From Chloroflexota bacterium (GTDB taxonomy: Bacteria > Chloroflexota > Limnocylindria > QHBO01): a stretch of 64,000 nucleotides of DNA. Each line of letters begins with the position of its first letter. Position 1 is the stretch's first letter. A program made the position numbers and the translations under genes. The notes under the pieces were generated by a model, which made no database searches, was not told the origin of the DNA, and saw nothing but the letters and a program-made list of their open reading frames with translations. Where the stretch lies: contig JBBDXT010000004.1 in NCBI GenBank assembly GCA_040902225.1, positions 702,965-766,964 of the forward strand. The letters run 5' to 3'. Below are positions 1 through 64,000 of this stretch, in pieces.

Positions 1-273
1 GGTGACCAGCCGGGCGTTCTGCCGGCCACGATCGCGGCGGTGCTGAGCGCGCGTGGCGATCGTCCGCTGGTGGCCGCGTCCGCGGACGGCGTGCTGGCAC
101 CCCCGGTGCTCATCGAGCGCACGCACTTTCACCTCGTTGATGAGCTGACCGGGGACGTTGGGCTGCGACACCTGCTGCATGAACATCCCGACTTAGTTAC
201 TGAAGTGCCGGTCCCGGCACACGCGGCGGACCTCGACAGCCCCGCCGACCTTGGCCGCATCAGCGGCCCGTAG
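1..273 (+). CDS. MobA/MocA-like nucleotidyltransferase, C-terminal part
   Basis: The frame is open from base 1 and begins Gly-Asp-Gln-Pro, the GDQP signature of molybdenum-cofactor cytidylyl/guanylyltransferase-like enzymes of the MobA-like NTP transferase fold. The remaining 90 residues contain an APPVL segment and a late DLDSPADL motif, which matches the D-[IL]-D-[TS]-P-x-D-L ending of this family. These cytoplasmic enzymes transfer a nucleotide to a cofactor or sugar phosphate. The 5' part lies outside the window, so substrate class (MocA-type CTP or MobA-type GTP) cannot be decided. The stop is one base before the ruvB start codon, which suggests co-transcription. Confidence 0.75.
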
Positions 274-274
274 A

Positions 275-1315
275 ATGGCCGACGTGACCATCGAGCGGAT
301 CGCCAGCGCCGTCGTGGCCGAGGACGAGATCGCCCTCGAGTCGACCGTGCGGCCGAGGCGGCTCGACGAATTCGCCGGACAGGACCGCATCAAGGAGAAC
401 CTGGCGATCCTGATCGACGCCGCGCGCCACCGGGAGGAGCCGGTCGATCACATCCTCCTCTACGGACCACCCGGGCTCGGTAAGACGACCCTCGCCAACA
501 TCGTCGCCGCGGAGATGGGAGCCCAGATCCGCACCACCTCCGGTCCCGCCATCGAGCGCGCCGGCGACCTGGCCGCCGTGCTCACGGCGCTGGACAAGGG
601 TGATGTCCTCTTCATCGACGAGATCCATCGTCTCTCCCACGTGGTCGAGGAGATCCTCTACCCCGCGATGGAGGACTTCGCGCTGGACGTCGTGCTGGGC
701 AAGGGACCGGGTGCCCGCACCGTTCGGCTCCAGATCGAGAACATCACCGTGATCGGAGCCACGACCCGGGTGGGCAGCATCACCGGGCCGTTGCGCGACC
801 GGTTCGGGGTGACCTATCGACTCGACTACTACGCGAAGGAGGACCTGGAGCGGATCCTGGTCCGGAGCGCCCACATCCTCGACGTGGCACTCGATCCGGC
901 CGCGGCGGCGATCATCGCGGGCCGCAGCCGCGGCACGCCACGGATCGCGAATCGCCTACTGAAACGGACGCGCGACTTTGCCCAGGTGCGAGGCGACGGC
1001 ATCGTCACCCCCGAGCTGGCGACCGATGCCCTCGACCTGCTCGAGATTGACGATCGCGGGCTCGACGCCCTCGACCGGCAGCTGCTGCGCGCGATCGCGG
1101 AGCACCACGGCGGCGGACCGGTCGGGTTGCAGACGATGGCCGCCACCATCTCGGAGCCGGTAGAGACGCTCGAGGACGTGATCGAGCCGTACCTGATGCA
1201 GATCGGCCTATTGGCGCGCACCTCGCGCGGCCGCCAGCTGACGCCGGGCGCCTGGCAGCACCTGGGTCTCACCCCGCCGGCTCACACGGAGATGCAGCCT
1301 GGGCTCTTCGACTAG
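275..1315 (+). CDS. ruvB: Holliday junction branch migration ATPase RuvB
   Basis: RuvB is the hexameric AAA+ motor that drives Holliday-junction branch migration with RuvA in recombinational repair. The 346-residue product has the family's usual length, a Walker [10 protein letters not shown] near residue 65, a Walker B DEIHRL near residue 115, the sensor motif GATTRVG and a C-terminal winged-helix region. ATG 275 is chosen because it gives the canonical N-terminus; an upstream in-frame TTG at 251 would overlap the preceding gene. ruvA and ruvC are not adjacent in the visible part. The downstream neighbours DUF2905, queA and tgt are common companions of ruvB. Confidence 0.97.
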
Positions 1316-1319
1316 GCCG

Positions 1320-1535
1320 ATGTCCCCCGAGCTCGGCCGTTTCCTGGTCGTCGTCGGAATCCTGCTGGTGGTGGTCGGCGGCCTGGCGATCGCCGGAATT
1401 CGGCTTCCGTTCGGGCGCCTGCCGGGCGACATCGCGATCACCGGCGACCGGGGCGGCCTCTTCATTCCGCTCGGCACGATGCTGCTCGTCTCGATCGTCC
1501 TCACGGTCCTGTTCAACCTGTTCCTGCGGCGCTGA
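1320..1535 (+). CDS. DUF2905 family small membrane protein
   Basis: The 71-residue product has two hydrophobic segments (about residues 8-25 and 48-67) around a short polar loop holding RLPFGRLPGDI. This is the full length and hallmark motif of the DUF2905 family, predicted two-helix inner-membrane proteins. The gene follows the ruvB stop by four bases, a linkage that recurs in many bacteria between ruvB and queA. The function is unknown. ATG 1320 is the only sensible start. Confidence 0.85.
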   Translation: MSPELGRFLVVVGILLVVVGGLAIAGIRLPFGRLPGDIAITGDRGGLFIPLGTMLLVSIVLTVLFNLFLRR

Positions 1536-1660
1536 GCGGCACCGAGGGAAGGCGCGCGGAAAGGCCACCGGCGGTTCTGCCGTGGGAGTAGGATCGCCGC
1601 GGTCGCGCCCCGATCGCCCAAGACTCGGGACGGGCTCGCAGGGACGGAGGGCAGGCTACC

Positions 1661-3013
1661 GTGGACGGCATTGCGTCCTACTTCAAGTTCAGCGAGCGGG
1701 GAACGACGTTCGGTACCGAGGTCCGGGCTGGCGTAACCACGTTCATGGTCATGGTCTACATCGTGGCTCTGAACGGAGCGATCATCGCAGGACCGCTGGA
1801 GCTCGATCCGGTGGCCGTCGCAGCTGGCACGGCACTGGTGGCCGGGGTGATGACGATCGCCATGGGGCTGGTGACGAACTACCCGTTCGCCCTCGCCGCC
1901 GGCCTGGGTCTCAACGCCGCGGTCGCATTCGGCCTGACGGCACTCGGCATGACCCCCGCCCAGGCGATGGGCGTGATCGTCATCGAGGGCGTGATCATCA
2001 CGATCCTCGTCCTGGTCGGCCTCCGCGAGGCGATCATGACCGCGGTGCCACTGCCCCTGAAGCGGGCGATCGGCGTTGGGATCGGACTCTTCATCTTGTT
2101 CATTGGGTTCTGGGATGGCGGCCTGATTGTGGGCGTCACGCCCGAGTTCGCGCCGCCCCCGCCGCCCCTCGGCTTCGTCTTCCCGACCACTGCTGGCCAC
2201 TGGGTCTTCCTGCTTGGCCTGCTCATCACGGCCGCACTCTGGGCTCAAAAGGTCAAGGGCGCGCTGATCATCAGCATCGCGGTGACGACCCTGATCGCGA
2301 TCGTGCTCGGCGTGCAGAAGATTCCGGAGACCTTCAGCGTCACGCCGAACTTCGACACGCTGGGGCTCGGCCTGGAGGACCTGGGCGGCGTGTTCACCAT
2401 CGAGGCTGGCGTGCTTGCCGCACTGCTGGCCATCTTCACGATCATGCTCAGCGACTTCTTTGACACGATGGGGACGGTCACAGGCATCGCTGCCGAGGCT
2501 GGCCTGAGTGACGCGGACGGCCAGGTTCCCGGCGTGGGTCGCGTTCTGCTGGTCGACGGCCTGGCGGCCGCGGTCGGCGGAGCCGCCGGGATCAGCTCGA
2601 ACACGACGTACATTGAGAGCGCAGCCGGCGTGGCCGAAGGTGGACGGACCGGGATGACATCGGTCATCACCGGCCTTCTCTTCCTGGTGGCCATCTTCCT
2701 CGCTCCGCTGGTGCAGATCATCCCGCTCCAGGCCGCCGCTCCGGCGCTGGTGCTGGTCGGCTACCTGATGTTCACCCAGATCGGCGAAATCGATGCCCGG
2801 GATGTGTTTACCGGATTCCCGGCGCTCCTGATCATCATTCTCATGCCACTCACGTTCACGATCACAATCGGTATCGGTGCCGGCTTCGTGGCGTGGGTCG
2901 TCCTGATGGCCGTGGCGAGGCGCTGGGGCGAGGTCCACTGGCTGATGTGGATTGTCTTCCTTGCCTTCGTGATCTATTTCGCGCAGGACGTGATCCGGCC
3001 GCTCTTCGGCTGA
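1661..3013 (+). CDS. NCS2-family purine/pyrimidine permease (AzgA-like)
   Basis: This 450-residue integral membrane protein should take up nucleobases (hypoxanthine, adenine or guanine) by proton symport. It begins with a short cytoplasmic segment followed by FGTEVRAGVTTFMVM, the typical N-terminus of the AzgA branch of NCS2 carriers. About 12-14 hydrophobic segments follow, with an SDFFDTMGT motif near residue 267 and a SSNTTYIESAAG motif near residue 310 that carry the substrate-site residues. The start is GTG 1661 after a purine-rich ribosome-binding region. It is not functionally linked to the DNA repair and queuosine genes around it. The exact base transported cannot be read from the sequence. 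Confidence 0.92.
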   Translation: MDGIASYFKFSERGTTFGTEVRAGVTTFMVMVYIVALNGAIIAGPLELDPVAVAAGTALVAGVMTIAMGLVTNYPFALAAGLGLNAAVAFGLTALGMTPAQAMGVIVIEGVIITILVLVGLREAIMTAVPLPLKRAIGVGIGLFILFIGFWDGGLIVGVTPEFAPPPPPLGFVFPTTAGHWVFLLGLLITAALWAQKVKGALIISIAVTTLIAIVLGVQKIPETFSVTPNFDTLGLGLEDLGGVFTIEAGVLAALLAIFTIMLSDFFDTMGTVTGIAAEAGLSDADGQVPGVGRVLLVDGLAAAVGGAAGISSNTTYIESAAGVAEGGRTGMTSVITGLLFLVAIFLAPLVQIIPLQAAAPALVLVGYLMFTQIGEIDARDVFTGFPALLIIILMPLTFTITIGIGAGFVAWVVLMAVARRWGEVHWLMWIVFLAFVIYFAQDVIRPLFG

Positions 3014-3029
3014 CCACGCGAGTCCGATG

Positions 3030-3058
3030 GCGCCCGGCCGGGGATCCCGGTCGGGCGC
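3030..3058 (+). terminator. GC-rich terminator-like hairpin after the permease gene
   Basis: A 13-bp stem (3030-3042 with 3046-3058, one G-T wobble) closes a 3-nt loop GAT. It starts 16 nt after the permease stop codon and lies before queA. There is no T tract, so it is either a U-independent terminator or a 3'-end stabilising structure. Confidence 0.55.
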
Positions 3059-3074
3059 TACGCTGTCCGGGCCG

Positions 3075-4157
3075 ATGACTCTCGATGAGCCTGGCCCGCG
3101 CCTGCGGGTCGATGACTTCGACTACGAGCTCCCAACGGCGGCAATCGCTCAGCTCCCTCTTGAGCCACGGGACGCCGCCCGGCTGCTGGTCGTCGAGCGC
3201 GGGGCATCGGCTCCTGGCCATCCCGCGCTTTCGCATCGCACCTTCCGTGGGTTGGGCGAGCTGGTCCTCCCAGGCGACCTGCTGGTGGTCAACGACTCCC
3301 GGGTCATCCCTGCCCGCCTGCTGGCCACCCGTGGAGGCGGCGGATCGGCAGAGGTCCTTATCCTGCGTCCGATCCCGAACGATGCAGATCGCTGGGAGGC
3401 GCTGGTGCGTCCTTCTCGGCGAATCAGGCACGGGGAAACCCTGGTTCTGCGGAGCGGCGATCACGTCGAGGTGGGGGAGGGGCTCGGCGACGGAACGCGG
3501 GCGGTGCGATTCGATCGTGACCCGCACGTGGTCATGAACGAAGCCGGCGAGACGCCGCTGCCGCCGTACATCCAGGACCGCTCCACGCCCCCGGATCGCT
3601 ACCAGACGGTGTACGCCGATCCGCCCGGCTCCGCCGCTGCCCCTACCGCCGGCCTCCATTTCACGCCCGAGCTGCTCCGATCGCTCGAGGCTGCCGGAGT
3701 GGGTCGTGCCGCCGTCACCCTCCACGTCGGGCTCGACACCTTTCGGCCGCTGGAGGGCACGTTTATCGACGAGCATCGCATCCATCGCGAGTGGTACGCG
3801 ATTCCGAGCGAGACAGAAGCTGCCATCGCGCGGACCAGGCGAGAGGGAGGTCGCGTCGTCGCCGTGGGGACGACCAGCGTCCGGGTGCTCGAGACTGCGG
3901 CACGTGACGGTCTCGGCGCCGGCTGGACGGACCTGTACATCACGCCTCCGCACGACTTCCAGGGGGTCGACGCACTGATCACCAACTTTCACCTGCCGCG
4001 GAGCTCTCTCCTCGCCCTGGTCACGGCGTTTGTCCACGCCGGCATGCGCGGCGCGACGCCGCTCGAGGCGCGCGACACCCTGCTCGGCGCCTACCGCACC
4101 GCGCTGGCCGAAGGCTATCGGTTCTTCAGCTTCGGCGACGCCATGCTCATCGCGTAG
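3075..4157 (+). CDS. queA: S-adenosylmethionine:tRNA ribosyltransferase-isomerase QueA
   Basis: QueA moves the ribosyl part of SAM onto preQ1-modified tRNA to make epoxyqueuosine, in the cytoplasm. The 360-residue product shows family motifs in order: an early VDDFDYELP, VVNDSRVIPARL near residue 75, TLHVGLDTF near residue 215, AVGTTSVRVLE near residue 265 and NFHLPRSSLL near residue 305. ATG 3075 lies just inside a longer open frame and gives the normal N-terminus. tgt follows after nine bases, so the two queuosine genes form one unit. queG, queH and the preQ1 synthesis genes are not in the window. Confidence 0.97.
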   Translation: MTLDEPGPRLRVDDFDYELPTAAIAQLPLEPRDAARLLVVERGASAPGHPALSHRTFRGLGELVLPGDLLVVNDSRVIPARLLATRGGGGSAEVLILRPIPNDADRWEALVRPSRRIRHGETLVLRSGDHVEVGEGLGDGTRAVRFDRDPHVVMNEAGETPLPPYIQDRSTPPDRYQTVYADPPGSAAAPTAGLHFTPELLRSLEAAGVGRAAVTLHVGLDTFRPLEGTFIDEHRIHREWYAIPSETEAAIARTRREGGRVVAVGTTSVRVLETAARDGLGAGWTDLYITPPHDFQGVDALITNFHLPRSSLLALVTAFVHAGMRGATPLEARDTLLGAYRTALAEGYRFFSFGDAMLIA

Positions 4158-4166
4158 GCTGCCGCC

Positions 4167-5321
4167 ATGCCCGCGCCGGTCGCCTTCAGTTCTCGCGCCT
4201 CCGGGTTTGGACGGGCGCGGCTCGGTTCTCTGATCACGCCGCACGGCGTCATCGAGACTCCGCAGTTCATGCCGGTCGGGACCCAGGCCACCGTCAAGGC
4301 GCTGTCGCCCCGAGACCTTCACGCGGCGGGCGTCCAGGTCATCCTGGCCAACACCTATCACCTCTCCCTGCGGCCCGGCCATGAGCGCATCGCCCGCCTG
4401 GGTGGTCTGCATCGGTTCATGGGCTGGGATGGGCCGCTCCTGACCGATTCAGGCGGCTTCCAAGTATTCAGCCTGGCCCATCTCGGCAAGGTGGATGAGG
4501 ACGGCGTGACCTTCGCCAGCCATCTCGACGGATCGGCCCAGCGGCTGACCCCCGAGCGGGCGGTCGAGATCCAGGAGGCGCTGGGGAGCGACATTGCGAT
4601 GGCGTTCGACCAGCTCGTGGACGCCACCCTTCCCGCGACAGAGATCGCCGTCGCCATGGAGCGCACGCATCGGTGGGCTGAACGGTGCATCAGCGCCCAC
4701 ACGCGGTCGGACCAGGCGCTGTTCGGGATCGTGCAGGGCGGGGTGGATGCGGATCTCCGTCGCGAGAGCGTTGCATCGATCGCGGCGCTCCCGTTCGACG
4801 GGATCGCCATCGGCGGCCTGTCGGTCGGGGAGAGCAAGGCCCAGATGGCGGACACCCTCGACGTCGTGGCCGAGGCGCTCTCGGACGACCCGCGCGTCCG
4901 CTACCTGATGGGAGTCGGCTCGCCGCCCGACTTCTTCACCGCAGTCGAACACGGGATCGACCTCTTCGATTGCGTCCTGCCAACCCGTGTGGCTCGCACC
5001 GGGCAGCTCTGGACCAGCCGGGGGAGGCTCAACCTGCGCAACGCCCGCTTCCTGGACGACCCCGATCCGCCCGACACCGACTGCCGCTGCGAGACCTGCC
5101 GGAATCACTCGCGGGCGTACCTCGCCCACCTGTTCCGCGCCGAGGAGCTGCTCGCGTATCGGCTCTCGTCGCTCCACAACGTCACCTATACTCAGGACCT
5201 CATGCGGCGCATCCGCGTGGCCCTCGACGAGGGCTCGTACGGAACGCTGCGAGAAGCCGTCATGGCCCAGTACGGGGGCTCCGGAACGAGGTCGGATAAG
5301 GCGCCGGTAACCGACCGATAA
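4167..5321 (+). CDS. tgt: tRNA-guanine(34) transglycosylase
   Basis: Tgt exchanges guanine 34 of GUN-anticodon tRNAs for preQ1, one step before QueA. The 384-residue protein carries the expected TIM-barrel motifs: DSGGFQVFSL holds the catalytic/base-recognition Asp near residue 96, GIVQGG and GGLSVGE form the substrate pocket, and DCVLPTRVARTG holds the nucleophile Asp. The zinc site C-x-C-x2-C with a later His is present near residues 307-338. ATG 4167 is ten bases after the queA stop. No preQ1 riboswitch is visible upstream of the pair. Confidence 0.97.
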   Translation: MPAPVAFSSRASGFGRARLGSLITPHGVIETPQFMPVGTQATVKALSPRDLHAAGVQVILANTYHLSLRPGHERIARLGGLHRFMGWDGPLLTDSGGFQVFSLAHLGKVDEDGVTFASHLDGSAQRLTPERAVEIQEALGSDIAMAFDQLVDATLPATEIAVAMERTHRWAERCISAHTRSDQALFGIVQGGVDADLRRESVASIAALPFDGIAIGGLSVGESKAQMADTLDVVAEALSDDPRVRYLMGVGSPPDFFTAVEHGIDLFDCVLPTRVARTGQLWTSRGRLNLRNARFLDDPDPPDTDCRCETCRNHSRAYLAHLFRAEELLAYRLSSLHNVTYTQDLMRRIRVALDEGSYGTLREAVMAQYGGSGTRSDKAPVTDR

Positions 5322-5378
5322 GGCCACATCCGCCAGGCTCTGAGCACCTCGACCGGCCCATATCGGAGGTCCAGCGAG

Positions 5379-5537
5379 ATGGCCAAAGGCCGCGATCGAC
5401 CGCGCCACCAAGAGAAGCGCAAGCCGAAGGACAAGGCGCCAAAGATTCAGCCGGCATCGGCCTACGAGCAGCCGATGACGGTCGAGGTGATCAAGAAGAA
5501 GCGCAAGCCGCGCAGCGAACCCGGCCCGGAGGCTTGA
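5379..5537 (+). CDS. Small Lys/Arg-rich basic protein, 52 residues
   Basis: ATG 5379 is preceded by a strong ribosome-binding site GGAGGT (5365-5370) with 8-nt spacing, and the frame runs to TGA at 5535. The product starts MAKGRDRPRHQEKRK, contains a central YEQPMTVEVIKKK segment and ends PGPEA. About one third of residues are Lys or Arg. It has no signal peptide or membrane helix. The family is not recognised. Position between tgt and recA, basic composition and size would fit a nucleic-acid- or ribosome-associated small protein, but that is inference. The good Shine-Dalgarno is the main reason to call it. Confidence 0.6.
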   Translation: MAKGRDRPRHQEKRKPKDKAPKIQPASAYEQPMTVEVIKKKRKPRSEPGPEA

Positions 5538-5582
5538 CCTGAAGCGCCGCCGGGGGTGAAGAGAAAAGGAGCCCACGCGATC

Positions 5583-6653
<1,071 letters not shown>

Positions 6654-6671
6654 AGGATCCTCATCACTCCG

Positions 6672-7262
6672 ATGCCCGGACGCCGGCGGCGACGCATTCC
6701 CGATGCCGAGCGGCCCGCGCCCGACCCGGAGGCCGCGATGGAGATCGCGGTCCGATTCCTCGGTACGCGACCGCGAACGCGATGGGAGCTCGAGCGACGC
6801 CTTCGCCGGGCCACGGCCAGCGATGACGTGATCACCGCCACGCTGGGCCGCCTGGCGGCGATGGGCTACCTGGACGACACCGCCTTTGCGCGCTGGTGGG
6901 CCGAGCAGCGCGACCGCCACGCGCCTCGCGGACGACGGATGCTGGAGGCGGAGCTGCGCCAGCACGGGGTCCCCCGAGAGGTGCTCGAAGCGTTGCGCGG
7001 CTCCGAGGTGGCCGAGCCGGCCCGTGAAGGCGACGCTCTGCCGAGGAGCGAGGCCGAACGGGCGAAAGTGGCGCTCGATCGGCACCTCAAGGGCCGTCCC
7101 ATGCCCGTCGATAAGAAGGCTCGCCAGCGGATCGGCGCCTTCCTGATGCGCCGTGGCTTCGACCCGGAGACAGTGCGCGGCGCACTTCGCGCGGCTGCGG
7201 CCGAAAGTACCCCCGGCGGTAGTACTGCCGAGCCAGATGGCTTGCGGGACGAAGGTCCCTAA
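6672..7262 (+). CDS. recX: Regulatory protein RecX
   Basis: RecX binds the RecA filament and limits its growth. The 196-residue product is all-helical in character with the three-helix repeat motifs RTRWELERRLRR near residue 38, MGYLDDTAFARWW near residue 66 and GAFLMRRGFDPETV near residue 162. It starts with an Arg-rich tail. A 30-residue insert rich in Glu and Pro lies between repeats two and three. The place directly after recA supports the call. Its stop codon lies only about 30 nt before the riboswitch of the next gene, so that leader begins in the recX 3' region. Confidence 0.9.
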   Translation: MPGRRRRRIPDAERPAPDPEAAMEIAVRFLGTRPRTRWELERRLRRATASDDVITATLGRLAAMGYLDDTAFARWWAEQRDRHAPRGRRMLEAELRQHGVPREVLEALRGSEVAEPAREGDALPRSEAERAKVALDRHLKGRPMPVDKKARQRIGAFLMRRGFDPETVRGALRAAAAESTPGGSTAEPDGLRDEGP

Positions 7263-7292
7263 GGTCGCCGCAGGCAACGAGACGCGTTGTCA

Positions 7293-7384
7293 CAGGCGAC
7301 GGCCTGAAAAGGGCAAACCCATCGCGAGATGGGGGCGCAAAGCCAGGGGTCTCGGTCGACAGCCGAGATGGCCCAGCCGCCAGT
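7293..7384 (+). ncRNA. Cyclic-di-GMP-I (GEMM) riboswitch candidate
   Basis: The core reads GGGCAAACC (7311-7319), a 6-bp stem CCCATC/GATGGG capped by a GNRA loop GCGA (7324-7327), then GCGCAAAGCC (7335-7344) and a second hairpin (7350-7355 with 7363-7368). Order and spacing match the GEMM aptamer: GGGCAAACC, P1b stem with GNRA loop, ACGCAAAGCC, and a second arm; only the first base of the last motif differs (G for A). The aptamer ends about 30 nt before the start of a secreted protease gene, and the next gene encodes a GGDEF-EAL protein, which fits c-di-GMP control. Ligand identity (c-di-GMP or a variant dinucleotide) is inferred. Confidence 0.85.
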
Positions 7385-7391
7385 AGCCGCG

Positions 7392-7418
7392 CATCACCCC
7401 ACGAAAGGGGAATTGATG
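7392..7418 (+). promoter_or_regulatory. Expression-platform hairpin over the RBS and start codon
   Basis: CCCC (7397-7400) pairs with GGGG (7407-7410), and flanking CATC (7392-7395) pairs with GATG (7415-7418). The paired GGGG is the ribosome-binding site and GATG includes the subtilase ATG at 7416. This would block translation unless the upstream aptamer changes the fold. Confidence 0.5.
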
Positions 7419-9140
7419 CAGGCACTCAGCGACGTTGGCGTGGGATCGTCCGGTCGACCTGACCGTGGTGACTATCGCGCCCTTGCTATGTCCTCGGCGG
7501 CTGATCGTGGCCTGCTGCAGCGCATCGCGATCCTGTTCGGCGTTTCGTGGGATTTCCACAGGTCACCGCCCACGCCGAGCCCCAGCCTCCTCTCATCCCT
7601 GATGCCACGCCGCCTGGCTGTGGCGCTCGGCAGCCTTGCCGTGCTTGCGTCGGCCGTTGCCCCGGCCACCAGCCTCGCCTCCTCCTACGACCCGACCACC
7701 GACATCAACTCGATGTTCAACACCACCCAGTACACCGGCGCGCAGGCATGGTGGAACGCGGGCTACACCGGCGCCGGGGTCGACGTGGCGGTCATCGACA
7801 CGGGCGTGAGCCCGGTTGACGATCTGTCCGCGCCCGGCAAGGTCATCTACGGTCCCGACCTGTCCTTTGAATCCCAGACCGATGCGCTCAGGAATCTCGA
7901 CACCAACGGCCACGGGACCTTCATGGCCGGCATCATCGCGGGCCGAGGGAGCGGTGCGGTCACGGGCAGCTACGCCGGTGACTCCGCGAACTTCCTGGGC
8001 GTTGCTCCGGACGCGCGCATCCTCTCGGTCAAGGTCGGTGTCGCGGACGGCGGAGTAGACGTCTCCCAGGTCATCGCGGCAGTCGACTGGGTCGTCCAGC
8101 ATCGCACTGACAACGGCATGAACATCCGGGTCCTCAACCTCTCCTACGGGACCGACAGCGTGCAGTCGTACCTGGTCGATCCGCTTGCCTTTGCCGTGGA
8201 GCAGGCCTGGAAGGCCGGCATCTTCGTCGTGACGCCCACCGGCAATGCGGGCTACGCGTTCAAGACCGGCACCCTCGCCAATCCGGCCTCCGACCCGAAG
8301 ATCTTCGCTGTGGGCGCGTCCGACTCGATGGGCACCGCGACCCGGGCGGATGACCTGGTGGCCAGCTTCTCATCGACCGGAAGCAATGGCCGAACGCCCG
8401 ATGTCACGGCCCCGGGAGCGCACCTTGTCAGCCTTCGGGTTCCCGGCTCGTACATCGACGAGGTCTATGGCTCGACAGGCGTCGTTAGCGACACCCTCTT
8501 CCGCGGGAGCGGCACGAGCGAGGCCGCGGCGTTCGTTTCCGGGGCGGCGGCGCTGGCAATCCAGCAACGCCCGACCATCACCCCGAACGCGCTGAAGCGG
8601 CTCTTCCAGCTCAACGCACGAAGCCTGAATGGCTTCTCGAGCCTGAAGCAGGGCGCCGGCGAGATCGATCTCTACAGGATGCTGACCGCGCCGACGTACG
8701 GTGTGCCGGCTCAGTGGAAGACGATCGACTGGTCGACCGGGATCGGTTCGCTCGAGCTTTCGCGCGGGACCGATCACGTCACCCACGACGGCGTCGTCCT
8801 GAGTGGATCGATCGATATCTTCGGGCATCAGTTCGACTCCGCCGCGATGGCCCTCCTCGAGGCGGCTGGCAACAGCTGGAGCGGGGGCGATTGGAACGGC
8901 AACAGCTGGTCCGGAAACTCGTGGTCGGGCAACAGCTGGTCCGCAAACAGCTGGAGCGGGAACTCTTGGTCGGGTAACGCCTGGAGCGGGAACTCCTGGA
9001 GCGGGAACTCCTGGTCTGGCAATTCGTGGTCGGGCAACAGCTGGTCCGGCAACAGCTGGAGCGGGAACTCCTGGTCCGGCAATTCGTGGTCCGGCAACTC
9101 CTGGTCCAGCCACAGCTGGATGGGCGTCTCCTGGCACTGA
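7416..9140 (+). CDS. Secreted S8 family serine peptidase (subtilase) with Trp-rich repeats
   Basis: This 574-residue extracellular subtilisin-like protease has an intact triad: Asp128 in VAVIDTGV, His166 in NGHGTFMAG and Ser368 in GSGTSEAAA. ATG 7416 has the ribosome-binding site AAAGGGG. A hydrophobic signal segment MPRRLAVALGSLAVLAS starts only at residue 63, so either translation begins at ATG 7602 (no visible ribosome-binding site) or the signal peptide has an unusual 62-residue cytoplasmic lead. No separate prodomain is evident. The C-terminus from residue 486 is made of about 17 N-S-W-S-G pentapeptides. The upstream riboswitch suggests control by c-di-GMP. Substrate is unknown. Confidence 0.93.
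   Translation: MQALSDVGVGSSGRPDRGDYRALAMSSAADRGLLQRIAILFGVSWDFHRSPPTPSPSLLSSLMPRRLAVALGSLAVLASAVAPATSLASSYDPTTDINSMFNTTQYTGAQAWWNAGYTGAGVDVAVIDTGVSPVDDLSAPGKVIYGPDLSFESQTDALRNLDTNGHGTFMAGIIAGRGSGAVTGSYAGDSANFLGVAPDARILSVKVGVADGGVDVSQVIAAVDWVVQHRTDNGMNIRVLNLSYGTDSVQSYLVDPLAFAVEQAWKAGIFVVTPTGNAGYAFKTGTLANPASDPKIFAVGASDSMGTATRADDLVASFSSTGSNGRTPDVTAPGAHLVSLRVPGSYIDEVYGSTGVVSDTLFRGSGTSEAAAFVSGAAALAIQQRPTITPNALKRLFQLNARSLNGFSSLKQGAGEIDLYRMLTAPTYGVPAQWKTIDWSTGIGSLELSRGTDHVTHDGVVLSGSIDIFGHQFDSAAMALLEAAGNSWSGGDWNGNSWSGNSWSGNSWSANSWSGNSWSGNAWSGNSWSGNSWSGNSWSGNSWSGNSWSGNSWSGNSWSGNSWSSHSWMGVSWH
8871..9130 (+). repeat. 15-bp tandem repeat encoding NSWSG pentapeptides
   Basis: About 17 near-identical 15-bp units encode Asn-Ser-Trp-Ser-Gly with minor variants (WSGGDWNG, WSANSW, NAWSG). 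Synonymous codons vary between units (AGC or TCC/TCG for Ser, GGC/GGG/GGA for Gly), so the peptide rather than the DNA appears to be selected. Confidence 0.95.
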
Positions 9141-9292
9141 GCCGCGCAACCTGCCTAGCCGCCACTCAACGAGAAACGACGGCCTCCCCACCAATCCCTC
9201 ATTCGTCCCAGCGGCACGTGACGATCGGCGCCTCGGCAATCCAGGCAAGCGAAGGTAGGCTCAATCCGATGACCGGCCGAGTGCCCTAGACC

Positions 9293-11842
9293 ATGCGACC
9301 GCCAGCGAGGGTGTGGACCCTCGTCGCAGCCATGCTCGGCTCGGCACTCGTGGTGTCGGCCCTCGTGCTGCCCCACCTGTCCGCGCTCGACCCGGCCTGG
9401 CAGCTGCCATGGTGGGTGATGGCGCCGGTCTTCTGGGCAGCCGAGGCTCAGGTGATCCACTTCCATTTCCGCCGCGGGGCGCACACCTTCTCCCTCAATG
9501 AACTGCCCCTCGTCGTCGGGTTCTTCCTGGCGAACCCGCTCGAGCTGGTGATCGCCCAGGCGATCGGCTCGGCGGCCGCCCTCGCCATCAACCGGCGCCA
9601 GCCGCCGGTAAAGCTCGCTTTCAACATCGGGTCCTTTGCCCTCTCATCGGTGGTGGGACTTGTGGTCTTCCGCGCGGTTGGAGCGGGTGGCTTGATCGAA
9701 CCGATGCGATGGTTTGCCGCCTTCCTCGCAGTCGGCATCTCGAATCTGGTAGGGGTCATCACCGTCGCCTCCGCCATCTCCATCTCGGAGGGCGTCCTTG
9801 GGGTTCCGAAGCTGCGCCAGATGATCGCGGTATCGTCGGTGGTGGCCATCACCAACACCAGCATCGCCCTGCTGGCGGTCATCATCATCGTCGCCGACTC
9901 GCGGGCGGTCTGGCTTCTGACCCTTCCGGTCGCAACCCTGTTCCTTGGCTATCGCGCCTTCATCGGCGCCAAGCAGCAGCATGAGTCGCTCGAGCTGCTG
10001 TACGAATCGACTCGCATCCTGCAGCGCACGCCCGAACTCGATTCGGCACTCGTCCAGCTGCTCTACCACAGCCGCACCATGTTCCGCGCTGAGCAGGCCG
10101 AGATCGTCCTTTTCCCATCGTCGCCCGGCGACAGCTACCTGATCACCTCGGTGGCCGAGGGACGGACGTCCGTGATGGCCGAGGCATCCGCGACCGCGTG
10201 GAGGCCTGTCCACAAGCACGTCGTGGAACACGGAACGGCATTCCTGCTCAACACGACCTCCATCGAGCTGGACGAGGACCACGAGGTCCGCGACGCGATG
10301 ATCGCGCCGCTCGGCACCGACGGGGGAGTCATCGGCGCGATGGTGATCGCCAACCGACTCGGGGACGTCAGCACCTTTACCGCTGAGGACCTTCGCCTGT
10401 TTGCCACGGTGGCCAACCATGCCGGCACCGCCCTGGAGAACGGGCAGCTCGAGCGCTCGCTGGCCAAGCTCTCCGTCCTGCAGGACGAGCTCAAGCACCA
10501 GGCATTCCACGACGGCCTCACCCAGCTCGCCAACCGCGGCCTCTTCGGAGAGAGCGTCAACGAACGCCTGGTTTCGACGCCACGCGGCAAGCGGTCGGTG
10601 GTGATGTTCGTCGACCTCGACGACTTCAAGTTCGTCAACGACATGTACGGCCATCCGGCCGGGGACGCCATGCTGGTCCAGGTGGCGGCACGGCTGCAGG
10701 CGTGCACGCGCACTTCGGACCTGACTGCCCGCCTGGGCGGCGACGAGTTCGCCATCCTGGTCGACGACGACCCGAGCCTCGCCAATGCGGAGCGGGTCGC
10801 CGGACGCATCGCGCAGATCCTCCAGGAGCCGTTCTCGATCGGCGACATCCAGACGCATGTCTCGGCCAGCATCGGCATCGCGGCCGGCAGCAGGGGCGAT
10901 TCAGCAGAGGACCTGCTGCGGCAGGCGGACGTCGCGATGTACAGCGCGAAGGCCGCGGGGAAGGGCCGCTGGGTCGTCTATAAGCCATCCATGCTCAAGA
11001 CGGTCCGCTCGCGGCATGACGTCGGCGCGGAGCTCCAGCTCGCCGTCGACCGCGGCGAATTCCAGCTTCGCTACCAGCCGGTCGTATCGCTCGAATCCGG
11101 CCGGATCGTCGGTGCTGAGGCACTCGTGCGCTGGAATCACCCCACCCGCGGCGAGGTCGGGCCCGACGAGTTCATCGGCAACGCCGAGGAGAACGCGATG
11201 ATCGTTCCGATCGGCCGCTGGGTGCTGGCCGAGGCATGCCGCGAGGCGGCCGGGTGGAGCCAGCAGGCGGGTGGTGCGGCGCCGTGGGTCGCAGCCAACC
11301 TGTCGGCTCGCCAGCTGCTGCACCCCACCCTGCTCGACGATGTCAGTACCGCGCTCGCGGCGTCTGGCCTTCCACCCTCCAGCCTGATCCTGGAGGTGAC
11401 CGAGACCGTGCTGCTGCATGACGCGGATGCAGCCATCGAGGTCCTCGGCAAGCTCCGTGCCCGTGGCATCCAGATCGCGCTCGACGACTTCGGAACCGGC
11501 TACTCCTCGCTCAGCTACCTCCACCGCTTCCCGATCGACATCCTGAAGATCGCGCAGGGCTTCGTCGATGTCGACGATGCGAAGGACGACCGATGGATCC
11601 TGGCCCAGGCGATCATCTCGCTCGGCAAGGCGCTCGGCCTGCGCGTGATCGCCGAGGGAGTCGAGCGACGCGCGCAGGTCCAGCGTCTCCAGAGCGCCGG
11701 CTGCGAGTTCGGCCAGGGGTTCTTCTTCGCCCGCCCGCTGCACGGGGACCGGCTCGGCGCGGAATTCGCGCGCGACAACGCCCAGCGCCTGGGCTCCGAC
11801 CGGATGGCCCGCTCCATCGCCATCGAGAGCACCGCAGCCTGA
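9293..11842 (+). CDS. Membrane GAF-GGDEF-EAL c-di-GMP turnover protein
   Basis: The 849-residue protein has about seven membrane helices (residues 1-225), a GAF-like domain (about 235-390), a GGDEF domain with intact GGDEF at 482-486 and an EAL domain with EAL at 609-611. An RxxD inhibitory site (RTSD) precedes GGDEF at the usual five-residue distance. The EAL part keeps EVTET, LDDFGTGYSS and AEGVE, so both synthesis and hydrolysis of c-di-GMP look possible. The gene follows the riboswitch-controlled subtilase, suggesting local signalling. ATG 9293 lacks a clear ribosome-binding site, so the start is moderately certain. The membrane sensor family was not identified. Confidence 0.93.
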   Translation: MRPPARVWTLVAAMLGSALVVSALVLPHLSALDPAWQLPWWVMAPVFWAAEAQVIHFHFRRGAHTFSLNELPLVVGFFLANPLELVIAQAIGSAAALAINRRQPPVKLAFNIGSFALSSVVGLVVFRAVGAGGLIEPMRWFAAFLAVGISNLVGVITVASAISISEGVLGVPKLRQMIAVSSVVAITNTSIALLAVIIIVADSRAVWLLTLPVATLFLGYRAFIGAKQQHESLELLYESTRILQRTPELDSALVQLLYHSRTMFRAEQAEIVLFPSSPGDSYLITSVAEGRTSVMAEASATAWRPVHKHVVEHGTAFLLNTTSIELDEDHEVRDAMIAPLGTDGGVIGAMVIANRLGDVSTFTAEDLRLFATVANHAGTALENGQLERSLAKLSVLQDELKHQAFHDGLTQLANRGLFGESVNERLVSTPRGKRSVVMFVDLDDFKFVNDMYGHPAGDAMLVQVAARLQACTRTSDLTARLGGDEFAILVDDDPSLANAERVAGRIAQILQEPFSIGDIQTHVSASIGIAAGSRGDSAEDLLRQADVAMYSAKAAGKGRWVVYKPSMLKTVRSRHDVGAELQLAVDRGEFQLRYQPVVSLESGRIVGAEALVRWNHPTRGEVGPDEFIGNAEENAMIVPIGRWVLAEACREAAGWSQQAGGAAPWVAANLSARQLLHPTLLDDVSTALAASGLPPSSLILEVTETVLLHDADAAIEVLGKLRARGIQIALDDFGTGYSSLSYLHRFPIDILKIAQGFVDVDDAKDDRWILAQAIISLGKALGLRVIAEGVERRAQVQRLQSAGCEFGQGFFFARPLHGDRLGAEFARDNAQRLGSDRMARSIAIESTAA

Positions 11843-11888
11843 CATCTTGGCGGCACAACCAGACGCCGCATCGCGCTACCCTGCGGTC

Positions 11889-12842
11889 ATGCGCTTCGCA
11901 CTGATGACGGAGCCCCAGCAGGGGCTGACCTACGACGAGATCCTGGCCCTGGCGCGTGCCGCCGAGGCGGCCGGGCTGCAGGCCTTCTTCCGCTCCGATC
12001 ACTACGGTTCCTTCGCGGGCCCGGCCGACGGACCGACCACCGATGCCTGGGCCACCCTTGCCGGCCTCGCCCGCGACACCTCCACGATCCGGATCGGGTC
12101 ACTCGTCTCGCCGGTCACGTTCCGCATTCCCGGCAGCTTCGCCAAGGTGGTCGCCACCGTCGACGAGATGAGTGGCGGGCGCGTCGAGGTGGGGATCGGC
12201 GCCGGCTGGAACGAGGAGGAGCACCAGGAGCTCGGGATTCCGTTTCCACCCCTGCGGGAGCGGTATGACCGGCTGGAGGAGTCATTGGCAATCCTGCATG
12301 GGCTTTGGACCGAGCCTGATGGCTGGGACTACGACGGCCAGCACTGGCAGGTCCGCAACGCTCGGCTGCGACCCCGGCCCACGTTCTCAGGCCAGCGACA
12401 CCCGCACCTGATCCTGGGCGGGGATGGCGGTCCTCGCCTGGCTCGCTTGGTTGCCACCTGGGCCGACGAATTCAATCGGCAATCGGCAACTCCCGACCGC
12501 CTGCGTGAGGCCTATGCCCGCATCGCGGCGGCCTGCGCCGACCTCGGGCGCGATCCCGAGACGGTTGTCCGCTCGGCGATGGTCGGAGTGCTGGTGGCCG
12601 AGACGGCGGGCGACCTCCGGGAGCGTGTGCAACAGCAGATCGCGATGCTCGGCGGCAATGGTGAGGATGCCGAGGCGTGGCTCCGCGAGCGGACGGGGCG
12701 TTGGATCATCGGTACGCCTGATGCCGCGCGCCAGACGATCGAGGCGCTTCGAGCCGCGGGAGCGCAGCGGGTCATGCTCCAGGACTTCCTGCCCCGCGAC
12801 CTCGAGATGGTCGCGCTGCTCGGCCGCATCGCCGCCGGCTGA
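11889..12842 (+). CDS. LLM-class F420-dependent oxidoreductase (Rv1855c-like)
   Basis: The 317-residue product is a luciferase-like TIM-barrel flavin/F420 enzyme. It opens with MRFALMTEPQQG, then has an AFFRSDHY motif near residue 37, a GRVEVGIGAGWNEEEH motif near residue 98 and LILGGDGG near residue 177. These match the Rv1855c-type subgroup of probable F420-dependent oxidoreductases. ATG 11889 gives the expected N-terminus; an in-frame TTG 42 bases upstream is less likely. The substrate is unknown. It implies that the organism makes coenzyme F420, but no F420 biosynthesis gene is seen here. Confidence 0.88.
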   Translation: MRFALMTEPQQGLTYDEILALARAAEAAGLQAFFRSDHYGSFAGPADGPTTDAWATLAGLARDTSTIRIGSLVSPVTFRIPGSFAKVVATVDEMSGGRVEVGIGAGWNEEEHQELGIPFPPLRERYDRLEESLAILHGLWTEPDGWDYDGQHWQVRNARLRPRPTFSGQRHPHLILGGDGGPRLARLVATWADEFNRQSATPDRLREAYARIAAACADLGRDPETVVRSAMVGVLVAETAGDLRERVQQQIAMLGGNGEDAEAWLRERTGRWIIGTPDAARQTIEALRAAGAQRVMLQDFLPRDLEMVALLGRIAAG

Positions 12843-12873
12843 CCCGTCGGAGGTCGGCCGACGCCGCTTGCGC

Positions 12874-12879
12874 TACACT
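12874..12879 (+). promoter_or_regulatory. Possible -10 element of the rny promoter
   Basis: TACACT lies about 115 nt before the rny start in the only gap of this region. No good -35 hexamer is seen at 16-18 nt, so support is weak. Confidence 0.3.
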
Positions 12880-12972
12880 CGCCACTTCAGTCTCCGAGCC
12901 GATGGAAGGCAGGGACTGGCGATCGTGATGAGCATTTGACACGCGCAGCGAGGCGGCGCGAGCGCCCACGGG

Positions 12973-12993
12973 GGCTCCACAAGTGGAGGAGCC
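12973..12993 (+). promoter_or_regulatory. Alternative hairpins covering the rny ribosome-binding site
   Basis: Two exclusive stems can form: CTCCAC/GTGGAG (12975-12980 with 12983-12988) or GGCTCC/GGAGCC (12973-12978 with 12988-12993). Both include the GGAGG that serves ATG 12995, so translation of RNase Y may be controlled in the leader. Confidence 0.4.
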
Positions 12994-12994
12994 G

Positions 12995-14524
12995 ATGCCT
13001 GACAGTACCGTCGTCGTGGCGGCAGCAGCCGCCCTCGTCGTTGGGATCGCAATTGGATACCTGTCGCGTCGCTTCCTGGCAGCAAACAGCGTCAAGCACG
13101 CCGAGGGCTATGCCGAGCGGCTGATGGCCGAGGCGCGGGCCAAGCAGAAGGAGATCGTCCTCGAGGGCAAGGACGACGCCCTGAAGGTGCAGCGTGCGGC
13201 GGAGGAGGAGGCGCGCGAGAAGCGCACCGACCTGCAACGCCAGGAACGCCTCCTGCTCGATCGTGCCGAAGCCCTGGATCGCAAGGTCGAATCGCTCGAA
13301 CGACGCGAGGTGGCGTTCGAGGAGCGGCAACGCGACATCGACGCCGAGAAGGCGCGCCTGGCGGAGCTCCAGCAGCAGCAGCTGGTCGAGCTCGAGCGGG
13401 TCAGTGGCCTCACCGCCTCAGAGGCGCGCCAGAGCCTCATCCAGCTGATCGTGGACGAGGCGCAGGCAGAGGCGCACCAGCACGTCCGCGAGATCGAGCG
13501 CCACGCCGTGGAGGAGGGCGAGGAGCACGCCCGTCGCGTCCTCACTACCGTCATGCAGCGCATCGCGGCCGACCACACCTCGGAGGCAACGGTGACGGTG
13601 GTGCCGCTCCCGTCGGAGGAGATGAAAGGTCGCATCATCGGCCGCGAGGGCCGCAACATTCGAGCCCTCGAACAGGCGACCGGGGTCGATCTCATCATCG
13701 ATGACACACCGGAGGCGGTGGTCCTCTCCGGATTCGACCCCGTCCGTCGCGAGGTGGCCCGCATGGCCCTCACCAAGCTCATCAGCGACGGACGCATCCA
13801 CCCCGGCCGGATCGAGGAGACGGTGGCCAAGTGCCGCGCCGAGATCGAGGTCGTGATGCGCCAGGCGGGCGAGCAGGCGGCCTACGACGCCGGCGTGCCG
13901 GGCCTGCATCCGGAGCTGATCAAGCTGCTCGGCCGACTGAAGTACCGGACCAGCTATGGCCAGAACGTGCTGAACCACTGCGTCGAGACCGCACGCCTCA
14001 GCGGTCTGCTGGCCGCCGAGATCGGCGCCAACATTCCCGAGTCCAAGAAGGGTGGACTGCTCCACGACATCGGCAAGGCGATCGACCACGAGGTCGATGG
14101 GCCGCACGCCCTGATCGGCGGCGACATTGCGAAGCGCTACGGGGTCAACCCCGTCGTCTGCAACTGCATCGCCGCGCACCACCAGGAGGTCGAGCAGGAA
14201 TCGACCGAGGCGACGGTGGTGCAGATCGCCGACGCCATCAGCGCGTCTCGGCCGGGGGCCCGCGGCGAGTCCCTCGACAACTACGTGAAGCGGCTCGACG
14301 ACCTGCAGCAGATCGCACTCGCCTTCCCCGGGGTGGAGCGCTGCTACGCCATCCAGGCCGGCCGTGAGATCAGGATCCTCGTCCGGCCCGAGGAGATGGA
14401 TGACATGGCATCCAGCCGCCTGGCCCGTGACGTGGTCAAGAAGATCGAGGAACAGCTCCAGTATCCCGGCCAGATCAAGGTGACCGTGATCCGCGAGACG
14501 CGCGCGGTCGACTACGCGCGATGA
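12995..14524 (+). CDS. rny: Ribonuclease Y
   Basis: RNase Y is the membrane-anchored endoribonuclease that starts mRNA decay in many bacteria lacking RNase E. The 509-residue product has an N-terminal membrane helix (about residues 5-23), a long coiled coil (about 30-190), a KH domain with GRIIGREGRN near residue 212, and an HD domain with LLHDIGKAIDHE near residue 353. ATG 12995 follows GGAGG by six bases. The gene overlaps the ymdB start by four bases (ATGA), and miaA follows directly. RNase J, PNPase and RNase III are encoded elsewhere in the window. Confidence 0.97.
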   Translation: MPDSTVVVAAAAALVVGIAIGYLSRRFLAANSVKHAEGYAERLMAEARAKQKEIVLEGKDDALKVQRAAEEEAREKRTDLQRQERLLLDRAEALDRKVESLERREVAFEERQRDIDAEKARLAELQQQQLVELERVSGLTASEARQSLIQLIVDEAQAEAHQHVREIERHAVEEGEEHARRVLTTVMQRIAADHTSEATVTVVPLPSEEMKGRIIGREGRNIRALEQATGVDLIIDDTPEAVVLSGFDPVRREVARMALTKLISDGRIHPGRIEETVAKCRAEIEVVMRQAGEQAAYDAGVPGLHPELIKLLGRLKYRTSYGQNVLNHCVETARLSGLLAAEIGANIPESKKGGLLHDIGKAIDHEVDGPHALIGGDIAKRYGVNPVVCNCIAAHHQEVEQESTEATVVQIADAISASRPGARGESLDNYVKRLDDLQQIALAFPGVERCYAIQAGREIRILVRPEEMDDMASSRLARDVVKKIEEQLQYPGQIKVTVIRETRAVDYAR

Positions 14525-15330
14525 CCGACCGCACCGCGCTCCTGCGGTGCATGGTCATCGGCGACATCATCGGCAAGCCGGGGCGGCTGGCGGTCGTCAG
14601 CAGCCTCGGTGATCTGCGCAGCGAGCTCGATCTCGACCTGGTCATCGCCAACGGCGAGAACCTGGCGGCCGGCGCCGGCCTGACTCCGAGCCTCGCCGAG
14701 GAGCTGTTTGCCAATGGTGTGGACGTCATCACCAGCGGCAATCACATCTGGGACAAGCGCGAGATTTACGACTACCTCGATAGCGGCCGGCCGGTGCTGC
14801 GCCCGCTCAACTATCCCGATGACGCACCCGGCAAGGGCTGGCTGCTGCACGTATTGCCCGACGGTGACCGGGTGGCGGTCGTGAACGTCATGGGTCGCGT
14901 CTTCATGAATCAGCTCGACTCGCCCTTCGCCGCCATGGACAGCCTGCTCGACGGGGCGGCGGAGCCGCTGCCCCCCCTCCGGATCGTGGATTTCCACTGC
15001 GAGATCACCAGCGAAAAGAACGCCATGGGCTGGTACCTCGATGGCCGCGTGACCGCCGTCCTGGGCACCCACACCCACGTGCCCACCGCTGACTCCCGCC
15101 TCCTGCCCAAGGGCACCGCCTACATCAGCGACGTCGGCATGACCGGCCCCCGCGACTCGGTGATCGGCTTCTCGCTCGAGACCGTGCTGCCGCGCTTCCT
15201 GACCCACCTTCCGACCCGTTTCGCGGTGGCCGATGGGCCGGTGGCGTTCAATGCGGTGGTGATCGAAGCCGAACGGGGGACCGGTCGCGCCACGTCGATC
15301 ACGCAGCTGCAGCGACTCATCGAGGTCTGA
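14521..15330 (+). CDS. ymdB: YmdB family metallophosphoesterase (TIGR00282)
   Basis: YmdB-type proteins are metal-dependent phosphodiesterases; in Bacillus the protein influences RNase Y-dependent RNA decay and biofilm choice. The 269-residue product has the metal-site motifs GDIIGKPG near residue 14, NGEN near residue 44, SGNHIWDK near residue 72, DFHCEITSEK near residue 157 and GTHTHVPTAD near residue 181. Coupling to rny through a four-base ATGA overlap supports a shared role in RNA turnover. The physiological substrate is not settled. Confidence 0.93.
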   Translation: MTDRTALLRCMVIGDIIGKPGRLAVVSSLGDLRSELDLDLVIANGENLAAGAGLTPSLAEELFANGVDVITSGNHIWDKREIYDYLDSGRPVLRPLNYPDDAPGKGWLLHVLPDGDRVAVVNVMGRVFMNQLDSPFAAMDSLLDGAAEPLPPLRIVDFHCEITSEKNAMGWYLDGRVTAVLGTHTHVPTADSRLLPKGTAYISDVGMTGPRDSVIGFSLETVLPRFLTHLPTRFAVADGPVAFNAVVIEAERGTGRATSITQLQRLIEV

Positions 15331-16257
15331 TTGGGACCGATTGCGGCCATCGTCGGCCCAACCGGCTCGGGCAAGACGGACCTGTCGCTGGCGCTGGCCG
15401 CGCGATTCCCGATCGAGATCCTGGTCGCCGACTCGCGCCAGGTGTACCGCGGAATGGATATCGGGACGGCCAAGCCCGATGCGCAGGCACGGGCCGCGGT
15501 CCCGCACCACCTGCTCGACCTGGTGGCGCCCGGAGAACCGTTCAGCGTCGCGGCATGGGCCGGCCAGGCGCGGCGCCTGGTTGCCGAGGTGAGTGCTCGA
15601 GGCCGGCTGCCGCTGCTTGTCGGTGGCAGCGGCCTGTACCTGACCGCCCTGCTGGACGGGTACACCTTCGGCGCGGCGCCACGTCGCGAGTACCGCGCCC
15701 GGCTGAGTCAGGAGCTGGCCGCGACCGGGATCGGCGTGCTCGCGGACTGGCTGCGGGCGATCGATCCATTGAGCGCGGCGAGGACCGACCTGCGCAACCC
15801 CCGCCGTGTGGCGCGGGCCCTCGAACGCGTCGACGCCGCCGTTGACGGGAGCACCATCCCGCCAGCTGCGCGACCGTGGGCAGGGCCGGTCGTGCTGATC
15901 GGCGTCAACCGGCCGACCGATGTCCTGAATCGACGCATCGACCAGCGCGCGCGCTGGCTCTTCGAGAATGGCCTCGTCGAGGAGGTGCGTGATCTGATCG
16001 AGGCCGGCCACGATGCGCGGCAGGCGCCTCTCACCGGACATGGGTACAGCGAGGCTGCTCACTACCTGGCGGGGGAGTGGTCGCTCGAGGAGGCGGTGGC
16101 TGTCACGGCACGCCGCACGCGGCAATATGCCAAGCGGCAACGGACCTGGTTTCGGCGGGATCGCCGCATCGTTTGGCTCGAGGCCGGTGACGCGCCCGGC
16201 GACGACCCGGCACTCCTCGCGGAGGCGGAGCGGCTGCTGGAGGGGATACTGCCCTAG
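15331..16257 (+). CDS. miaA: tRNA dimethylallyltransferase MiaA
   Basis: MiaA adds a dimethylallyl group to N6 of A37 in tRNAs that read codons beginning with U. The 308-residue product has the P-loop GPTGSGKTD at residues 9-17, DSRQVYRGMDIGTAKP near residue 35, VGGSGLYLTALL near residue 94, GVNRP near residue 190 and the late RQYAKRQRTWFRRD tRNA-binding motif. The start is TTG 15331, immediately after the ymdB stop codon, giving the expected short N-terminus. It closes the rny-ymdB-miaA unit. miaB is not present in the window. Confidence 0.96.
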   Translation: MGPIAAIVGPTGSGKTDLSLALAARFPIEILVADSRQVYRGMDIGTAKPDAQARAAVPHHLLDLVAPGEPFSVAAWAGQARRLVAEVSARGRLPLLVGGSGLYLTALLDGYTFGAAPRREYRARLSQELAATGIGVLADWLRAIDPLSAARTDLRNPRRVARALERVDAAVDGSTIPPAARPWAGPVVLIGVNRPTDVLNRRIDQRARWLFENGLVEEVRDLIEAGHDARQAPLTGHGYSEAAHYLAGEWSLEEAVAVTARRTRQYAKRQRTWFRRDRRIVWLEAGDAPGDDPALLAEAERLLEGILP

Positions 16258-16270
16258 CGGCGGGCCTAGG
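16253..16270. terminator. Possible bidirectional hairpin between convergent genes
   Basis: CCTAG (16253-16257) and CTAGG (16266-16270) can pair across an 8-nt loop that spans the eight-base gap between miaA and the convergent GGDEF-EAL gene. Each arm contains a stop codon. The stem is short and there is no T tract. Confidence 0.25.
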
Positions 16271-17909
16271 CGGTGGGGGTCGCCAGTCCGATCTTGCGCC
16301 GCCAGGCGTCCAGGTCGGCGTCCTCCGCGCCTGCGACGGGGCGGGTCTGGCGGTCGGCGGCTCGCATCAGGCGCATCTCGCCGGCCCAGTCGGGGAGCGG
16401 TCCTGGCCGGCTGAACAGGTAGCCCTGCGCGGCGGTGACCCCCAGCTCGGTCAGCTGCGCGACCTGCTCTTCGTGCTCGACCCCCTCGCCGATGACCAGT
16501 GCGCCGGTTCGGGTGGCAAAGGCCACGATCGACTCGACCACCGCGCTCGACGGGGCGCTGGTCGAGCTGCGCTGGATCAGGCCCAGATCGACCTTGACGA
16601 CGTCGAAGTGCAGGTCGCTCAGGAGCCGCAGGCCCGAGTTGCCGGCCCCGAGATCATCGGCCGCCATGCGCATTCCGGCGCTCCGGCAGGTGTCGAGCTT
16701 GTGGCGCACGCGCTCGAGGTCAGCGATCGGCTGGTGCTCCGTGAGCTCGATGATCAGCCGATCGGGCGGAAAATCGTAGCGGGCCAGGATATTGAGCATG
16801 GCGGGGGCGCTGAACTCAGGCGCCTCGATCGTGCGCGGCGACATGTTGACGCTCAGGAACAGCTCCTTGGGCATCCTCGCGGCGGCCGCCACGATCACCT
16901 CCACACAGGCGAGGTCGAGCGGCACCACGTGCCCACTCTCTTCGGCCGCCGCGAAGAGGCTCGCCGGATCTGGGTACGGCGCCGGGGGTACCGGCCGGAT
17001 GAGACCCTCGTAGCCAAGCGTCCCGCCGGTTACGAGATCGACGATCGGCTGGAAGACGGGCCGCAGCAGGTTCTGCTCGATCACCACCGCAATGGCGGCC
17101 GATGTGCTGGCGGCATTGGCCGCGATCTCCGCGGCCGGATCGAAGACGAGCACCTCGGTACGGCCCGCGCGCTTGGCGGCATGGAGGGCGGTGTCGGCCT
17201 GCGCGTAGAGCTGGGTGCGGGTCGTTGCCGGGTTGGGCAACGACGAGATGCCTGCCGAGAAGGAGAGGGGCTTGATCTTCGGATCGCGAACGTTGGGCTG
17301 CAGGGCAGAGACCAGGAGGCGCCGTGCCACGATGTGGGCGGCCTCGGCATCGGTGTGTGGCAGGAGCAGGGCGAATTCGTCGCCACCGATCCGGAAGGGC
17401 CGGTCCACCTTGCGCAGCACCGACCCCACCAGCCTGCCGAACGACGCAAGCTGCTGGTCGCCGACGGCGTGGCCGGCGCTGTCGTTGATCTGCTTGAAGT
17501 CGTCGAGGTCGATCAGCACCAGGGCGACTGGGACCTCGTACCGAGTCGCATTCGCGATCTGGCTGTCGAGCTCCTCCTGGAAGGCGCGGTGGTTCCCCAG
17601 CCCGGTCAGCGGGTCGCGCAGCGCTTCCGCGACCGCCTCCTGGTAGCGGACCTGCAGGTCGGCGCGGGAGCGGGTGAGGGGTCGAATCAGCATCATCGCC
17701 AGCCCAAAGGCCGAGAGGCAGGCCCCGATCCCGACACTGGCGGCGACGCGGACCAGGCTGTTGGGCAGCGTGACGGTGAGCAGGGTCTCAGCGGCGATGC
17801 TCGCGGCGGCGCCGGCAGTCAGCGGGATCAGCATCCGCACCGCCATGCTCGCCGTCGACGGGACGCCTGGCTTCGTGCTGCCCTCGGGCTGCACGCTCGC
17901 ATCGTTCAC
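16266..17909 (-). CDS. GGDEF-EAL c-di-GMP protein with two membrane helices
   Basis: The 547-residue product has two hydrophobic helices (about residues 20-46 and 49-76), a GGDEF domain with intact IGGDEFALL, and a C-terminal EAL-type domain. An RxxD inhibitory site (RKVD) stands five residues before GGDEF. The EAL signature reads EGL, but ELTE, ADDLGAG and GEGVE metal/catalytic motifs remain, so phosphodiesterase activity is plausible. GTG 17909 follows AGGAGG by five bases and is preferred over a longer frame that would reach the hflX side. It is transcribed away from hflX and converges on miaA. No input domain is seen. Confidence 0.92.
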   Translation of the reverse strand: MNDASVQPEGSTKPGVPSTASMAVRMLIPLTAGAAASIAAETLLTVTLPNSLVRVAASVGIGACLSAFGLAMMLIRPLTRSRADLQVRYQEAVAEALRDPLTGLGNHRAFQEELDSQIANATRYEVPVALVLIDLDDFKQINDSAGHAVGDQQLASFGRLVGSVLRKVDRPFRIGGDEFALLLPHTDAEAAHIVARRLLVSALQPNVRDPKIKPLSFSAGISSLPNPATTRTQLYAQADTALHAAKRAGRTEVLVFDPAAEIAANAASTSAAIAVVIEQNLLRPVFQPIVDLVTGGTLGYEGLIRPVPPAPYPDPASLFAAAEESGHVVPLDLACVEVIVAAAARMPKELFLSVNMSPRTIEAPEFSAPAMLNILARYDFPPDRLIIELTEHQPIADLERVRHKLDTCRSAGMRMAADDLGAGNSGLRLLSDLHFDVVKVDLGLIQRSSTSAPSSAVVESIVAFATRTGALVIGEGVEHEEQVAQLTELGVTAAQGYLFSRPGPLPDWAGEMRLMRAADRQTRPVAGAEDADLDAWRRKIGLATPTA

Positions 17910-18043
17910 CGAGTCCTCCTGTGCCGGAAGCGGTGAAGGATGTATCGCAGATCGACCTGCCTTGCGCCGTAGCCAATAAGTACCCTCCTGCCACCATCGG
18001 GCCAACGGCCGTCTTCGGGAGCTCGGCTACCATTGGCCTCCGA

Positions 18044-19363
18044 ATGCCGAGACACCACCCCTCCTTCACCGACCTCACTGCACCCGAAGAGCGCGCCTTC
18101 CTGATCGGCCTGGACGACCCGGGCGACGGTCGCTGGCCGATCGAGCGCAGCCTGGCCGAGCTCGCTGCCCTGGCCGAGACGGCGGGTGCGGTGGTCGTGG
18201 GGAGCGCCTCGCAACGGCGAAAGCATCCCGATCCGAGCTCATACTTCGGCAAGGGTCGAGCCAGGGAGCTCGCCGATGAGAAGGCGGCCACCGGCTTTAA
18301 CCTGCTGATCGTCGACGACGAGCTGGCACCGAACCAGCAACGCGCCCTCGAGGAGCTGCTGGACTGCAAGGTGCTCGACCGCTCCGCGCTGATCATCGAC
18401 ATCTTTGCGCGGCACGCCACCACCCGCGAGGGCCGGCTCCAGGTCGAGCTGGCCGCGCTCGAGTACCACCTGCCGCGACTGACTCGGCTGTGGACGCACC
18501 TGTCTCGTACCGGCGGCGGGATTGGAACCAGGGGACCGGGGGAGAGTCAGCTCGAGACGGACCGACGGCTGATCCGGGACAAGATCCGCAAGGTGCGCAC
18601 CGAGCTGGAGGACGTGAAGCGGCAGCGGGCCACCGCGGCGCGCCAGCGCGAGCGGTCCGAGGTCGCCACGGTTGCCCTGGTCGGCTACACCAACTCCGGC
18701 AAGAGCACCTTGTTGAACCGATTGGCCACGGCGGACCTGTTCGTGGCGGACATGCTGTTTGCAACCCTCGACCCGACCAGCCGTCGCGTGACCCTGCCGT
18801 CCGGCCAGCGGATCGTGGTCACCGACACCGTCGGCTTCATCAACAAGCTGCCGCATGACCTGGTCGAGGCATTCCGCGCGACCCTCGAGGAGGTGCTGCG
18901 CGCCGATCTGCTGATCGAGGTTGTGGACGCCTCCGATCTGGACTTCGTGGCTCAGCAGGAGGCCGTGCAGGTGGTGCTGGACGAGCTGGGAGCGGGTGAG
19001 AAGCCGCGTATCGTCGCCTTCAACAAGATCGACCTGCTGGCGCCCGGCCTTCGCGCCGCCAACATGCCGGCGGGCGACCGCGCCGTCTTCGTGAGCGCGG
19101 CAACGGGCGAGGGGATCGAGCCGCTGCTCGAGCGGGTCGGCGGGCTGCTGCGCGACCAGATGGTGGCGGTCGACGCGGTGGTGCCGTGGTCCCGCGGCGA
19201 ACTGGTCGCCCGTGCCAGGGTGGCCGGTGACGTCGCCGAGCGCATCACCGACGACGGGGTTCGCCTGTCCGGACACCTCCCCGATGCGATCGCGGCGGAG
19301 GTGCAGCGCGCCGCGCCCGACGCCCGGCGGGCGGCAGCCAACGGACACCGATCGCGTCGCTGA
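18044..19363 (+). CDS. hflX: Ribosome-associated GTPase HflX
   Basis: HflX is a GTPase that binds the 50S subunit and splits stalled or hibernating ribosomes. The 439-residue product has the N-terminal glycine-rich HflX domain with SYFGKGRARELAD near residue 66, a helical linker with GPGESQLETDRR near residue 165, then G1 GYTNSGKST, G3 DTVGFINKLP and G4 NKID motifs. ATG 18044 gives the normal N-terminus; a longer frame would start upstream in the divergent promoter region. A PLP-enzyme gene follows eight bases after the stop. Confidence 0.96.
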   Translation: MPRHHPSFTDLTAPEERAFLIGLDDPGDGRWPIERSLAELAALAETAGAVVVGSASQRRKHPDPSSYFGKGRARELADEKAATGFNLLIVDDELAPNQQRALEELLDCKVLDRSALIIDIFARHATTREGRLQVELAALEYHLPRLTRLWTHLSRTGGGIGTRGPGESQLETDRRLIRDKIRKVRTELEDVKRQRATAARQRERSEVATVALVGYTNSGKSTLLNRLATADLFVADMLFATLDPTSRRVTLPSGQRIVVTDTVGFINKLPHDLVEAFRATLEEVLRADLLIEVVDASDLDFVAQQEAVQVVLDELGAGEKPRIVAFNKIDLLAPGLRAANMPAGDRAVFVSAATGEGIEPLLERVGGLLRDQMVAVDAVVPWSRGELVARARVAGDVAERITDDGVRLSGHLPDAIAAEVQRAAPDARRAAANGHRSRR

Positions 19364-19371
19364 CGCGCCTG

Positions 19372-20379
19372 ATGGTCGCCGTCACCGCCGACGCGATCCG
19401 ATCCGCTCATCGGCGTATCCCGAGCGCATTTCGCGATTCGCCACAGTTCATCTCCGAGCCGCTGAGCGAGGAGTTCGGCGTCCCGGTCGTGGTCAAGCTG
19501 GAGACCGCCAATCCGATCGGGTCGTTCAAGGGACGCGGAACGTGGCTGGCCATGTCTGCGCTGGTGTCGGCCGGGAAGGTGGGGGAGCGTCAAGGCGTGG
19601 TGGTCGCGTCGGCTGGGAACTTCGGGCAGGGCGTGGCGTACGCCGGTCGGGCGATGTCCATACCGGTCATCGTCCTTTCAGCGACGAACGCCGTTCCCAG
19701 CAAGCTGGCGGCCATGCGACGCCTGGGCGCTGATGTGCGAATGGTGGGGGAGGACTTCGATGCCGCTCGCCTGGCTGCCGCCGATCTCGCGACGGACACG
19801 GGCTGGCACCTGTTGATCGATGGCGAGGATCCCTGGATCTCGATCGGGGCGGGCAGCATCGCGCTCGAGCTCACCGACGCGGCAGCGGGCGGCGACCTGC
19901 CGGCACTCGATCGGCTCTACGTCCCCGTCGGCAACGGAGCCCTGATCGCAGGGATCGGGACCTGGCTTCGATCGGCTGCACCAGCCACGCGCGTTATCGG
20001 CGTGCAGGCTGCGGGGGCACCGGCCATGACGCTGTCATGGCGCGCACGACGCCCGATCGAGACGCCGAGAGCCGACACGATTGCCGATGGGATCGCCGCG
20101 CGGGTCCCCGTGCCCGCGGCGCTGCAGCTGATGACGGGGGTGGTCGACGAGATGCTGCTGGTCGACGACGATCAGATCGTGGCGGCGACGCGCGAGATGT
20201 CCCTCGCCGTGCCGACCACGGTCGAGCCGGCAGCCGGCGCTGCATGGGCAGGCGTTCGTGCGGCTGAGCCGCCGGCCGGAGCGATCGGCGTGCTTGTCAC
20301 GGGAGGAAACCTGGCCTCCGGTGGCTCGCCCGATGGCGGGGATGAGCTAGACGCGGTGCCCGAGGGCCGAGGAAGCTGA
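19372..20379 (+). CDS. PLP-dependent threonine/serine dehydratase-like enzyme
   Basis: This 335-residue fold-type II PLP enzyme has the cofactor lysine in GSFKGRG (Lys53), an ASAGNFGQGVA substrate loop near residue 81, and the phosphate-binding glycine loop PVGNGALIAGIG near residue 184. The architecture matches threonine ammonia-lyase/serine dehydratase without the C-terminal ACT regulatory domain, so a catabolic rather than isoleucine-biosynthetic form is likely. It could also act as a related ammonia-lyase or racemase. The gene follows hflX by eight bases and its 3' end overlaps the convergent small membrane gene by 33 bases. Confidence 0.85.
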   Translation: MVAVTADAIRSAHRRIPSAFRDSPQFISEPLSEEFGVPVVVKLETANPIGSFKGRGTWLAMSALVSAGKVGERQGVVVASAGNFGQGVAYAGRAMSIPVIVLSATNAVPSKLAAMRRLGADVRMVGEDFDAARLAAADLATDTGWHLLIDGEDPWISIGAGSIALELTDAAAGGDLPALDRLYVPVGNGALIAGIGTWLRSAAPATRVIGVQAAGAPAMTLSWRARRPIETPRADTIADGIAARVPVPAALQLMTGVVDEMLLVDDDQIVAATREMSLAVPTTVEPAAGAAWAGVRAAEPPAGAIGVLVTGGNLASGGSPDGGDELDAVPEGRGS

Positions 20380-20592
20380 GCGGACCTCGCGGTCTGGCCG
20401 AGCGACAGCCTTCTGAACCAGCGCCTGGATCGCCAGGCCGAATCCCAGGAAGAGCGAGCTGCCGATGACGAGCAGGCCATATCCTGCCGCCAGGTGACCG
20501 ATGTCACTGCCTGCAGCGGCGCCGCCGAAGGCCATCAGCACGCCGGCGCCGAGGCTACCGGCCATCAGGACCCAGAGCGATGAATGTTTCAT
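20347..20592 (-). CDS. Small two-helix membrane protein, unknown
   Basis: The 81-residue product starts MKHSSLWVLM and has two hydrophobic segments (about residues 6-25 and 33-57) followed by a positively charged tail. ATG 20592 has only a weak purine-rich upstream stretch. The gene overlaps the 3' end of the convergent dehydratase. I do not recognise the family. A coding call rests on clean membrane topology and a frame that stays open outside the overlap. Confidence 0.5.
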   Translation of the reverse strand: MKHSSLWVLMAGSLGAGVLMAFGGAAAGSDIGHLAAGYGLLVIGSSLFLGFGLAIQALVQKAVARPDREVRSASSALGHRV

Positions 20593-20693
20593 GTCCCGCA
20601 GACTACGGCCGCATCGCGCTGCGCCGTATCCACCAACCGGCGGAGAATCGTATCCATTCGTCCTATCACTAGACTTCCGCAAAGAAGTGTTAT

Positions 20694-20807
20694 GTGACCT
20701 TACCCACGGGAATCGGCTCCGAGGCGTGGAACAAGCGCGCAGACGCCTACCAGATCGCGGAGCCCTTCGTGTTCGGTGGCGATTCGATCGTCAGCGAGGG
20801 GCCCTAG
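20694..20807 (+). other. Possible 37-residue ORF or gene remnant
   Basis: GTG 20694 opens a 37-codon frame ending at TAG 20805. Third codon positions are strongly GC, as in real genes here, and the peptide (with WNKRADAYQIAEPFVF) looks structured. It has only a weak ribosome-binding site and overlaps the end of the convergent gene by 17 bases. It lies in the least GC-rich short stretch of the window. A gene remnant or chance frame is equally possible. Confidence 0.2.
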
Positions 20808-21189
20808 GGGCTCTCAGCGGTTCGGCCTGGACCCCAAGGGTAACCGCGGCCGCCAGCACGGCGAGGGCCAGGGCCACCGCATCCGGCGCGGTGAGCGAGG
20901 CATCGTTGGCGAAGTACTGCGTGGCGGCTATCGGGACCGCCTTCAGGAGAGGCGGCACCACGATCCAGCCGATCACCAGCACCGTCGGCGCCACGGCGCC
21001 CGGCAGGCGCATGGCGCGCACCGCGACCGCGGTCAGCAGCCCGAGGAACGCCGCAAGCAGCAGGATCAGAATCACCGCCGGTTGATCGCGAGCGCCAGAT
21101 GCCTCGACCAGACGCACGAGGGCCTCCTGCAGGACGGCCACTCCAAGAGCCAGCAGCGCGCCAACGAAGACGGGGCGGGATCCGCTCAC
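20791..21189 (-). CDS. Four-helix membrane protein, unknown
   Basis: The 132-residue product has four predicted membrane helices (about residues 7-24, 37-61, 66-87 and 100-120) and an Arg/Pro-rich tail. Its start ATG 21189 overlaps the murC stop by four bases, so it is the last gene of a long operon that includes yajQ, cinA and murC. The family is not recognised. The translational coupling to murC hints at an envelope role, but that is inference only. Confidence 0.7.
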   Translation of the reverse strand: MSGSRPVFVGALLALGVAVLQEALVRLVEASGARDQPAVILILLLAAFLGLLTAVAVRAMRLPGAVAPTVLVIGWIVVPPLLKAVPIAATQYFANDASLTAPDAVALALAVLAAAVTLGVQAEPLRAPRAPR

Positions 21190-22616
21190 CGGTCGGAGAG
21201 GCTGCGGGACGGGGTCAGCACGCCACCTTCCAGGGCCGCCTTGAGCCCCTGGGCGATCTGGTACGACTTCCCCGCCCCCATCACCAGCACCGCGTCACCC
21301 GGGCTCAGGTGCTGGGCCACGTACGCGGTGGCCGCTGCGACATCACCCCCCGCCATGGTCGACACCGCAGAGGTCCGCTCGATGGCATCGGCCAAGGCCT
21401 CGGCGGAGGTGGCGCGCAGCGACGCATCGGTGTCGCGCGAGGCGAAGATGTCGACGATGACGACCTCGTCGGCATCGGTGAATGCATGAGCAAACTCGTC
21501 GAGGAAGAGCGCCGTGCGGGAGTACATGTGGGGCTCGAAGACCGCCCACAGCCGCCGATCACCGACCTTCTGGCGCATGGCGGCCAGCGTGGCGCGGACC
21601 TCGGTCGGATGGTGCCCGTAGTCGTCATAGACGATCACGCCGGCAGTATCGGCGATCAGCTCCATGCGTCGTCCGGCTCCACGGAATGTCCGGAGCCCCT
21701 CGGCCAGCGCATCGAGCGGCGCACCGAGCTCCTGCGCCAACGTCAATGCAGCGGTCGCGTTCAGGACGTTGTGCTCCCCCGCCAGGGGTGAAGCGAACGA
21801 GTGTTCGAAAAGCGTGAATGTCGCTCCCCCGCCGGCATAGGCCACGTCACGCGCCTCGATCTCCCCGCCAGGCCCATACCGCACGATCCGGCCTTCCCAG
21901 CCTTCGAGGCGCTCCAGGAGCGCCTGGGAGCCGCTGTCCGCGGCGGTCGTGAGCAGCAGACGGCCGCCAAGTCGCTGATCCTCCCCCATCCCGCGCACGA
22001 AGCGCTCCATCGAGGCCAGCACCGCTTCACGATCGGCGAAGTAGTCGGGGTGGTCCATCTCGACGTTGGTGACGATCGCGCCGGCCGGGCGGTAGTTGAG
22101 GAAGTTGTCGCCGAACTCGTCGGCCTCGACCAGGAACGGCGCTCCCGCGCCAAGCCGGACGCTTGCGCCCCAGGCAGGGATGAAGGCACCGACCTCGACC
22201 GTCGGATCCATCCCAGCGACCTCGAGGAGGTGGCCCAGCAGGGCGGTGGTGGTCGACTTTCCGTGCGTGCCGGTGACGGCCAGGCCGATGCGGCCCTCGG
22301 CCTGCATCAGCTCCCCCAGCATCGCCTGCCAGGTGACGACCGGGAGGCCCGCGGCTCGCGCCGCGAGCAGCTCGGGCAGATCGGGACTCGCACGGAGGGC
22401 GGGCGTGATGACCACCCGCTCGATCCCGGCCAGGTGGGAGGGGTCGTGGCCGATGATGACCGGGATGCCGGCAGCATCAAGGGGGGGTGTATACGGAGAG
22501 GGGGTATCGGCGTCGCAGCCGTCGATCCGGGCTCCCGCGTGATGCAGCAGGAGCGCCACCCCCGCTGCCCCTGAGCCGGCGATGCCGATGAGGTGGATCC
22601 GTTCGCCGGCGCGCAT
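21186..22616 (-). CDS. murC: UDP-N-acetylmuramate--L-alanine ligase MurC
   Basis: MurC adds L-alanine to UDP-MurNAc, the first peptide step of peptidoglycan precursor synthesis. The 476-residue product has the N-terminal nucleotide fold with IHLIGIAGSGAAGVA near residue 7, the ATP site TGTHGKST near residue 113, EADEFGDNF and TNVEMDHPDYF near residues 165-190, and DDYGHHPTE near residue 325. ATG 22616 overlaps the cinA stop by one base (TGATG). It is away from the usual division-wall cluster. A recycling ligase (Mpl) is less likely because length and N-terminus fit MurC. Confidence 0.92.
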   Translation of the reverse strand: MRAGERIHLIGIAGSGAAGVALLLHHAGARIDGCDADTPSPYTPPLDAAGIPVIIGHDPSHLAGIERVVITPALRASPDLPELLAARAAGLPVVTWQAMLGELMQAEGRIGLAVTGTHGKSTTTALLGHLLEVAGMDPTVEVGAFIPAWGASVRLGAGAPFLVEADEFGDNFLNYRPAGAIVTNVEMDHPDYFADREAVLASMERFVRGMGEDQRLGGRLLLTTAADSGSQALLERLEGWEGRIVRYGPGGEIEARDVAYAGGGATFTLFEHSFASPLAGEHNVLNATAALTLAQELGAPLDALAEGLRTFRGAGRRMELIADTAGVIVYDDYGHHPTEVRATLAAMRQKVGDRRLWAVFEPHMYSRTALFLDEFAHAFTDADEVVIVDIFASRDTDASLRATSAEALADAIERTSAVSTMAGGDVAAATAYVAQHLSPGDAVLVMGAGKSYQIAQGLKAALEGGVLTPSRSLSDR

Positions 22617-23122
22617 CAGCCCGCCACCGAGACCTCGTCGAGCGCCAGCTCCAGCGACGCCATGGCGGCGGCGGCCCGGTTGCCATCGCGATCGTGGACG
22701 AAGACGTGGTGCTCGACGCGGGCCGGGTGGCCACGCCGGACCACGCCCAGGTAATGCGTTCCCACCGGCTTGCGGTCGCTGCCTCCCTCTGGGCCGGCGA
22801 TCCCCGTGACGCTGATCCCCACATCGGTATCGAAGCGTTGCGCCGCACCCACCGCCATGGAGGCCGCCACCTCCTCGGAGACCGCCCCGTGTGCCTCGAT
22901 CAGCTCCCGCGGGACGCCCAGCGCGAGCTCCTTGGCAAGGTTCGAGTAGGAGATCGCGCCACCGGCGTAGTAGTCGCTGGCGCCCGGGGTCATGGTGATG
23001 ACATGCCCGATCAGGCCGCCGGTCGACGACTCTGCGGTCGCCACGCGCCAATGCCGTGCGCGCAGGGCGTCCCCCAGCTGAGCACCCAGGCGAGCCAGCT
23101 CGGCCTCGCTGGGCGGACTCAT
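22616..23122 (-). CDS. cinA: CinA-family nicotinamide-nucleotide amidohydrolase
   Basis: The 168-residue product is the stand-alone C-terminal CinA domain (PncC type), which hydrolyses nicotinamide mononucleotide to nicotinate mononucleotide in pyridine-nucleotide salvage. Family motifs are TAESSTGGLIGH near residue 29, the YYAGGAISYSN segment near residue 51, HGAVSEEVA near residue 77 and VTGIAGPEGGS near residue 106. The N-terminal molybdopterin-binding domain of long CinA is absent. The start overlaps yajQ by four bases and the stop overlaps murC by one. Confidence 0.93.
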   Translation of the reverse strand: MSPPSEAELARLGAQLGDALRARHWRVATAESSTGGLIGHVITMTPGASDYYAGGAISYSNLAKELALGVPRELIEAHGAVSEEVAASMAVGAAQRFDTDVGISVTGIAGPEGGSDRKPVGTHYLGVVRRGHPARVEHHVFVHDRDGNRAAAAMASLELALDEVSVAG

Positions 23123-23607
23123 CGGTAGTTGATGAACTGCAGCGCGACGGCGTAGTCGAGGCCGCGCAGGTGGGTGATCACCCCCTGCAGCTCGTCCTTG
23201 CTCTTGCCGGACACGCGCACCGCGTCGCCCTGGATGGCGGGCTTCACCTTCGGAAACTGCTCGCGTACCATCTTTGCGATCTCCTTGGCCTGCTCCGAGG
23301 TGAGTCCGCGGTGCAGCCCGATGCGCTGTTTCACGGTGCCGCCCGCAGCCGGCTCGAGCTTGCCCCAGTCGAAGACCTTGAGCGAAAGCCCGCGACGCAC
23401 CGCCTTGGTCTCGAGCAGATCCTTGACCGAGCCTGCACGGAACTCGTCGTCGGCATGCAGCGTGATCTCGTCCTTGCCGAGCTCCAGCGAGACCTTCGCG
23501 CCCTTGAAGTCGTAGCGCGTCGCCACCTCGCGACGCACCTGGTCGAGCGCGTTGACCAGCTCCTGCTGGTCGAAGTCGCTCACCACGTCGAACGAAGAAT
23601 CGGCCAT
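23119..23607 (-). CDS. yajQ: YajQ family nucleotide-binding protein
   Basis: The 162-residue product matches the whole YajQ (DUF520) family: it opens SSFDVVSDFDQQELVNA, holds TRYDFKGAKV near residue 30, a Lys-rich QRIGLHRGLTSEQAKEI near residue 94 and ends ALQFINYR. Members bind RNA or nucleotides, and some have been reported to bind c-di-GMP, which is of note given the c-di-GMP genes here. ATG 23607 follows GGGAGG by four bases. It begins the yajQ-cinA-murC stretch, 67 nt after the RodZ-like gene. Confidence 0.95.
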   Translation of the reverse strand: MADSSFDVVSDFDQQELVNALDQVRREVATRYDFKGAKVSLELGKDEITLHADDEFRAGSVKDLLETKAVRRGLSLKVFDWGKLEPAAGGTVKQRIGLHRGLTSEQAKEIAKMVREQFPKVKPAIQGDAVRVSGKSKDELQGVITHLRGLDYAVALQFINYR

Positions 23608-23674
23608 CTCGCCTCCCTGCTTGTCCCGCTCCCCTATCTTCGTCCCTCTGGCCCGCTTCCGCCCGTCGCTCCCG

Positions 23675-24382
23675 CTACGGGAGGAGACTGGGCGTTGGGC
23701 TTGGCACCACCACCGTAATCGTGCGCCGGACTGCGGCGCTGTCCCGACCGGTCAGCGGGTCGTTGGCGACGAGGGTGATGACATTGACTCCCGGAACGAG
23801 GCCGACGCGGACGCTGAACGCGCCCTCGGCATCGGCCGTGGTGCTGGGGTTCTGTCGCAACCCATCGGTGGTGATGGTGGAATTTGGCTCGGTGACCCCG
23901 CGGATCGTGTACTCCGTGTCCTCCCACGCCGCAACATCGGCAGCAGGGTCGGAGATGCGCAGGTCGGGAGTGCCGGCGAAGGTGACGAACTCGCCCACCA
24001 GGTAGACCACGAAAGCGACGACCAGCAGGGTCAGGATGGCTGCCACCACGGCGCCGGAGCTCACCACCAGCGATCGGCCCTGGCGCGCCGCCATCGGCCG
24101 CCGCACGGCCGGCATTGCGGGCCGCTCGACCGCGGTTCCGCTCTCGAGCCGATACAGGTCGATCAGGTACTCGGGGTCGAGGCCCAGGTACAGGCCGTAG
24201 TTGCGCAGGAAGCCGCGGGTGTAAATCGGCTCGGGAAGGTCGCGGTAATCGCCGCGCTCGAGGGCCGCCAGGTAGCGGGTCCGGATCTTCGTGTCCCGCT
24301 CGACGCGAGCCAGGTCGATGAACCTCGCCTCACGCGCGGTCCGCAGCACGGTGCCGAGCTTGGTGGGTTCCCGATCCGTCAC
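23675..24382 (-). CDS. RodZ-like HTH membrane protein
   Basis: The 235-residue product has an N-terminal HTH_25-type helix-turn-helix (about residues 8-70, with YLAALERGDYRDLPEPIYTRG), a basic linker, one membrane helix (about 110-135) and an extracytoplasmic beta-rich Ig-like domain ending in Pro/Ser. This is the RodZ arrangement: a cytoplasmic HTH that can contact MreB and an outside domain. GTG 24382 overlaps the ftsK stop by four bases. A cell-shape or division role next to ftsK is plausible. The outer domain resembles bacterial Ig modules rather than the E. coli RodZ tail. Confidence 0.8.
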   Translation of the reverse strand: MTDREPTKLGTVLRTAREARFIDLARVERDTKIRTRYLAALERGDYRDLPEPIYTRGFLRNYGLYLGLDPEYLIDLYRLESGTAVERPAMPAVRRPMAARQGRSLVVSSGAVVAAILTLLVVAFVVYLVGEFVTFAGTPDLRISDPAADVAAWEDTEYTIRGVTEPNSTITTDGLRQNPSTTADAEGAFSVRVGLVPGVNVITLVANDPLTGRDSAAVRRTITVVVPSPTPSLLP

Positions 24383-26733
24383 TCCCCGTCCTCGCCGGGA
24401 CTGACCTCGCCTCCCCATCCATCGGGCGTGACGAGGACCTCGCGAAAGCGACTCCCGTCGGCCGGGCCGACGATGCCACGGTCCTCCATCTGGTCGAGGA
24501 TCCTGGCTGCGCGGGCGTAGCCGATCCGCAGGCGGCGCTGCAGCAGCGAGGCCGATGCCTTGTCCGAGCGGCGAACGATGTCCACCGCCGCGGTGAGCAG
24601 GGCGTCCCCCTCGTCATCCTCCTCGCCGGGGCGCCCGCCGGCCTTGCCATCACGCTTGGGGGCGGTGATCTCGGGACGGTATTGCGGGCCACCCTGCGCG
24701 CGCCAGTGTCGGGTGACCGTCTCGATCTCGTGATCGGTGACGAGGACACCCTGCAGGCGGACGGCGCGAGGTGCGTCGATCGGCTGGTACAGCATGTCCC
24801 CGCGTCCCAGCAGGTCCTCGGCCCCGACCGTGTCCAGGATGGTGCGCGAGTCCACCCCACTGGTCATCGCGAACGCGATGCGCGACGGGATGTTGGCCTT
24901 GATCAGGCCGGTGATGACCTGCACCGATGGACGCTGGGTGGCGACCACGAGGTGAATGCCGGTGGCCCGCGCCAGCTGCGCGATGCGGGTGATGGTGGCC
25001 TCCACCTCGTAGGCGCTGACCATCATCAGGTCGGCCAGCTCGTCGATCACGATCACGATGTACGGCATCCGCGGCTCACCCGGACGCAGCGCCTCGTTGT
25101 AGCCGGCGATGTTGCGCACGCCGCGCTGCGCGAACTCGTGATACCGGCTCTCCATGGTGCCGACCGTCCACTTCAGGGCGTTGACCGACTTGTCGTTGTC
25201 GACGATCACCTCGGTCAGCAGGTGCGGGATCCCCTTGTACTGGGCCAGCTCGACCCGCTTCGGGTCGATCAGGATCAGCTTCACCTCGGTCGGCGACGCG
25301 CGCATCAGCAGCGAGCAGATGATCGCGTTGACGCACACGCTCTTGCCCGATCCCGTCGCTCCCGCGATCAGCAGGTGCGGCATGCGCGACAGGTCCGCGC
25401 TGAACGGCTGGCCGGCGACATCCTGGCCCAGTGCAAAGGCGAGCCTGCTGCGTCCCGACGCCTCCTCGAAGTTCGGGGAGCTGAGGACCTCCTTGAGCGT
25501 GACCAGGTCGAAGGCACTGTTCGGGATCTCGATCCCGACGTACGGCTCGCCCGGGATCGGCGCCTGGATCCGGATGCTGCGGGCCTTGAGATCGAGTGCA
25601 AGGTTGTCGGCCAGGCCCTCGATGCGCGAAAGCTTGATCCCCGGCTCCACGTCCAGTGCGTACTGCGTGACGACCGGCCCTTCCTGGATGCGAGCAACCT
25701 TGACCCCGATCCCGAAGTGGGCAAGCGTGTCGCGAATGCGCTGGCCCTTGGCGGTCAGGTCGAGCTGGGCGGCGCTGCTGGCCGGGGCGTCGTCCAGGAG
25801 GGAAACCTCTGGCAGGTCCCAGGTGCGGATGGTGACCTCGAGCGCGGCATCGGCCACCTCGTGGTGCTCAACCTCCGCCAGGTGCGCGGTCTCCTCGCTC
25901 TCCAGCTCGTCGACCGTGATCGGCACGGCCTGGGCCGGCTCGACCTCCCCGATCGGAAATGGCATCTCGCGCGGGCGCGACGCAGGCGCGGCGCTCTCCG
26001 GTGGCCGGGCGCGACGCAGGATCAGCGGCTCGTCGTCGGCGTCCACTCCCCCACCCAGGGCGGTCCGGACCCGGTCCAGCAATCCGCGCTGCCCAGGCAA
26101 GGCACCGACGGCCGGCTCGAGCCGGGTGCGGGGATCGGCAGCGCCTCGCCGCGCCTCCAGCTCCGCCAGCTCGACTCGCTCGTCGCGCCGCCGCAGCCAG
26201 GCCGCCACCAGGTCGCCGATCGTCATGTTGAAATAGAGCAGCAGGCCGACGACCGCCATCAGGCCCAGCACGATCCATGCCCCGGCGGCGCCGATCGCGC
26301 CGCTCAGCGCGGCCGACGCGGCGAAGCCGATGGCTCCCCCACCCTCACCGCGGTTCACCCCATCGGCACCGTTGCCGCCCGTCAGGTGGAACATGCCCAG
26401 CAGGCCGATGGACAGAATCGCCGCGCCGGTGGCCGCCATCCAGCGCTCGGCCGGCATGGTCTTGAGCCAGAGCATGAAGGCGAAGCCGGCCAGCAGCGCC
26501 GGCGCGAATGCGATCCCCCAGCCGAGCAGGAAGGAGAGCGCATCGTGCCAGGGCTTGACGATCAGCCCGGCGTCCGGCGCAAAGAGGGCGATGGTGCTGA
26601 TCACGGCGGCCACCACGAGCACGAGCGCGAGCACCTCGCGCGCGACCCGCCCGCTGATGGTCACCGTGGTGGAGGCCTTGCGGCGACGCGAGCTGCAGCG
26701 CCGCCGCGAGCCGTTCGAGCGTCGCCTCGTCAC
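24379..26733 (-). CDS. ftsK: DNA translocase FtsK/SpoIIIE
   Basis: FtsK pumps chromosomal DNA through the closing septum. The 784-residue protein has four to five N-terminal membrane helices (about residues 30-180), an acidic linker (about 185-310), the alpha/beta motor with GATGSGKSVCVNA near residue 448 and the Walker B strand VIVIDELADLMM near residue 565, and a C-terminal winged-helix gamma domain (about 710-765) that reads KOPS-like signals. The start is GTG 26733, seven bases after the rnj stop. The RodZ-like gene follows with a GTGA overlap. Confidence 0.96.
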   Translation of the reverse strand: MTRRRSNGSRRRCSSRRRKASTTVTISGRVAREVLALVLVVAAVISTIALFAPDAGLIVKPWHDALSFLLGWGIAFAPALLAGFAFMLWLKTMPAERWMAATGAAILSIGLLGMFHLTGGNGADGVNRGEGGGAIGFAASAALSGAIGAAGAWIVLGLMAVVGLLLYFNMTIGDLVAAWLRRRDERVELAELEARRGAADPRTRLEPAVGALPGQRGLLDRVRTALGGGVDADDEPLILRRARPPESAAPASRPREMPFPIGEVEPAQAVPITVDELESEETAHLAEVEHHEVADAALEVTIRTWDLPEVSLLDDAPASSAAQLDLTAKGQRIRDTLAHFGIGVKVARIQEGPVVTQYALDVEPGIKLSRIEGLADNLALDLKARSIRIQAPIPGEPYVGIEIPNSAFDLVTLKEVLSSPNFEEASGRSRLAFALGQDVAGQPFSADLSRMPHLLIAGATGSGKSVCVNAIICSLLMRASPTEVKLILIDPKRVELAQYKGIPHLLTEVIVDNDKSVNALKWTVGTMESRYHEFAQRGVRNIAGYNEALRPGEPRMPYIVIVIDELADLMMVSAYEVEATITRIAQLARATGIHLVVATQRPSVQVITGLIKANIPSRIAFAMTSGVDSRTILDTVGAEDLLGRGDMLYQPIDAPRAVRLQGVLVTDHEIETVTRHWRAQGGPQYRPEITAPKRDGKAGGRPGEEDDEGDALLTAAVDIVRRSDKASASLLQRRLRIGYARAARILDQMEDRGIVGPADGSRFREVLVTPDGWGGEVSPGEDGE

Positions 26734-26740
26734 TGGTCCG

Positions 26741-28405
26741 TCAGACCTCCATCACGATCGGCAGGATCATCGGCCGTCGCTTGGTGCGCTCGAAGAAGTA
26801 CCGCGAGAGGGTATCGCGGATCTTCGTCTTCAGATAGCCGACCTCGGCGGCATGGGCGTCCGCAACCGGCTGCAGCAGGGCCTCGGTCAGGTGCTGGCAG
26901 GCGGCCGCCATGACCGGATCGTCCGGATCGGAGAGGAAACCGCGCCCGACCAGGTCGGGGCCCGAGACGGCCTGCCCCGTGGCGCGGTCGACAGTGAGGG
27001 CGACCATCACCACGCCGTCAGAGGCGAGGGCGCGGCGGTCACGCAGCACGACCCCGTCGACCCCATCGATGGCGGCGATGCCGTCGACCAGGACCGCTCC
27101 GGCCGGAACCGAGCCGGCCAGCCGCGCCCGGGTACCGTCGAACTCGACCACCTGGCCGTTCTCCAGTACGAAGATGCCGTCGACCGGAACGCCGGCCCCC
27201 TCGGCCAGCAGCCCGTGCTGCACGAGCATCCGGTACTCGCCGTGGACCGGGATGAAGTTCCGCGGCTTCACCAGGCCGAGCATCAGCTTCAGCTCCTCGC
27301 GGGAGCCGTGGCCAGATACGTGGCAGTGCACCAGCGGCTCGTAGTGGACCATCGCCCCCTCCTTGAAGAGGTTGTCGATCGTCTTGGCGACCGCCTCCTC
27401 GTTGCCGGGGATCGGCGAGGCCGAGATGATGACGGTGTCGCCCGGCTCGATCGTGATGTTCCGATGGTCGCGGTTGCTCATCCGGGTCAGGCCGGACATC
27501 GGCTCACCCTGCGAGCCGGTGGTCATGACCACCAGCTTGTCCTTGGGGAGGCGTTGGAGCCCGTCCTTGCCGCTCAGGGTCCCGTCGCGCGGGTCCAGGT
27601 AGCCGAGCTCGAGCGCGATCGCGATGTTCTGCTCCATGCTGCGCCCCAGCGCCACCATCTTCCGGCCGCTGGCCCAGGCGGCGTCGAGCACCTGCTGCAC
27701 GCGACCGATGTTGCTCGCGAAGGTGGCGACGATGACGCGCCCGCTCGCCTCCCGGACGAGCTGGTTGAGCGAGTCACCCACCGTCTTCTCGGAGAGGGTG
27801 TAGCCCTCGCGCTCGGCCCGTGTCGAGTCGGAGAGGAGGAACTCGACGCCGTGATTGCCGATCTCGGCGATGAGGCCAAGGTCGGCGCGGCGGCCATCGG
27901 GCGGGGTGTGGTCGAACTTGAAGTCGCCGGTATGCACCACCGAGCCGAGCGGGGTCTTGATCGCGAAGCCCATCCCGTCCGGGATCGAATGGTTGACGCG
28001 GAATGGCGTGATGGCGAAGGCGCCGATGCGGAACTCGACCGCCGGCTCGACCACCTCCAGCCGGGTCTGGCCCAGCAGCCTGTGCTCCTTCAGTTTGCCG
28101 GTCACCAAGCCGGCGGTCAGGCGGCTGGTGTAGATCGGGGTGCCGGGGATCTGCGGCAGGACGTAGGGCAGCCCACCGGTGTGGTCCTCGTGCCCGTGGG
28201 TCAGCAGGATGGCTCGGACCCGGTCGCGGTTCTCGCGCAGGTACGTCACGTCCGGGATGACGAGGTCGATCCCGAGCATCTCCGGCTCCGGGAAGGCAAG
28301 TCCGCAGTCGACGACCAGGATCTCCCCGGCCGCCTCGATGACGGTGATGTTCTTGCCGACCTCGCCCACCCCGCCGAGCGGAATGATGCGAAGAGTGTCT
28401 GGCAT
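26741..28405 (-). CDS. rnj: Ribonuclease J
   Basis: RNase J is a metallo-beta-lactamase/beta-CASP enzyme with 5'-3' exonuclease and endonuclease activity on RNA. The 554-residue product has the metal motifs LTHGHEDHTGG near residue 70, VNHSIPDG near residue 138, HTGDFKFD near residue 158, and the beta-CASP motifs including SGHGSREELK near residue 360 and PVHGEYRML near residue 383. It lies three genes after rpsO and directly after udg in the same operon as pnp, which groups 5'-3' and 3'-5' RNA decay. ATG 28405 is seven bases after the udg stop. Confidence 0.97.
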   Translation of the reverse strand: MPDTLRIIPLGGVGEVGKNITVIEAAGEILVVDCGLAFPEPEMLGIDLVIPDVTYLRENRDRVRAILLTHGHEDHTGGLPYVLPQIPGTPIYTSRLTAGLVTGKLKEHRLLGQTRLEVVEPAVEFRIGAFAITPFRVNHSIPDGMGFAIKTPLGSVVHTGDFKFDHTPPDGRRADLGLIAEIGNHGVEFLLSDSTRAEREGYTLSEKTVGDSLNQLVREASGRVIVATFASNIGRVQQVLDAAWASGRKMVALGRSMEQNIAIALELGYLDPRDGTLSGKDGLQRLPKDKLVVMTTGSQGEPMSGLTRMSNRDHRNITIEPGDTVIISASPIPGNEEAVAKTIDNLFKEGAMVHYEPLVHCHVSGHGSREELKLMLGLVKPRNFIPVHGEYRMLVQHGLLAEGAGVPVDGIFVLENGQVVEFDGTRARLAGSVPAGAVLVDGIAAIDGVDGVVLRDRRALASDGVVMVALTVDRATGQAVSGPDLVGRGFLSDPDDPVMAAACQHLTEALLQPVADAHAAEVGYLKTKIRDTLSRYFFERTKRRPMILPIVMEV

Positions 28406-28412
28406 GGTGCTC

Positions 28413-29081
28413 CTAGAAGAGGGTCATCTGTTCGGCGTCGTCGGTCTCAGCCGTCGGCGCCGGTGGCGCCGGTTCGGGCGGGATCGACTGGACCGATTCC
28501 GTCCGCTCGGCTTCGATCACCTCGCGGGCGGCGAGCAGCGCCGCCGGCAGGCCACGCATATCTGCGAAGAGCGTCTCCCGCAACGAGGACTGGTGCAGCG
28601 CCGCAGCAGGATGGTACATCGGGAAAACAAAGCGGCCGCCCGATCGCCGCAGCCGGCCGTGCACCTCGCCGATGCGGGCATCGGGCAAGTAGCGACGCAG
28701 CGAGTGGCGCCCCAGGGTGACGATCACGGCCGGATCGAGCGCCGCCTCCTGACGGTCGAGGTAGGGACGGCAGGCGGCGATCTCCTCAGGCTCGGGGTCG
28801 CGGTTGCCCGGCGGCCGGCACTTCACCACGTTGGCGATGAAGACGTGCTCGCGCGCCCAGCCGATCGACCCGAGCAGCTCGTCCAGCAGCTCGCCCGCAG
28901 GTCCCACGAACGGTCGCCCGGTCGCGTCCTCACGGGCGCCAGGTCCCTCCCCCACCAGCAGCACGTCGCTCAGCGGGTTCCCCTCTCCGGGGACGGTCTG
29001 GTTCCGGCCGACGTGGAGGGGGCAGCGAGTGCAGCCACTGACCTCGGTCGCAACCTCAGAGAGGAGTTCCTTGGCCCCCAT
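28413..29081 (-). CDS. udg: Type 4 (Fe-S) uracil-DNA glycosylase
   Basis: This family removes uracil from DNA at the start of base excision repair. The 222-residue product has four Cys ligands for a [4Fe-4S] cluster (Cys17, Cys20, Cys88, Cys104), the GEGPGAREDATGRPF active-site loop near residue 44, NVVKCRPPGNR near residue 84 and the MYHPAA motif near residue 155. The C-terminal 40 residues are Pro/Glu/Ala-rich and end EQMTLF, which resembles a sliding-clamp-binding tail. The gene sits between pnp and rnj with gaps of 5-7 bases. Confidence 0.94.
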   Translation of the reverse strand: MGAKELLSEVATEVSGCTRCPLHVGRNQTVPGEGNPLSDVLLVGEGPGAREDATGRPFVGPAGELLDELLGSIGWAREHVFIANVVKCRPPGNRDPEPEEIAACRPYLDRQEAALDPAVIVTLGRHSLRRYLPDARIGEVHGRLRRSGGRFVFPMYHPAAALHQSSLRETLFADMRGLPAALLAAREVIEAERTESVQSIPPEPAPPAPTAETDDAEQMTLF

Positions 29082-29086
29082 CGCCG

Positions 29087-31693
29087 TCAGGACTCTTCGC
29101 GGACGCCTGCCTTGGCCATGTGCCGCTCCATCGCCGCGCGGCGGCTCAGGTTGACGCGGCCCATGCGGTCGATCTCGGTCACCACCACCATCAGCTCGTC
29201 GCCGACGGCGACCACGTCCTCGACCTGCGCCACCCGATAGTCGGCCAGCTGGCTGATGTGCACCAGCCCCTCCTTGCCGGGCATGATCTCGACGAACGCG
29301 CCGAAGTTCATGATGCGGGTCACCTTGCCGAGGTACTCCTTGCCGACCTCGACGTCCTTGGTGAGGCCCTCGATCCAGGCGATCGCCTTCTTGGCGTTCT
29401 CCTCCGAGACCGACGCGATCTGGATGGTGCCGTCGTCCTCGACATTGATCTGGGTGCCGGTCTCGGCGACGATCTGACGGATCACCTTGCCACCGGAGCC
29501 GATCACGTCCCGGATCTTGTCGATCGGGATCTTGATGGTCGTGATCCGCGGCGCGTACGGCGACAGCTCACTGCGGCTGGCGCTGATGACCGCGGTCATC
29601 TTGTCGAGGATGAAGAGCCGTGCGACGCGGGCCTGCTCCAGGGCGTCGCGCATCACCGCCATCGGGATGCCGCCCACTTTGATGTCCATCTGCAGCGCGG
29701 TCACGCCCTCGGCGGTGCCCGCCACCTTGAAGTCCATGTCGCCGTAGGCATCTTCCTTGCCGCTGATGTCGGTCAGCACCGCGTGCCGGCCGGTGGCGGT
29801 GTCGGAGATGAGGCCCATCGCCGCCCCGGCGACTGGGGCCTTGATCGGCACCCCGGCGTCCATCAACGCCAGCGTCGATCCGCAGGTGCTGGCCATGGAG
29901 GTCGAGCCGTTGGAGGAGACAACCTCACTCACCACGCGCATGGCGTAGGGGAACTCCTCCGCGGACGGGAGGACCGGCAGCAGGGCCCGCTCGGCGAGCG
30001 CACCGTGGCCGATCTCGCGCCGGCCAGGCCCGCGCATGGGCCGCGCCTCGCCGACCGAGTAGGGAGGGAAGTTGTAGTGGTGCATGTACCGCTTCTCGGT
30101 CTCCGGTGCGATCGTGTCGAGGCGCTGCACATCGGACGACGGTCCGAGGGTCGCGATCGAGAGAGCCTGCGTCTGCCCGCGGGTGAAGAGGCCGGAGCCG
30201 TGCGTGCGCGGCAGCACGCCGACCTCGACGCTGATCGGTCGAATGGTGGTCGTGTCGCGTCCGTCGAGGCGAATGTTCTCCGACAGCACCAGCTCCCGCG
30301 AGGTGGCCTTGGTCAGGACATCCATCAGCCCCGAGCCGATACCGTGCTGGCGACGGATGTCCTCCATCCGCTCGCCCTGCTCGGCGCGGTTGTAGTCGGA
30401 TCGGCTGCGCCGGATCTCGGATGCGATGTCGGTGCGGATCGCCTCGAGCCGCTCGGCGAGACCGCTGGTCAGGTCGATGAAGAGCTCGGCGGCCGCCTCG
30501 GCGTCGGGCATCGCCCGGTGCGCGGCGCCGTGGTCACGTCCGAAGACGAAGCGCACTAGGTCGGCGAGCTTGTAGCTGCCGGCATCGGGGTAGAGCTGGT
30601 AGGCCAGCTCGAGGGTGTCGTAGACAGCCGCGGGCTGCCAGTTGGCATCGTGCGGCATGTGGCGGAGCAAGAACGGGAGGTCGAAGCCCACGTTATGGGC
30701 GACCACCGGCGCCTCACCGACCCAGGCCGCGAACTTGGTCAGCACCTCCGCCGCGGTGGGAGCCTTGTCGACGTCGCCGTCGCTCAGGCCGTGGATCTGG
30801 TGCCCCACGATCGCGCGCCCCGGATTCACCAGCGACTCGAAGCGGTCGACCACCTTGCCGTCCTGCACACGCAAGGCGGCCAGGTCGACGATGTAGCCGT
30901 TCTCCGGCTTCATGGCGGTGGTCTCGAGGTCGAACACGACGAACTCGGCCTTGGCGTCGCCGAGCGCCTTCCCCAGCTTCACGATCGAATCGGCCTTGGG
31001 ACCGAGGAACGGGACCTTCTTGGGCTTGCCGGCCGTGGCCGCCAGCTTCTCCTGAAGGTCGATGCTGTGCTGCAGCTCGGCATGCGCGTACTCGATCGCA
31101 TCGGCCATGACCGTCTCGGACAGGATCTTGGCTCCCGCCTCGACCATCATCACGGCCTCGCGGGTGCCGGCCACGACAAGGTCCAGCTGGCTGTCGTTCA
31201 GCTGGGTGTTGGTCGGGTTGGTGACGAAGGCGCCGTCGATATAGCCGACGCGCACCGCCCCGACGGGGCCCAGGAACGGGATGCTGCTGATGGCCAGCGC
31301 GGCCGATGCCCCGTTGATGGCCAGGATGTCGGGATCGTTCTCCTGGTCGGTCGAGAGGACCGTCAGGACGATCTGCACCTCCTGCTTATACCCCTTCGGG
31401 AAGAGCGGCCGTATCGGCCGGTCGGTGAGGCGCATCGCCAGGATGGCCGCCTCGGACGGCCGCGATTCGCGCTTGATGAAGCCGCCTGGGATCTTGCCCG
31501 CGGCGTACATGCGCTCCTCAAAGTCGATCGTCATGGGGAAGAAGTCGATCCCCTCGCGCGGCTGCGCGGAGACCGCCGTCGCCAGCAGCACGGTGTCGCC
31601 ATAGCGCACGAGCACCGCGCCGTCGGCCTGCTCGGCGAGCTTGCCCGCCTCGAACGAGAAGGGCTGGCCGCCGAAGTCGGCCTCTACTTTCAT
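29087..31693 (-). CDS. pnp: Polynucleotide phosphorylase with inserted DEDDh exonuclease domain
   Basis: PNPase degrades RNA from the 3' end with phosphate. This one has 868 residues instead of the usual 700 or so. Order: first RNase PH domain (about 1-205), start of the helical linker ending near AGKPKK (residue 226), a DnaQ-like domain (about 248-411), the rest of the linker (412-465), the second RNase PH domain (about 470-700) with LFTRGQTQ and [11 protein letters not shown], a KH domain with [11 protein letters not shown] near residue 730, and an S1 domain (about 787-853). Removing the insert restores a normal PNPase. ATG 31693 has GGAGG 11 bases upstream. The gene is between rpsO and udg. 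Confidence 0.96.
30461..30952 (-). other. DEDDh 3'-5' exonuclease domain inside PNPase
   Basis: Residues 248-411 of the PNPase form a complete DnaQ/RNase T-type domain. ExoI is FDLETT (Asp255, Glu257), ExoII is AHNVGFD (Asp338) and ExoIII is HRAMPDAEA (His392, Asp397), so all five DEDDh residues are present. The domain is in frame with no stop, has the same codon use as its flanks, and enters in the helical linker where the fold tolerates insertions. Substrate (short RNA, structured 3' ends or DNA) cannot be read from sequence. Confidence 0.95.
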
Positions 31694-31818
31694 TGCCACT
31701 GATTCCTCCAGATGTCCTGGTGATGCCATGCGACCCGGCGCTCGGCCCGCACACGAACCCCGATCAGCTCGAGGTGGCGGGCGGCGGCCTTTGCAGGCGC
31801 GGATGGCTGATGATTGGC

Positions 31819-31835
31819 GGATGCGATTGGCATCC
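31819..31835 (-). promoter_or_regulatory. Hairpin in the pnp leader
   Basis: A perfect 6-bp stem (31819-31824 with 31830-31835) with a 5-nt loop lies in the rpsO-pnp gap, about 125 nt before pnp. It could be part of an autoregulatory leader. Confidence 0.35.
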
Positions 31836-31860
31836 ATGGGTCCGGCCGGGATGCTGGGCC

Positions 31861-31892
31861 GGAGTCAGGCGAAACCGGGGCAATCTGACTCC
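31861..31892 (-). promoter_or_regulatory. Hairpin 28 nt after rpsO
   Basis: A perfect 8-bp stem (31861-31868 with 31885-31892) closes a 16-nt loop just downstream of rpsO. There is no T tract. The place equals that of the rpsO-pnp processing/terminator structures in E. coli, so it may protect the rpsO 3' end or be a processing site. Confidence 0.45.
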
Positions 31893-31919
31893 CGGGTCGT
31901 CGTTGTGACGAGTGCGTGA

Positions 31920-32189
31920 TTAGCGGCGCAGGCCCAGTCGACCGATCACCGCGCGGTAGCGATCCACGTCGTTGCGGACGAGGTAGGCCAGCAGCCTTCG
32001 GCGCTGACCGACGAGCTTGAGCAGCCCGCGGCGCGAATGGTTGTCGTTCTGGTAGGTGCGCAGGTGCTCGGTCAGCGACTTGATGCGCTCGGTGAGGAGC
32101 GCGATCTGCACCTCGGGGGATCCGGTATCGCCATCGTGTGTGGCGTAGTCGTCCATGATCGCGCTCTTTGTGTCTCCAGCGAGCGGCAC
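31920..32189 (-). CDS. rpsO: Ribosomal protein uS15
   Basis: uS15 is a primary 16S rRNA-binding protein of the 30S subunit. The 89-residue product has exactly the usual length and holds [19 protein letters not shown] and [17 protein letters not shown], the rRNA-binding core. GTG 32189 is chosen because GGAGG stands five bases upstream and this start yields the canonical length; a further upstream ATG would add eight residues and lacks a site. It is followed by a 226-nt gap with hairpins and then pnp, the widespread rpsO-pnp arrangement. Confidence 0.97.
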
Positions 32190-32225
32190 GTATTCCTCCA
32201 CTTTTCTTTCCACTTTTCGCGTTGC

Positions 32226-32234
32226 ATCGTACCA
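32226..32234 (-). promoter_or_regulatory. Extended -10 element for rpsO
   Basis: Read on the minus strand, TGGTACGAT (TGn plus TACGAT) lies about 40 nt before the rpsO start. No clear -35 hexamer is present. Confidence 0.4.
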
Positions 32235-32270
32235 GACCGAGGCCCTCGACGCCGATCGGCCGACCTCCGC

Positions 32271-33212
32271 TCAGCTCATCCCGAGCACGGCGCGACCCAG
32301 CTCAGCGTCACGCCGCATCTGGGCTACCAGGGCGCCGGCGTCCGCGAAGCGCTGCTCGTCGCGCAGTCGCGCGAGCAGCTCGACCCCGAGCCGCACTCCG
32401 TACAGGTAGCCGTCGAAGTCGAGCAGGTGGACCTCCGTCAGCACGACTGCGCCGTCGTGGAAGGTCGGACGGGTGCCGACGCTGATCAGCGCCGGGTGAC
32501 CGGCCGCGACGCCAGTGCCCGCCTCCGTGACCCGACCGGCGTAGATGCCGAGCGATGGCATCGCGGGGACATAGTCGAAGCGCAGGTTGGCGGTGGGAAA
32601 ACCCAGTTCGCGGCCGCGTCGATCCCCCCCCACCACGATCCCCTCCAGGTATGGCACGACTCCCAGTGCTCGCGCCGCCTCCACCTCTCCGTCTGCGATC
32701 GTCGCGCGGATGCGGGTCGAGGAGACGATCGCGCCATCCACCACGACCGGCTCCACCAGTCGGACCGCAAAGCCCCGTTCGACGCCGAGTTGCTGCGTGC
32801 GGGCGGCCGTGCCTCCCCGATCGCGGCCGAAGGCGCTGCGCGAGGACATCGTCAGGCCGCCGACTGACACCCCGGGCGCCAGGGCGTCGAGAAAGGCCTC
32901 GGCACTGAGCTCTCGAACAGCCTCGTCAAAACGGATCAGGATGGCCCGGTCCACCAGTGCCTCGATCCGCGAGAGGTTCACGGCGGGCGGTGCCAGGCGC
33001 GCCACGCTCGCCCCGGGTCGCAGCACCTCGTCGGGAGGCGGGTCGAAGACCAGTGCAAGGCTGGTCATCCCACCCTCTGCGGCCGCGTGGCGGGTCGCTT
33101 CGAGGATTGCCCGGTGGCCGAGGTGCATGCCATCGAAGACGCCCAGGGTGACCACCGCCCGGCCGACCTCCGGCAGGTCGGCCAGCCCGACTGCGCGTGG
33201 CTCGCCACTCAC
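32271..33212 (-). CDS. ribF: Bifunctional riboflavin kinase/FAD synthetase RibF
   Basis: RibF phosphorylates riboflavin to FMN and adenylates FMN to FAD. The 313-residue product has the N-terminal adenylyltransferase part with LGVFDGMHLGH near residue 23 and STRIR near residue 164, then the riboflavin-kinase barrel with GRELGFPTANL near residue 200 and the PTFHDG and LLDFDGYLYG motifs. GTG 33212 overlaps the truB stop by four bases. The gene stands between truB and rpsO, a conserved neighbourhood. Confidence 0.96.
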   Translation of the reverse strand: MSGEPRAVGLADLPEVGRAVVTLGVFDGMHLGHRAILEATRHAAAEGGMTSLALVFDPPPDEVLRPGASVARLAPPAVNLSRIEALVDRAILIRFDEAVRELSAEAFLDALAPGVSVGGLTMSSRSAFGRDRGGTAARTQQLGVERGFAVRLVEPVVVDGAIVSSTRIRATIADGEVEAARALGVVPYLEGIVVGGDRRGRELGFPTANLRFDYVPAMPSLGIYAGRVTEAGTGVAAGHPALISVGTRPTFHDGAVVLTEVHLLDFDGYLYGVRLGVELLARLRDEQRFADAGALVAQMRRDAELGRAVLGMS

Positions 33213-34096
33213 GCGGCGCCCGACGTTTCGATCACGGTGCGCGGCTCGAGCAGGCCGTCACGCAGCATGCCGATGCCGAGCAGCTCGCCGTCGCCGAAGA
33301 CTGCGTGGCGTCCGCCACCTACGCTCCCCTGCAGCTGCACCGGCGACCCGTGCACGAAGCGGCCAGCCGCCTCGGCATCCAGGCGCAGCTCCGGCAGGTG
33401 CAGGAGTGGCCCCACCGGGAGGATCGCTTCCGCCAGCCGACCAGCCGTGGCCAGCGTCTCGAGGAGGCTGGGCGTGACCCCGTCGGCGGCCCGCAGGCCG
33501 GCCGCCTCCGTCCGTCGCAGGGCGTGCAGGTGGCCGCCGCAGCCAAGCCGATCGCCGAGATCGCGCGCGATGGACCGGATGTAGGTGCCCGGACCGCAGC
33601 GAATGTCGCATCGCAGGTCGAGCCAACCCTCGCCACGTTCTGATCCGAGGATGTCGATGGCTTCCACTGTCACACTGCGCGGCGCTGCCTCGACCGGGTT
33701 CCCGGCCCGCGCCGCGCGGTGCGCGACCACGCCTCCCGTCTTGCGGGCCGAGAAGGCCGGCGGACGCTGCTCGAAGGTCCCCACGAACGAAGCCAGCCCG
33801 GCGCTGACGGCCACCGTGTCGGGTGGCGAGCCGACCACCTCGAGGGGCCCCTGCGCGTCATCGGTGACGGACCGTATGCCAAGGCGAATGACCGCCTCGT
33901 AGCGCTTCGGGCCGCCGGTCAGGTCGTCGCTGAAGCGGGTGGCGGCGCCGACCAGGATCGGCAGCACGCCGGAAGCCAGCGGGTCGAGGGTGCCGGCGTG
34001 TCCGATGCGACGCATGCCGCTGAGCCGGCGCACCAGGTCGACCATGTCGTGTGATGTCGGCCCGACCGGCTTGTCGAGGTTAACGACCCCGAGCAT
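33209..34096 (-). CDS. truB: tRNA pseudouridine(55) synthase TruB
   Basis: TruB isomerises U55 in the T-loop of tRNAs. The 295-residue product starts LGVVNLDKPVGPTSHD and carries the catalytic Asp in GHAGTLDPLASG near residue 42, the RYEAVIRLG strand, CGPGTYIRSIARDLG near residue 175 and a C-terminal PUA-like part. ATG 34096 gives the canonical N-terminus and overlaps the nrnA end by 17 bases. The operon order infB-rbfA-nrnA-truB-ribF-rpsO is typical for Gram-positive-like and Chloroflexota genomes. Confidence 0.97.
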   Translation of the reverse strand: MLGVVNLDKPVGPTSHDMVDLVRRLSGMRRIGHAGTLDPLASGVLPILVGAATRFSDDLTGGPKRYEAVIRLGIRSVTDDAQGPLEVVGSPPDTVAVSAGLASFVGTFEQRPPAFSARKTGGVVAHRAARAGNPVEAAPRSVTVEAIDILGSERGEGWLDLRCDIRCGPGTYIRSIARDLGDRLGCGGHLHALRRTEAAGLRAADGVTPSLLETLATAGRLAEAILPVGPLLHLPELRLDAEAAGRFVHGSPVQLQGSVGGGRHAVFGDGELLGIGMLRDGLLEPRTVIETSGAA

Positions 34097-35057
34097 CGCC
34101 GCGGGCCAGCTCGCGCTCGGCCTCCGCCAGAACCGGCTCGCGGGCGGCATCCAGGGGCTCTGCAACGGTGCAGCCCGCGGCTCGTGCATGACCTCCCCCG
34201 CCGAAGGCCGAGGTGATGGCCACCGCGTCCGCGCGGCCGCTGGTGCGTACGCTGACGCGCGTCTCCTGCGGCCCGACCTCCTTGAAGAGGATCGTCACGT
34301 CGGCCGTCTTGGTCGACGTCAGCAGGTCGATGAACCCCTCCGAGGCGGTGGGCTGCTCGCCGGTGCCGGCCAGCATCGCCGCGGTCATGGAGGCGTACAC
34401 GATTCGGCCGTCAGCACGCTGCTCGATCCCCGCCAGCATGAGGCCCCACAGGGCAAGCGTGCTGAACGGCTTATCGGCGTAGACGGCCCGGTTGATCGCC
34501 GCCAGCGGTGCTCCGGCCTCGACCAGTTCCGCTGCGACGCGCAGCGTGCGCTCGGTGGTATTCGGATGGGCGAACGTGTGCGTGTCCTGCACGATGCCCG
34601 CCAGCAGGGCAGTCGCCAGGTGCTCGTCGAGGGGGACCCCGAGCTCAGGCAAGAGGAGGGTCACCAGCTCGCAGGTGGCGGCCGCCTCGGGGTCGATCCA
34701 GACCGCCTCCCCGTAGCCCGGATTGCTGACGTGGTGGTCGATGTTCACGATGCGCGCCCGCGCGAACCAGTCGGCCTGCTCGGTGACCACCGAGCCGATC
34801 CTGCTCAACTCACCCGCATCGACGACCACGGCCACGTCGGGCTCGAGGGCCGGGCTGCGGCGGACGCGCTCGACCCCCGGCAGAAACGACAGAAAGGGCG
34901 GTGGCGGATCCACGCTCACCACCTCGGCCTGCTTCCCGAGTCTCTCGGCCGCCATGGCGATCGCGATCGCTGCGCCCAGCGTGTCGCCATCGGGGTTCTC
35001 GTGGCAGAACGCCGAGATGCGCTGCGCACCCCGCAGCACCTCGGCGACGTCGAGCAC
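34080..35057 (-). CDS. nrnA: DHH-family nanoRNase/pAp phosphatase NrnA
   Basis: NrnA-type DHH-DHHA1 phosphoesterases degrade 2-5 nt RNAs left by other exonucleases and dephosphorylate pAp; some also cleave cyclic-dinucleotide products. The 325-residue product has HENPDGDTLGAA near residue 20, VVVDAGEL, NIDHHVSN near residue 85 and the DHHA1 motif GGGGHARAAG near residue 290. GTG 35057 overlaps the rbfA stop (TAGTG). It makes a second candidate nanoRNase beside the exonuclease domain in PNPase. Confidence 0.93.
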   Translation of the reverse strand: MLDVAEVLRGAQRISAFCHENPDGDTLGAAIAIAMAAERLGKQAEVVSVDPPPPFLSFLPGVERVRRSPALEPDVAVVVDAGELSRIGSVVTEQADWFARARIVNIDHHVSNPGYGEAVWIDPEAAATCELVTLLLPELGVPLDEHLATALLAGIVQDTHTFAHPNTTERTLRVAAELVEAGAPLAAINRAVYADKPFSTLALWGLMLAGIEQRADGRIVYASMTAAMLAGTGEQPTASEGFIDLLTSTKTADVTILFKEVGPQETRVSVRTSGRADAVAITSAFGGGGHARAAGCTVAEPLDAAREPVLAEAERELARGDARGR

Positions 35058-35434
35058 TATCGCTCCCCCGGCTCGTCCGGCGACGGGTCGGATGAACCCT
35101 CGTCGAGCTCCTGGATGATGCGCAGGACCCGGTCGCCCGAGGCGATCGAATCGTCCTCGCGAACGCTGAGCTCGGGCACGTGGCGCAGGGAGAGACGCTC
35201 GCCGAGCCGGCGGCGCAGCCACGGGGTGGCCACGCGCAGGGCGCCCATCGTGCGCTCGCGTTCGAGATCGCTGCCGAGCACGCTCACCCAGACCCGGGCG
35301 TGACCAAGGTCGCGGGCCGTCTGGACCCGGGTGATCGTTGCGAATCCCAGGCGTGGATCCTTCATCTCGCGCTGGATGAGATCCATCAGCTCCTGGCGGA
35401 TCTGGCTGTCGAGCCGATCGGTCCGCTGGCTCAT
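35057..35434 (-). CDS. rbfA: Ribosome-binding factor A
   Basis: RbfA assists late maturation of the 30S subunit near the 5' end of 16S rRNA. The 125-residue product begins MSQRTDRLDSQIRQEL, contains KDPRLGFATITRV near residue 25 and the KH-like core, and ends with an acidic tail after LRIIQELDEG. It lies ten bases after infB and is coupled to nrnA. The usual length is 110-130 residues. Confidence 0.95.
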   Translation of the reverse strand: MSQRTDRLDSQIRQELMDLIQREMKDPRLGFATITRVQTARDLGHARVWVSVLGSDLERERTMGALRVATPWLRRRLGERLSLRHVPELSVREDDSIASGDRVLRIIQELDEGSSDPSPDEPGER

Positions 35435-35444
35435 CGGCGGCGGG

Positions 35445-37355
35445 TCACGCCTGCTCGGAAACCATCTGGTAGCACTCGATCAGGTCGCCCTCGGCGATCT
35501 CGATGTTGCCGAGGCCGATCCCGCACTCGAAGCCCGTTGCCACCTCGCGCACGTCGTCCTTGAAGCGCTTCAACGACTCGACTCGACCCTCGGCCACGAC
35601 CTCGCCGCCCCGGAAGAGTCGGACCTGGCCGCCGCGGACGATGCGTCCGTCGACGACGTACGACCCGGCTACGTTCCCTGCCTTGCCGGCCTTGATCACC
35701 AGCCGCACCTCGGCATGTCCCTCGACCTGCTCGACCTGCTTGGGGGTCAGCATCCCGCTCAGGGCGGCACCGAGATCATCGGTGAGCTTGTAGATGACGT
35801 CGTACTGGCGCACGTCCACCCCGAGGGCGTCGACCGCGCGCTGTGCGCCCGGGTCAAGCTTGGTATTGAAGCCGATGATGACCGCCTCGGAGGCACTGGC
35901 CAGCTGCACGTCGGACTCGTTGATGTCGCCCGCCCCCTCGCTGACGATGTTGACCCGCACCTCGGCCGTATTGAGGCGCTCGAGCGCGTGGCGAATGGCG
36001 CCTAGGGACCCCTGCACGTCGGTCTTCAGAACGACGCGCAGCTCCTTGACCTCCGCGGCCTGGATCTGGGCGCTGATGTCCTCCAGCGTGAAGGCCGCCT
36101 TCCCATCGCCCGATGTCGCCGCCTCCTCGACCGCCTCGGCCATGTCGCGCGCTGTCTTCTCGTCCGCCACGACGCGCAGGATGTCCCCGGCCTCGGGCAG
36201 GTCGGTGAGGCCGATGATCTCGACCGCGGTCGCCGGCTCCGCCGCCTTGACGCGCTTGCCAGCCGCGTTCTGAAGGGCGCGAACACGTCCGAAGGTGCGC
36301 CCGACCGTGACCACGTCGCCGATCTTGAGGGTGCCGGTCTGCACGAGCACGGTTGCCACGTTGCCGCGCCCCTTGGCCACCTTCGACTCGATGATCGTTC
36401 CGATCGCGGGGCGGTTGGGATTGGCCTTGAGGTCCTGCAGATCCGCGACGAGCAGGATCATCTCCATCAGGTCGTCGAGCCCCGTCTTCTGCTTGGCGGA
36501 GACCGGCACGGCGATCACGTCCCCGCCGAACTCCTCGATCAGGACCTTGTTGTCGGCCAGCTCCTGCTTCACGCGGTCGGGGTTGGCATCGGGCTTGTCG
36601 ATCTTGTTGATCGCCACGATCATCGGTACCCGAGCGGCGCGAACGTGGTCGATCGCCTCCTTGGTCTGTGGCATGACGCCGTCGTCGGCCGCCACCACGA
36701 TGATGGCGATGTCGGTCACCTGGGCGCCGCGGGCCCGCATGGCGGTGAATGCCTCGTGACCGGGCGTGTCCAGGAAGACGATCCGCTTGCCGTTGTGCTC
36801 GACCTCGGATGCGCCGATGTGCTGGGTGATCCCGCCACGCTCCGCTGTCGCGACGCTGGTGCTGCGGATGGCATCCAAGAGGCTGGTCTTGCCGTGGTCG
36901 ACGTGGCCCATGATCGTCACGATCGGGGCGCGGGTGACGACATCCGCCGCCTCCTCCTCGGTGAAGAGAACGCGCTTGCCCGCGCCCTCCTCCTCGCTGC
37001 CGGGCGCCACGATCTCCTGCTGCGAGGCCGCATCGGCGGCTGCCCGCTGCGCGACGCCCCGCTCGACCGTCTCGATCCCCAGCTCCCCCGCGACGAGGGA
37101 GGCGGTGTCGAAGTCGATCGACTGGTTGATGGTGGCGAAGATGCCGTTGCGGATCAGCTCCTTGATCACGTCCGCATGGCTGACGCTGAGTGCGGTCGCG
37201 AGGTCGGTGACCGATACGGACGAGGGAAGCTCGACCGGCGGGCCGCCTCGCGGGACGACCGGCTGGGTCTCGACCGCGAGGCCGCCGTCGGGCCCGCCGT
37301 CACGGCGCCGCTGCGGGCGAGGGCCACGTCGCGGCTGATATCTACGCGGAGGCAT
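35445..37355 (-). CDS. infB: Translation initiation factor IF-2
   Basis: IF-2 is the GTPase that places initiator tRNA and joins subunits. The 636-residue protein is a short form: a brief basic N-terminus, an IF2_N domain (about residues 45-95), then G1 GHVDHGKTS near residue 152, G3 DTPGHEAF, G4 NKIDKPD, and the C-terminal domains II-IV ending [12 protein letters not shown] 37355 overlaps the rnpM stop by 14 bases. A longer open frame upstream would run into rnpM and is not used. Confidence 0.97.
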
Positions 37356-37614
37356 GGGCCACCTCCGCGAGGATCTGCTCCGGCACGACCGAGCCGCCCA
37401 GCGCGCGCTGGATCCCCTCAGCCAGGCGCTGGGGATCACGGCAGGACGGCTGGTCGCACACGTATGTCCCGCGTCCCGGCGCCTTGCCGCTCGGATCCAC
37501 CGCGACCGAGCCGTCCGCGCCCCGCACCACGCGCGTCATGGATCGCTTGGGGTGCACCTCGCGGCACACCGCGCAGGTCCGCTGCGGCTGGTGATCAGGC
37601 CTCCGCTTCGGCAT
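37342..37614 (-). CDS. rnpM: YlxR/RnpM family RNA-binding protein
   Basis: The 90-residue product is a YlxR (DUF448) protein, recently described in Bacillus as a modulator of RNase P. It contains [20 protein letters not shown], the family's Cys pair and basic face, then GRGTYVCD and a helical end. It is placed between nusA and infB, the invariable site of this family, overlapping nusA by 20 bases and infB by 14. Confidence 0.95.
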
Positions 37615-38764
37615 CGACCGGCGCCTCCTCGCGAGTTACGCCGTCGTCCGGGTCGGTGCTGTCGTCCAGGGCGGCGCTGTCGTCCAGGGCACTGCCATGC
37701 GCGGCGGCAGCGGTGGCGACCCCAGCGTCGGAACGAATGTCGATGCGCCAACCGGTCAGCTTGGCGGCGAGGCGGGCGTTCTGGCCCTCCTTGCCGATCG
37801 CCAGCGAGAGCTGGCGCTCCGGGACGACCACATTCGCGATCTTGTGCTCCTCGTCGATGCGCACGTTGAGGACCTCCGCCGGCGAGAGCGCCTCGGCCAC
37901 GAACTGGGCGGGGTCCTCGTTCCAGAGCACAACATCGACCTTCTCGCCGTTGAGCTCGGCGACGATTGCCTGGATCCGCGCTCCGCGCTGGCCCACCGCC
38001 GCGCCCTTGGCGTCGACGCCGACCTGGCGGCTCTCGACCGCGACCTTGGAGCGACTGCCTGCCTCGCGAGCGATGCCGCGGATCACGACCGTCCCGTTAT
38101 AGATCTCGGGAATCTCCATCTCCATCACGCGGCGCAGGAATCCCCGGTGGGTGCGGCTGACCACGAGAACCGGACCCCGCGTGGTGCGGCGTACCTCGAG
38201 CACGTAGACCTTCAGGTGCTGTCCGATGCGGTAATGCTCGCCGGGCAGCTGCTCGCTAACTGCCAGCACCGCCTCGACCCCCTTCCCGAGGTCGAGGACG
38301 ACCGCCTGGTCGGTGGTGCGATGCACCACGCCGGTCATGATCTCGCCTTCGCGGCTGGCGTATTGACTGTAGACCACGTCGCGCTCCGCCTCGCGCAGGC
38401 GCTGGCGGTAGACCTGCCCGGCAGTCTGTGCGGCGATGCGACCGAGCTGCGCCTGGGTCACGTTCTCCGGAACGCGGACCTTGGCCCCCACGCCGGTGGT
38501 CGGGTCGATCTGCTGCGCGGCGGCGACAAGCATCTGGAGCTCGGGATCCTCGACCTCGTCAGGGGTGGCGACCACCTCGTACTCGCGATAGACGCTGATC
38601 TGGCCGGACTCGGGGTCGACGCGCACGACGACGTTCTCGGGCGCGTCGGCATTGCGGCGATAGGCGGATTCGATTGCCTGCTCCAGGGTCTCGATCAGGA
38701 TCTCCTGGGGGACGCCCTTCTCAGCGTTCAGCTGGAGCAAGGCTCCGATGAAGTCCCGGTTCAC
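37595..38764 (-). CDS. nusA: Transcription termination/antitermination protein NusA
   Basis: NusA binds RNA polymerase and controls pausing, termination and antitermination. The 389-residue product has the N-terminal polymerase-binding domain, an S1 domain (about residues 110-175), and two KH domains with [21 protein letters not shown] near residue 255 and [18 protein letters not shown] near residue 325. It ends in an acidic Asp/Ala tail and lacks the extra acidic repeats of E. coli NusA. GTG 38764 is chosen as start; AGGTG lies just upstream. rimP, the usual gene before nusA, is absent here. The leader contains an intrinsic terminator. Confidence 0.97.
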
Positions 38765-38790
38765 ATCCGCACCTCGCCCCTGCGGGGCAG

Positions 38791-38825
38791 AAACAAAAAC
38801 GTGGGACTGGCGAACCGACCCACGT
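38791..38825 (-). terminator. Intrinsic terminator (attenuator) in the nusA leader
   Basis: On the minus strand ACGTGGG (38825-38819) pairs perfectly with CCCACGT (38805-38799), with a small inner GG-TTCG-CC stem in the loop, followed at once by TTTTGTTT (38798-38791). It lies after the -10 element at 38882-38887 and 27 nt before the nusA GTG, so it should stop transcription inside the leader unless antagonised. It might also end read-through from rseP. Confidence 0.75.
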
Positions 38826-38881
38826 TGCACTCATGATCAGTATCGATTTGGTCCGCTCGAACGGTCCGCGAGACCGCCCGA

Positions 38882-38890
38882 AGTATAGCA
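38882..38890 (-). promoter_or_regulatory. Extended -10 promoter of the nusA operon
   Basis: TGCTATACT on the minus strand (TGn plus TATACT) lies about 110 nt before nusA. The same nine bases occur before rpsB, rplS and acpP. There is no good -35 hexamer. Confidence 0.65.
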
Positions 38891-38934
38891 GCCGAGGCAC
38901 TCTCCTGCCACCCGCCGAGGGGGTCGACGGGTCG

Positions 38935-40062
38935 CTAACCGCCGATCAGATTTGCCACGTCGCGGATCGAGATGAGGATGACCAGGGCGATCAGGACCAT
39001 GAACCCCGTCAGGTAGACGAGCGCCTCGCGCTCGGCCGGAAGGCGGCGGCGGCGGACCGCCTCGATGGCAATCACGGCCATCCTGCCACCGTCAAGCGGC
39101 GGGAAGGGAAGGACGTTGAGGACGGCCAGGTTGACCGAGAGGATTCCGACGAAGAAGAGCTGGATCGCGAGCGGCGCCTGCAGCACGCGACCCGTCTCGG
39201 AAGCGATCCCGATCGGCCCGACCGCGGTACCCGCATCGGGCGCCAGGCCAAGCAGGCCTGCAACCGCCGAGGCGAGGCCGCCGGGGATCTGCCGAGCCAG
39301 GTCGGCGGCAGAGGTGAACCCCTTCCAGGCAGCCTCGGCGGGACCACTTACGCTCGGCGGGACCTCGACGAATCGGTCGGGCTCGTAGCTGAACCCCACT
39401 GCCCCAAGCCCCTTCGCCTCGTCGGAGACGCTCAGCTTGCGGGGTGAGACGTGAATCACCCTTTCCGTCCCGGCGCGGCGGACAGTGAGGTCGACCTCGT
39501 GCCCGGCTCGCGAGCGGACGTAGGCAGTCAGCTCCCGCGAGACGTCGAAGGTGCGCCCGTCGGCGGCCAGGATCACGTCCCCCACTTCGAGCCCGGCGGT
39601 GATAGCCGGGCTGGCGGGCTGGATCTCGGTGATGGTCAACGGCCCGCGCCCCTCCGTGCCGGGCAGGCTGAGGGCGACCGCGAACAGGAGGGCGGCGAGC
39701 AGGAAGTTCATGGCCACCCCGGCCACCAGGACGACCATCCGCACCCAGATCGGCTTGCGGTTGAAGGCTCCCTCCATCGCCTTCTCGACCGCTGCCTCCG
39801 AGAGGCCGCGCTGCCGCATCTTGTCGGCCTCGACATCGCCGTCCTCGCCGAGCATCTTCACGAAGCCACCCAGCGGGATCCAGTTCACCGAGTAGCGCGT
39901 GCCATGCCAGACGATCGATGCAATGCGTGGCGGGAATCCGACGCCGAACTCCTGCACCGTGATGCCGGCCCGCTTGGCCACGACGAAATGGCCGAGCTCG
40001 TGGACGAGGACGAGGACGACCAGCACCCCGATGAAGGCCAGGATCGTTCCGAGCACGTCCAT
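38935..40062 (-). CDS. rseP: Site-2 intramembrane protease RseP (M50B)
   Basis: RseP-type metalloproteases cut membrane-spanning regulators such as anti-sigma factors. The 375-residue product has the zinc motif HELGHFVVAKRAG in the first membrane helix (near residue 21), a GFPP motif, a PDZ domain (about residues 145-215, EIQPASPAITAGL) and the second active-site motif NVLPFPPLDGG near residue 325, with four membrane helices. The start overlaps the dxr stop (TGATG). It ends the rpsB-to-rseP operon; the nusA promoter follows. Confidence 0.95.
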   Translation of the reverse strand: MDVLGTILAFIGVLVVLVLVHELGHFVVAKRAGITVQEFGVGFPPRIASIVWHGTRYSVNWIPLGGFVKMLGEDGDVEADKMRQRGLSEAAVEKAMEGAFNRKPIWVRMVVLVAGVAMNFLLAALLFAVALSLPGTEGRGPLTITEIQPASPAITAGLEVGDVILAADGRTFDVSRELTAYVRSRAGHEVDLTVRRAGTERVIHVSPRKLSVSDEAKGLGAVGFSYEPDRFVEVPPSVSGPAEAAWKGFTSAADLARQIPGGLASAVAGLLGLAPDAGTAVGPIGIASETGRVLQAPLAIQLFFVGILSVNLAVLNVLPFPPLDGGRMAVIAIEAVRRRRLPAEREALVYLTGFMVLIALVILISIRDVANLIGG

Positions 40063-41210
40063 CAGGCGGCGCCGCCCAGGCCGAGCTCCAGCGCGAGAGC
40101 AGCTCGGACCTCACCGTCGAGCGTCATGATCCCATCCAGGTCGGGCTCTGAGGGGTCGCCCCAGCGCTCGATGGCGTCCGAGATGACCGCGGCGATGCGC
40201 GGGAAGGTGATCGTGCCCGCCAGAAAGGCCGATACCGCAGCCTCGTCGGCGGCATTGAGGATCGCTCCCCGGTTGCCACCCGCGGCCGCCGCGGCGCGCA
40301 CGGCGTCATAGGCCGGAAAGCGACCCGGGGCGAGGGCCTCGAACTGCAGCGTGCCCCAATCCTGCGGGCCGGCATGGCGTGCCGGCGATGGCAGGCGCCG
40401 TGGGTAGGTCAGCGCGTACTGGATGGGGAGGCGCATGTCGGGTAGCCCGAGCTGGGCCTTGAACGAGCCGTCGGCGAACTCGACGAGCGAGTGCACCACG
40501 CTCTGGGGGTGGATCACAGCCTGAATCCTATCGTACGGCAGGCGGTACAACCATTTGGCCTCGATCGCCTCGAACGCCTTGTTGACGAGCGTGGCAGAGT
40601 CGATCGTGACCTTGGGGCCCATCCGCCAGTTCGGGTGCTCGAGTGCCTGGGCAGCGGTCACGTCCTCGAGTTCGCCCGCTGGTCGATCCCGAAAGGGGCC
40701 ACCCGAGGCGGTGAGGACCAGACGCGCGACCTCGTCGAGCCGTTCCCCGGCAAGGCACTGCCAGATCGCCGAATGCTCAGAATCGATCGGCCGCAGGCGC
40801 TCCAACGGGTCGCCGCCGAGATCGGCCACCAGCCGTTCGACGAGGTGGCCACCGGTGACCAGCGTCTCCTTGTTGGCGAGGGCCACCCGGCGACCGCTGC
40901 GCAGTGCCGCAAGCACCGCCGGGAGGGCCGTCATGCCGGTGGTGGCGACCACGACGATCTCGGCGAGGTCCAGGGTCGCGAGCTCCTCGAGGCCACCCGC
41001 GGCCCACCGTTCGCGAGCCAGGTCTGCCGGGCTCCCATCGCTGCACCAGGCGCGCGCGGTCGGCCACTCGGCAAGCTGCTCAGCGAAGTCGTCGCTCCTG
41101 CGGCCGGCCGCGAGGCCGACGACGGAGATGTGATCGCGGTGCGCCGCTATCACCTCGAGGGTCTGGCGTCCGATCGATCCGGTCGATCCGAGCAGGACGA
41201 CCCCGGTCAC
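40062..41210 (-). CDS. dxr: 1-deoxy-D-xylulose 5-phosphate reductoisomerase
   Basis: Dxr makes 2-C-methyl-D-erythritol 4-phosphate, the committed MEP-pathway step for isoprenoids. The 382-residue product begins TGVVLLGSTGSIGRQTL (NADPH site), then LANKETLVTGG near residue 115, PIDSEHSAIWQ near residue 140, TASGGPFR near residue 170 and PNWRMGPKVTIDSATLVNK near residue 200. GTG 41210 overlaps the cdsA stop by four bases. Neighbours uppS and cdsA use the isoprenoid product for cell-wall lipid carrier and phospholipid synthesis. Confidence 0.97.
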   Translation of the reverse strand: MTGVVLLGSTGSIGRQTLEVIAAHRDHISVVGLAAGRRSDDFAEQLAEWPTARAWCSDGSPADLARERWAAGGLEELATLDLAEIVVVATTGMTALPAVLAALRSGRRVALANKETLVTGGHLVERLVADLGGDPLERLRPIDSEHSAIWQCLAGERLDEVARLVLTASGGPFRDRPAGELEDVTAAQALEHPNWRMGPKVTIDSATLVNKAFEAIEAKWLYRLPYDRIQAVIHPQSVVHSLVEFADGSFKAQLGLPDMRLPIQYALTYPRRLPSPARHAGPQDWGTLQFEALAPGRFPAYDAVRAAAAAGGNRGAILNAADEAAVSAFLAGTITFPRIAAVISDAIERWGDPSEPDLDGIMTLDGEVRAALALELGLGGAA

Positions 41211-42106
41211 AGGCTGAAGCCGGCGATCAGCAGCGCGTAGCCGACCAGGACGGGTGCCGCGAAGAGGAACGAGTCGATCCGGTCTAGGACGCCACCGTGG
41301 CCGGGTACCAGGAAGCCCGACTCCTTGCGGCCAGCCGCGCGCTTGACCATCGACTCGGCCAGGTCGCCCGCCTGGGCGGCGAGGCCGACGATCGGCCCGA
41401 TCAGCAGCGGCTGCCAGGCGTCGAGCCCGATCAGCCACGCGCCAACTCCTGCAGCGACCGTGGCGGCCAGCAGTCCCCCGACCAGTCCCTCCACCGTCTT
41501 GGAGGGACTGATGTGGTCGATCAGCCGTCGTCGTCCCAGCCACCGCCCGGTCAGGTAGGCGCCCGAGTCGTATCCCCACACCACCAGCAGGAGCAGGAGC
41601 ATCCAGGCGGTCCCAGCGTGGAGGTTGAGCGCGCCGATGGGCGTGGTGGCGGAGCCACCGGCCGGCGCGAGGTGAGCGACCACCACGATGAACGGGGCCA
41701 GCAGCCCCACGTAGGCGACACCGAAGGACGTGACCGCCCAGGTCATGAAGCCATCGCGCGGCTCGGCGCGCGTGAAGCCGGCCACCCCGAGCACCACAAC
41801 TGCCGCGGCAAAGGTTACGGCCGCCAGGCCGGGCGGATCGGCGGCGCGCAGCATGTCAGCCAGGGCTCCGCCCACCAGCGCCTGGTTGGCGGCAACCAGG
41901 CCGGCACCCGCCACGAGCAGGCCGGCCGCGAGCGCGACGACCTGCGGCGGCGCGAAACCGCCGGCGTCCAGCAGGGCGATCAGCTCGACCATGGCCAGGA
42001 AGACGAGCAGGCCGACCAGGGAGGAGACCCAGGGCTCGCCGAGGAGGGCGACCACGACAACGATCGGCGCCAGGATGCCGGCGCTGATCAGGCGGGTTGC
42101 GAGCAT
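41207..42106 (-). CDS. cdsA: Phosphatidate cytidylyltransferase
   Basis: CdsA makes CDP-diacylglycerol from phosphatidic acid and CTP in the inner membrane. The 299-residue product has about eight membrane helices and the C-terminal family signature, seen as SPSKTVEGLVGG near residue 206 and then HGGVLDRIDSFLF near residue 272 with its conserved Asp residues. ATG 42106 is chosen over a longer frame overlapping uppS. It stands between uppS and dxr in the usual order. Confidence 0.95.
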   Translation of the reverse strand: MLATRLISAGILAPIVVVVALLGEPWVSSLVGLLVFLAMVELIALLDAGGFAPPQVVALAAGLLVAGAGLVAANQALVGGALADMLRAADPPGLAAVTFAAAVVVLGVAGFTRAEPRDGFMTWAVTSFGVAYVGLLAPFIVVVAHLAPAGGSATTPIGALNLHAGTAWMLLLLLVVWGYDSGAYLTGRWLGRRRLIDHISPSKTVEGLVGGLLAATVAAGVGAWLIGLDAWQPLLIGPIVGLAAQAGDLAESMVKRAAGRKESGFLVPGHGGVLDRIDSFLFAAPVLVGYALLIAGFSL

Positions 42107-42113
42107 CGGCCCA

Positions 42114-42806
42114 TCATGCGCCGTAGCGGCGCTGGCGTTGGGCGAACTCCTCGATCGCGGCATCGAGATCGGCCTCGGCGAAATCCGGCCACAGGGTCTC
42201 GGAGAAGACGAGCTCGGCGTAGGCGCCCTGCCACAGCAGGAAGTTGCTGGTGCGCTGCTCCCCTCCGGTGCGGACGATCAGGTCCGGATCGGGCAAACCG
42301 GCGGTGTAGAGATGTTCGCCGAAGCGATCCTCGTCGATCTCGTGGGCGGGCACGCCGGCGGCGACCAGGGCACGAGTGGCGTCGATGATCTCGGCGCGAC
42401 CGGCGTAGTTGAAGGCGATGTTGAGTGCCATGCGCTCCCCGCCCCGGGTCCGATCCTCTGCCTCGCGGATCGAGCGCACGATGTCGGCGGGTGCCTCGTG
42501 CAGGCGACCGATGACCCGTACGCGAACACCCTGCGCCACGAGCTCGTCGGTGTGCTGGCGGACCGCACCGTCGATCAGGCCCAGCAGGCCTGTCACCTCG
42601 TCATCGGGGCGCCGCCAGTTCTCGCGGCTGAAGACGTACAGCGACAGGACCTCGATCCCCTTGTCGGGGGCGACCCGAACGATGGGACGGATCGCCTCCA
42701 CACCCTGGACGTGGCCGGCGATGGCCGGCAGGCCGCGCGCTGCGGCCCAGCGGCGGTTGCCGTCCATGATGATCGCGACGTGTCGCGGATGCTCACGGAG
42801 CGGCAG
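42114..42806 (-). CDS. uppS: Undecaprenyl (polyprenyl) diphosphate synthase, apparent CTG start
   Basis: UppS condenses isopentenyl units to the C55 carrier lipid for cell-wall export. The 230-residue product has HVAIIMDGNRRWA near residue 9 (catalytic Asp), SLYVFSRENWRR, ALNIAFNYAGRAEI and the RTGGEQRTSNFLLWQ signature. ATG 42767 would cut off HVAII, which precedes the catalytic loop in all close relatives. Upstream to the in-frame TGA at 42822-42824 there is no ATG, GTG or TTG; only CTG 42806 fits, with GGAGG (42820-42816) nine bases before it. Confidence 0.93.
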   Translation of the reverse strand: MPLREHPRHVAIIMDGNRRWAAARGLPAIAGHVQGVEAIRPIVRVAPDKGIEVLSLYVFSRENWRRPDDEVTGLLGLIDGAVRQHTDELVAQGVRVRVIGRLHEAPADIVRSIREAEDRTRGGERMALNIAFNYAGRAEIIDATRALVAAGVPAHEIDEDRFGEHLYTAGLPDPDLIVRTGGEQRTSNFLLWQGAYAELVFSETLWPDFAEADLDAAIEEFAQRQRRYGA

Positions 42807-42810
42807 CGCC

Positions 42811-43368
42811 TCAGACCTCCATCACTTCCGCTTCTTTGCGCTCGCCGCGCGCCTCGACAAGCTCGACGAAGCGGTCGGTCATGCGCTGCAGGGCCTCGAG
42901 CTCGCGGCGCTCCTCGTCCTCCGAGAGGCTGCCGTCACGGAGGGCCTTCTTGAGGTGATCGGCAACCTCGCGCCGGTGCACTCGCAGCTCGACCCGCGCC
43001 TCCTCGGCGCGCTTGCGGACCTGCTTCACCATCTCTCGGCGACGGTCCTCGGTGAGCGGTGGCACGCTGAGCCGGACAACGGTTCCGTCGACGTTCGGCG
43101 TGAGGCCGATGTCGCTCTTGATGAGGGCGCGCTCGATCGCCGACAGGACCGATCGGTCCCACGGCTGGATCACGATCAGGTGCGGGTCGGGCGTGCTGAT
43201 GCCGGCGATCTGGTTCAGCGGAGTCGGAGTGCCGTAGTACTCGACCTGGATCCGCTCCACGAGCGCGGTCGATGCGCGTCCTGTGCGGATCCCCGCAAAG
43301 TCGCGTTCCATCGCCTCCACCGAGCGCTGCATCTTCGGCTCCGCCGCCAGGATCTCTGGGTGGGTCAC
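42811..43368 (-). CDS. frr: Ribosome recycling factor
   Basis: RRF splits post-termination ribosomes with EF-G. The 185-residue product has the full family length, an early [22 protein letters not shown] helix pair, [12 protein letters not shown] near residue 44 and the C-terminal [15 protein letters not shown] helix. GTG 43368 overlaps the pyrH stop by four bases. The frr 3' end provides the Shine-Dalgarno for the CTG start of uppS. Confidence 0.97.
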
Positions 43369-44111
43369 GACCGCTCCTCGCCCCCAATGCGGGTTCCGAT
43401 CGTCTCGCCGCGCACGGCACGCAGGATGTTCCCTGGCTGCGTCATGTCGAAGACCACGATTGGCATCTCATTGTCCATCGCCAGGCTCACGGCCGTGGCA
43501 TCGAGCGCCTCGAGCCGGCTGGCAAGGAGCTCGGTATAGCCGATCTGAGCGAAGCGCGTCGCACCAGGGTGCTTCTCGGGATCGGCATCGTACACGCCGT
43601 CGACGCGAGTCGCCTTCAGGATCACCTCGGCCGCCAGCTCAACGGCCCGCAGGGTTGCGGCGGTATCGGTCGTGAAGTATGGGTTCCCGGTCCCTGCCAC
43701 GAGCACCACCACGCGTCCCTTTTCGAGGTGCCGCACCGCTCGGCGCCGAATGTACGGCTCCGCGATCTCGTTCATCGCGATCGCGCTCATCACGCGCGTC
43801 GGGCACTCCGCCTGCTCAAGGGCGTCCTGCAGCGCCAGCCCGTTCATGGCCGTCGCGAGCATGCCCATGTAGTCGGCCGTCGCGCGATCCATGCCCGACG
43901 CGGCTGCCGCAACTCCACGGAAGATGTTGCCGCCGCCGACCACCACCGCCACCTCGATCCCATCACGGCGCGCCTCGGCCACCTGGGCGGCGATGCCACG
44001 CACCACGTCCGGGTCGATCCCGTACTGGCGGTCGCCCATCAGCGCCTCGCCCGAGAGCTTCAGGAGCACCCGGTGCGGCAGCCTGGCAATGTCGCGAGCG
44101 GGATCGGTCAA
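43365..44111 (-). CDS. pyrH: UMP kinase PyrH
   Basis: PyrH phosphorylates UMP to UDP and is the bacterial hexameric type. The 248-residue product has [13 protein letters not shown] near residue 13, [11 protein letters not shown] near residue 50, [14 protein letters not shown] near residue 135 and [13 protein letters not shown] near residue 162. The start is TTG 44111, two bases after the tsf stop, with GGAGG inside the tsf 3' end. Order rpsB-tsf-pyrH-frr is nearly universal. Confidence 0.96.
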
Positions 44112-44112
44112 T

Positions 44113-44730
44113 CTAGGCGGCCTCCTGGCCGTCGCGTTCCGCGGTCTCCCCGACCGCCATGCGCGCGAAGCGCGCGACCCGGATATTCTCACCCAGCAGG
44201 GCAATCTTCTCGCTGATGAGGTCGCTGACGCGCTTCTCCGTGTCGCGGAACGGCATCTCCAGCAGGCACACCGATTCCAGCCACTTGTTGAGCTTGCCTT
44301 CCACGATTTCGGCCACGCGATCGGCCGGACGCCCGTCGCGCTCCGCGTCCGCCGCAAACTGCTGCCGCTGCTCGGCGAGCACGTCGGCGGGCACATCGTC
44401 GCGGCTCACCCAGCTCGGCGACAGGCCGGCCACCTGCATCGCCAGCTCGCGGGCGAGCTGCTGGAAATCGTCGGTGCGCGCCACGAAATCGGTCTCGCAG
44501 TTCAGCTCCAGCAGCACTCCCAGGCGCGCGCCGTGGTGGATGTAGCTGGAGATGACGCCCTCGCGCGCCGCACGGCCCGCCTTCTTGGCGGCGGTGGAGA
44601 GGCCCTTCTCCCGAAGCCAGGCGACGGCCTGCTCGACATCGCCGGCGCTCTCCTCGAGCGCGCGCTTGCAATCCATGATCCCCGCCCCCGTCTGCTCACG
44701 GAGGCGCTTCACGTCCTCGGGTCTGATCAT
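44113..44730 (-). CDS. tsf: Elongation factor Ts (short form)
   Basis: EF-Ts regenerates EF-Tu-GTP. The 205-residue product has the N-terminal [16 protein letters not shown] signature near residue 9, [12 protein letters not shown] near residue 75 and a single core subdomain, then a C-terminal helix. The length matches the short EF-Ts of Chloroflexota, Thermus and some others rather than the 280-residue E. coli protein. ATG 44730 gives the canonical start; a longer frame would cover the rpsB gap and tail. Confidence 0.96.
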
Positions 44731-44770
44731 CGCGTGTGGTTCGTTCCTTCCTGTCAGGACCGATGCTGCC

Positions 44771-45679
44771 TCAGGCAAGCGTCGGATCTTCATCGGTCTC
44801 TTCCTCGGAGGCTTCGGCCGCCCGGCGGGCGCGCGCTCGGCGCTCCTCCTCCTCGTCCTCTTCGGGCTCCGGCTCGAAGACGAGCGCCTCGCCGCTGGCC
44901 AGCGCCGCGCTGTAGTCGGCGTCGGCCACAAGCGCCGCGTCGTCCACCGGCGGCAGCGCCTCGGCCTGCTCGAATTCCTCGTCGAGGCGGGCCTGTCGCT
45001 CGGCCTGGGCCTCAAGCGCGGCATCCGCCACCTTGGCGCAGATCAGCCGCACCGATCGGATGGCGTCGTCGTTGGCCGGGATGACCCAGTCGATCTGATC
45101 GGGGTCGCAGTTCGTGTCCGTCATGGCCACGATCGGGATCTCGAGGCGCCTGGCTTCGAGAACGGCGATCGACTCACGGTGCGGGTCGACGATGAAGAGG
45201 GCGCCCGGAACGCGCCGCATGCGACGAATCCCTCCCAGGGCCGTGTTCAGCTTGGTGATCTCCTCGGTGAGCTTGCCGGCTTCCTTCTTGGTGAGGCGTT
45301 CGAATTCGCCGGCGTCACGCCTCGCCTCGAGCGCCTCGAGGCGCTGGATGCGGCGCTTGATGGTCGTGAAGTTGGTGAGCATCCCGCCCAGCCAGCGATT
45401 GTTGACGTAGTGCTGCGCGGAGCGTTCGGCCTCCTGGGAGACCGATTCCTGGGCCTGCTTCTTCGTGCCCACGAAGAGGATCGAGTCTCCGCGACGGATC
45501 GTCTCGCGCACGAATTCGAGGGCGGCATCCAGGCGGGTGACCGTCTGGGCGAGGTCGATGATGTGGATCCCGTTGCGCTCTCCAAAGATGAAGTCGCGCA
45601 TCTTGGGGTTCCAGCGCCGGGTCTGGTGTCCGAAGTGGACGCCGGCCTCCAGCAGCTGCTTCATGCTGACGGCAGCCAA
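44771..45679 (-). CDS. rpsB: Ribosomal protein uS2 with acidic C-terminal tail
   Basis: uS2 binds the 30S platform and recruits bS1-type factors. The 302-residue product has the usual core ([22 protein letters not shown], then [20 protein letters not shown] and [11 protein letters not shown]), but about 65 extra C-terminal residues are rich in Glu, Asp and Ala and interrupted by [14 protein letters not shown] 45679 is chosen because GGAGG stands seven bases upstream; ATG 45664 is the alternative. The 5' leader is about 150 nt with a strong hairpin. Confidence 0.95.
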
Positions 45680-45988
45680 GGGTATTCCTCCGGTTCTTTC
45701 CTCCGCTCGCCTTCAACTCCCGTCGGTCGACCCGTCGCGTGCGACGGGCACCGTTGACCGCGGGATCAGCGGGCGTGTGTGATGGGATCGTTCGGCCCTT
45801 GCGCGTGTGTGAGCACGCGATTGACCGGGCGGCAGTATAGCACCGGCGAGCTCCGAGCTCCCCCAGGCCGGCACGGGGACCCGTGCACACGGTACACAAG
45901 TACCCCAATCCACATCCCTCTCGTACCTTGACCGGGTGGGGATGCCTGCGACGATGCGGCTGCCATTTCGTGGAGGAGTCGCAATCGC
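45680..45988. promoter_or_regulatory. Divergent regulatory gap between rpsB and the LysM gene
   Basis: The gap holds, for the minus strand, the extended -10 TGCTATACT (45834-45842) and a leader hairpin CCCGTCGC/GCGACGGG (45731-45738 with 45741-45748) about 50 nt before rpsB. Towards the plus-strand gene it holds a 7-bp inverted repeat (45871-45877 with 45880-45886), GGTAC-ACAA-GTACC (45891-45904), and TTGACC (45928-45933) as a weak -35. A GTGGAGGAG ribosome-binding site stands before ATG 45989. Confidence 0.55.
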
Positions 45989-47062
45989 ATGCCATACCGG
46001 ATCCGCCTGCCCCTGGTTCGCATCGCCGCCCTGGTGGCGATCATTGCCGGTGGCGCAATCTCCGTCCCGGCCGCTGCGACCGACCGGGTGGTGGTCGTCC
46101 AGCTGGGCGATACCCTCAGCGAGATCGCGCTGAAGCACGGCGTCAGCGTCGAGCAGCTACGCGCGCTCAACGGGATCGCCGATCCGAATCGCATCTACGC
46201 CGGCCAGCGCCTGCGAGTCAGCGGACAGGCCGCCAGCCGTCCCGCGGCGCCGGCCCCGAGGGCGAGGGAGGTCGTGCACGTCGTTGCGCGGGGCGAGAAC
46301 CTGACCGGCATTGCGCGTCGCTACGGATCGACCATCAAGGCCATCGCCAAGGCCAACTGGATCGCCAACCCGTCGTTCCTGCGCGTCGGCCAGCGGCTCA
46401 CCATCCCCGGCACCGCGCCGTCGACCACAGCCCCGGCACCGGCTGCGCCGGCGGCCGCCAGCAAGGTCCACGTCGTCACGTCGGGCGAGAACCTGACTGG
46501 CATTGCGCGTCGCTACGGGTCAATGATCGCCTCCATCGTCAAGGCAAACGGGATCGCCAATCCGTCGTTCCTGCGGGTCGGCCAGAGGCTCACCATTCCG
46601 GGCGCAGACGGCTCTGCGTCGGTGGAGAGCAAGATGCCCGCCGGCATGTCGTCGCTCGTGGCGAAGCGCAAGGAGATCGGCGACGTCATCCGCGCCGAGG
46701 CGAAGGCGCGGGGAGTGCCAGTCGCCTTTGCGCTGGCCGTGGCATGGCAAGAGTCGGGCTGGCGGCGCAGCCTCGTCAGCCGAGCCGGCGCGGTGGGTGT
46801 CATGCAGCTCACCCCGGCAACCGCCGACTGGGTCGCCGTCACGATGCTCGGGCACCGAGTGGACGTGTATGACGCCCGCTCCAACGTACGGGCCGGCGTC
46901 GCCCTCCTGCGCCATTACCTTGACCGATACCACGGTGACCGCAGGCTGGTGCTGGCGGCCTACTACCAGGGCCAGACCGCAGTCGATCAGCACGGCGTCT
47001 ACCAGGTCACCCGCCCGTACGTCGCCTCGATCCTGGCGCTCGAGAAGCTCTTCGGCAGCTGA
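45989..47062 (+). CDS. Secreted LysM lytic transglycosylase
   Basis: The 357-residue product has a signal peptide (residues 1-30, ending VPAAA), three LysM peptidoglycan-binding modules (about 37-78, 95-140, 158-203) joined by Ala/Pro linkers, and a C-terminal SLT-type lytic transglycosylase domain (about 222-350) with the catalytic Glu in WQESGW and GVMQLTPATA. It probably cleaves glycan strands with formation of anhydro-muropeptides outside the membrane. LysM modules two and three are near copies. It is the only plus-strand gene between 20.8 and 64 kb and is divergent from rpsB. Confidence 0.94.
   Translation: MPYRIRLPLVRIAALVAIIAGGAISVPAAATDRVVVVQLGDTLSEIALKHGVSVEQLRALNGIADPNRIYAGQRLRVSGQAASRPAAPAPRAREVVHVVARGENLTGIARRYGSTIKAIAKANWIANPSFLRVGQRLTIPGTAPSTTAPAPAAPAAASKVHVVTSGENLTGIARRYGSMIASIVKANGIANPSFLRVGQRLTIPGADGSASVESKMPAGMSSLVAKRKEIGDVIRAEAKARGVPVAFALAVAWQESGWRRSLVSRAGAVGVMQLTPATADWVAVTMLGHRVDVYDARSNVRAGVALLRHYLDRYHGDRRLVLAAYYQGQTAVDQHGVYQVTRPYVASILALEKLFGS
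46291..46603 (+). repeat. Duplicated LysM coding unit
   Basis: Two units of about 120 bp (from 46291 and from 46483) encode nearly the same LysM module, both with ENLTGIARRYGS and NPSFLRVGQRLTIPG. The first LysM is much more diverged, so a recent internal duplication made the third copy. Confidence 0.85.
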
Positions 47063-47072
47063 GAGGCTCAGC
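47058..47072. terminator. Hairpin between convergent LysM gene and yraN
   Basis: GCTGAG (47058-47063) and CTCAGC (47067-47072) form a 6-bp stem with a 3-nt loop across the 12-base convergent gap, overlapping the LysM stop codon. It could serve both strands. There is no T tract. Confidence 0.4.
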
Positions 47073-47074
47073 GC

Positions 47075-47446
47075 TCACCAGGCGTCGATGGCCCGTTGGT
47101 GGGTGAGCCGCAACCGGCCCTGCCCGCCTGGGCAAAGCGCCACCAGGTCGACGCGAAGTCCCTCGTCGACCGACCCGTGCACGGCTGACCTGTAACGGCC
47201 GAGGGCTGCCCGCAGGCGCCGTAGGCGCTGCCGGTCGATGCTCTCCAGCGGATCGCCGGCCCGGCCCGTCCGACGGACCTTGACCTCGATCGCAACGAGC
47301 ACACCGTCAGGATCCCGCGCGACGAGATCGAGTTCGCCCTCAGGGCAGCGCCAGCGTCGGGCGAGGATCGTCCAGCCGCGCGTCTCGAGCCAGGTGGCGG
47401 CCGCCGCTTCAGCACGCTCCCCAAGCGCATGTCGCGGATCTGGCAC
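47075..47446 (-). CDS. yraN: YraN/UPF0102 family nuclease-fold protein
   Basis: The 123-residue product matches the UPF0102 family, a restriction-endonuclease-like fold: GERAEAAAATWLETRGW near residue 9, the acidic site CPEGELDLVARD near residue 34 and VAIEVKVRRTGR near residue 50 (Glu-x-Lys). The cellular role is unknown. It follows rnhB at the end of the rplS unit, its usual place. Confidence 0.92.
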   Translation of the reverse strand: MPDPRHALGERAEAAAATWLETRGWTILARRWRCPEGELDLVARDPDGVLVAIEVKVRRTGRAGDPLESIDRQRLRRLRAALGRYRSAVHGSVDEGLRVDLVALCPGGQGRLRLTHQRAIDAW

Positions 47447-47485
47447 CAGGTTCGCTCCTCGGCGGGAGGCGAGCAGCGATTCTCC

Positions 47486-48154
47486 CTATTCCTCGGGGTC
47501 CAGCTCCTCTTCCGTCAATACCAGACCGTCGAGCAGCATCTCCAGCGAGAGCTGCTCCCCGGCGAGCATCAGGCGCAGGGGCGCGAACGAGCGGCGATGC
47601 CATTCGCACGGGCCTTCGTTTATCAACGCCTCGACGTGGCGTCGCGTGCCGTAGCCCTTGTTGCGGGCGAATCCGTAGGCTGGATAGCGGGTGTCGAACT
47701 CGGCGCAGATCCGATCGCGGGTCACCTTGGCCACGATGCTGGCGGCGGCGATCGAGGCACTGATGGCGTCGCCGTCGATGATCGGTCGTTGCGGGAGATC
47801 CACCTCGCGCAGGCTGAGTGCGTCGATCACGAGATGGTCGGGCATCGGGCTCAAGTGCCCGAGCGCCTGGCGCATCGCGAGCTTGGTGGCCTGGAGGATG
47901 TTGATGCGGTCGATCACCTCGACCTCCATGCAGCCAACGCCCACCCCCTCCGCCCGGTCGAGGATAAGCTCGTAGAGCGCCTCGCGCCGAGCTCGGGTGA
48001 GCACCTTGCTGTCGCGCAGGCCCTTGATCCGATGTCGGTCCGGGAGGACCACCGCGGCGGCCACGACCGGTCCGGCCAGCGACCCGCGCCCCACCTCGTC
48101 GATGCCCGCGATGCGGCGGAACCCGGCGAGACGCAGCTCGCGCTCGTGCCGCAT
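47486..48154 (-). CDS. rnhB: Ribonuclease HII
   Basis: RNase HII removes single ribonucleotides and RNA-DNA hybrids from DNA. The 222-residue product has GIDEVGRGSLAGPVVAAAV near residue 16 with the Asp-Glu pair, RDSKVL near residue 47, VIDAL near residue 109 and the ASIVAKVTRD motif near residue 138. ATG 48154 gives a normal N-terminus but has no visible ribosome-binding site; GTG 48223, which would abut rplS, is an alternative that adds 23 residues. The C-terminus is acidic. Confidence 0.93.
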   Translation of the reverse strand: MRHERELRLAGFRRIAGIDEVGRGSLAGPVVAAAVVLPDRHRIKGLRDSKVLTRARREALYELILDRAEGVGVGCMEVEVIDRINILQATKLAMRQALGHLSPMPDHLVIDALSLREVDLPQRPIIDGDAISASIAAASIVAKVTRDRICAEFDTRYPAYGFARNKGYGTRRHVEALINEGPCEWHRRSFAPLRLMLAGEQLSLEMLLDGLVLTEEELDPEE

Positions 48155-48227
48155 GTGCGCATCACGGGGAGGAGAGGCCGGCCGTTTGGCGCGGCGCGTT
48201 GGTGATTGGAAGAGACCGGCCACCGGC

Positions 48228-48578
48228 TCAGCGGCCGGGTCGGCGCTCGCGCAGGGTGGCTGACTTTCCGACCCGATCGCGCAGGAAGTAGAGCTGGGCG
48301 CGGCGAGCGACGCCATGCCGCACGATCTCGATCTTCTCGACCCGCGGCGCGTGCACCATGAAGGTGCGTTCGACGCCGACGCCGGACGCGATGCGGCGCA
48401 CCGTCATGCGCTGATTCAGACCGCCACCACGCAGCCGCATGACCGTCCCCTCGAAGATCTGGATTCGCTCGCGGCTCCCCTCCACCACCTTGACCGACAC
48501 CTTGACGGTGTCGCCCGGTGCGATCGCGGGGACGTCGCTGCGGAGCTGCTCGCGCTCGAGCTCCTTGATCGGATCCAT
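48228..48578 (-). CDS. rplS: Ribosomal protein bL19
   Basis: bL19 is a 50S protein at the subunit interface. The 116-residue product has [20 protein letters not shown] near residue 19, [14 protein letters not shown], and the basic C-terminal segment [16 protein letters not shown]. Length is typical. It begins a unit with rnhB and yraN and has its own promoter about 105 nt upstream, separate from trmD. Confidence 0.97.
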
Positions 48579-48598
48579 CCTGCGGGAGACCTCGTTAT

Positions 48599-48614
48599 CG
48601 CGGCATTAGCCGCG
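48599..48614 (-). promoter_or_regulatory. Hairpin in the rplS 5' leader
   Basis: A perfect 6-bp GC stem (48599-48604 with 48609-48614) with a 4-nt loop lies 20 nt before rplS, between its promoter and start. It may act in autoregulation. Confidence 0.35.
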
Positions 48615-48689
48615 GATTATCGGCTCGATGGCACGCCTGCAACGGCGCGAACGTGACGAACGCGACCGACCTGCGGCCGCGACGGGCGG

Positions 48690-48719
48690 AGTATAGCAGC
48701 GGCCTCGGAGTCTCGACAA
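48690..48719 (-). promoter_or_regulatory. rplS promoter
   Basis: On the minus strand the extended -10 TGCTATACT (48690-48698) has TTGTCG (48714-48719), four of six matches to the -35 consensus, 18 nt before the TATACT hexamer. Confidence 0.7.
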
Positions 48720-48720
48720 C

Positions 48721-48738
48721 GGGCTGGTTCCCCAGCCC
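48721..48738 (-). terminator. Terminator-like hairpin after the small membrane gene
   Basis: A perfect 7-bp stem (48721-48727 with 48732-48738) with a GGAA loop on the transcribed strand starts 16 nt after the stop codon at 48755. There is no T tract. Confidence 0.5.
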
Positions 48739-48754
48739 CAGGCGGTGGCGACGC

Positions 48755-49012
48755 CTATCGGCTACGGCGAATTGACGTAAGCAACCCCCAGCCACCCGCA
48801 ACAACGAGGGTGGCCACGAGTGCCGCTACGACCAGGCTGGGAAGCCACTCGGTCGTGGTGCGGACAGCGCATGGCGTCGGCGTGCATGCCGGTCCACTCG
48901 AAACGTTGGCGAAGACCGGGATGGTCCACGCCAGCGCAAACGCCAGCACCAGCAGCCAGAGGACGAGACCACCGATCGCCCATGGCGAGAGGGCATTGCG
49001 CAAGCTGGTCAC
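48755..49012 (-). CDS. Small two-helix membrane protein, unknown
   Basis: The 85-residue product has two membrane helices (about residues 12-35 and 57-78) with a loop carrying two Cys (PACTPTPCAV). GTG 49012 has a weak GGAAAG upstream. It follows trmD by 31 bases in the same direction and is followed by a terminator-like hairpin, so it would end the rpsP-trmD unit. I do not recognise the family. The two loop Cys could form a disulfide outside the cytoplasm. Confidence 0.6.
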   Translation of the reverse strand: MTSLRNALSPWAIGGLVLWLLVLAFALAWTIPVFANVSSGPACTPTPCAVRTTTEWLPSLVVAALVATLVVAGGWGLLTSIRRSR

Positions 49013-49043
49013 GCACGATTCTTTCCGGTGATTTGAAGCGGCG

Positions 49044-49793
49044 TCAATCCGCCGATCGTCGTAGCTCCTCCACGATGGCCCGGTCCTCATCCGACAACGG
49101 CGCAGCAGCGAGGAGATCCGGGCGGCGGGCGAGGGTGCGGCGCAGGGCCTCGATCCGCCGCCAACGTGCAACCTCGGCGTGATGCCCTGACAGCAGAACG
49201 GGCGGGACGAACGCATCCCGAAACTGCTCGGGGCGGGTGTAGTGGGGCCCTTCTAGGAGGCCGTCCGCGAAGGAGTCGGACTCGTGAGAATCGGCCTCGA
49301 TGACGCCGGGGACGAGGCGACCAACGGCATCGATGAGCACCAGGGCCGGCAGCTCGCCACCGGTCAGGACGTAGTCGCCGATGCTCACCTCGCGGTCAGC
49401 CAGGGCGCGGGCGCGCTCGTCGATCCCCTCGTATCGGCCGCAGACCAGAACCAGGTGCCGTGCCGCGGCGAGATCGCGAGCCAGCGGATCGGTCAGGCGC
49501 TCGCCGGCGGGGTCCAGCAGGATCACCTGTGCACCATCCGCGCGGAGCGGCTCAATGGCGGCGAAGAGCGGCTCGGGGCGCATCACCATCCCCGCTCCCC
49601 CACCGTAGGGAGCGTCGTCGACGACCCGGTGCCGCCCGATGCCGTGAGTGCGCAGGTCGTGAACCGCCACCGAGATGATGCCGCGCTCGACCGCCCGGCC
49701 GATGACCGAGGTGCGCAGCGGCGCGTCGAACAGCTCGGGAAAGAGCGTGACGACATCGAAGTGGAGCAGCGTGTCGGACCGTTCGGCTCCCAT
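49044..49793 (-). CDS. trmD: tRNA (guanine(37)-N1)-methyltransferase TrmD
   Basis: TrmD methylates G37 next to the anticodon and prevents frameshifting. The 249-residue product has the trefoil-knot motifs DVVTLFPELFD near residue 13, DDAPYGGGAGMVM near residue 58, LVCGRYEGIDER near residue 114, SIGDYVLTGGELPA near residue 136 and SDSFADGLLEGPHYTRP near residue 169. It follows rimM by three bases. Length and motifs are complete. Confidence 0.97.
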   Translation of the reverse strand: MGAERSDTLLHFDVVTLFPELFDAPLRTSVIGRAVERGIISVAVHDLRTHGIGRHRVVDDAPYGGGAGMVMRPEPLFAAIEPLRADGAQVILLDPAGERLTDPLARDLAAARHLVLVCGRYEGIDERARALADREVSIGDYVLTGGELPALVLIDAVGRLVPGVIEADSHESDSFADGLLEGPHYTRPEQFRDAFVPPVLLSGHHAEVARWRRIEALRRTLARRPDLLAAAPLSDEDRAIVEELRRSAD

Positions 49794-49796
49794 CGA

Positions 49797-50309
49797 TCAG
49801 ACCTCCTCCGCATCGTACCGAACGACCATACGCCCGGACCCGACGTCGATCGAGCGCACCACCTCGCGCAGCGCCGGAACGAGCAGCTCGCCGGCGGGAC
49901 CCTCGATGCGGTACACCTCGTTCTCGCCGGCCCTGAAGATCTCCACCACCTGCCCCAGCTCGTTCCCCGTCTCGTCGATGGCCGCGAGGCCGATCAGCTG
50001 ATGCCAGTAATAGGTGTCCGGAGGCAGGGGCTCCGCCGACGCCTCCAGATAGCGCCCGGCCAGCTGCTCAGCCGCGGCGCGGTCAGAGATCCCCTCGAGC
50101 CGAAGAACCGGCACCCGACCGCCAAAGCCGGCCTCGAGGATCATTCGCGAGCTCGTCTCGTCCTCGATCCAGATCGACGCGCCGGCGGCCAGCCGCTCGG
50201 GATGATCGGTGAGGGCTTCGATGCGCAGCGAGCCGGCGAGGCCCTTGGCGCCAAGCACGCGCGCGACCGCGAGGCGCTCAGTCGTCGCCGACGATCTCCA
50301 GCTCGACAT
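49797..50309 (-). CDS. rimM: 16S rRNA processing protein RimM
   Basis: RimM assists maturation of the 30S head with uS19. The 170-residue product has the N-terminal VARVLGAKGLAGSLRIEAL motif near residue 15, a two-barrel layout, and the PRC-barrel part with YYWHQLIGL near residue 99 and GELLVPALREVV near residue 139. ATG 50309 overlaps khpA by 32 bases; no better start lies inside. Order rpsP-khpA-rimM-trmD is classical. Confidence 0.94.
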   Translation of the reverse strand: MSSWRSSATTERLAVARVLGAKGLAGSLRIEALTDHPERLAAGASIWIEDETSSRMILEAGFGGRVPVLRLEGISDRAAAEQLAGRYLEASAEPLPPDTYYWHQLIGLAAIDETGNELGQVVEIFRAGENEVYRIEGPAGELLVPALREVVRSIDVGSGRMVVRYDAEEV

Positions 50310-50514
50310 GCCGCCCGTCGCGCGCGCCCATCACCCGCAGCAGGCTGCGGATGGCATTCGCGATCCGCCCGTCGCGCCCGATGATGCGGCCCATGTCGCC
50401 CTCCCCAACCTTGAGGGTCAGGGTGACCTCGTCATTGGCTTCGCTGACCTCGACCACAACAGCGTCAGGATCGTCGACGAGCGAGCGTGCGACGTACTCG
50501 AGGAAGGCCTTCAC
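50278..50514 (-). CDS. khpA: KH-domain RNA-binding protein KhpA
   Basis: The 78-residue product is a single KH domain with [18 protein letters not shown] (GxxG loop) near residue 41. KhpA, often with KhpB, binds many RNAs and affects cell size in Firmicutes. GTG 50514 overlaps the rpsP stop by four bases. It is the standard second gene of the rpsP operon. Confidence 0.96.
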
Positions 50515-50924
50515 TTTGCGGCCTCGTCCGTTTCAGCGGGCTCAGCCGCGGGAGCCTCCTCAGCCGCGGGAGCCTCCTCAGCCGCGGGAGCCTCCTCAGA
50601 CTTGGCTGCAGCGGCTGCCTTCTTGCGCGAGCGCTTCGGTTTGGGAGCAGGCGATTCGAGCGCGGGCGCTCCAGCGGCCGACGGCGCGCTGCCGTTGATC
50701 TTGATCAGCTTCGCTACGGTGTCCGAGGGCAGGGCACCCTTGCCCATCCAGACAGCCAATCGCTCAGCGTCGATCTTGACGGTGGCCGGCTTGGTCAGCG
50801 GGTCGTAGAACCCGAGGATCTCCAGCGCGCGGCCATCACGCGGTCGACGCCGGTCGATGACCACCACCCGATAGCTGGGCCGCTTGGTGGCTCCCACGCG
50901 TGAGAGCCGAATGCGTACTGCCAA
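50511..50924 (-). CDS. rpsP: Ribosomal protein bS16 with Ala/Glu/Pro tail
   Basis: bS16 is an early 30S assembly protein. The first 78 residues are the normal protein ([21 protein letters not shown], then [13 protein letters not shown]). About 60 further residues form a basic stretch ([14 protein letters not shown]) and then AEEAPA repeats. The tail is encoded by an 18-bp tandem repeat. Such low-complexity tails are seen on bS16 of Actinobacteria and Chloroflexota. It starts the khpA-rimM-trmD unit. Confidence 0.96.
50541..50594 (-). repeat. Three 18-bp tandem repeats in rpsP
   Basis: Three identical consecutive 18-bp units (50541-50558, 50559-50576, 50577-50594) encode the six-residue AEEAPA repeats of the bS16 tail. 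Exact identity implies recent slippage or recombination. Confidence 0.95.
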
Positions 50925-50950
50925 AGGTTCTCTACCTCTCTGCTGCTGTG

Positions 50951-50968
50951 ACGGCAGTCACCTGCCGT
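50951..50968 (-). terminator. Terminator-like hairpin after the DUF3352 gene
   Basis: A perfect 7-bp stem (50951-50957 with 50962-50968) and 4-nt loop start 16 nt after the stop at 50985 and lie before rpsP. There is no T tract. Confidence 0.55.
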
Positions 50969-50984
50969 TGCGAAGTCTCTGATC

Positions 50985-52538
50985 TCATCTGACGGTCAGC
51001 ACGCCACTGATTTCCAGCCGATCGTCGGTGGCGGTTGCGCTGATTGCAAGCTCGCCGATCTGGTGGAGGATATCGCGAACTTCGTTTCCGGGGTCGAAGA
51101 TGCCAGCCACCGCGTCGACCATGGTTGGTAGGTCGGCCCAGAATTCGTTGCCGGCGTGCGCACCGGCGAGCTCAAACGGCGCCCGGTACCGATCGTCGTT
51201 GGCAAGCGTCTCTCCGGCGGCATGCGCCTCCAACGCCGCCGTGACGTCGGCCGGATCGAGAGCCAGGATCACGACATCGTCCAGCATCGCGTAGGAGACT
51301 GTGCCGATCGGCACGACTGCGACCGTGGTGATCGTGGTGCCCGCCACCTCGCTCGTGGTCACCCTCGACCCGCGATCGGCCCGTGAAGACCGCATCCGAT
51401 CGAGGGCAGCCTGCGCAGCAGCCGCATCGGACGGACGCAGCAGAACCTGTGCGTGGAAGCCATCGGCGTCAAAGCTCTGCAGCGCCACCGCGCCCTCGCC
51501 ATCGAAGAGCGGCAGCAGGTCGCGGTTGAAGTTGATCCCCAGCCCGAGAGCTGCGATCCCGCGGAGCTGGTTCAGCGCATCGATCGCGGGGGTGAGGGCC
51601 GTCTCGCCAGCCAGGCTCGCCTCCAGGTCCTCGAAGCTCTGTGCGGCGCCGAAGAGGACGACCTCGGCGCTCGTGGTCCGCGGCATCCAGCCGGCGAGGG
51701 TGGACTGCTGCGTGCCGAGCGCGAACGCCGCGCGGGCACTTTCGCTGGCGGCGTCTGCGGTGAACGGGGCCACGCCGCCGATGCGCAGGCCGTCGGCATC
51801 CGCGGTGAGCGCCAGGGCCGCGGTGCCGAATCCTCCGAGCTCATCCCCCGCCGCCAGGCCAACCGCTCGTGGCAGGTCCACGTACACGGACGCCAGGTGA
51901 TCGCTCGCGACCCGACGCATGGCGGCCGTGAAGGCCGGTGAGTCGGCCAGGGACGGAGCGACGTCCGCATCGGCCTCGAGGGAGGCGCGCAGCCGCTCCG
52001 GCGTGTTGGCCACCACCAGCAGGTCGTCGAGCAGGGCGTAGCTCGTCTGGTCGCTCGTCATCAGGGCGTGGCCCCGGAACGTCTCCTGCGCGAACGCGAT
52101 CTCCAGCGACGCAAACAGGCGTGGCACCCCCGTGCGCGCTTCATCGGAGTCCTTCACTGCGACGAGCAGGAGCTTGCTCGGCGGCGAGCCGGCCTCAGCG
52201 GGCGCGACGGCGATCGCAATCTGAGCGCCCAGCCAGGGGCGGACGTCTGACGAGTAGTCGATCCCCGCCTGGCCAAGGAGGCGTCCTGCCACCTCGTCGA
52301 TCTTGGCCTCGAGGGTCGCCGGATCGCCGAAGCCGCGCAGCTCACCGACGAGGCCGAACAGGTTCATCTGCTGCCCGGCCGACGGCTGGAGGTAGGCGTT
52401 GACGTAGATCGCGGTGTCGGCCGGTGCCGCGCGGGAGGCCCGGTCCGCGACGGCGGAGAGGAGAAGCAGATAGCCGACCACCACCGCTCCCCCGAGCGTG
52501 ACGAGCAGAGCGGTGACCGCGACGACGAGCCGCCGCAT
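50985..52538 (-). CDS. DUF3352 domain-containing exported protein
   Basis: The 517-residue product has one N-terminal membrane anchor or signal (about residues 4-28) and a large extracytoplasmic region that begins RAAPADTAIYVNAYLQPS, the mark of DUF3352. Internal repeats of an alpha/beta unit are suggested by recurring segments such as LLDDLLVVANTPERL and MLDDVVILALDPADV. The function is unknown. It follows ffh by five bases and ends in a hairpin before rpsP, so it appears to be the last gene of the smc-ftsY-ffh unit, an unusual insertion in this conserved cluster. Confidence 0.8.
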   Translation of the reverse strand: MRRLVVAVTALLVTLGGAVVVGYLLLLSAVADRASRAAPADTAIYVNAYLQPSAGQQMNLFGLVGELRGFGDPATLEAKIDEVAGRLLGQAGIDYSSDVRPWLGAQIAIAVAPAEAGSPPSKLLLVAVKDSDEARTGVPRLFASLEIAFAQETFRGHALMTSDQTSYALLDDLLVVANTPERLRASLEADADVAPSLADSPAFTAAMRRVASDHLASVYVDLPRAVGLAAGDELGGFGTAALALTADADGLRIGGVAPFTADAASESARAAFALGTQQSTLAGWMPRTTSAEVVLFGAAQSFEDLEASLAGETALTPAIDALNQLRGIAALGLGINFNRDLLPLFDGEGAVALQSFDADGFHAQVLLRPSDAAAAQAALDRMRSSRADRGSRVTTSEVAGTTITTVAVVPIGTVSYAMLDDVVILALDPADVTAALEAHAAGETLANDDRYRAPFELAGAHAGNEFWADLPTMVDAVAGIFDPGNEVRDILHQIGELAISATATDDRLEISGVLTVR

Positions 52539-52543
52539 GCCGG

Positions 52544-53881
52544 CTAGCCGCCCAGGATGCTGCGCAGACCGCTCTCGCTCCGCGGCAGCCGAACCGAGCC
52601 GAGCTGGCGCATCAGTCGCTGCATCTCCCCGAACTGCTTGAGCAGCCGATTGACGTCGGCGGGGGTCGTTCCGCTGCCCGTCGCGATCCGCCGACGGCGG
52701 CTGGCCTTGATCAGCTCCGGATGCCGGCGCTCCGCCGGTGTCATCGAGTCGATGATCGCCTCGATGTGCTTGAGCTGCCCGTCATCGACCGCCTGCTGGG
52801 CGGCACCGGCCAGCTGCCTGGCGCCGGGGATCATGCCGACCAGCTGCCCGATCGGCCCCATCTTCTTGACCTGCGCCAGCTGCGAGCGAAAATCGTCGAG
52901 CGTGAAGCGAGACTCCATCAGGCGCTGCGCGACCCGCTCCGCCTCGTCCTGGTCGACCGTCTCCTGCGCTCGCTCGACGAGCGACCGGATGTCCCCCATC
53001 CCCAGGATCCGCTGAGCGAGCCGATCGGGGTGGAATGGCTCGAGGCCGTCGGTGCGCTCCCCGGTGCCGATGAAGGCGATCGGCAGCCCGGTGGCGCTCC
53101 GAATGCTGAGCGCCGCACCGCCACGCGCGTCGCCATCCATCTTGGTCAGCACCAGCGCGGTGAGCGGCAGTCGATGGTGAAACGCCTCGGCCACCTTGAC
53201 CGCGTCCTGCCCGGTCATCGCGTCGACGACCAGCAGCGTCTCGGCCGGGGTGACGGCCCCGGCGACGCGCACCAGCTCGTCCATCATCGGCTCATCCACG
53301 TGCAGCCGCCCGGCGGTGTCGAGCAGCACGACGTCCAGGCTTCGCTGGCGGGCCTGCTCCATCCCCGAGCGGGCGATCTCCAGCGCCGGTGTCCCGGCGG
53401 GACGGGTGTGAACCTCCACGCCGATCTGGTCACCGAGCGAGACGAGCTGGTCGACCGCGGCGGGGCGGTAGACGTCGGCAGCGACGAGGAGGGGCTTGTG
53501 CCCGTCGCGACGGAGCCGCACCGCCAGCTTGGCGGCGGTCGTCGTCTTGCCCGATCCCTGCAGGCCGACGAGCATCACCAGGCTTGGCCTGCCGTCGAGC
53601 TTGAGCACGTGGCGCGCGCCGCCAAGCACCGCCACCAGCTCGTCATGGACCGCCTTGACCACCTGCTGGCCCGGGTGCACGCCGGTCAGCACGTCCGCTC
53701 CCAGGGCACGCTCGCGGACCTTCGCCACGAAGTCCTTGACCACGCGGAAGTTGACGTCCGCCTCGAGCAGCGCAAGGCGGATCTCGCGCAGCGCAACGTC
53801 AAGGTCGGCCTCGGTGATCTTGGCCTTGCCGCGCAGGCGATCGACGACGCCCTGCAGCCGTGCGGACAGCGATTCGAACAT
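52544..53881 (-). CDS. ffh: Signal recognition particle protein Ffh
   Basis: Ffh with SRP RNA carries nascent membrane proteins to FtsY. The 445-residue product has the N helix bundle, G1 GLQGSGKTTTAAKLA near residue 105, DVYRPAAVDQL, G3 DTAGRL near residue 187, G4 TKMDGDARGG near residue 245 and the Met-rich M domain (about 300-430) ending before a short tail. ATG 53881 gives the normal N-terminus MFESLSARLQ. A promoter is visible in the gap to ftsY. Confidence 0.97.
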   Translation of the reverse strand: MFESLSARLQGVVDRLRGKAKITEADLDVALREIRLALLEADVNFRVVKDFVAKVRERALGADVLTGVHPGQQVVKAVHDELVAVLGGARHVLKLDGRPSLVMLVGLQGSGKTTTAAKLAVRLRRDGHKPLLVAADVYRPAAVDQLVSLGDQIGVEVHTRPAGTPALEIARSGMEQARQRSLDVVLLDTAGRLHVDEPMMDELVRVAGAVTPAETLLVVDAMTGQDAVKVAEAFHHRLPLTALVLTKMDGDARGGAALSIRSATGLPIAFIGTGERTDGLEPFHPDRLAQRILGMGDIRSLVERAQETVDQDEAERVAQRLMESRFTLDDFRSQLAQVKKMGPIGQLVGMIPGARQLAGAAQQAVDDGQLKHIEAIIDSMTPAERRHPELIKASRRRRIATGSGTTPADVNRLLKQFGEMQRLMRQLGSVRLPRSESGLRSILGG

Positions 53882-53942
53882 GCAGTAACCGATGCGGGGT
53901 TCGTTGTCGCGCATGGCCGGCGGCCGCGCGAGACAGCTGCCC

Positions 53943-53971
53943 ATTCTAGGCGGCTCGCCCCGGACCGGCAA
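53943..53971 (-). promoter_or_regulatory. ffh promoter
   Basis: On the minus strand TTGCCG (53966-53971) and TAGAAT (53943-53948) are separated by exactly 17 nt, about 62 nt before the ffh start. This is the best classical -35/-10 pair in the window. Confidence 0.6.
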
Positions 53972-53990
53972 TCAGAATCGGGCGTGGGGA

Positions 53991-54905
53991 TCAGGCCGCC
54001 AGCAGCCACTCCACGTAGGCCTCGGGGTCGAACGGGGCGAGCGAGTCGAGCTCCTCGCCGACCCCCGCGAAGAAGATCGGCAGCTGCAGCCGATCGGCGA
54101 TGGCGACCGCCACGCCACCCTTGGAGGTGCCATCCATCTTGGTCAGGACGATCCCGGTGACGCCCGCCTCGCGGCTGAACGCCTCGGCCTGGGAGAGGCC
54201 GTTCTGACCGGTGGTGGCGTCGAGCGCGAGGAGGACGTGCCGCGGCTGGCCCGGCTGGCGCCGTTCGATCACGCGCCGGATCTTGGCCAGCTCGGTCATC
54301 AGCTGAACCTTGTTCTGCAGGCGGCCGGCGGTGTCGACGATGACCACCTCGATACCCCGCGACTCGGCCGTCGCCAGCGCGTCGAACGCGACGGCGCCCG
54401 GATCGGCACCAGGGCGCTGGGCGACCACCGGGACCCCGACCTGCTCGCCCCACAGGCGAAGCTGCTCGACCGCGGCGGCGCGGAACGTGTCCGCGGCGGC
54501 GAGGACCACGCTGTGGCCGTCGCGCACGAATCGCGCCGCCAACTTGGCGATTGTCGTCGTCTTGCCCGATCCGTTGACGCCCACCACCAGGATCACTGCC
54601 GGGGCCGGTCCGAGCTCGAATCTGCCGCAGCCCACTCGATCGAGACGCAGGCGAATCTCCTGCGCCAGGGCTGCGCGCACCGCCTCGCCAGTGGCCGACG
54701 CGCCGGCGCGTTCCTGCGTGGCGGCGATCAGCGCCACCGTGGTCTCTGGTCCCACGTCGGCCGCGACCAGGGCCTCCTCGAGCTCGTCCCAGGTCGACTC
54801 GACGACCCGGTCCCGGCCCAGCAGGGCGCGCAGCCGGCCGCCGAGTCCGCCGGGCCGTGGCCGCAGGCCGAGGCCCGGCGGCTCACGCCTCGGGCGCGCC
54901 ATCAT
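53991..54905 (-). CDS. ftsY: SRP receptor FtsY
   Basis: FtsY is the membrane-associated GTPase that docks the SRP ribosome complex to SecYEG. The 304-residue product lacks the long acidic A domain and starts with a basic/Gly-rich stretch, then the N domain and G1 [15 protein letters not shown] near residue 109, [14 protein letters not shown]3 DTAGRLQNK and [10 protein letters not shown] near residue 255. ATG 54905 overlaps the smc stop by four bases. Confidence 0.96.
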
Positions 54906-57900
54906 CCGACGGCCACCTCAACCGGGACATCGGCCAGGCGCAGCGAGAGGAGCCGCGACACCGCGGCATCGGTCATGGTCACGCCGTAGATCGTGTCCGC
55001 CGTCTCTATCGTGGCCCGGTTGTGGGTGATCACCACGAAGTCGATCGTCTGGGCCAGGAGGCGCAATGCATCGGCGAAGCGGCCGATGTTGGCCTCGTCG
55101 AGGGCCGCATCCACCTCGTCGAGGATGCAGAACGGGACCGGGTTGACGCTCAGCATGGCGAACAGCAGGGCAACCCCGGTGAGCGCCCGCTCCCCGCCGG
55201 AGAGCATCGGCAGCCGCTGGAGGCGCTTGCCCGGGGGCTGGACTGCGATCTCGATCCCGCCAGCCTCCCCGTCCGCGTCGCTCATCTGCAGCGAGGCCGA
55301 GCCGCCAGCGAAGAGGAGCCGGCAGAACTCGTCGAACTTTGCACCGATGGCGACGAACGCCGCGTTGAACTGTTGCGCGATGTCGGCTTCGAGGCGACCG
55401 ATCAGCTCCTCGGTCGAGGCGCTGGCCGCGGACAGATCGGCGTCCTGCGCCACCAATGTCTCGAGGCGTCCGGCCAGCTCTCGATGCTCGTCGATCGCGA
55501 ATGGGTTGACCGAGCCGATCTGGGAGAGCGTCCGGCGAACCCGGGTCAGCTCCTCTGCGATCGCCTCGAGTGGCGCATCGCCCAGATCCGCGTCGGCGAT
55601 CGCGCCATCCGCGCCGGCGTCGACATCGTCGACGGTCGGCGGCAGCGACTCGATCGCCAGATCTCGCTCGCGGACGATCGCGACCAGCTCATCCTCGTGT
55701 CGTTGCGCCACGAGCGCGGCAGCCTGGGAACCTCGCTCCAGCTCTGCCATGCGAGATGCCGCACCGCCCCGCGTCCGCTCGCGCTCGAGGAGGTCGGCAC
55801 GCAGCCGATCTCGCTCGGCATCGGCGAGGTCGCGTTCGTTCGTCGCCAGCGCGACCCCCGCGGCGGCGGCCGCAGAAGCCTCACCGGCCGCGTTGCGGTC
55901 TCGGTCCAGCGCGGCGAGCGATTCCCGGTCGCCGGCGAGAGTCGCTCGCAGCTGATCACTGCGCGCTTCCAGGAGAGCCTGCTCGTAACCGCCGCGACTC
56001 CGGGCCGAGTCGGTGGCATCGACCGCGGATTGCGCCGTCTGCCAGGCCGCGCGCAGCTGGTCGCGCGTCACGGCAAGCTCGGCGCGGCGTTCCCGCGCGG
56101 CGATCGCGGCTGCGGCAAGGGTGGCGACGTAGGTGTCGGCCGCTGACGGTGGCGCTCCGGAGCTCCCGGCCACGGCGTCGTTGCCTGACGCATCCAGCTC
56201 GGCTGCCAGGGCGCGCTCTCCGTAGCGCGCGTGGTCTGAAACCTCGACGGCGCGCGCATGGGCCGCGCGTGCCTGCGAAGTGCGCTGCTCTGCCTCGGAC
56301 CGAAGGGCGCGGGCTTCGTCACGTGCGCGGTGCGCCTGCGACGAGGCGACCAGCGCCAGTCCGGCCGCCTCACCCGCCCGCGACTGCTCGAGCTCCAGCG
56401 ATTCCACGAGCTGTGCGAGCTCCCGCCGCCGTTCGTGCTGTCGCGCCGCCTCCCCGGCTGCTTCATCCTGGCGCCCGCGGACGATCACCAGCCCGCGCTC
56501 ATCGGCGAGGTCTCCTTCCGCCGTCACCGCGCACCATCCGGGCGGCAGACGGCGCCAGCCGCCGAGCAGCGTCGGCAGGTCAGGTGCTACGACGGCGCGC
56601 GCGAAGAGGCGCGGCGATGACGCGGCGCCGATCCACTCGGCCACGGTCATGGTCGCTCCGACAGCGGCGAGCGCGGCCGGACGCCCTTCCAGCGCATCGT
56701 TGCTCTCCGCCAGCAGGCGAGCCGAGCCGCGTGCATCGGCCGCGTGCTCGGCCACGCCATCGTCCTGCCACACCAGGGCCTGCTGGACCTCGCCGCCGAC
56801 CAGCGCCTCGATCGCTGCCCATGCCTCGCGGGGAGGATCGATCGCGTTCATCAGCGTCCGCCATCCGGCGTTGGCCAGTCTCGATCCCAGTCGCGACCCG
56901 CTCTCCGCGCGCTCTCGCAGCGATTCCAGCTCGGCACGCAGGCTGCCCACCCGCTCCGCTAGGGCGGTCGCACCCGCGCGAGCCTCGTCGGCCCGGAGCT
57001 GCGCCTCGTCGCCCTCGCGGTCCGCCACCTGCAGGCGACCGATGGCCTCGGCCTCGGCAGCCTCCGCCTCCGTCAGCTCAGTCTCCGCCGCTTCGAGAGC
57101 CGTCCCCGCCGTTGAGGACGCCACCCGCGCCGCTCGCAGCTCCTCCTCGATTCGTTCGGCCTTCGCGGCAGCGCGCGCCACGGCCTCGTCGCGTCGGGCG
57201 GCCTCGGCGATCGAGGCCCCGGCACGTGCCCGCGCCGCGCTGACCGCCTCCTCGGCAGAGAGCGCGTCGCGGTCCGCGGCGTCGAACCCCTCGCCGGCTG
57301 CCCGCCAGCGGCGCTCGGCCTCCCTGGCAGCCTCCCACGTCGCGTCCGCGTTGGGATCCGCCGCCGCCGGCTCCGCCTGGAGCGCGGCCTGAGTCGCGTC
57401 GAGCTCAGCCTGCGATCGCGCGATCACCGACGAGAGATCGGCGAGCCTGCGGGCGATCGCCTCGGCGTGCGCCTCCGCTCGGATCAACGCCTCTCGTGCT
57501 GCCTCACGCCCCTCGGACGCTGCGCGCGCGCTGGACTCCGCTGACCAGTAGGCGGCCTCCGCGGTGCCGATCGCCTCGCGTCCGGCGGCCTCCTCGGCTC
57601 GCAGCGCCTCCACCGCGGCCTCGGCGGCGGCCTTCCTGCGGCGTGCCTCGCCCAGCGCCGTTCGCGCGATGAGCTCCCGACGGCGGTGGACCTCGATCAC
57701 GAGCGTCCGGGCCCGCTGGCCCAGCACGTCGTGCTCCTGCTGGTGCTGCGCCTGGAGGGCCAAGCGGCGGACCTGGGGCTTGAGCTCGCCGATCAGGTCG
57801 CCCACCCGGGTCAGGTTGTCGCGCGCCCGCGCGAGCCGCCCGAGTGCCTCGTTCTTGCGAACCTGCAGGTTCTTGACGCCGGCAGCCTCCTCGAAGAGCT

Positions 57901-58378
57901 GGCGCCGCTCCTCGGGGCGCAGGGAGAGCGCCGCGTCGACGGTGCCCTGCCCGACCACCACCAGCTCGTTGGCCCCGAGCCGGCCCCCCGCCAGCAGGTC
58001 GACCACCTCGCGCAGCCGCGCGCGGGCTCCGTTGATCAGGTACTCGGTCTCGCCGGATCGGTAGGCGCGGCGGCCGATCGACACCTCGCTGAAGTCGATC
58101 GGCAGCCAGCCGTCGCTGTTGTCGAGGGTGAGGATCGCCTCGGCCATCCCCTGCGGGCGGCGTCCCTCGCTGCCGGCGAAGATCACGTCGTCGGCGCGCC
58201 GCGTGCGCAGCGAGCGGTTCGACTGCTCGCCGAGGACCCAGCGCACCGCGTCGGCCATGTTGCTCTTGCCGGACCCGTTCGGGCCGATCACCGCCGTCAC
58301 TCCGCGCTCGAAGACGAAGCGGGTCGGGTCGGCGAACGTCTTGAAGCCGTGGAGCCGCAGCTCCTTCAACCGGGTCAT
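54902..58378 (-). CDS. smc: Chromosome segregation ATPase SMC
   Basis: SMC with ScpA and ScpB condenses and segregates chromosomes. The 1158-residue protein has an N-terminal head with Walker [10 protein letters not shown] (Lys38), a first coiled coil (about 170-500), a hinge (about 505-650), a second coiled coil and a C-terminal head with signature LSGGERAL near residue 1065 and Walker [15 protein letters not shown] near residue 1090. The coiled coils are rich in Ala, Glu and Arg. GTG/ATG choice is clear at 58378, which overlaps the rnc stop by four bases. scpA and scpB are not in the window. Confidence 0.97.
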
Positions 58379-59097
58379 CCGGCGCCCCTCGACGGTGCCG
58401 CGTCATCGATCAGCTGTGTCAGCGCCACGGCTGCCGCGTTCTCCTCGGCTCGCTGGCGGCTCGACCCGTGACCGATCCCCATCTCGCGCCCGTCGACGAC
58501 GGCGGAGACGGTAAATGCGTGTCGGTGCGACGGGCCGCTCACGTCGGTCAGCTCGTAGTGCGGCTTCTGACGGTGCTGGCGTTGCGTCCATTCCTGGAGC
58601 CTGCTCTTGGCAGATTTGGGCGGCTCCTCCGTCCCGCTTGGCGCGATCAGGGACCCGAAGATGCGACGCAGCCAACGCTGCGTGGGACCGAACCCTTCGC
58701 GCACCGCCAGCGCACCGGCGAGCGCCTCGAAGGTCGCGGCCAGCAGCGACGGGCGGGCCGCGCCACCGCCACCGGCCTCGCCTCGCCCGAGCAGGACGTA
58801 TCGGTCAAGCCCGAGCCCCAGGGCAATCGCAGCAAGCGACTCGCGGTTGACGAGTGAGGCGCGTCGGGCAGTCAACCTACCCTCGTCCTCGTCGGGGAAG
58901 CGGTCGTACAGCAGCCGGCTGACGACATGGCCGATGACGGCGTCGCCGAGAAACTCGAGGCGCTCGTTGTGCCCCGTCGCGGCGCCCGGATTCTCGTTGA
59001 GGAAGGAGCTGTGAATGAACGCCTGGCGAATGGCCTCCGGGTCCCGCAGGACGATGCCGAGTCGCTCACCCAGCTCGTCGATTGGCGGACTGGCCAT
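58375..59097 (-). CDS. rnc: Ribonuclease III with an atypical active site
   Basis: RNase III cuts double-stranded RNA in rRNA and mRNA processing. The 240-residue product has the catalytic domain with ERLEFLGDAV (Glu48, Asp52) and a C-terminal double-stranded RNA-binding domain (about residues 160-230). The second metal-binding motif, normally D-x-x-E, reads A-T-F-E here: Ala121 replaces the conserved Asp while Glu124 is kept. The codon is GCG, two changes from GAC or GAT. Length and gene order (acpP-rnc-smc) are normal. Confidence 0.95.
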   Translation of the reverse strand: MASPPIDELGERLGIVLRDPEAIRQAFIHSSFLNENPGAATGHNERLEFLGDAVIGHVVSRLLYDRFPDEDEGRLTARRASLVNRESLAAIALGLGLDRYVLLGRGEAGGGGAARPSLLAATFEALAGALAVREGFGPTQRWLRRIFGSLIAPSGTEEPPKSAKSRLQEWTQRQHRQKPHYELTDVSGPSHRHAFTVSAVVDGREMGIGHGSSRQRAEENAAAVALTQLIDDAAPSRGAG

Positions 59098-59108
59098 GGC
59101 CCCGATCG

Positions 59109-59351
59109 TTACTGCTGGTGCTCCTCGATGAATTCGACCGCGTCCGAGACCTTCTGGATCTTCTCGGCGTCCTCGTCGGAGATCTCCATGCCGAACTCCT
59201 CCTCGAGGCTCATGATCAGCTCCACGAGGTCGAGTGAGTCCGCGTTCAGGTCCTCGACGAACGAGGCGGTTGGGGTGACCTCCTCTTCATCGACGCCGAG
59301 CTGCTCGACGATCAGCTTCTTGAGTCGGTCGAACGTGGTTCCGTCGGCCAC
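59109..59351 (-). CDS. acpP: Acyl carrier protein
   Basis: ACP carries fatty-acyl intermediates on a phosphopantetheine arm. The 80-residue acidic product has the attachment serine in [14 protein letters not shown] (Ser39) and the usual four-helix pattern. GTG 59351 is two bases from the nusB stop. fabD and the fabG/fabF genes, common neighbours, are absent; nusB stands between plsX and acpP. An internal promoter in nusB may serve this gene. Confidence 0.98.
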
Positions 59352-59353
59352 CG

Positions 59354-59803
59354 TCAGGCTCCTCCAGGCGATGATCTGGCAACGCTTCCCAGGACGCCGT
59401 TCACGAGGCGGCGAGCCGCGTCCCCGGAGTAGGTCCGGGCAAGGGAAACGGCGTCTTGAATCGTCTCCCCGCTCGAGGTCGCGGCGGAGTATAGCACCTC
59501 CCAGAGGGCGCTCCGGAGGATCGTGCGCTCGACCTTGCCGAGCTCGCTGACCGGAATGGCGGGGGCAAAAGCGGCGATCCTCGCGTCCAGGTCCGAGCGG
59601 TGGGCGATGACACCCTCCACGATCTCGCGAGCATGGGACGCCACCTCCGCGTCACTGCCGTGCTCCACCACCAGGCGGGTAAGCGCCACGAGCGCTTGGG
59701 CGGGTCGAAACTCGTCCTCGAAGAGCGCAAGGAGTGCCAGTCGCCGCGCCTCGAGCCGCGGGCTTGGCCGGACGCGACGTCGCCGGGACGGCGCGCTGGT
59801 CAG
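59354..59803 (-). CDS. nusB: Transcription antitermination factor NusB, apparent CTG start
   Basis: NusB with NusE binds boxA RNA and allows rRNA antitermination. The 149-residue product has [16 protein letters not shown] near residue 21, the [15 protein letters not shown] segment near residue 95 and [27 protein letters not shown] at the end, matching the all-helical family. No ATG, GTG or TTG is available between the plsX stop and the conserved core. CTG 59803 overlaps the plsX TGA (CTGA) and has GGGAGG six bases upstream, in the way ATGA/GTGA junctions work elsewhere here. Confidence 0.9.
59488..59496 (-). promoter_or_regulatory. Promoter element inside nusB, upstream of acpP
   Basis: TGCTATACT on the minus strand lies within nusB, about 137 nt before acpP. 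It is identical to the elements before nusA, rpsB and rplS, so it probably drives acpP-rnc-smc-ftsY. Confidence 0.5.
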
Positions 59804-60873
59804 CCGTCGCCTCCCGGTCCCGCGACCAGCGGCTCGGTTCCGCCTGCGATCAGCTCGGAAGCATCGCGCTGAGCGAGGGCCGGGTGCTCCTGGCTCCACT
59901 CGGCGATCAGCTGCGGGATGCCGGCGGTCGCCGCCTCGGAGGCGACCCTGATGGCATTCTCGAGCATCCGCGCCCGGGCGCGCCCGTGCGTCACGATGCT
60001 CACCCCGCGGACGCCGAGCAAGGGTGCGCCACCGTACTGCTCGTAGTCGAAGCGATGCTTCATCCGGTCGAACCCCGGCTTGAGGGCCAGGAGGGCCAGC
60101 GGGGCAATCGGCCCCTGCTGCAGGTCGGTGCGCAGTGAACGGAAGATGTAGCTGGTCAGACCCTCGAAGAACTTGATCACGACGTTGCCGACGAAGCCGT
60201 CGCACACCACCACATCGGCGACGTGGCCGACCATGTCGTTTCCCTCGACGTTGCCGATGTAGTTGAGCCCGCTCTCCTGGAGGCGCGGATACGCCTCGCG
60301 CGTCAGCGCGTCCCCCTTCTCCGCCTCCTCGCCGATGTTCAGCAGGCCGACCCGCGGGCGCGAGACCTTCAGCACGTGCTCCGAGTAGATGGACCCCATG
60401 ACGGCGTAGTGCACCAGGTTGCTCGCCTCGGAATCGACGTTCGCGCCCACGTCCAGGATGAGAATCGGCCCGCTGGCGGTGACAAGGTGCGCGGCCAGGG
60501 CCGGGCGGTCGATGCCGTCGATGCGCCCCAGCCGGAAGACGGCCGCCGCCATGGTGGCGCCGGTCGATCCCGCGCTCACCAGCGCGTCGGCGAGGCCATC
60601 CCGGACCAGGTCGGTCGCCACCCGGATCGAGGAGCGGCGCTTGGCGCGCAGCGCGGCAGCGGGATGCTCCCCCATCTCGATCACCTCGGGTGCGTCGACG
60701 AACGAGACGCTGGCGGGGTGTCCGCGGCCGAACTCGGCGATCTCGGCCTCGATGCGAGGCACGTCACCGACCAGAATCACCTCGTCGGCGTGGGATGCGG
60801 CGTACGTGACCGCGCCGCGAACGATCTCGCGGGGAGCGAAATCGCCGCCCATCGCGTCGACCGCGATGCGCAT
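59800..60873 (-). CDS. plsX: Phosphate acyltransferase PlsX
   Basis: PlsX makes acyl-phosphate from acyl-ACP for phospholipid synthesis. The 357-residue product has RIAVDAMGGDFAPREIV at the start, ALVSAGSTGATMAAA near residue 98, ILDVGANVDSEASNL near residue 138, NIGEEAEKGDAL near residue 175 and VCDGFVGNVVIKFFEG near residue 223. It follows rpmF by 13 bases. Length is slightly above the family average. Confidence 0.97.
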   Translation of the reverse strand: MRIAVDAMGGDFAPREIVRGAVTYAASHADEVILVGDVPRIEAEIAEFGRGHPASVSFVDAPEVIEMGEHPAAALRAKRRSSIRVATDLVRDGLADALVSAGSTGATMAAAVFRLGRIDGIDRPALAAHLVTASGPILILDVGANVDSEASNLVHYAVMGSIYSEHVLKVSRPRVGLLNIGEEAEKGDALTREAYPRLQESGLNYIGNVEGNDMVGHVADVVVCDGFVGNVVIKFFEGLTSYIFRSLRTDLQQGPIAPLALLALKPGFDRMKHRFDYEQYGGAPLLGVRGVSIVTHGRARARMLENAIRVASEAATAGIPQLIAEWSQEHPALAQRDASELIAGGTEPLVAGPGGDG

Positions 60874-60886
60874 CAGCGACGCTGCC

Positions 60887-61090
60887 TCAGCGCTGGCCTT
60901 CGGCCGGCGCGGTTGGCTCGACGGCGACCACCTCGCGGCCGTCGTAGTAGCCGCAGGTCGGACACACGTGGTGCGCGAGCTTCAGCTCGTGGCAATGCGA
61001 GCACTCCACCAGGGGCGGGGCGCTGATCGCCAGGTGCGACCGCCGCTCACCCTGGCGCGCCTTCGAGACCTTTCGCTTGGGGACGCCCAC
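60887..61090 (-). CDS. rpmF: Ribosomal protein bL32
   Basis: bL32 is a small 50S protein. The 67-residue product starts [17 protein letters not shown] and has a zinc ribbon of four Cys (C-x2-C then C-x2-C, ECSHCHE and VCPTCGYY). GTG 61090 is used. plsX follows, the near-universal arrangement. A -10 element lies about 36 nt upstream, so rpmF may also be expressed without yceD. Confidence 0.96.
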
Positions 61091-61125
61091 GCGCGACTCC
61101 TACATCGGTATTGAGGGGACGCCGC

Positions 61126-61131
61126 AGTATA
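61126..61131 (-). promoter_or_regulatory. -10 element before rpmF
   Basis: TATACT on the minus strand in the 77-nt yceD-rpmF gap, inside GGCTATACT. It shares seven bases with the extended elements elsewhere but lacks the TG. Confidence 0.45.
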
Positions 61132-61167
61132 GCCGCCGATTCGCGGCAGGGCGACAGGCCATCAGGC

Positions 61168-61704
61168 TCAGTCGCGCATCCCCTCGAGCAGGCGAGCCAG
61201 CGCGGCCAGGCGTGGATCAGGCTCGTTGCTCGCACAGTCACAGCTGCCGACGTCCATGTGCCGGCCGCAGCCGGGGCACAGGCCGGGACAGTCTGGCCGG
61301 CAGAGCGGGTGCATCGGCTCGCTGAGGGCCAGCTCATCGTGCAGGACCGGGGTCAGGTCGATCTGGTGCTGTGCGTCGATCAACAGCGCCTCTTCGTCGG
61401 GCGCCGGGGGCGGCAATGGCACGCTCCGCTGCGGATCCAGAGTCGGCAGGAACTCCTCCGCCAGCTGCAGGTGGACCGTCTCGACGAACGGGTCCAGGCA
61501 GCGTGAGCAGGTGCGCCGCACGGGAGCATCGACGGAGCCGCGCAGCAGGATCCCGCGATTGGTCCGTTGCAGCCGAACCTTCCCGTCGACCGGACCGGCC
61601 AGCTCGACATCGCTTCCAACGGAGAGGTACCGATCCCGGAGGGCGACCTCGCGGGTCGCTCCCGGAGCCTCCTGGAGCATGCCCGCCACGTTGAACATGA
61701 TCAC
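61168..61704 (-). CDS. YceD/DUF177 family protein
   Basis: The 178-residue product belongs to DUF177 (YceD), linked to rpmF across bacteria and, in plants, involved in 23S rRNA accumulation. It has TCSRCLDPF near residue 85 with the family's Cys pair, and a C-terminal Cys-rich segment (LCRPDCPGLCPGCG) near residue 145. GTG 61704 overlaps the upstream stop by four bases; ATG 61698 is an alternative start. The six late Cys could bind zinc. Confidence 0.88.
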   Translation of the reverse strand: MIMFNVAGMLQEAPGATREVALRDRYLSVGSDVELAGPVDGKVRLQRTNRGILLRGSVDAPVRRTCSRCLDPFVETVHLQLAEEFLPTLDPQRSVPLPPPAPDEEALLIDAQHQIDLTPVLHDELALSEPMHPLCRPDCPGLCPGCGRHMDVGSCDCASNEPDPRLAALARLLEGMRD

Positions 61705-62231
61705 GACCCGGCGGCGGACCCCATTGCCTCCGGCTCGACCTCGACCTCCTCAGGATCGGAGCCGTCGGTGTCGGGACGAGGCGGGCGATAGCGCTCATCG
61801 AGCATGTCGATCCCGCGCTTGATGCTGGTCAGCGCCTTGATGCACTCGCCCTCCAGGCGGATCAGCACCCCGGCGGCGTACTCATCTCCGCCGCGGCGAA
61901 TGTCGGCGGCCTCGCGGGTGGCGGTGTCGATGATCTCTTCCGCTCGCTGCTTGGCCATCTGCACCAGCTCGCGGTCCTCGAGCATGCGGGCCGCCTGCTC
62001 CTGCGCGCGGGCGATGACCGCATCACCCTCCTCACGTGCCCGCTCGGTGATGCGGGTCGCCTCCTCGGTGACGCGCCGGGCCTGGGCAACCTCGGGCGGA
62101 ACCGCCACTCGCAGCTGGTCGATCAGCTCCAGGATCGCCGCCTGATCGAGCACCACGTTGTTGGTGAGGGGCAGCTTCTTGGCGCTGGCGGCGAGGGACT
62201 CCAACCGCTCAACGAGGAAGATGATATCCGT
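61701..62231 (-). CDS. DivIVA/coiled-coil protein, apparent ACG start
   Basis: The 176-residue product is mostly coiled coil (about residues 40-135, rich in Glu, Arg and Ala) and has the DIIFLVERLESL N-terminus of DivIVA-like or F0-b-like proteins coded between coaD and rpmF in Chloroflexota. In-frame ATG, GTG and TTG are absent before the conserved core. ACG 62231 is at the exact place of the expected Met, seven bases after GGGAGGT (62239-62245). A TTG later in the core would remove the conserved start. The acidic C-terminus is Pro/Glu-rich. Function is unknown. Confidence 0.75.
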   Translation of the reverse strand, partial: TDIIFLVERLESLAASAKKLPLTNNVVLDQAAILELIDQLRVAVPPEVAQARRVTEEATRITERAREEGDAVIARAQEQAARMLEDRELVQMAKQRAEEIIDTATREAADIRRGGDEYAAGVLIRLEGECIKALTSIKRGIDMLDERYRPPRPDTDGSDPEEVEVEPEAMGSAAGS

Positions 62232-62267
62232 GGCTGCAACCTCCCGCGACGTCTCGTTCGTGGCGGG

Positions 62268-62273
62268 ATTATA
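62268..62273 (-). promoter_or_regulatory. Consensus -10 box TATAAT
   Basis: A perfect TATAAT on the minus strand lies 36 nt before the ACG start of the DivIVA-like gene, in the gap after coaD. No clear -35 hexamer is seen. Confidence 0.5.
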
Positions 62274-62290
62274 GTCGCGCGCCCGTGCCC

Positions 62291-62782
62291 TCAGTCTGGC
62301 GTCGAGAAGCGCGTGCGCAGCGCAAGGGCGACCGGCTCCGGCACCATCCCGGCGATCTCGCCGCCGAATTGGGCGACCTCCTTGGCCAGGCTGCTGGAGA
62401 GGTAGCCGTAGTCGAGGGCCGACATCAGGAAGACCGTGTCGACTCCGGGCTGCAGCTTGCGATTGGTGTGCGCCATCTGGAGCTCGGCCTCGAAGTCGCT
62501 CACCGCGCGCAGGCCGCGGACGATGAATTCGGCGTCGTGGCGACGTGCGAAGTCGACCGTCAGTCCGTCGAACCCGGCAACCTCCACGTTCGCCCCGAAG
62601 TCGGCGACCGCCTCCCGAATCTGCGCGATCCGCTCGTCGACGCTGAAGAGTGGTGACTTGCGCGGGTTGTTGAGGACGCCGACCACCAGCCGATCGAAGA
62701 GCGCGGCGGCGCGGCGGGCGACGTCGAGGTGCGCGTTCGTCATCGGGTCGAACGAGCCGGGGAAGACCGCGATGCGGCTCAT
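62291..62782 (-). CDS. coaD: Pantetheine-phosphate adenylyltransferase CoaD
   Basis: CoaD adenylates 4'-phosphopantetheine in CoA synthesis. The 163-residue product has FPGSFDPMTNAHLDVARRA near residue 7 (TxGH-like site with His), RGLRAVSDFEAELQMAHTNR near residue 90 and FLMSALDYGYLSSSLAKEVA near residue 118. ATG 62782 overlaps the rsmD stop (TGATG). Length is standard. Confidence 0.96.
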   Translation of the reverse strand: MSRIAVFPGSFDPMTNAHLDVARRAAALFDRLVVGVLNNPRKSPLFSVDERIAQIREAVADFGANVEVAGFDGLTVDFARRHDAEFIVRGLRAVSDFEAELQMAHTNRKLQPGVDTVFLMSALDYGYLSSSLAKEVAQFGGEIAGMVPEPVALALRTRFSTPD

Positions 62783-63342
62783 CACTCCTCCACTCCATCG
62801 CCCTTGTCGTCCACCACCAGGAAGGTCAGTGTCGTTTCGCCGAAGCGTCGCTCGCGCCATCTGGCGAGCCCGCGCAGCTCCGGAATCGGAGTGCGCCAAT
62901 GGTGCTTCACCACGACCGACGCACCCGGCGCGAGGCGTGCCAGCAGCCGCTCGAGCGGCGCGAGGATAGCACGCTCCTCGTACGGCGGATCCAGGAAGAC
63001 CAGGTCAGGTGCCTTCGCCGCATGATGGGCGAGGTGGCGCCCGACATCCTCCTGATGCACCGCTCCCCGATCCTCCAGGCCGGTGCGCCGCAGGTTCTCG
63101 CGGATCGCGGCGACGGCCTGGCGGGCAACCTCCACGAAGTCGCAGTGGGCCGCCCCGCGCGACAGGGCCTCGATGCCGATGGCTCCGCTGCCGGCGTAGA
63201 GGTCGAGCACCTGCGCGTCCGCCGTGCGGTCGGCCAGGATGGCGAAGAGCGTCTCCTTGACGCGATCGGTGATCGGCCGCGTGGCGGTGCCACGCGGCGC
63301 GACCAACAGGCGACCGCGCGCGGTGCCGGCGATGACGCGCAT
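62782..63342 (-). CDS. rsmD: 16S rRNA (guanine(966)-N2)-methyltransferase RsmD
   Basis: RsmD methylates G966 of 16S rRNA. The 186-residue product has MRVIAGTARGRLL and TRPITDRVKETLFAIL at the N-terminus, the SAM loop VLDLYAGSGAIGIEALSRGA near residue 45 and the catalytic LVFLDPPYEE near residue 113. The start overlaps the recG stop and the stop overlaps coaD, each by one base. Confidence 0.96.
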   Translation of the reverse strand: MRVIAGTARGRLLVAPRGTATRPITDRVKETLFAILADRTADAQVLDLYAGSGAIGIEALSRGAAHCDFVEVARQAVAAIRENLRRTGLEDRGAVHQEDVGRHLAHHAAKAPDLVFLDPPYEERAILAPLERLLARLAPGASVVVKHHWRTPIPELRGLARWRERRFGETTLTFLVVDDKGDGVEE

Positions 63343-64000
63343 CAGGCCGCGTCCCCCTCGTCCTCGGCGCTGGCCAGGTCGTCCCGCATCCTGATCAGCT
63401 CTGGGCGCGTCGTCAGCGTGGGATCGGCGCCGACCAGCCGTCGCGCGAGCGTCCCGGCCCGTTCGGCGAGCGCCAGGTGACGCGGTTCAAAGAGGGACGC
63501 CACCTTGAGCGGAGGCAGACCCGACTGACGGGTGCCGAGGACGTTGCCCGCGCCGCGCAGCCGGAGGTCCGCCTCGGCGATCGCGAATCCGTCGTTCGAA
63601 CCGCGCACTACCTCAAGCCGCTCCCTCGACCGCTCGTCGACGGCGTCGGTGAGCAGGATGCAGAAGGACTGCTGCTCGCCACGACCCACCCGTCCGCGGA
63701 GCTGGTGGAGCTGGGCCAGGCCAAAGCGGTCGGCGTCCTCGACCAGCATCACCGTCGCGTTCGGCACGTCGATCCCGACCTCGATCACGGTGGTCGCGAC
63801 GAGCAGGTCCAGCTCCCCGGCCGCGAAGGCGGCCATCGTCGCGTCGCGGCTGTCCGCGCGCTGCTGCCCGTGGACAAGGCCGATCCGCAGTCCGGGCAGC
63901 GCCGAATGTAGCCGTTCGAATTCCGCCTCGGCAGACGCCGCGCTGAGCGCCTCGCTCTCCGCCACCAGGGGGACCACCACGAACGACTGCCGGCCCGCGG
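63342..64000 (-). CDS. recG: ATP-dependent DNA helicase RecG, C-terminal part
   Basis: RecG reverses stalled forks. The visible 218 codons (5' end beyond the window) start GRQSFVVVPLVAESEAL and contain GLVHGQQ, TTVIEVGIDVPNATVMLVEDADRFGLAQLHQLRGRVGRG (read as helicase motifs V and VI in short segments) and the RecG-specific ADLRLRGAGNVLGTRQSG end. Coupling to rsmD and coaD is the usual order. Confidence 0.96.
   Translation of the reverse strand, partial: AGRQSFVVVPLVAESEALSAASAEAEFERLHSALPGLRIGLVHGQQRADSRDATMAAFAAGELDLLVATTVIEVGIDVPNATVMLVEDADRFGLAQLHQLRGRVGRGEQQSFCILLTDAVDERSRERLEVVRGSNDGFAIAEADLRLRGAGNVLGTRQSGLPPLKVASLFEPRHLALAERAGTLARRLVGADPTLTTRPELIRMRDDLASAEDEGDAA

Follow-up and report, generated by a model that had tools for sequence, protein, structure and literature searches.

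We have found that, in a stretch of 64,000 nucleotides of a Chloroflexota genome (the window), a class I c-di-GMP riboswitch precedes the gene of an exported subtilase. We are inclined to read it as an ON switch of subtilase translation that works by competition between the P1 helix of the aptamer and a hairpin clamping the start codon. The riboswitch class is a known one and the expression platform is uncommon. The sequence and its comparison with relatives show the aptamer, the clamp, the strand that both use and the conserved association with subtilase and GGDEF-EAL genes. The competition between P1 and clamp, the predicted ON sign, the leader ORF of the relatives and the conserved association with a c-di-GMP enzyme go beyond the initial annotation of this DNA.

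The only above-threshold Rfam match returned by cmscan over the whole window was to the family RF03167 (c-di-GMP-I-GGC), at 7303-7385 of the forward strand (64.5 bits against a gathering score of 59, E 6.1e-13). The initial annotation had recognized the motifs of a GEMM aptamer in their order and proposed a covariance search with the c-di-GMP-I model; the classical RF01051 model also passes for this aptamer, with 58.1 bits over a gathering threshold of 35, and all the motifs are where they had been placed. They include the conserved blocks GGGCAAACC (7311-7319) and GCGCAAAGCC (7335-7344) and the P2 hairpin CCCAUC-GCGA-GAUGGG (7318-7333, forward strand), closed in the cmscan alignment by the GNRA tetraloop GCGA (7324-7327). 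It is the only copy above threshold in the genome. A second candidate (C4:121007-121074) scored 33 bits, below the threshold of 35, and was rejected; its lower half looks degenerate.

The c-di-GMP-I-GGC variant was reportedly defined by Weinberg et al. in 2017, and a variant aptamer of this group could have a ligand other than c-di-GMP. RF03167 outscores RF01051 here (64.5 vs 58.1 bits), and the base beside the equivalent of C92 is G7379 and not A, as in the GGC consensus; of the 71 distinct aptamers of the class, 60 have G at this place and 11 have A. However, the other consensus G, at RF03167 model position 37 (a capital in the consensus line), is missing from the window, which has A7339 as do 70/71 class aptamers at that position, and three orthologues of the riboswitch have ordinary c-di-GMP-I as their best Rfam model. 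From the cmscan alignment, and by numbering against the Vc2 sequence, we take G7313, A7340 and C7380 (all on the forward strand) to be the counterparts of Vc2 G20, A47 and C92. Those are the positions reported to make contact with c-di-GMP in Vc2 (PMC11218506). All three are unchanged in the window and invariant in 71/71 class aptamers. Because the contacts are invariant, position 37 is A nearly throughout and the three orthologues are plain c-di-GMP-I, the GGC label is a matter of score and c-di-GMP is the expected ligand. As a GGDEF-EAL gene moreover adjoins in every orthologue, we regard a different ligand as very improbable. In the cGAMP-sensing GEMM variant an A replaces G20. That signature is absent from the window (G7313), and the aptamer sequence gives no reason to favour cGAMP. 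An A-to-G change that had been marked for inspection in relatives sits at g7335, with G in 2/71 class aptamers; it lies outside the contact positions G20/A47/C92, and we rejected it as the A47 contact.

The regulated gene (7416-9140, forward strand) had been described as that of an exported protease and the following one as making or breaking c-di-GMP, and both descriptions agree with our analysis. The first product is a subtilase (Peptidase_S8, PF00082, 2.6e-38) with the triad motifs D128, H165 and the S of GTS and with C-terminal NSWSG repeats; no other S8 protein was found in the genome. The second gene (9293-11842, forward strand), one of 11 GGDEF loci in the genome, codes by Pfam for a GAF-GGDEF-EAL protein in which both the GGDEF and the EAL motif are intact. 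We found subtilase relatives at E <= 1e-60 in 15/177 genomes of the class, and the aptamer lies upstream in nine of these loci, window included. Upstream of more distant subtilases, mostly from Actinobacteriota, no riboswitch was found above threshold. In 9/9 loci that have riboswitch and full subtilase, the subtilase has a GGDEF-EAL relative beside it. This relative is located downstream of the subtilase in the window, L071 (= L056) and L061, and upstream of the riboswitch in L072, L073, L078, L081, L082 and L084 (longer versions of L057, L058, L059, L060, L062 and L064). The link has thus been kept through a change of gene order, which supports c-di-GMP as the ligand. Through both riboswitch and neighbour, exported subtilases with repeats, of an uncharacterised family, are linked to c-di-GMP signalling in a poorly studied class of Chloroflexota. 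The gene pair also occurs without riboswitch in L075 and L101 (labelled Thermoleophilia and Dehalococcoidia), and is therefore older than the riboswitch or independent of it.

The start codon (AUG, 7416-7418) is enclosed in a hairpin at 7391-7419 of the forward strand, the clamp, formed by GCAUCA 7391-7396 with UGAUGC 7414-7419 and by CCCC 7397-7400 with GGGG 7407-7410, the Shine-Dalgarno region. The initial annotation had already seen a CCCC/GGGG hairpin over the ribosome-binding site and a CATC/GATG pairing of the start codon, and our folding agrees on both, the second corresponding to CAUC 7392-7395 and GAUG 7415-7418. At the base of the clamp, GCC 7386-7388 of P1 can pair with GGC 7421-7423 (codons 2-3). 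For the fragment 7386-7425 the folding energy is -20.7 kcal/mol. Dinucleotide shuffles give -8.7 +/- 2.4, and 0.05% of them fold as low; these shuffles and the control riboswitch loci described below rule out a clamp by chance. A consensus scan of 7100-7500 gave no intrinsic terminator and no sigma-70-like promoter, and transcription termination was rejected since no intrinsic terminator lies near the gene.

The P1 helix reaches beyond the Rfam model. Its 5' strand GCG-a-CGGCCUG (7296-7306, forward strand) pairs with the 3' strand CAG-UA-GCCG-CGC (7381-7392, forward strand) with a duplex energy of -11.8 kcal/mol and pairing-preserving changes in homologues. The 3' strand is, from folding and homologues, also the alternative partner of the clamp base, and GC 7391-7392 is common to the extended P1 and to the clamp, where it pairs with GC 7418-7419. 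Since they have a strand in common, P1 and the complete clamp would be mutually exclusive, so that c-di-GMP is predicted to loosen the clamp by closing P1. Without ligand, the P1 3' strand (7386-7392) would pair with codons 1-3 and lengthen the hairpin, burying both the GGGG and the AUG. A possible anti-P1 hairpin CAGGC-GACG-GCCUG (7293-7306, forward strand, -7.7 kcal/mol) could hold the P1 5' strand in this state; its pairing is also possible in L056, L035 and L061 and is not evident in the more distant family. With c-di-GMP bound, P1 (7296-7306 with 7381-7392) would close and withdraw bases from the clamp, weakening it from about -21 to about -8 kcal/mol, and ribosomes could start. We infer that the aptamer binds c-di-GMP, that binding turns the gene on and that its role would be to give more protease at high c-di-GMP, that is, in attached growth.

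In the models, the clamp energy goes from -20.7 kcal/mol with the P1 strand free to -14.9 with P1 formed to 7389 and to -8.1 with P1 formed to 7392. The summed helix energies favour the clamp state over the P1 state by roughly 8 kcal/mol, which is of the order that ligand binding could pay in class I riboswitches. With P1 modelled to 7392 the G of the AUG is freed, and as CCCC/GGGG pairs even then, it is the only base of the AUG clearly freed; with P1 to 7389 the core clamp is intact. These two results count against the ON switch and would suit an OFF switch, in which the ligand-bound P1 stacks end to end on the core clamp and keeps the start shut, while the ligand-free RNA opens the start codon. 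P1 and clamp are adjacent, P1 forced to 7389 leaves the core clamp folded (-14.9), and the model of the bound state still has the GGGG paired. Besides, the functional class I switches of C. difficile are OFF (PMC6366702), and the one ahead of the secreted protease PPEP-1 favours PPEP-1 at low c-di-GMP (PMC6447587). Nevertheless, we found no ligand-free structure in which the clamp is open, the homologues fold freely with a closed clamp, and the clamp is strongest whenever the P1 strand is free. An OFF switch, which we consider rather unlikely, would also leave the repeated complementarity of the P1 3' strand to codons 2-4 unexplained.

That complementarity, which the ON switch uses, is found throughout the homologues. 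Besides the nine loci mentioned, L035 makes a tenth, in which the contig ends after riboswitch, clamp and the beginning of the same reading frame, and L193 carries the same platform before a different secreted protein. A similar clamp built on the P1 3' strand appears in 11/11 homologous loci, and removal of the strand costs 6-14 kcal/mol in each. A MAFFT alignment for formal pair counting was dropped; it misplaced the CAUC between lineages, and pairing was therefore judged by folding and by hand. At 7386 we found matched triples (P1 partner/base/coding partner), C/G/C in four loci and U/A/U in L057. When the upstream regions and starts were swapped among the homologues, which are few and related, cognate pairs bound better than swapped ones, a modestly significant result by the permutation test (p = 0.027). 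The evidence for the clamp is weaker in L059, L060 and L062, where it pairs the U and G of the AUG and leaves the A unpaired, and the clamps of L060 and L062 are no more stable than shuffles. L215 (genome G002, same genus) has RecX and the riboswitch intact and lacks the subtilase together with the first two thirds of the GGDEF-EAL gene; an EAL remnant directly follows the aptamer and the clamp is broken, through deletion or misassembly.

With start codons picked automatically, the AUG was unpaired with a mean probability of 0.09 in the subtilase subgroup; for 56 further riboswitch loci of the class the value was 0.62 (Mann-Whitney p = 9e-7), which makes the start clamp specific to this subgroup among the c-di-GMP-I-type loci of the class. 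Both this comparison and the preceding one bear on a further explanation, according to which the aptamer senses c-di-GMP and the clamp is a fixed brake, the ligand acting elsewhere, for example on mRNA stability. The clamp core is indeed paired in both modelled states. A fixed brake is, however, hard to reconcile with a clamp base made in all homologues of the aptamer's own P1 strand and with the absence of the clamp from the other riboswitch loci of the class, and no terminator was seen; we think it improbable.

The start codon that is clamped belongs to different reading frames in different relatives. An ORF of 33-35 codons begins at the clamped AUG in L059, L060, L062 and L064; it is read in a different frame from the subtilase, and its TGA overlaps the subtilase ATG (CGATGA). 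In L058 the clamped AUG opens a leader ORF of 42 codons with its stop four bases before the subtilase ATG. The leader is fused in frame to the subtilase in the window, L056, L061 and L057, and in the window the first ~40 codons of the subtilase occupy the place of the separate leader ORF of the relatives. By eye, the relatives with a separate leader ORF have no good Shine-Dalgarno before the subtilase start. From the layout of stops and starts we infer that leader ORF and subtilase would be translationally coupled. These loci make up a natural series in which a leader ORF controlled by a riboswitch is either separate from its target gene or fused to it. More tentatively than the ON switch itself, we advance the combined reading in which the P1-based clamp of such a switch reaches into codons 2-4, the start codon is that of the protease or of a short leader ORF that hands translation over to the protease through a stop-start overlap, and subtilase and GGDEF-EAL protein form a conserved module. 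The platform is a compact translational one and can be tested with standard reporters.

Several other observations concern the remaining riboswitches of the class. Behind those that have GTCCAG as their 5' flank, tiny hydrophobic peptides (M/VKANLARF...) are encoded, with an ATG start in L016, L018, L019, L023, L026, L182 and L203 and a GTG start in L017, L032, L037, L045, L046, L048, L052, L180, L187, L190 and others. In this group CTTCAT or CTTCAC within the coding region is a potential pairing partner of the start codon. ATG goes with CAT and GTG with CAC in ~23/28 loci (a hand count, uncorrected for relatedness), that is, a second, in-gene type of start hairpin with covariation. In L017-L019, L023, L026, L045 and L046 the first peptide is followed by another small ORF, of ~35 codons and with (E)AG(H/R/Q)RW at its end; here the c-di-GMP regulon of the class contains a pair of small membrane peptides. 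Tandem c-di-GMP-I-type riboswitches were found in L188 (three), L213 (two) and L051 (two), each followed by a small secreted or membrane protein of its own. The targets in L009, L020, L195, L198, L201 and L212, putative surface proteins, share a recurring N-terminal motif and begin with MSFWNG or MFWDGxRW.

Among known systems, the riboswitch class itself, class I switches that act on translation and one such switch ahead of an exported protease are already on record. A brief search of the open-licence literature gave no precedent for a start-codon clamp fed by P1, for the leader-ORF series or for the pairing of protease and GGDEF-EAL genes. The window shares with RF01051 (c-di-GMP-I, or GEMM-I, with Vc1 and Vc2 of V. 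cholerae) the aptamer architecture, the GNRA loop and the equivalents of G20, A47 and C92, and it adds the start-codon clamp, which has the P1 3' strand as its base and extends into codons 2-4. The class I switches of V. cholerae likewise do not act through transcription termination (PMC6366702). RF03167 is the best-scoring family for the window, with a G before the C92 equivalent in both, whereas the consensus G of model position 37 is missing from the window and the orthologues fall into RF01051. In C. difficile a class I c-di-GMP riboswitch similarly lies ahead of an exported protease, PPEP-1/Zmp1 (CD2830; PMC6447587); PPEP-1 is a metalloprotease favoured at low c-di-GMP, while the window has an S8 subtilase. 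The class I switches of that species terminate transcription (PMC6366702), unlike the platform of the window, which would be translational and has no terminator. A parallel in the fate of the start codon is Bc1 (mcpE) of B. thuringiensis, in which SHAPE shows RBS and AUG trapped together in one ligand state (PMC11218506). Bc1, however, has a long platform with two terminators and traps the start with ligand, opposite to the sign predicted for the window.
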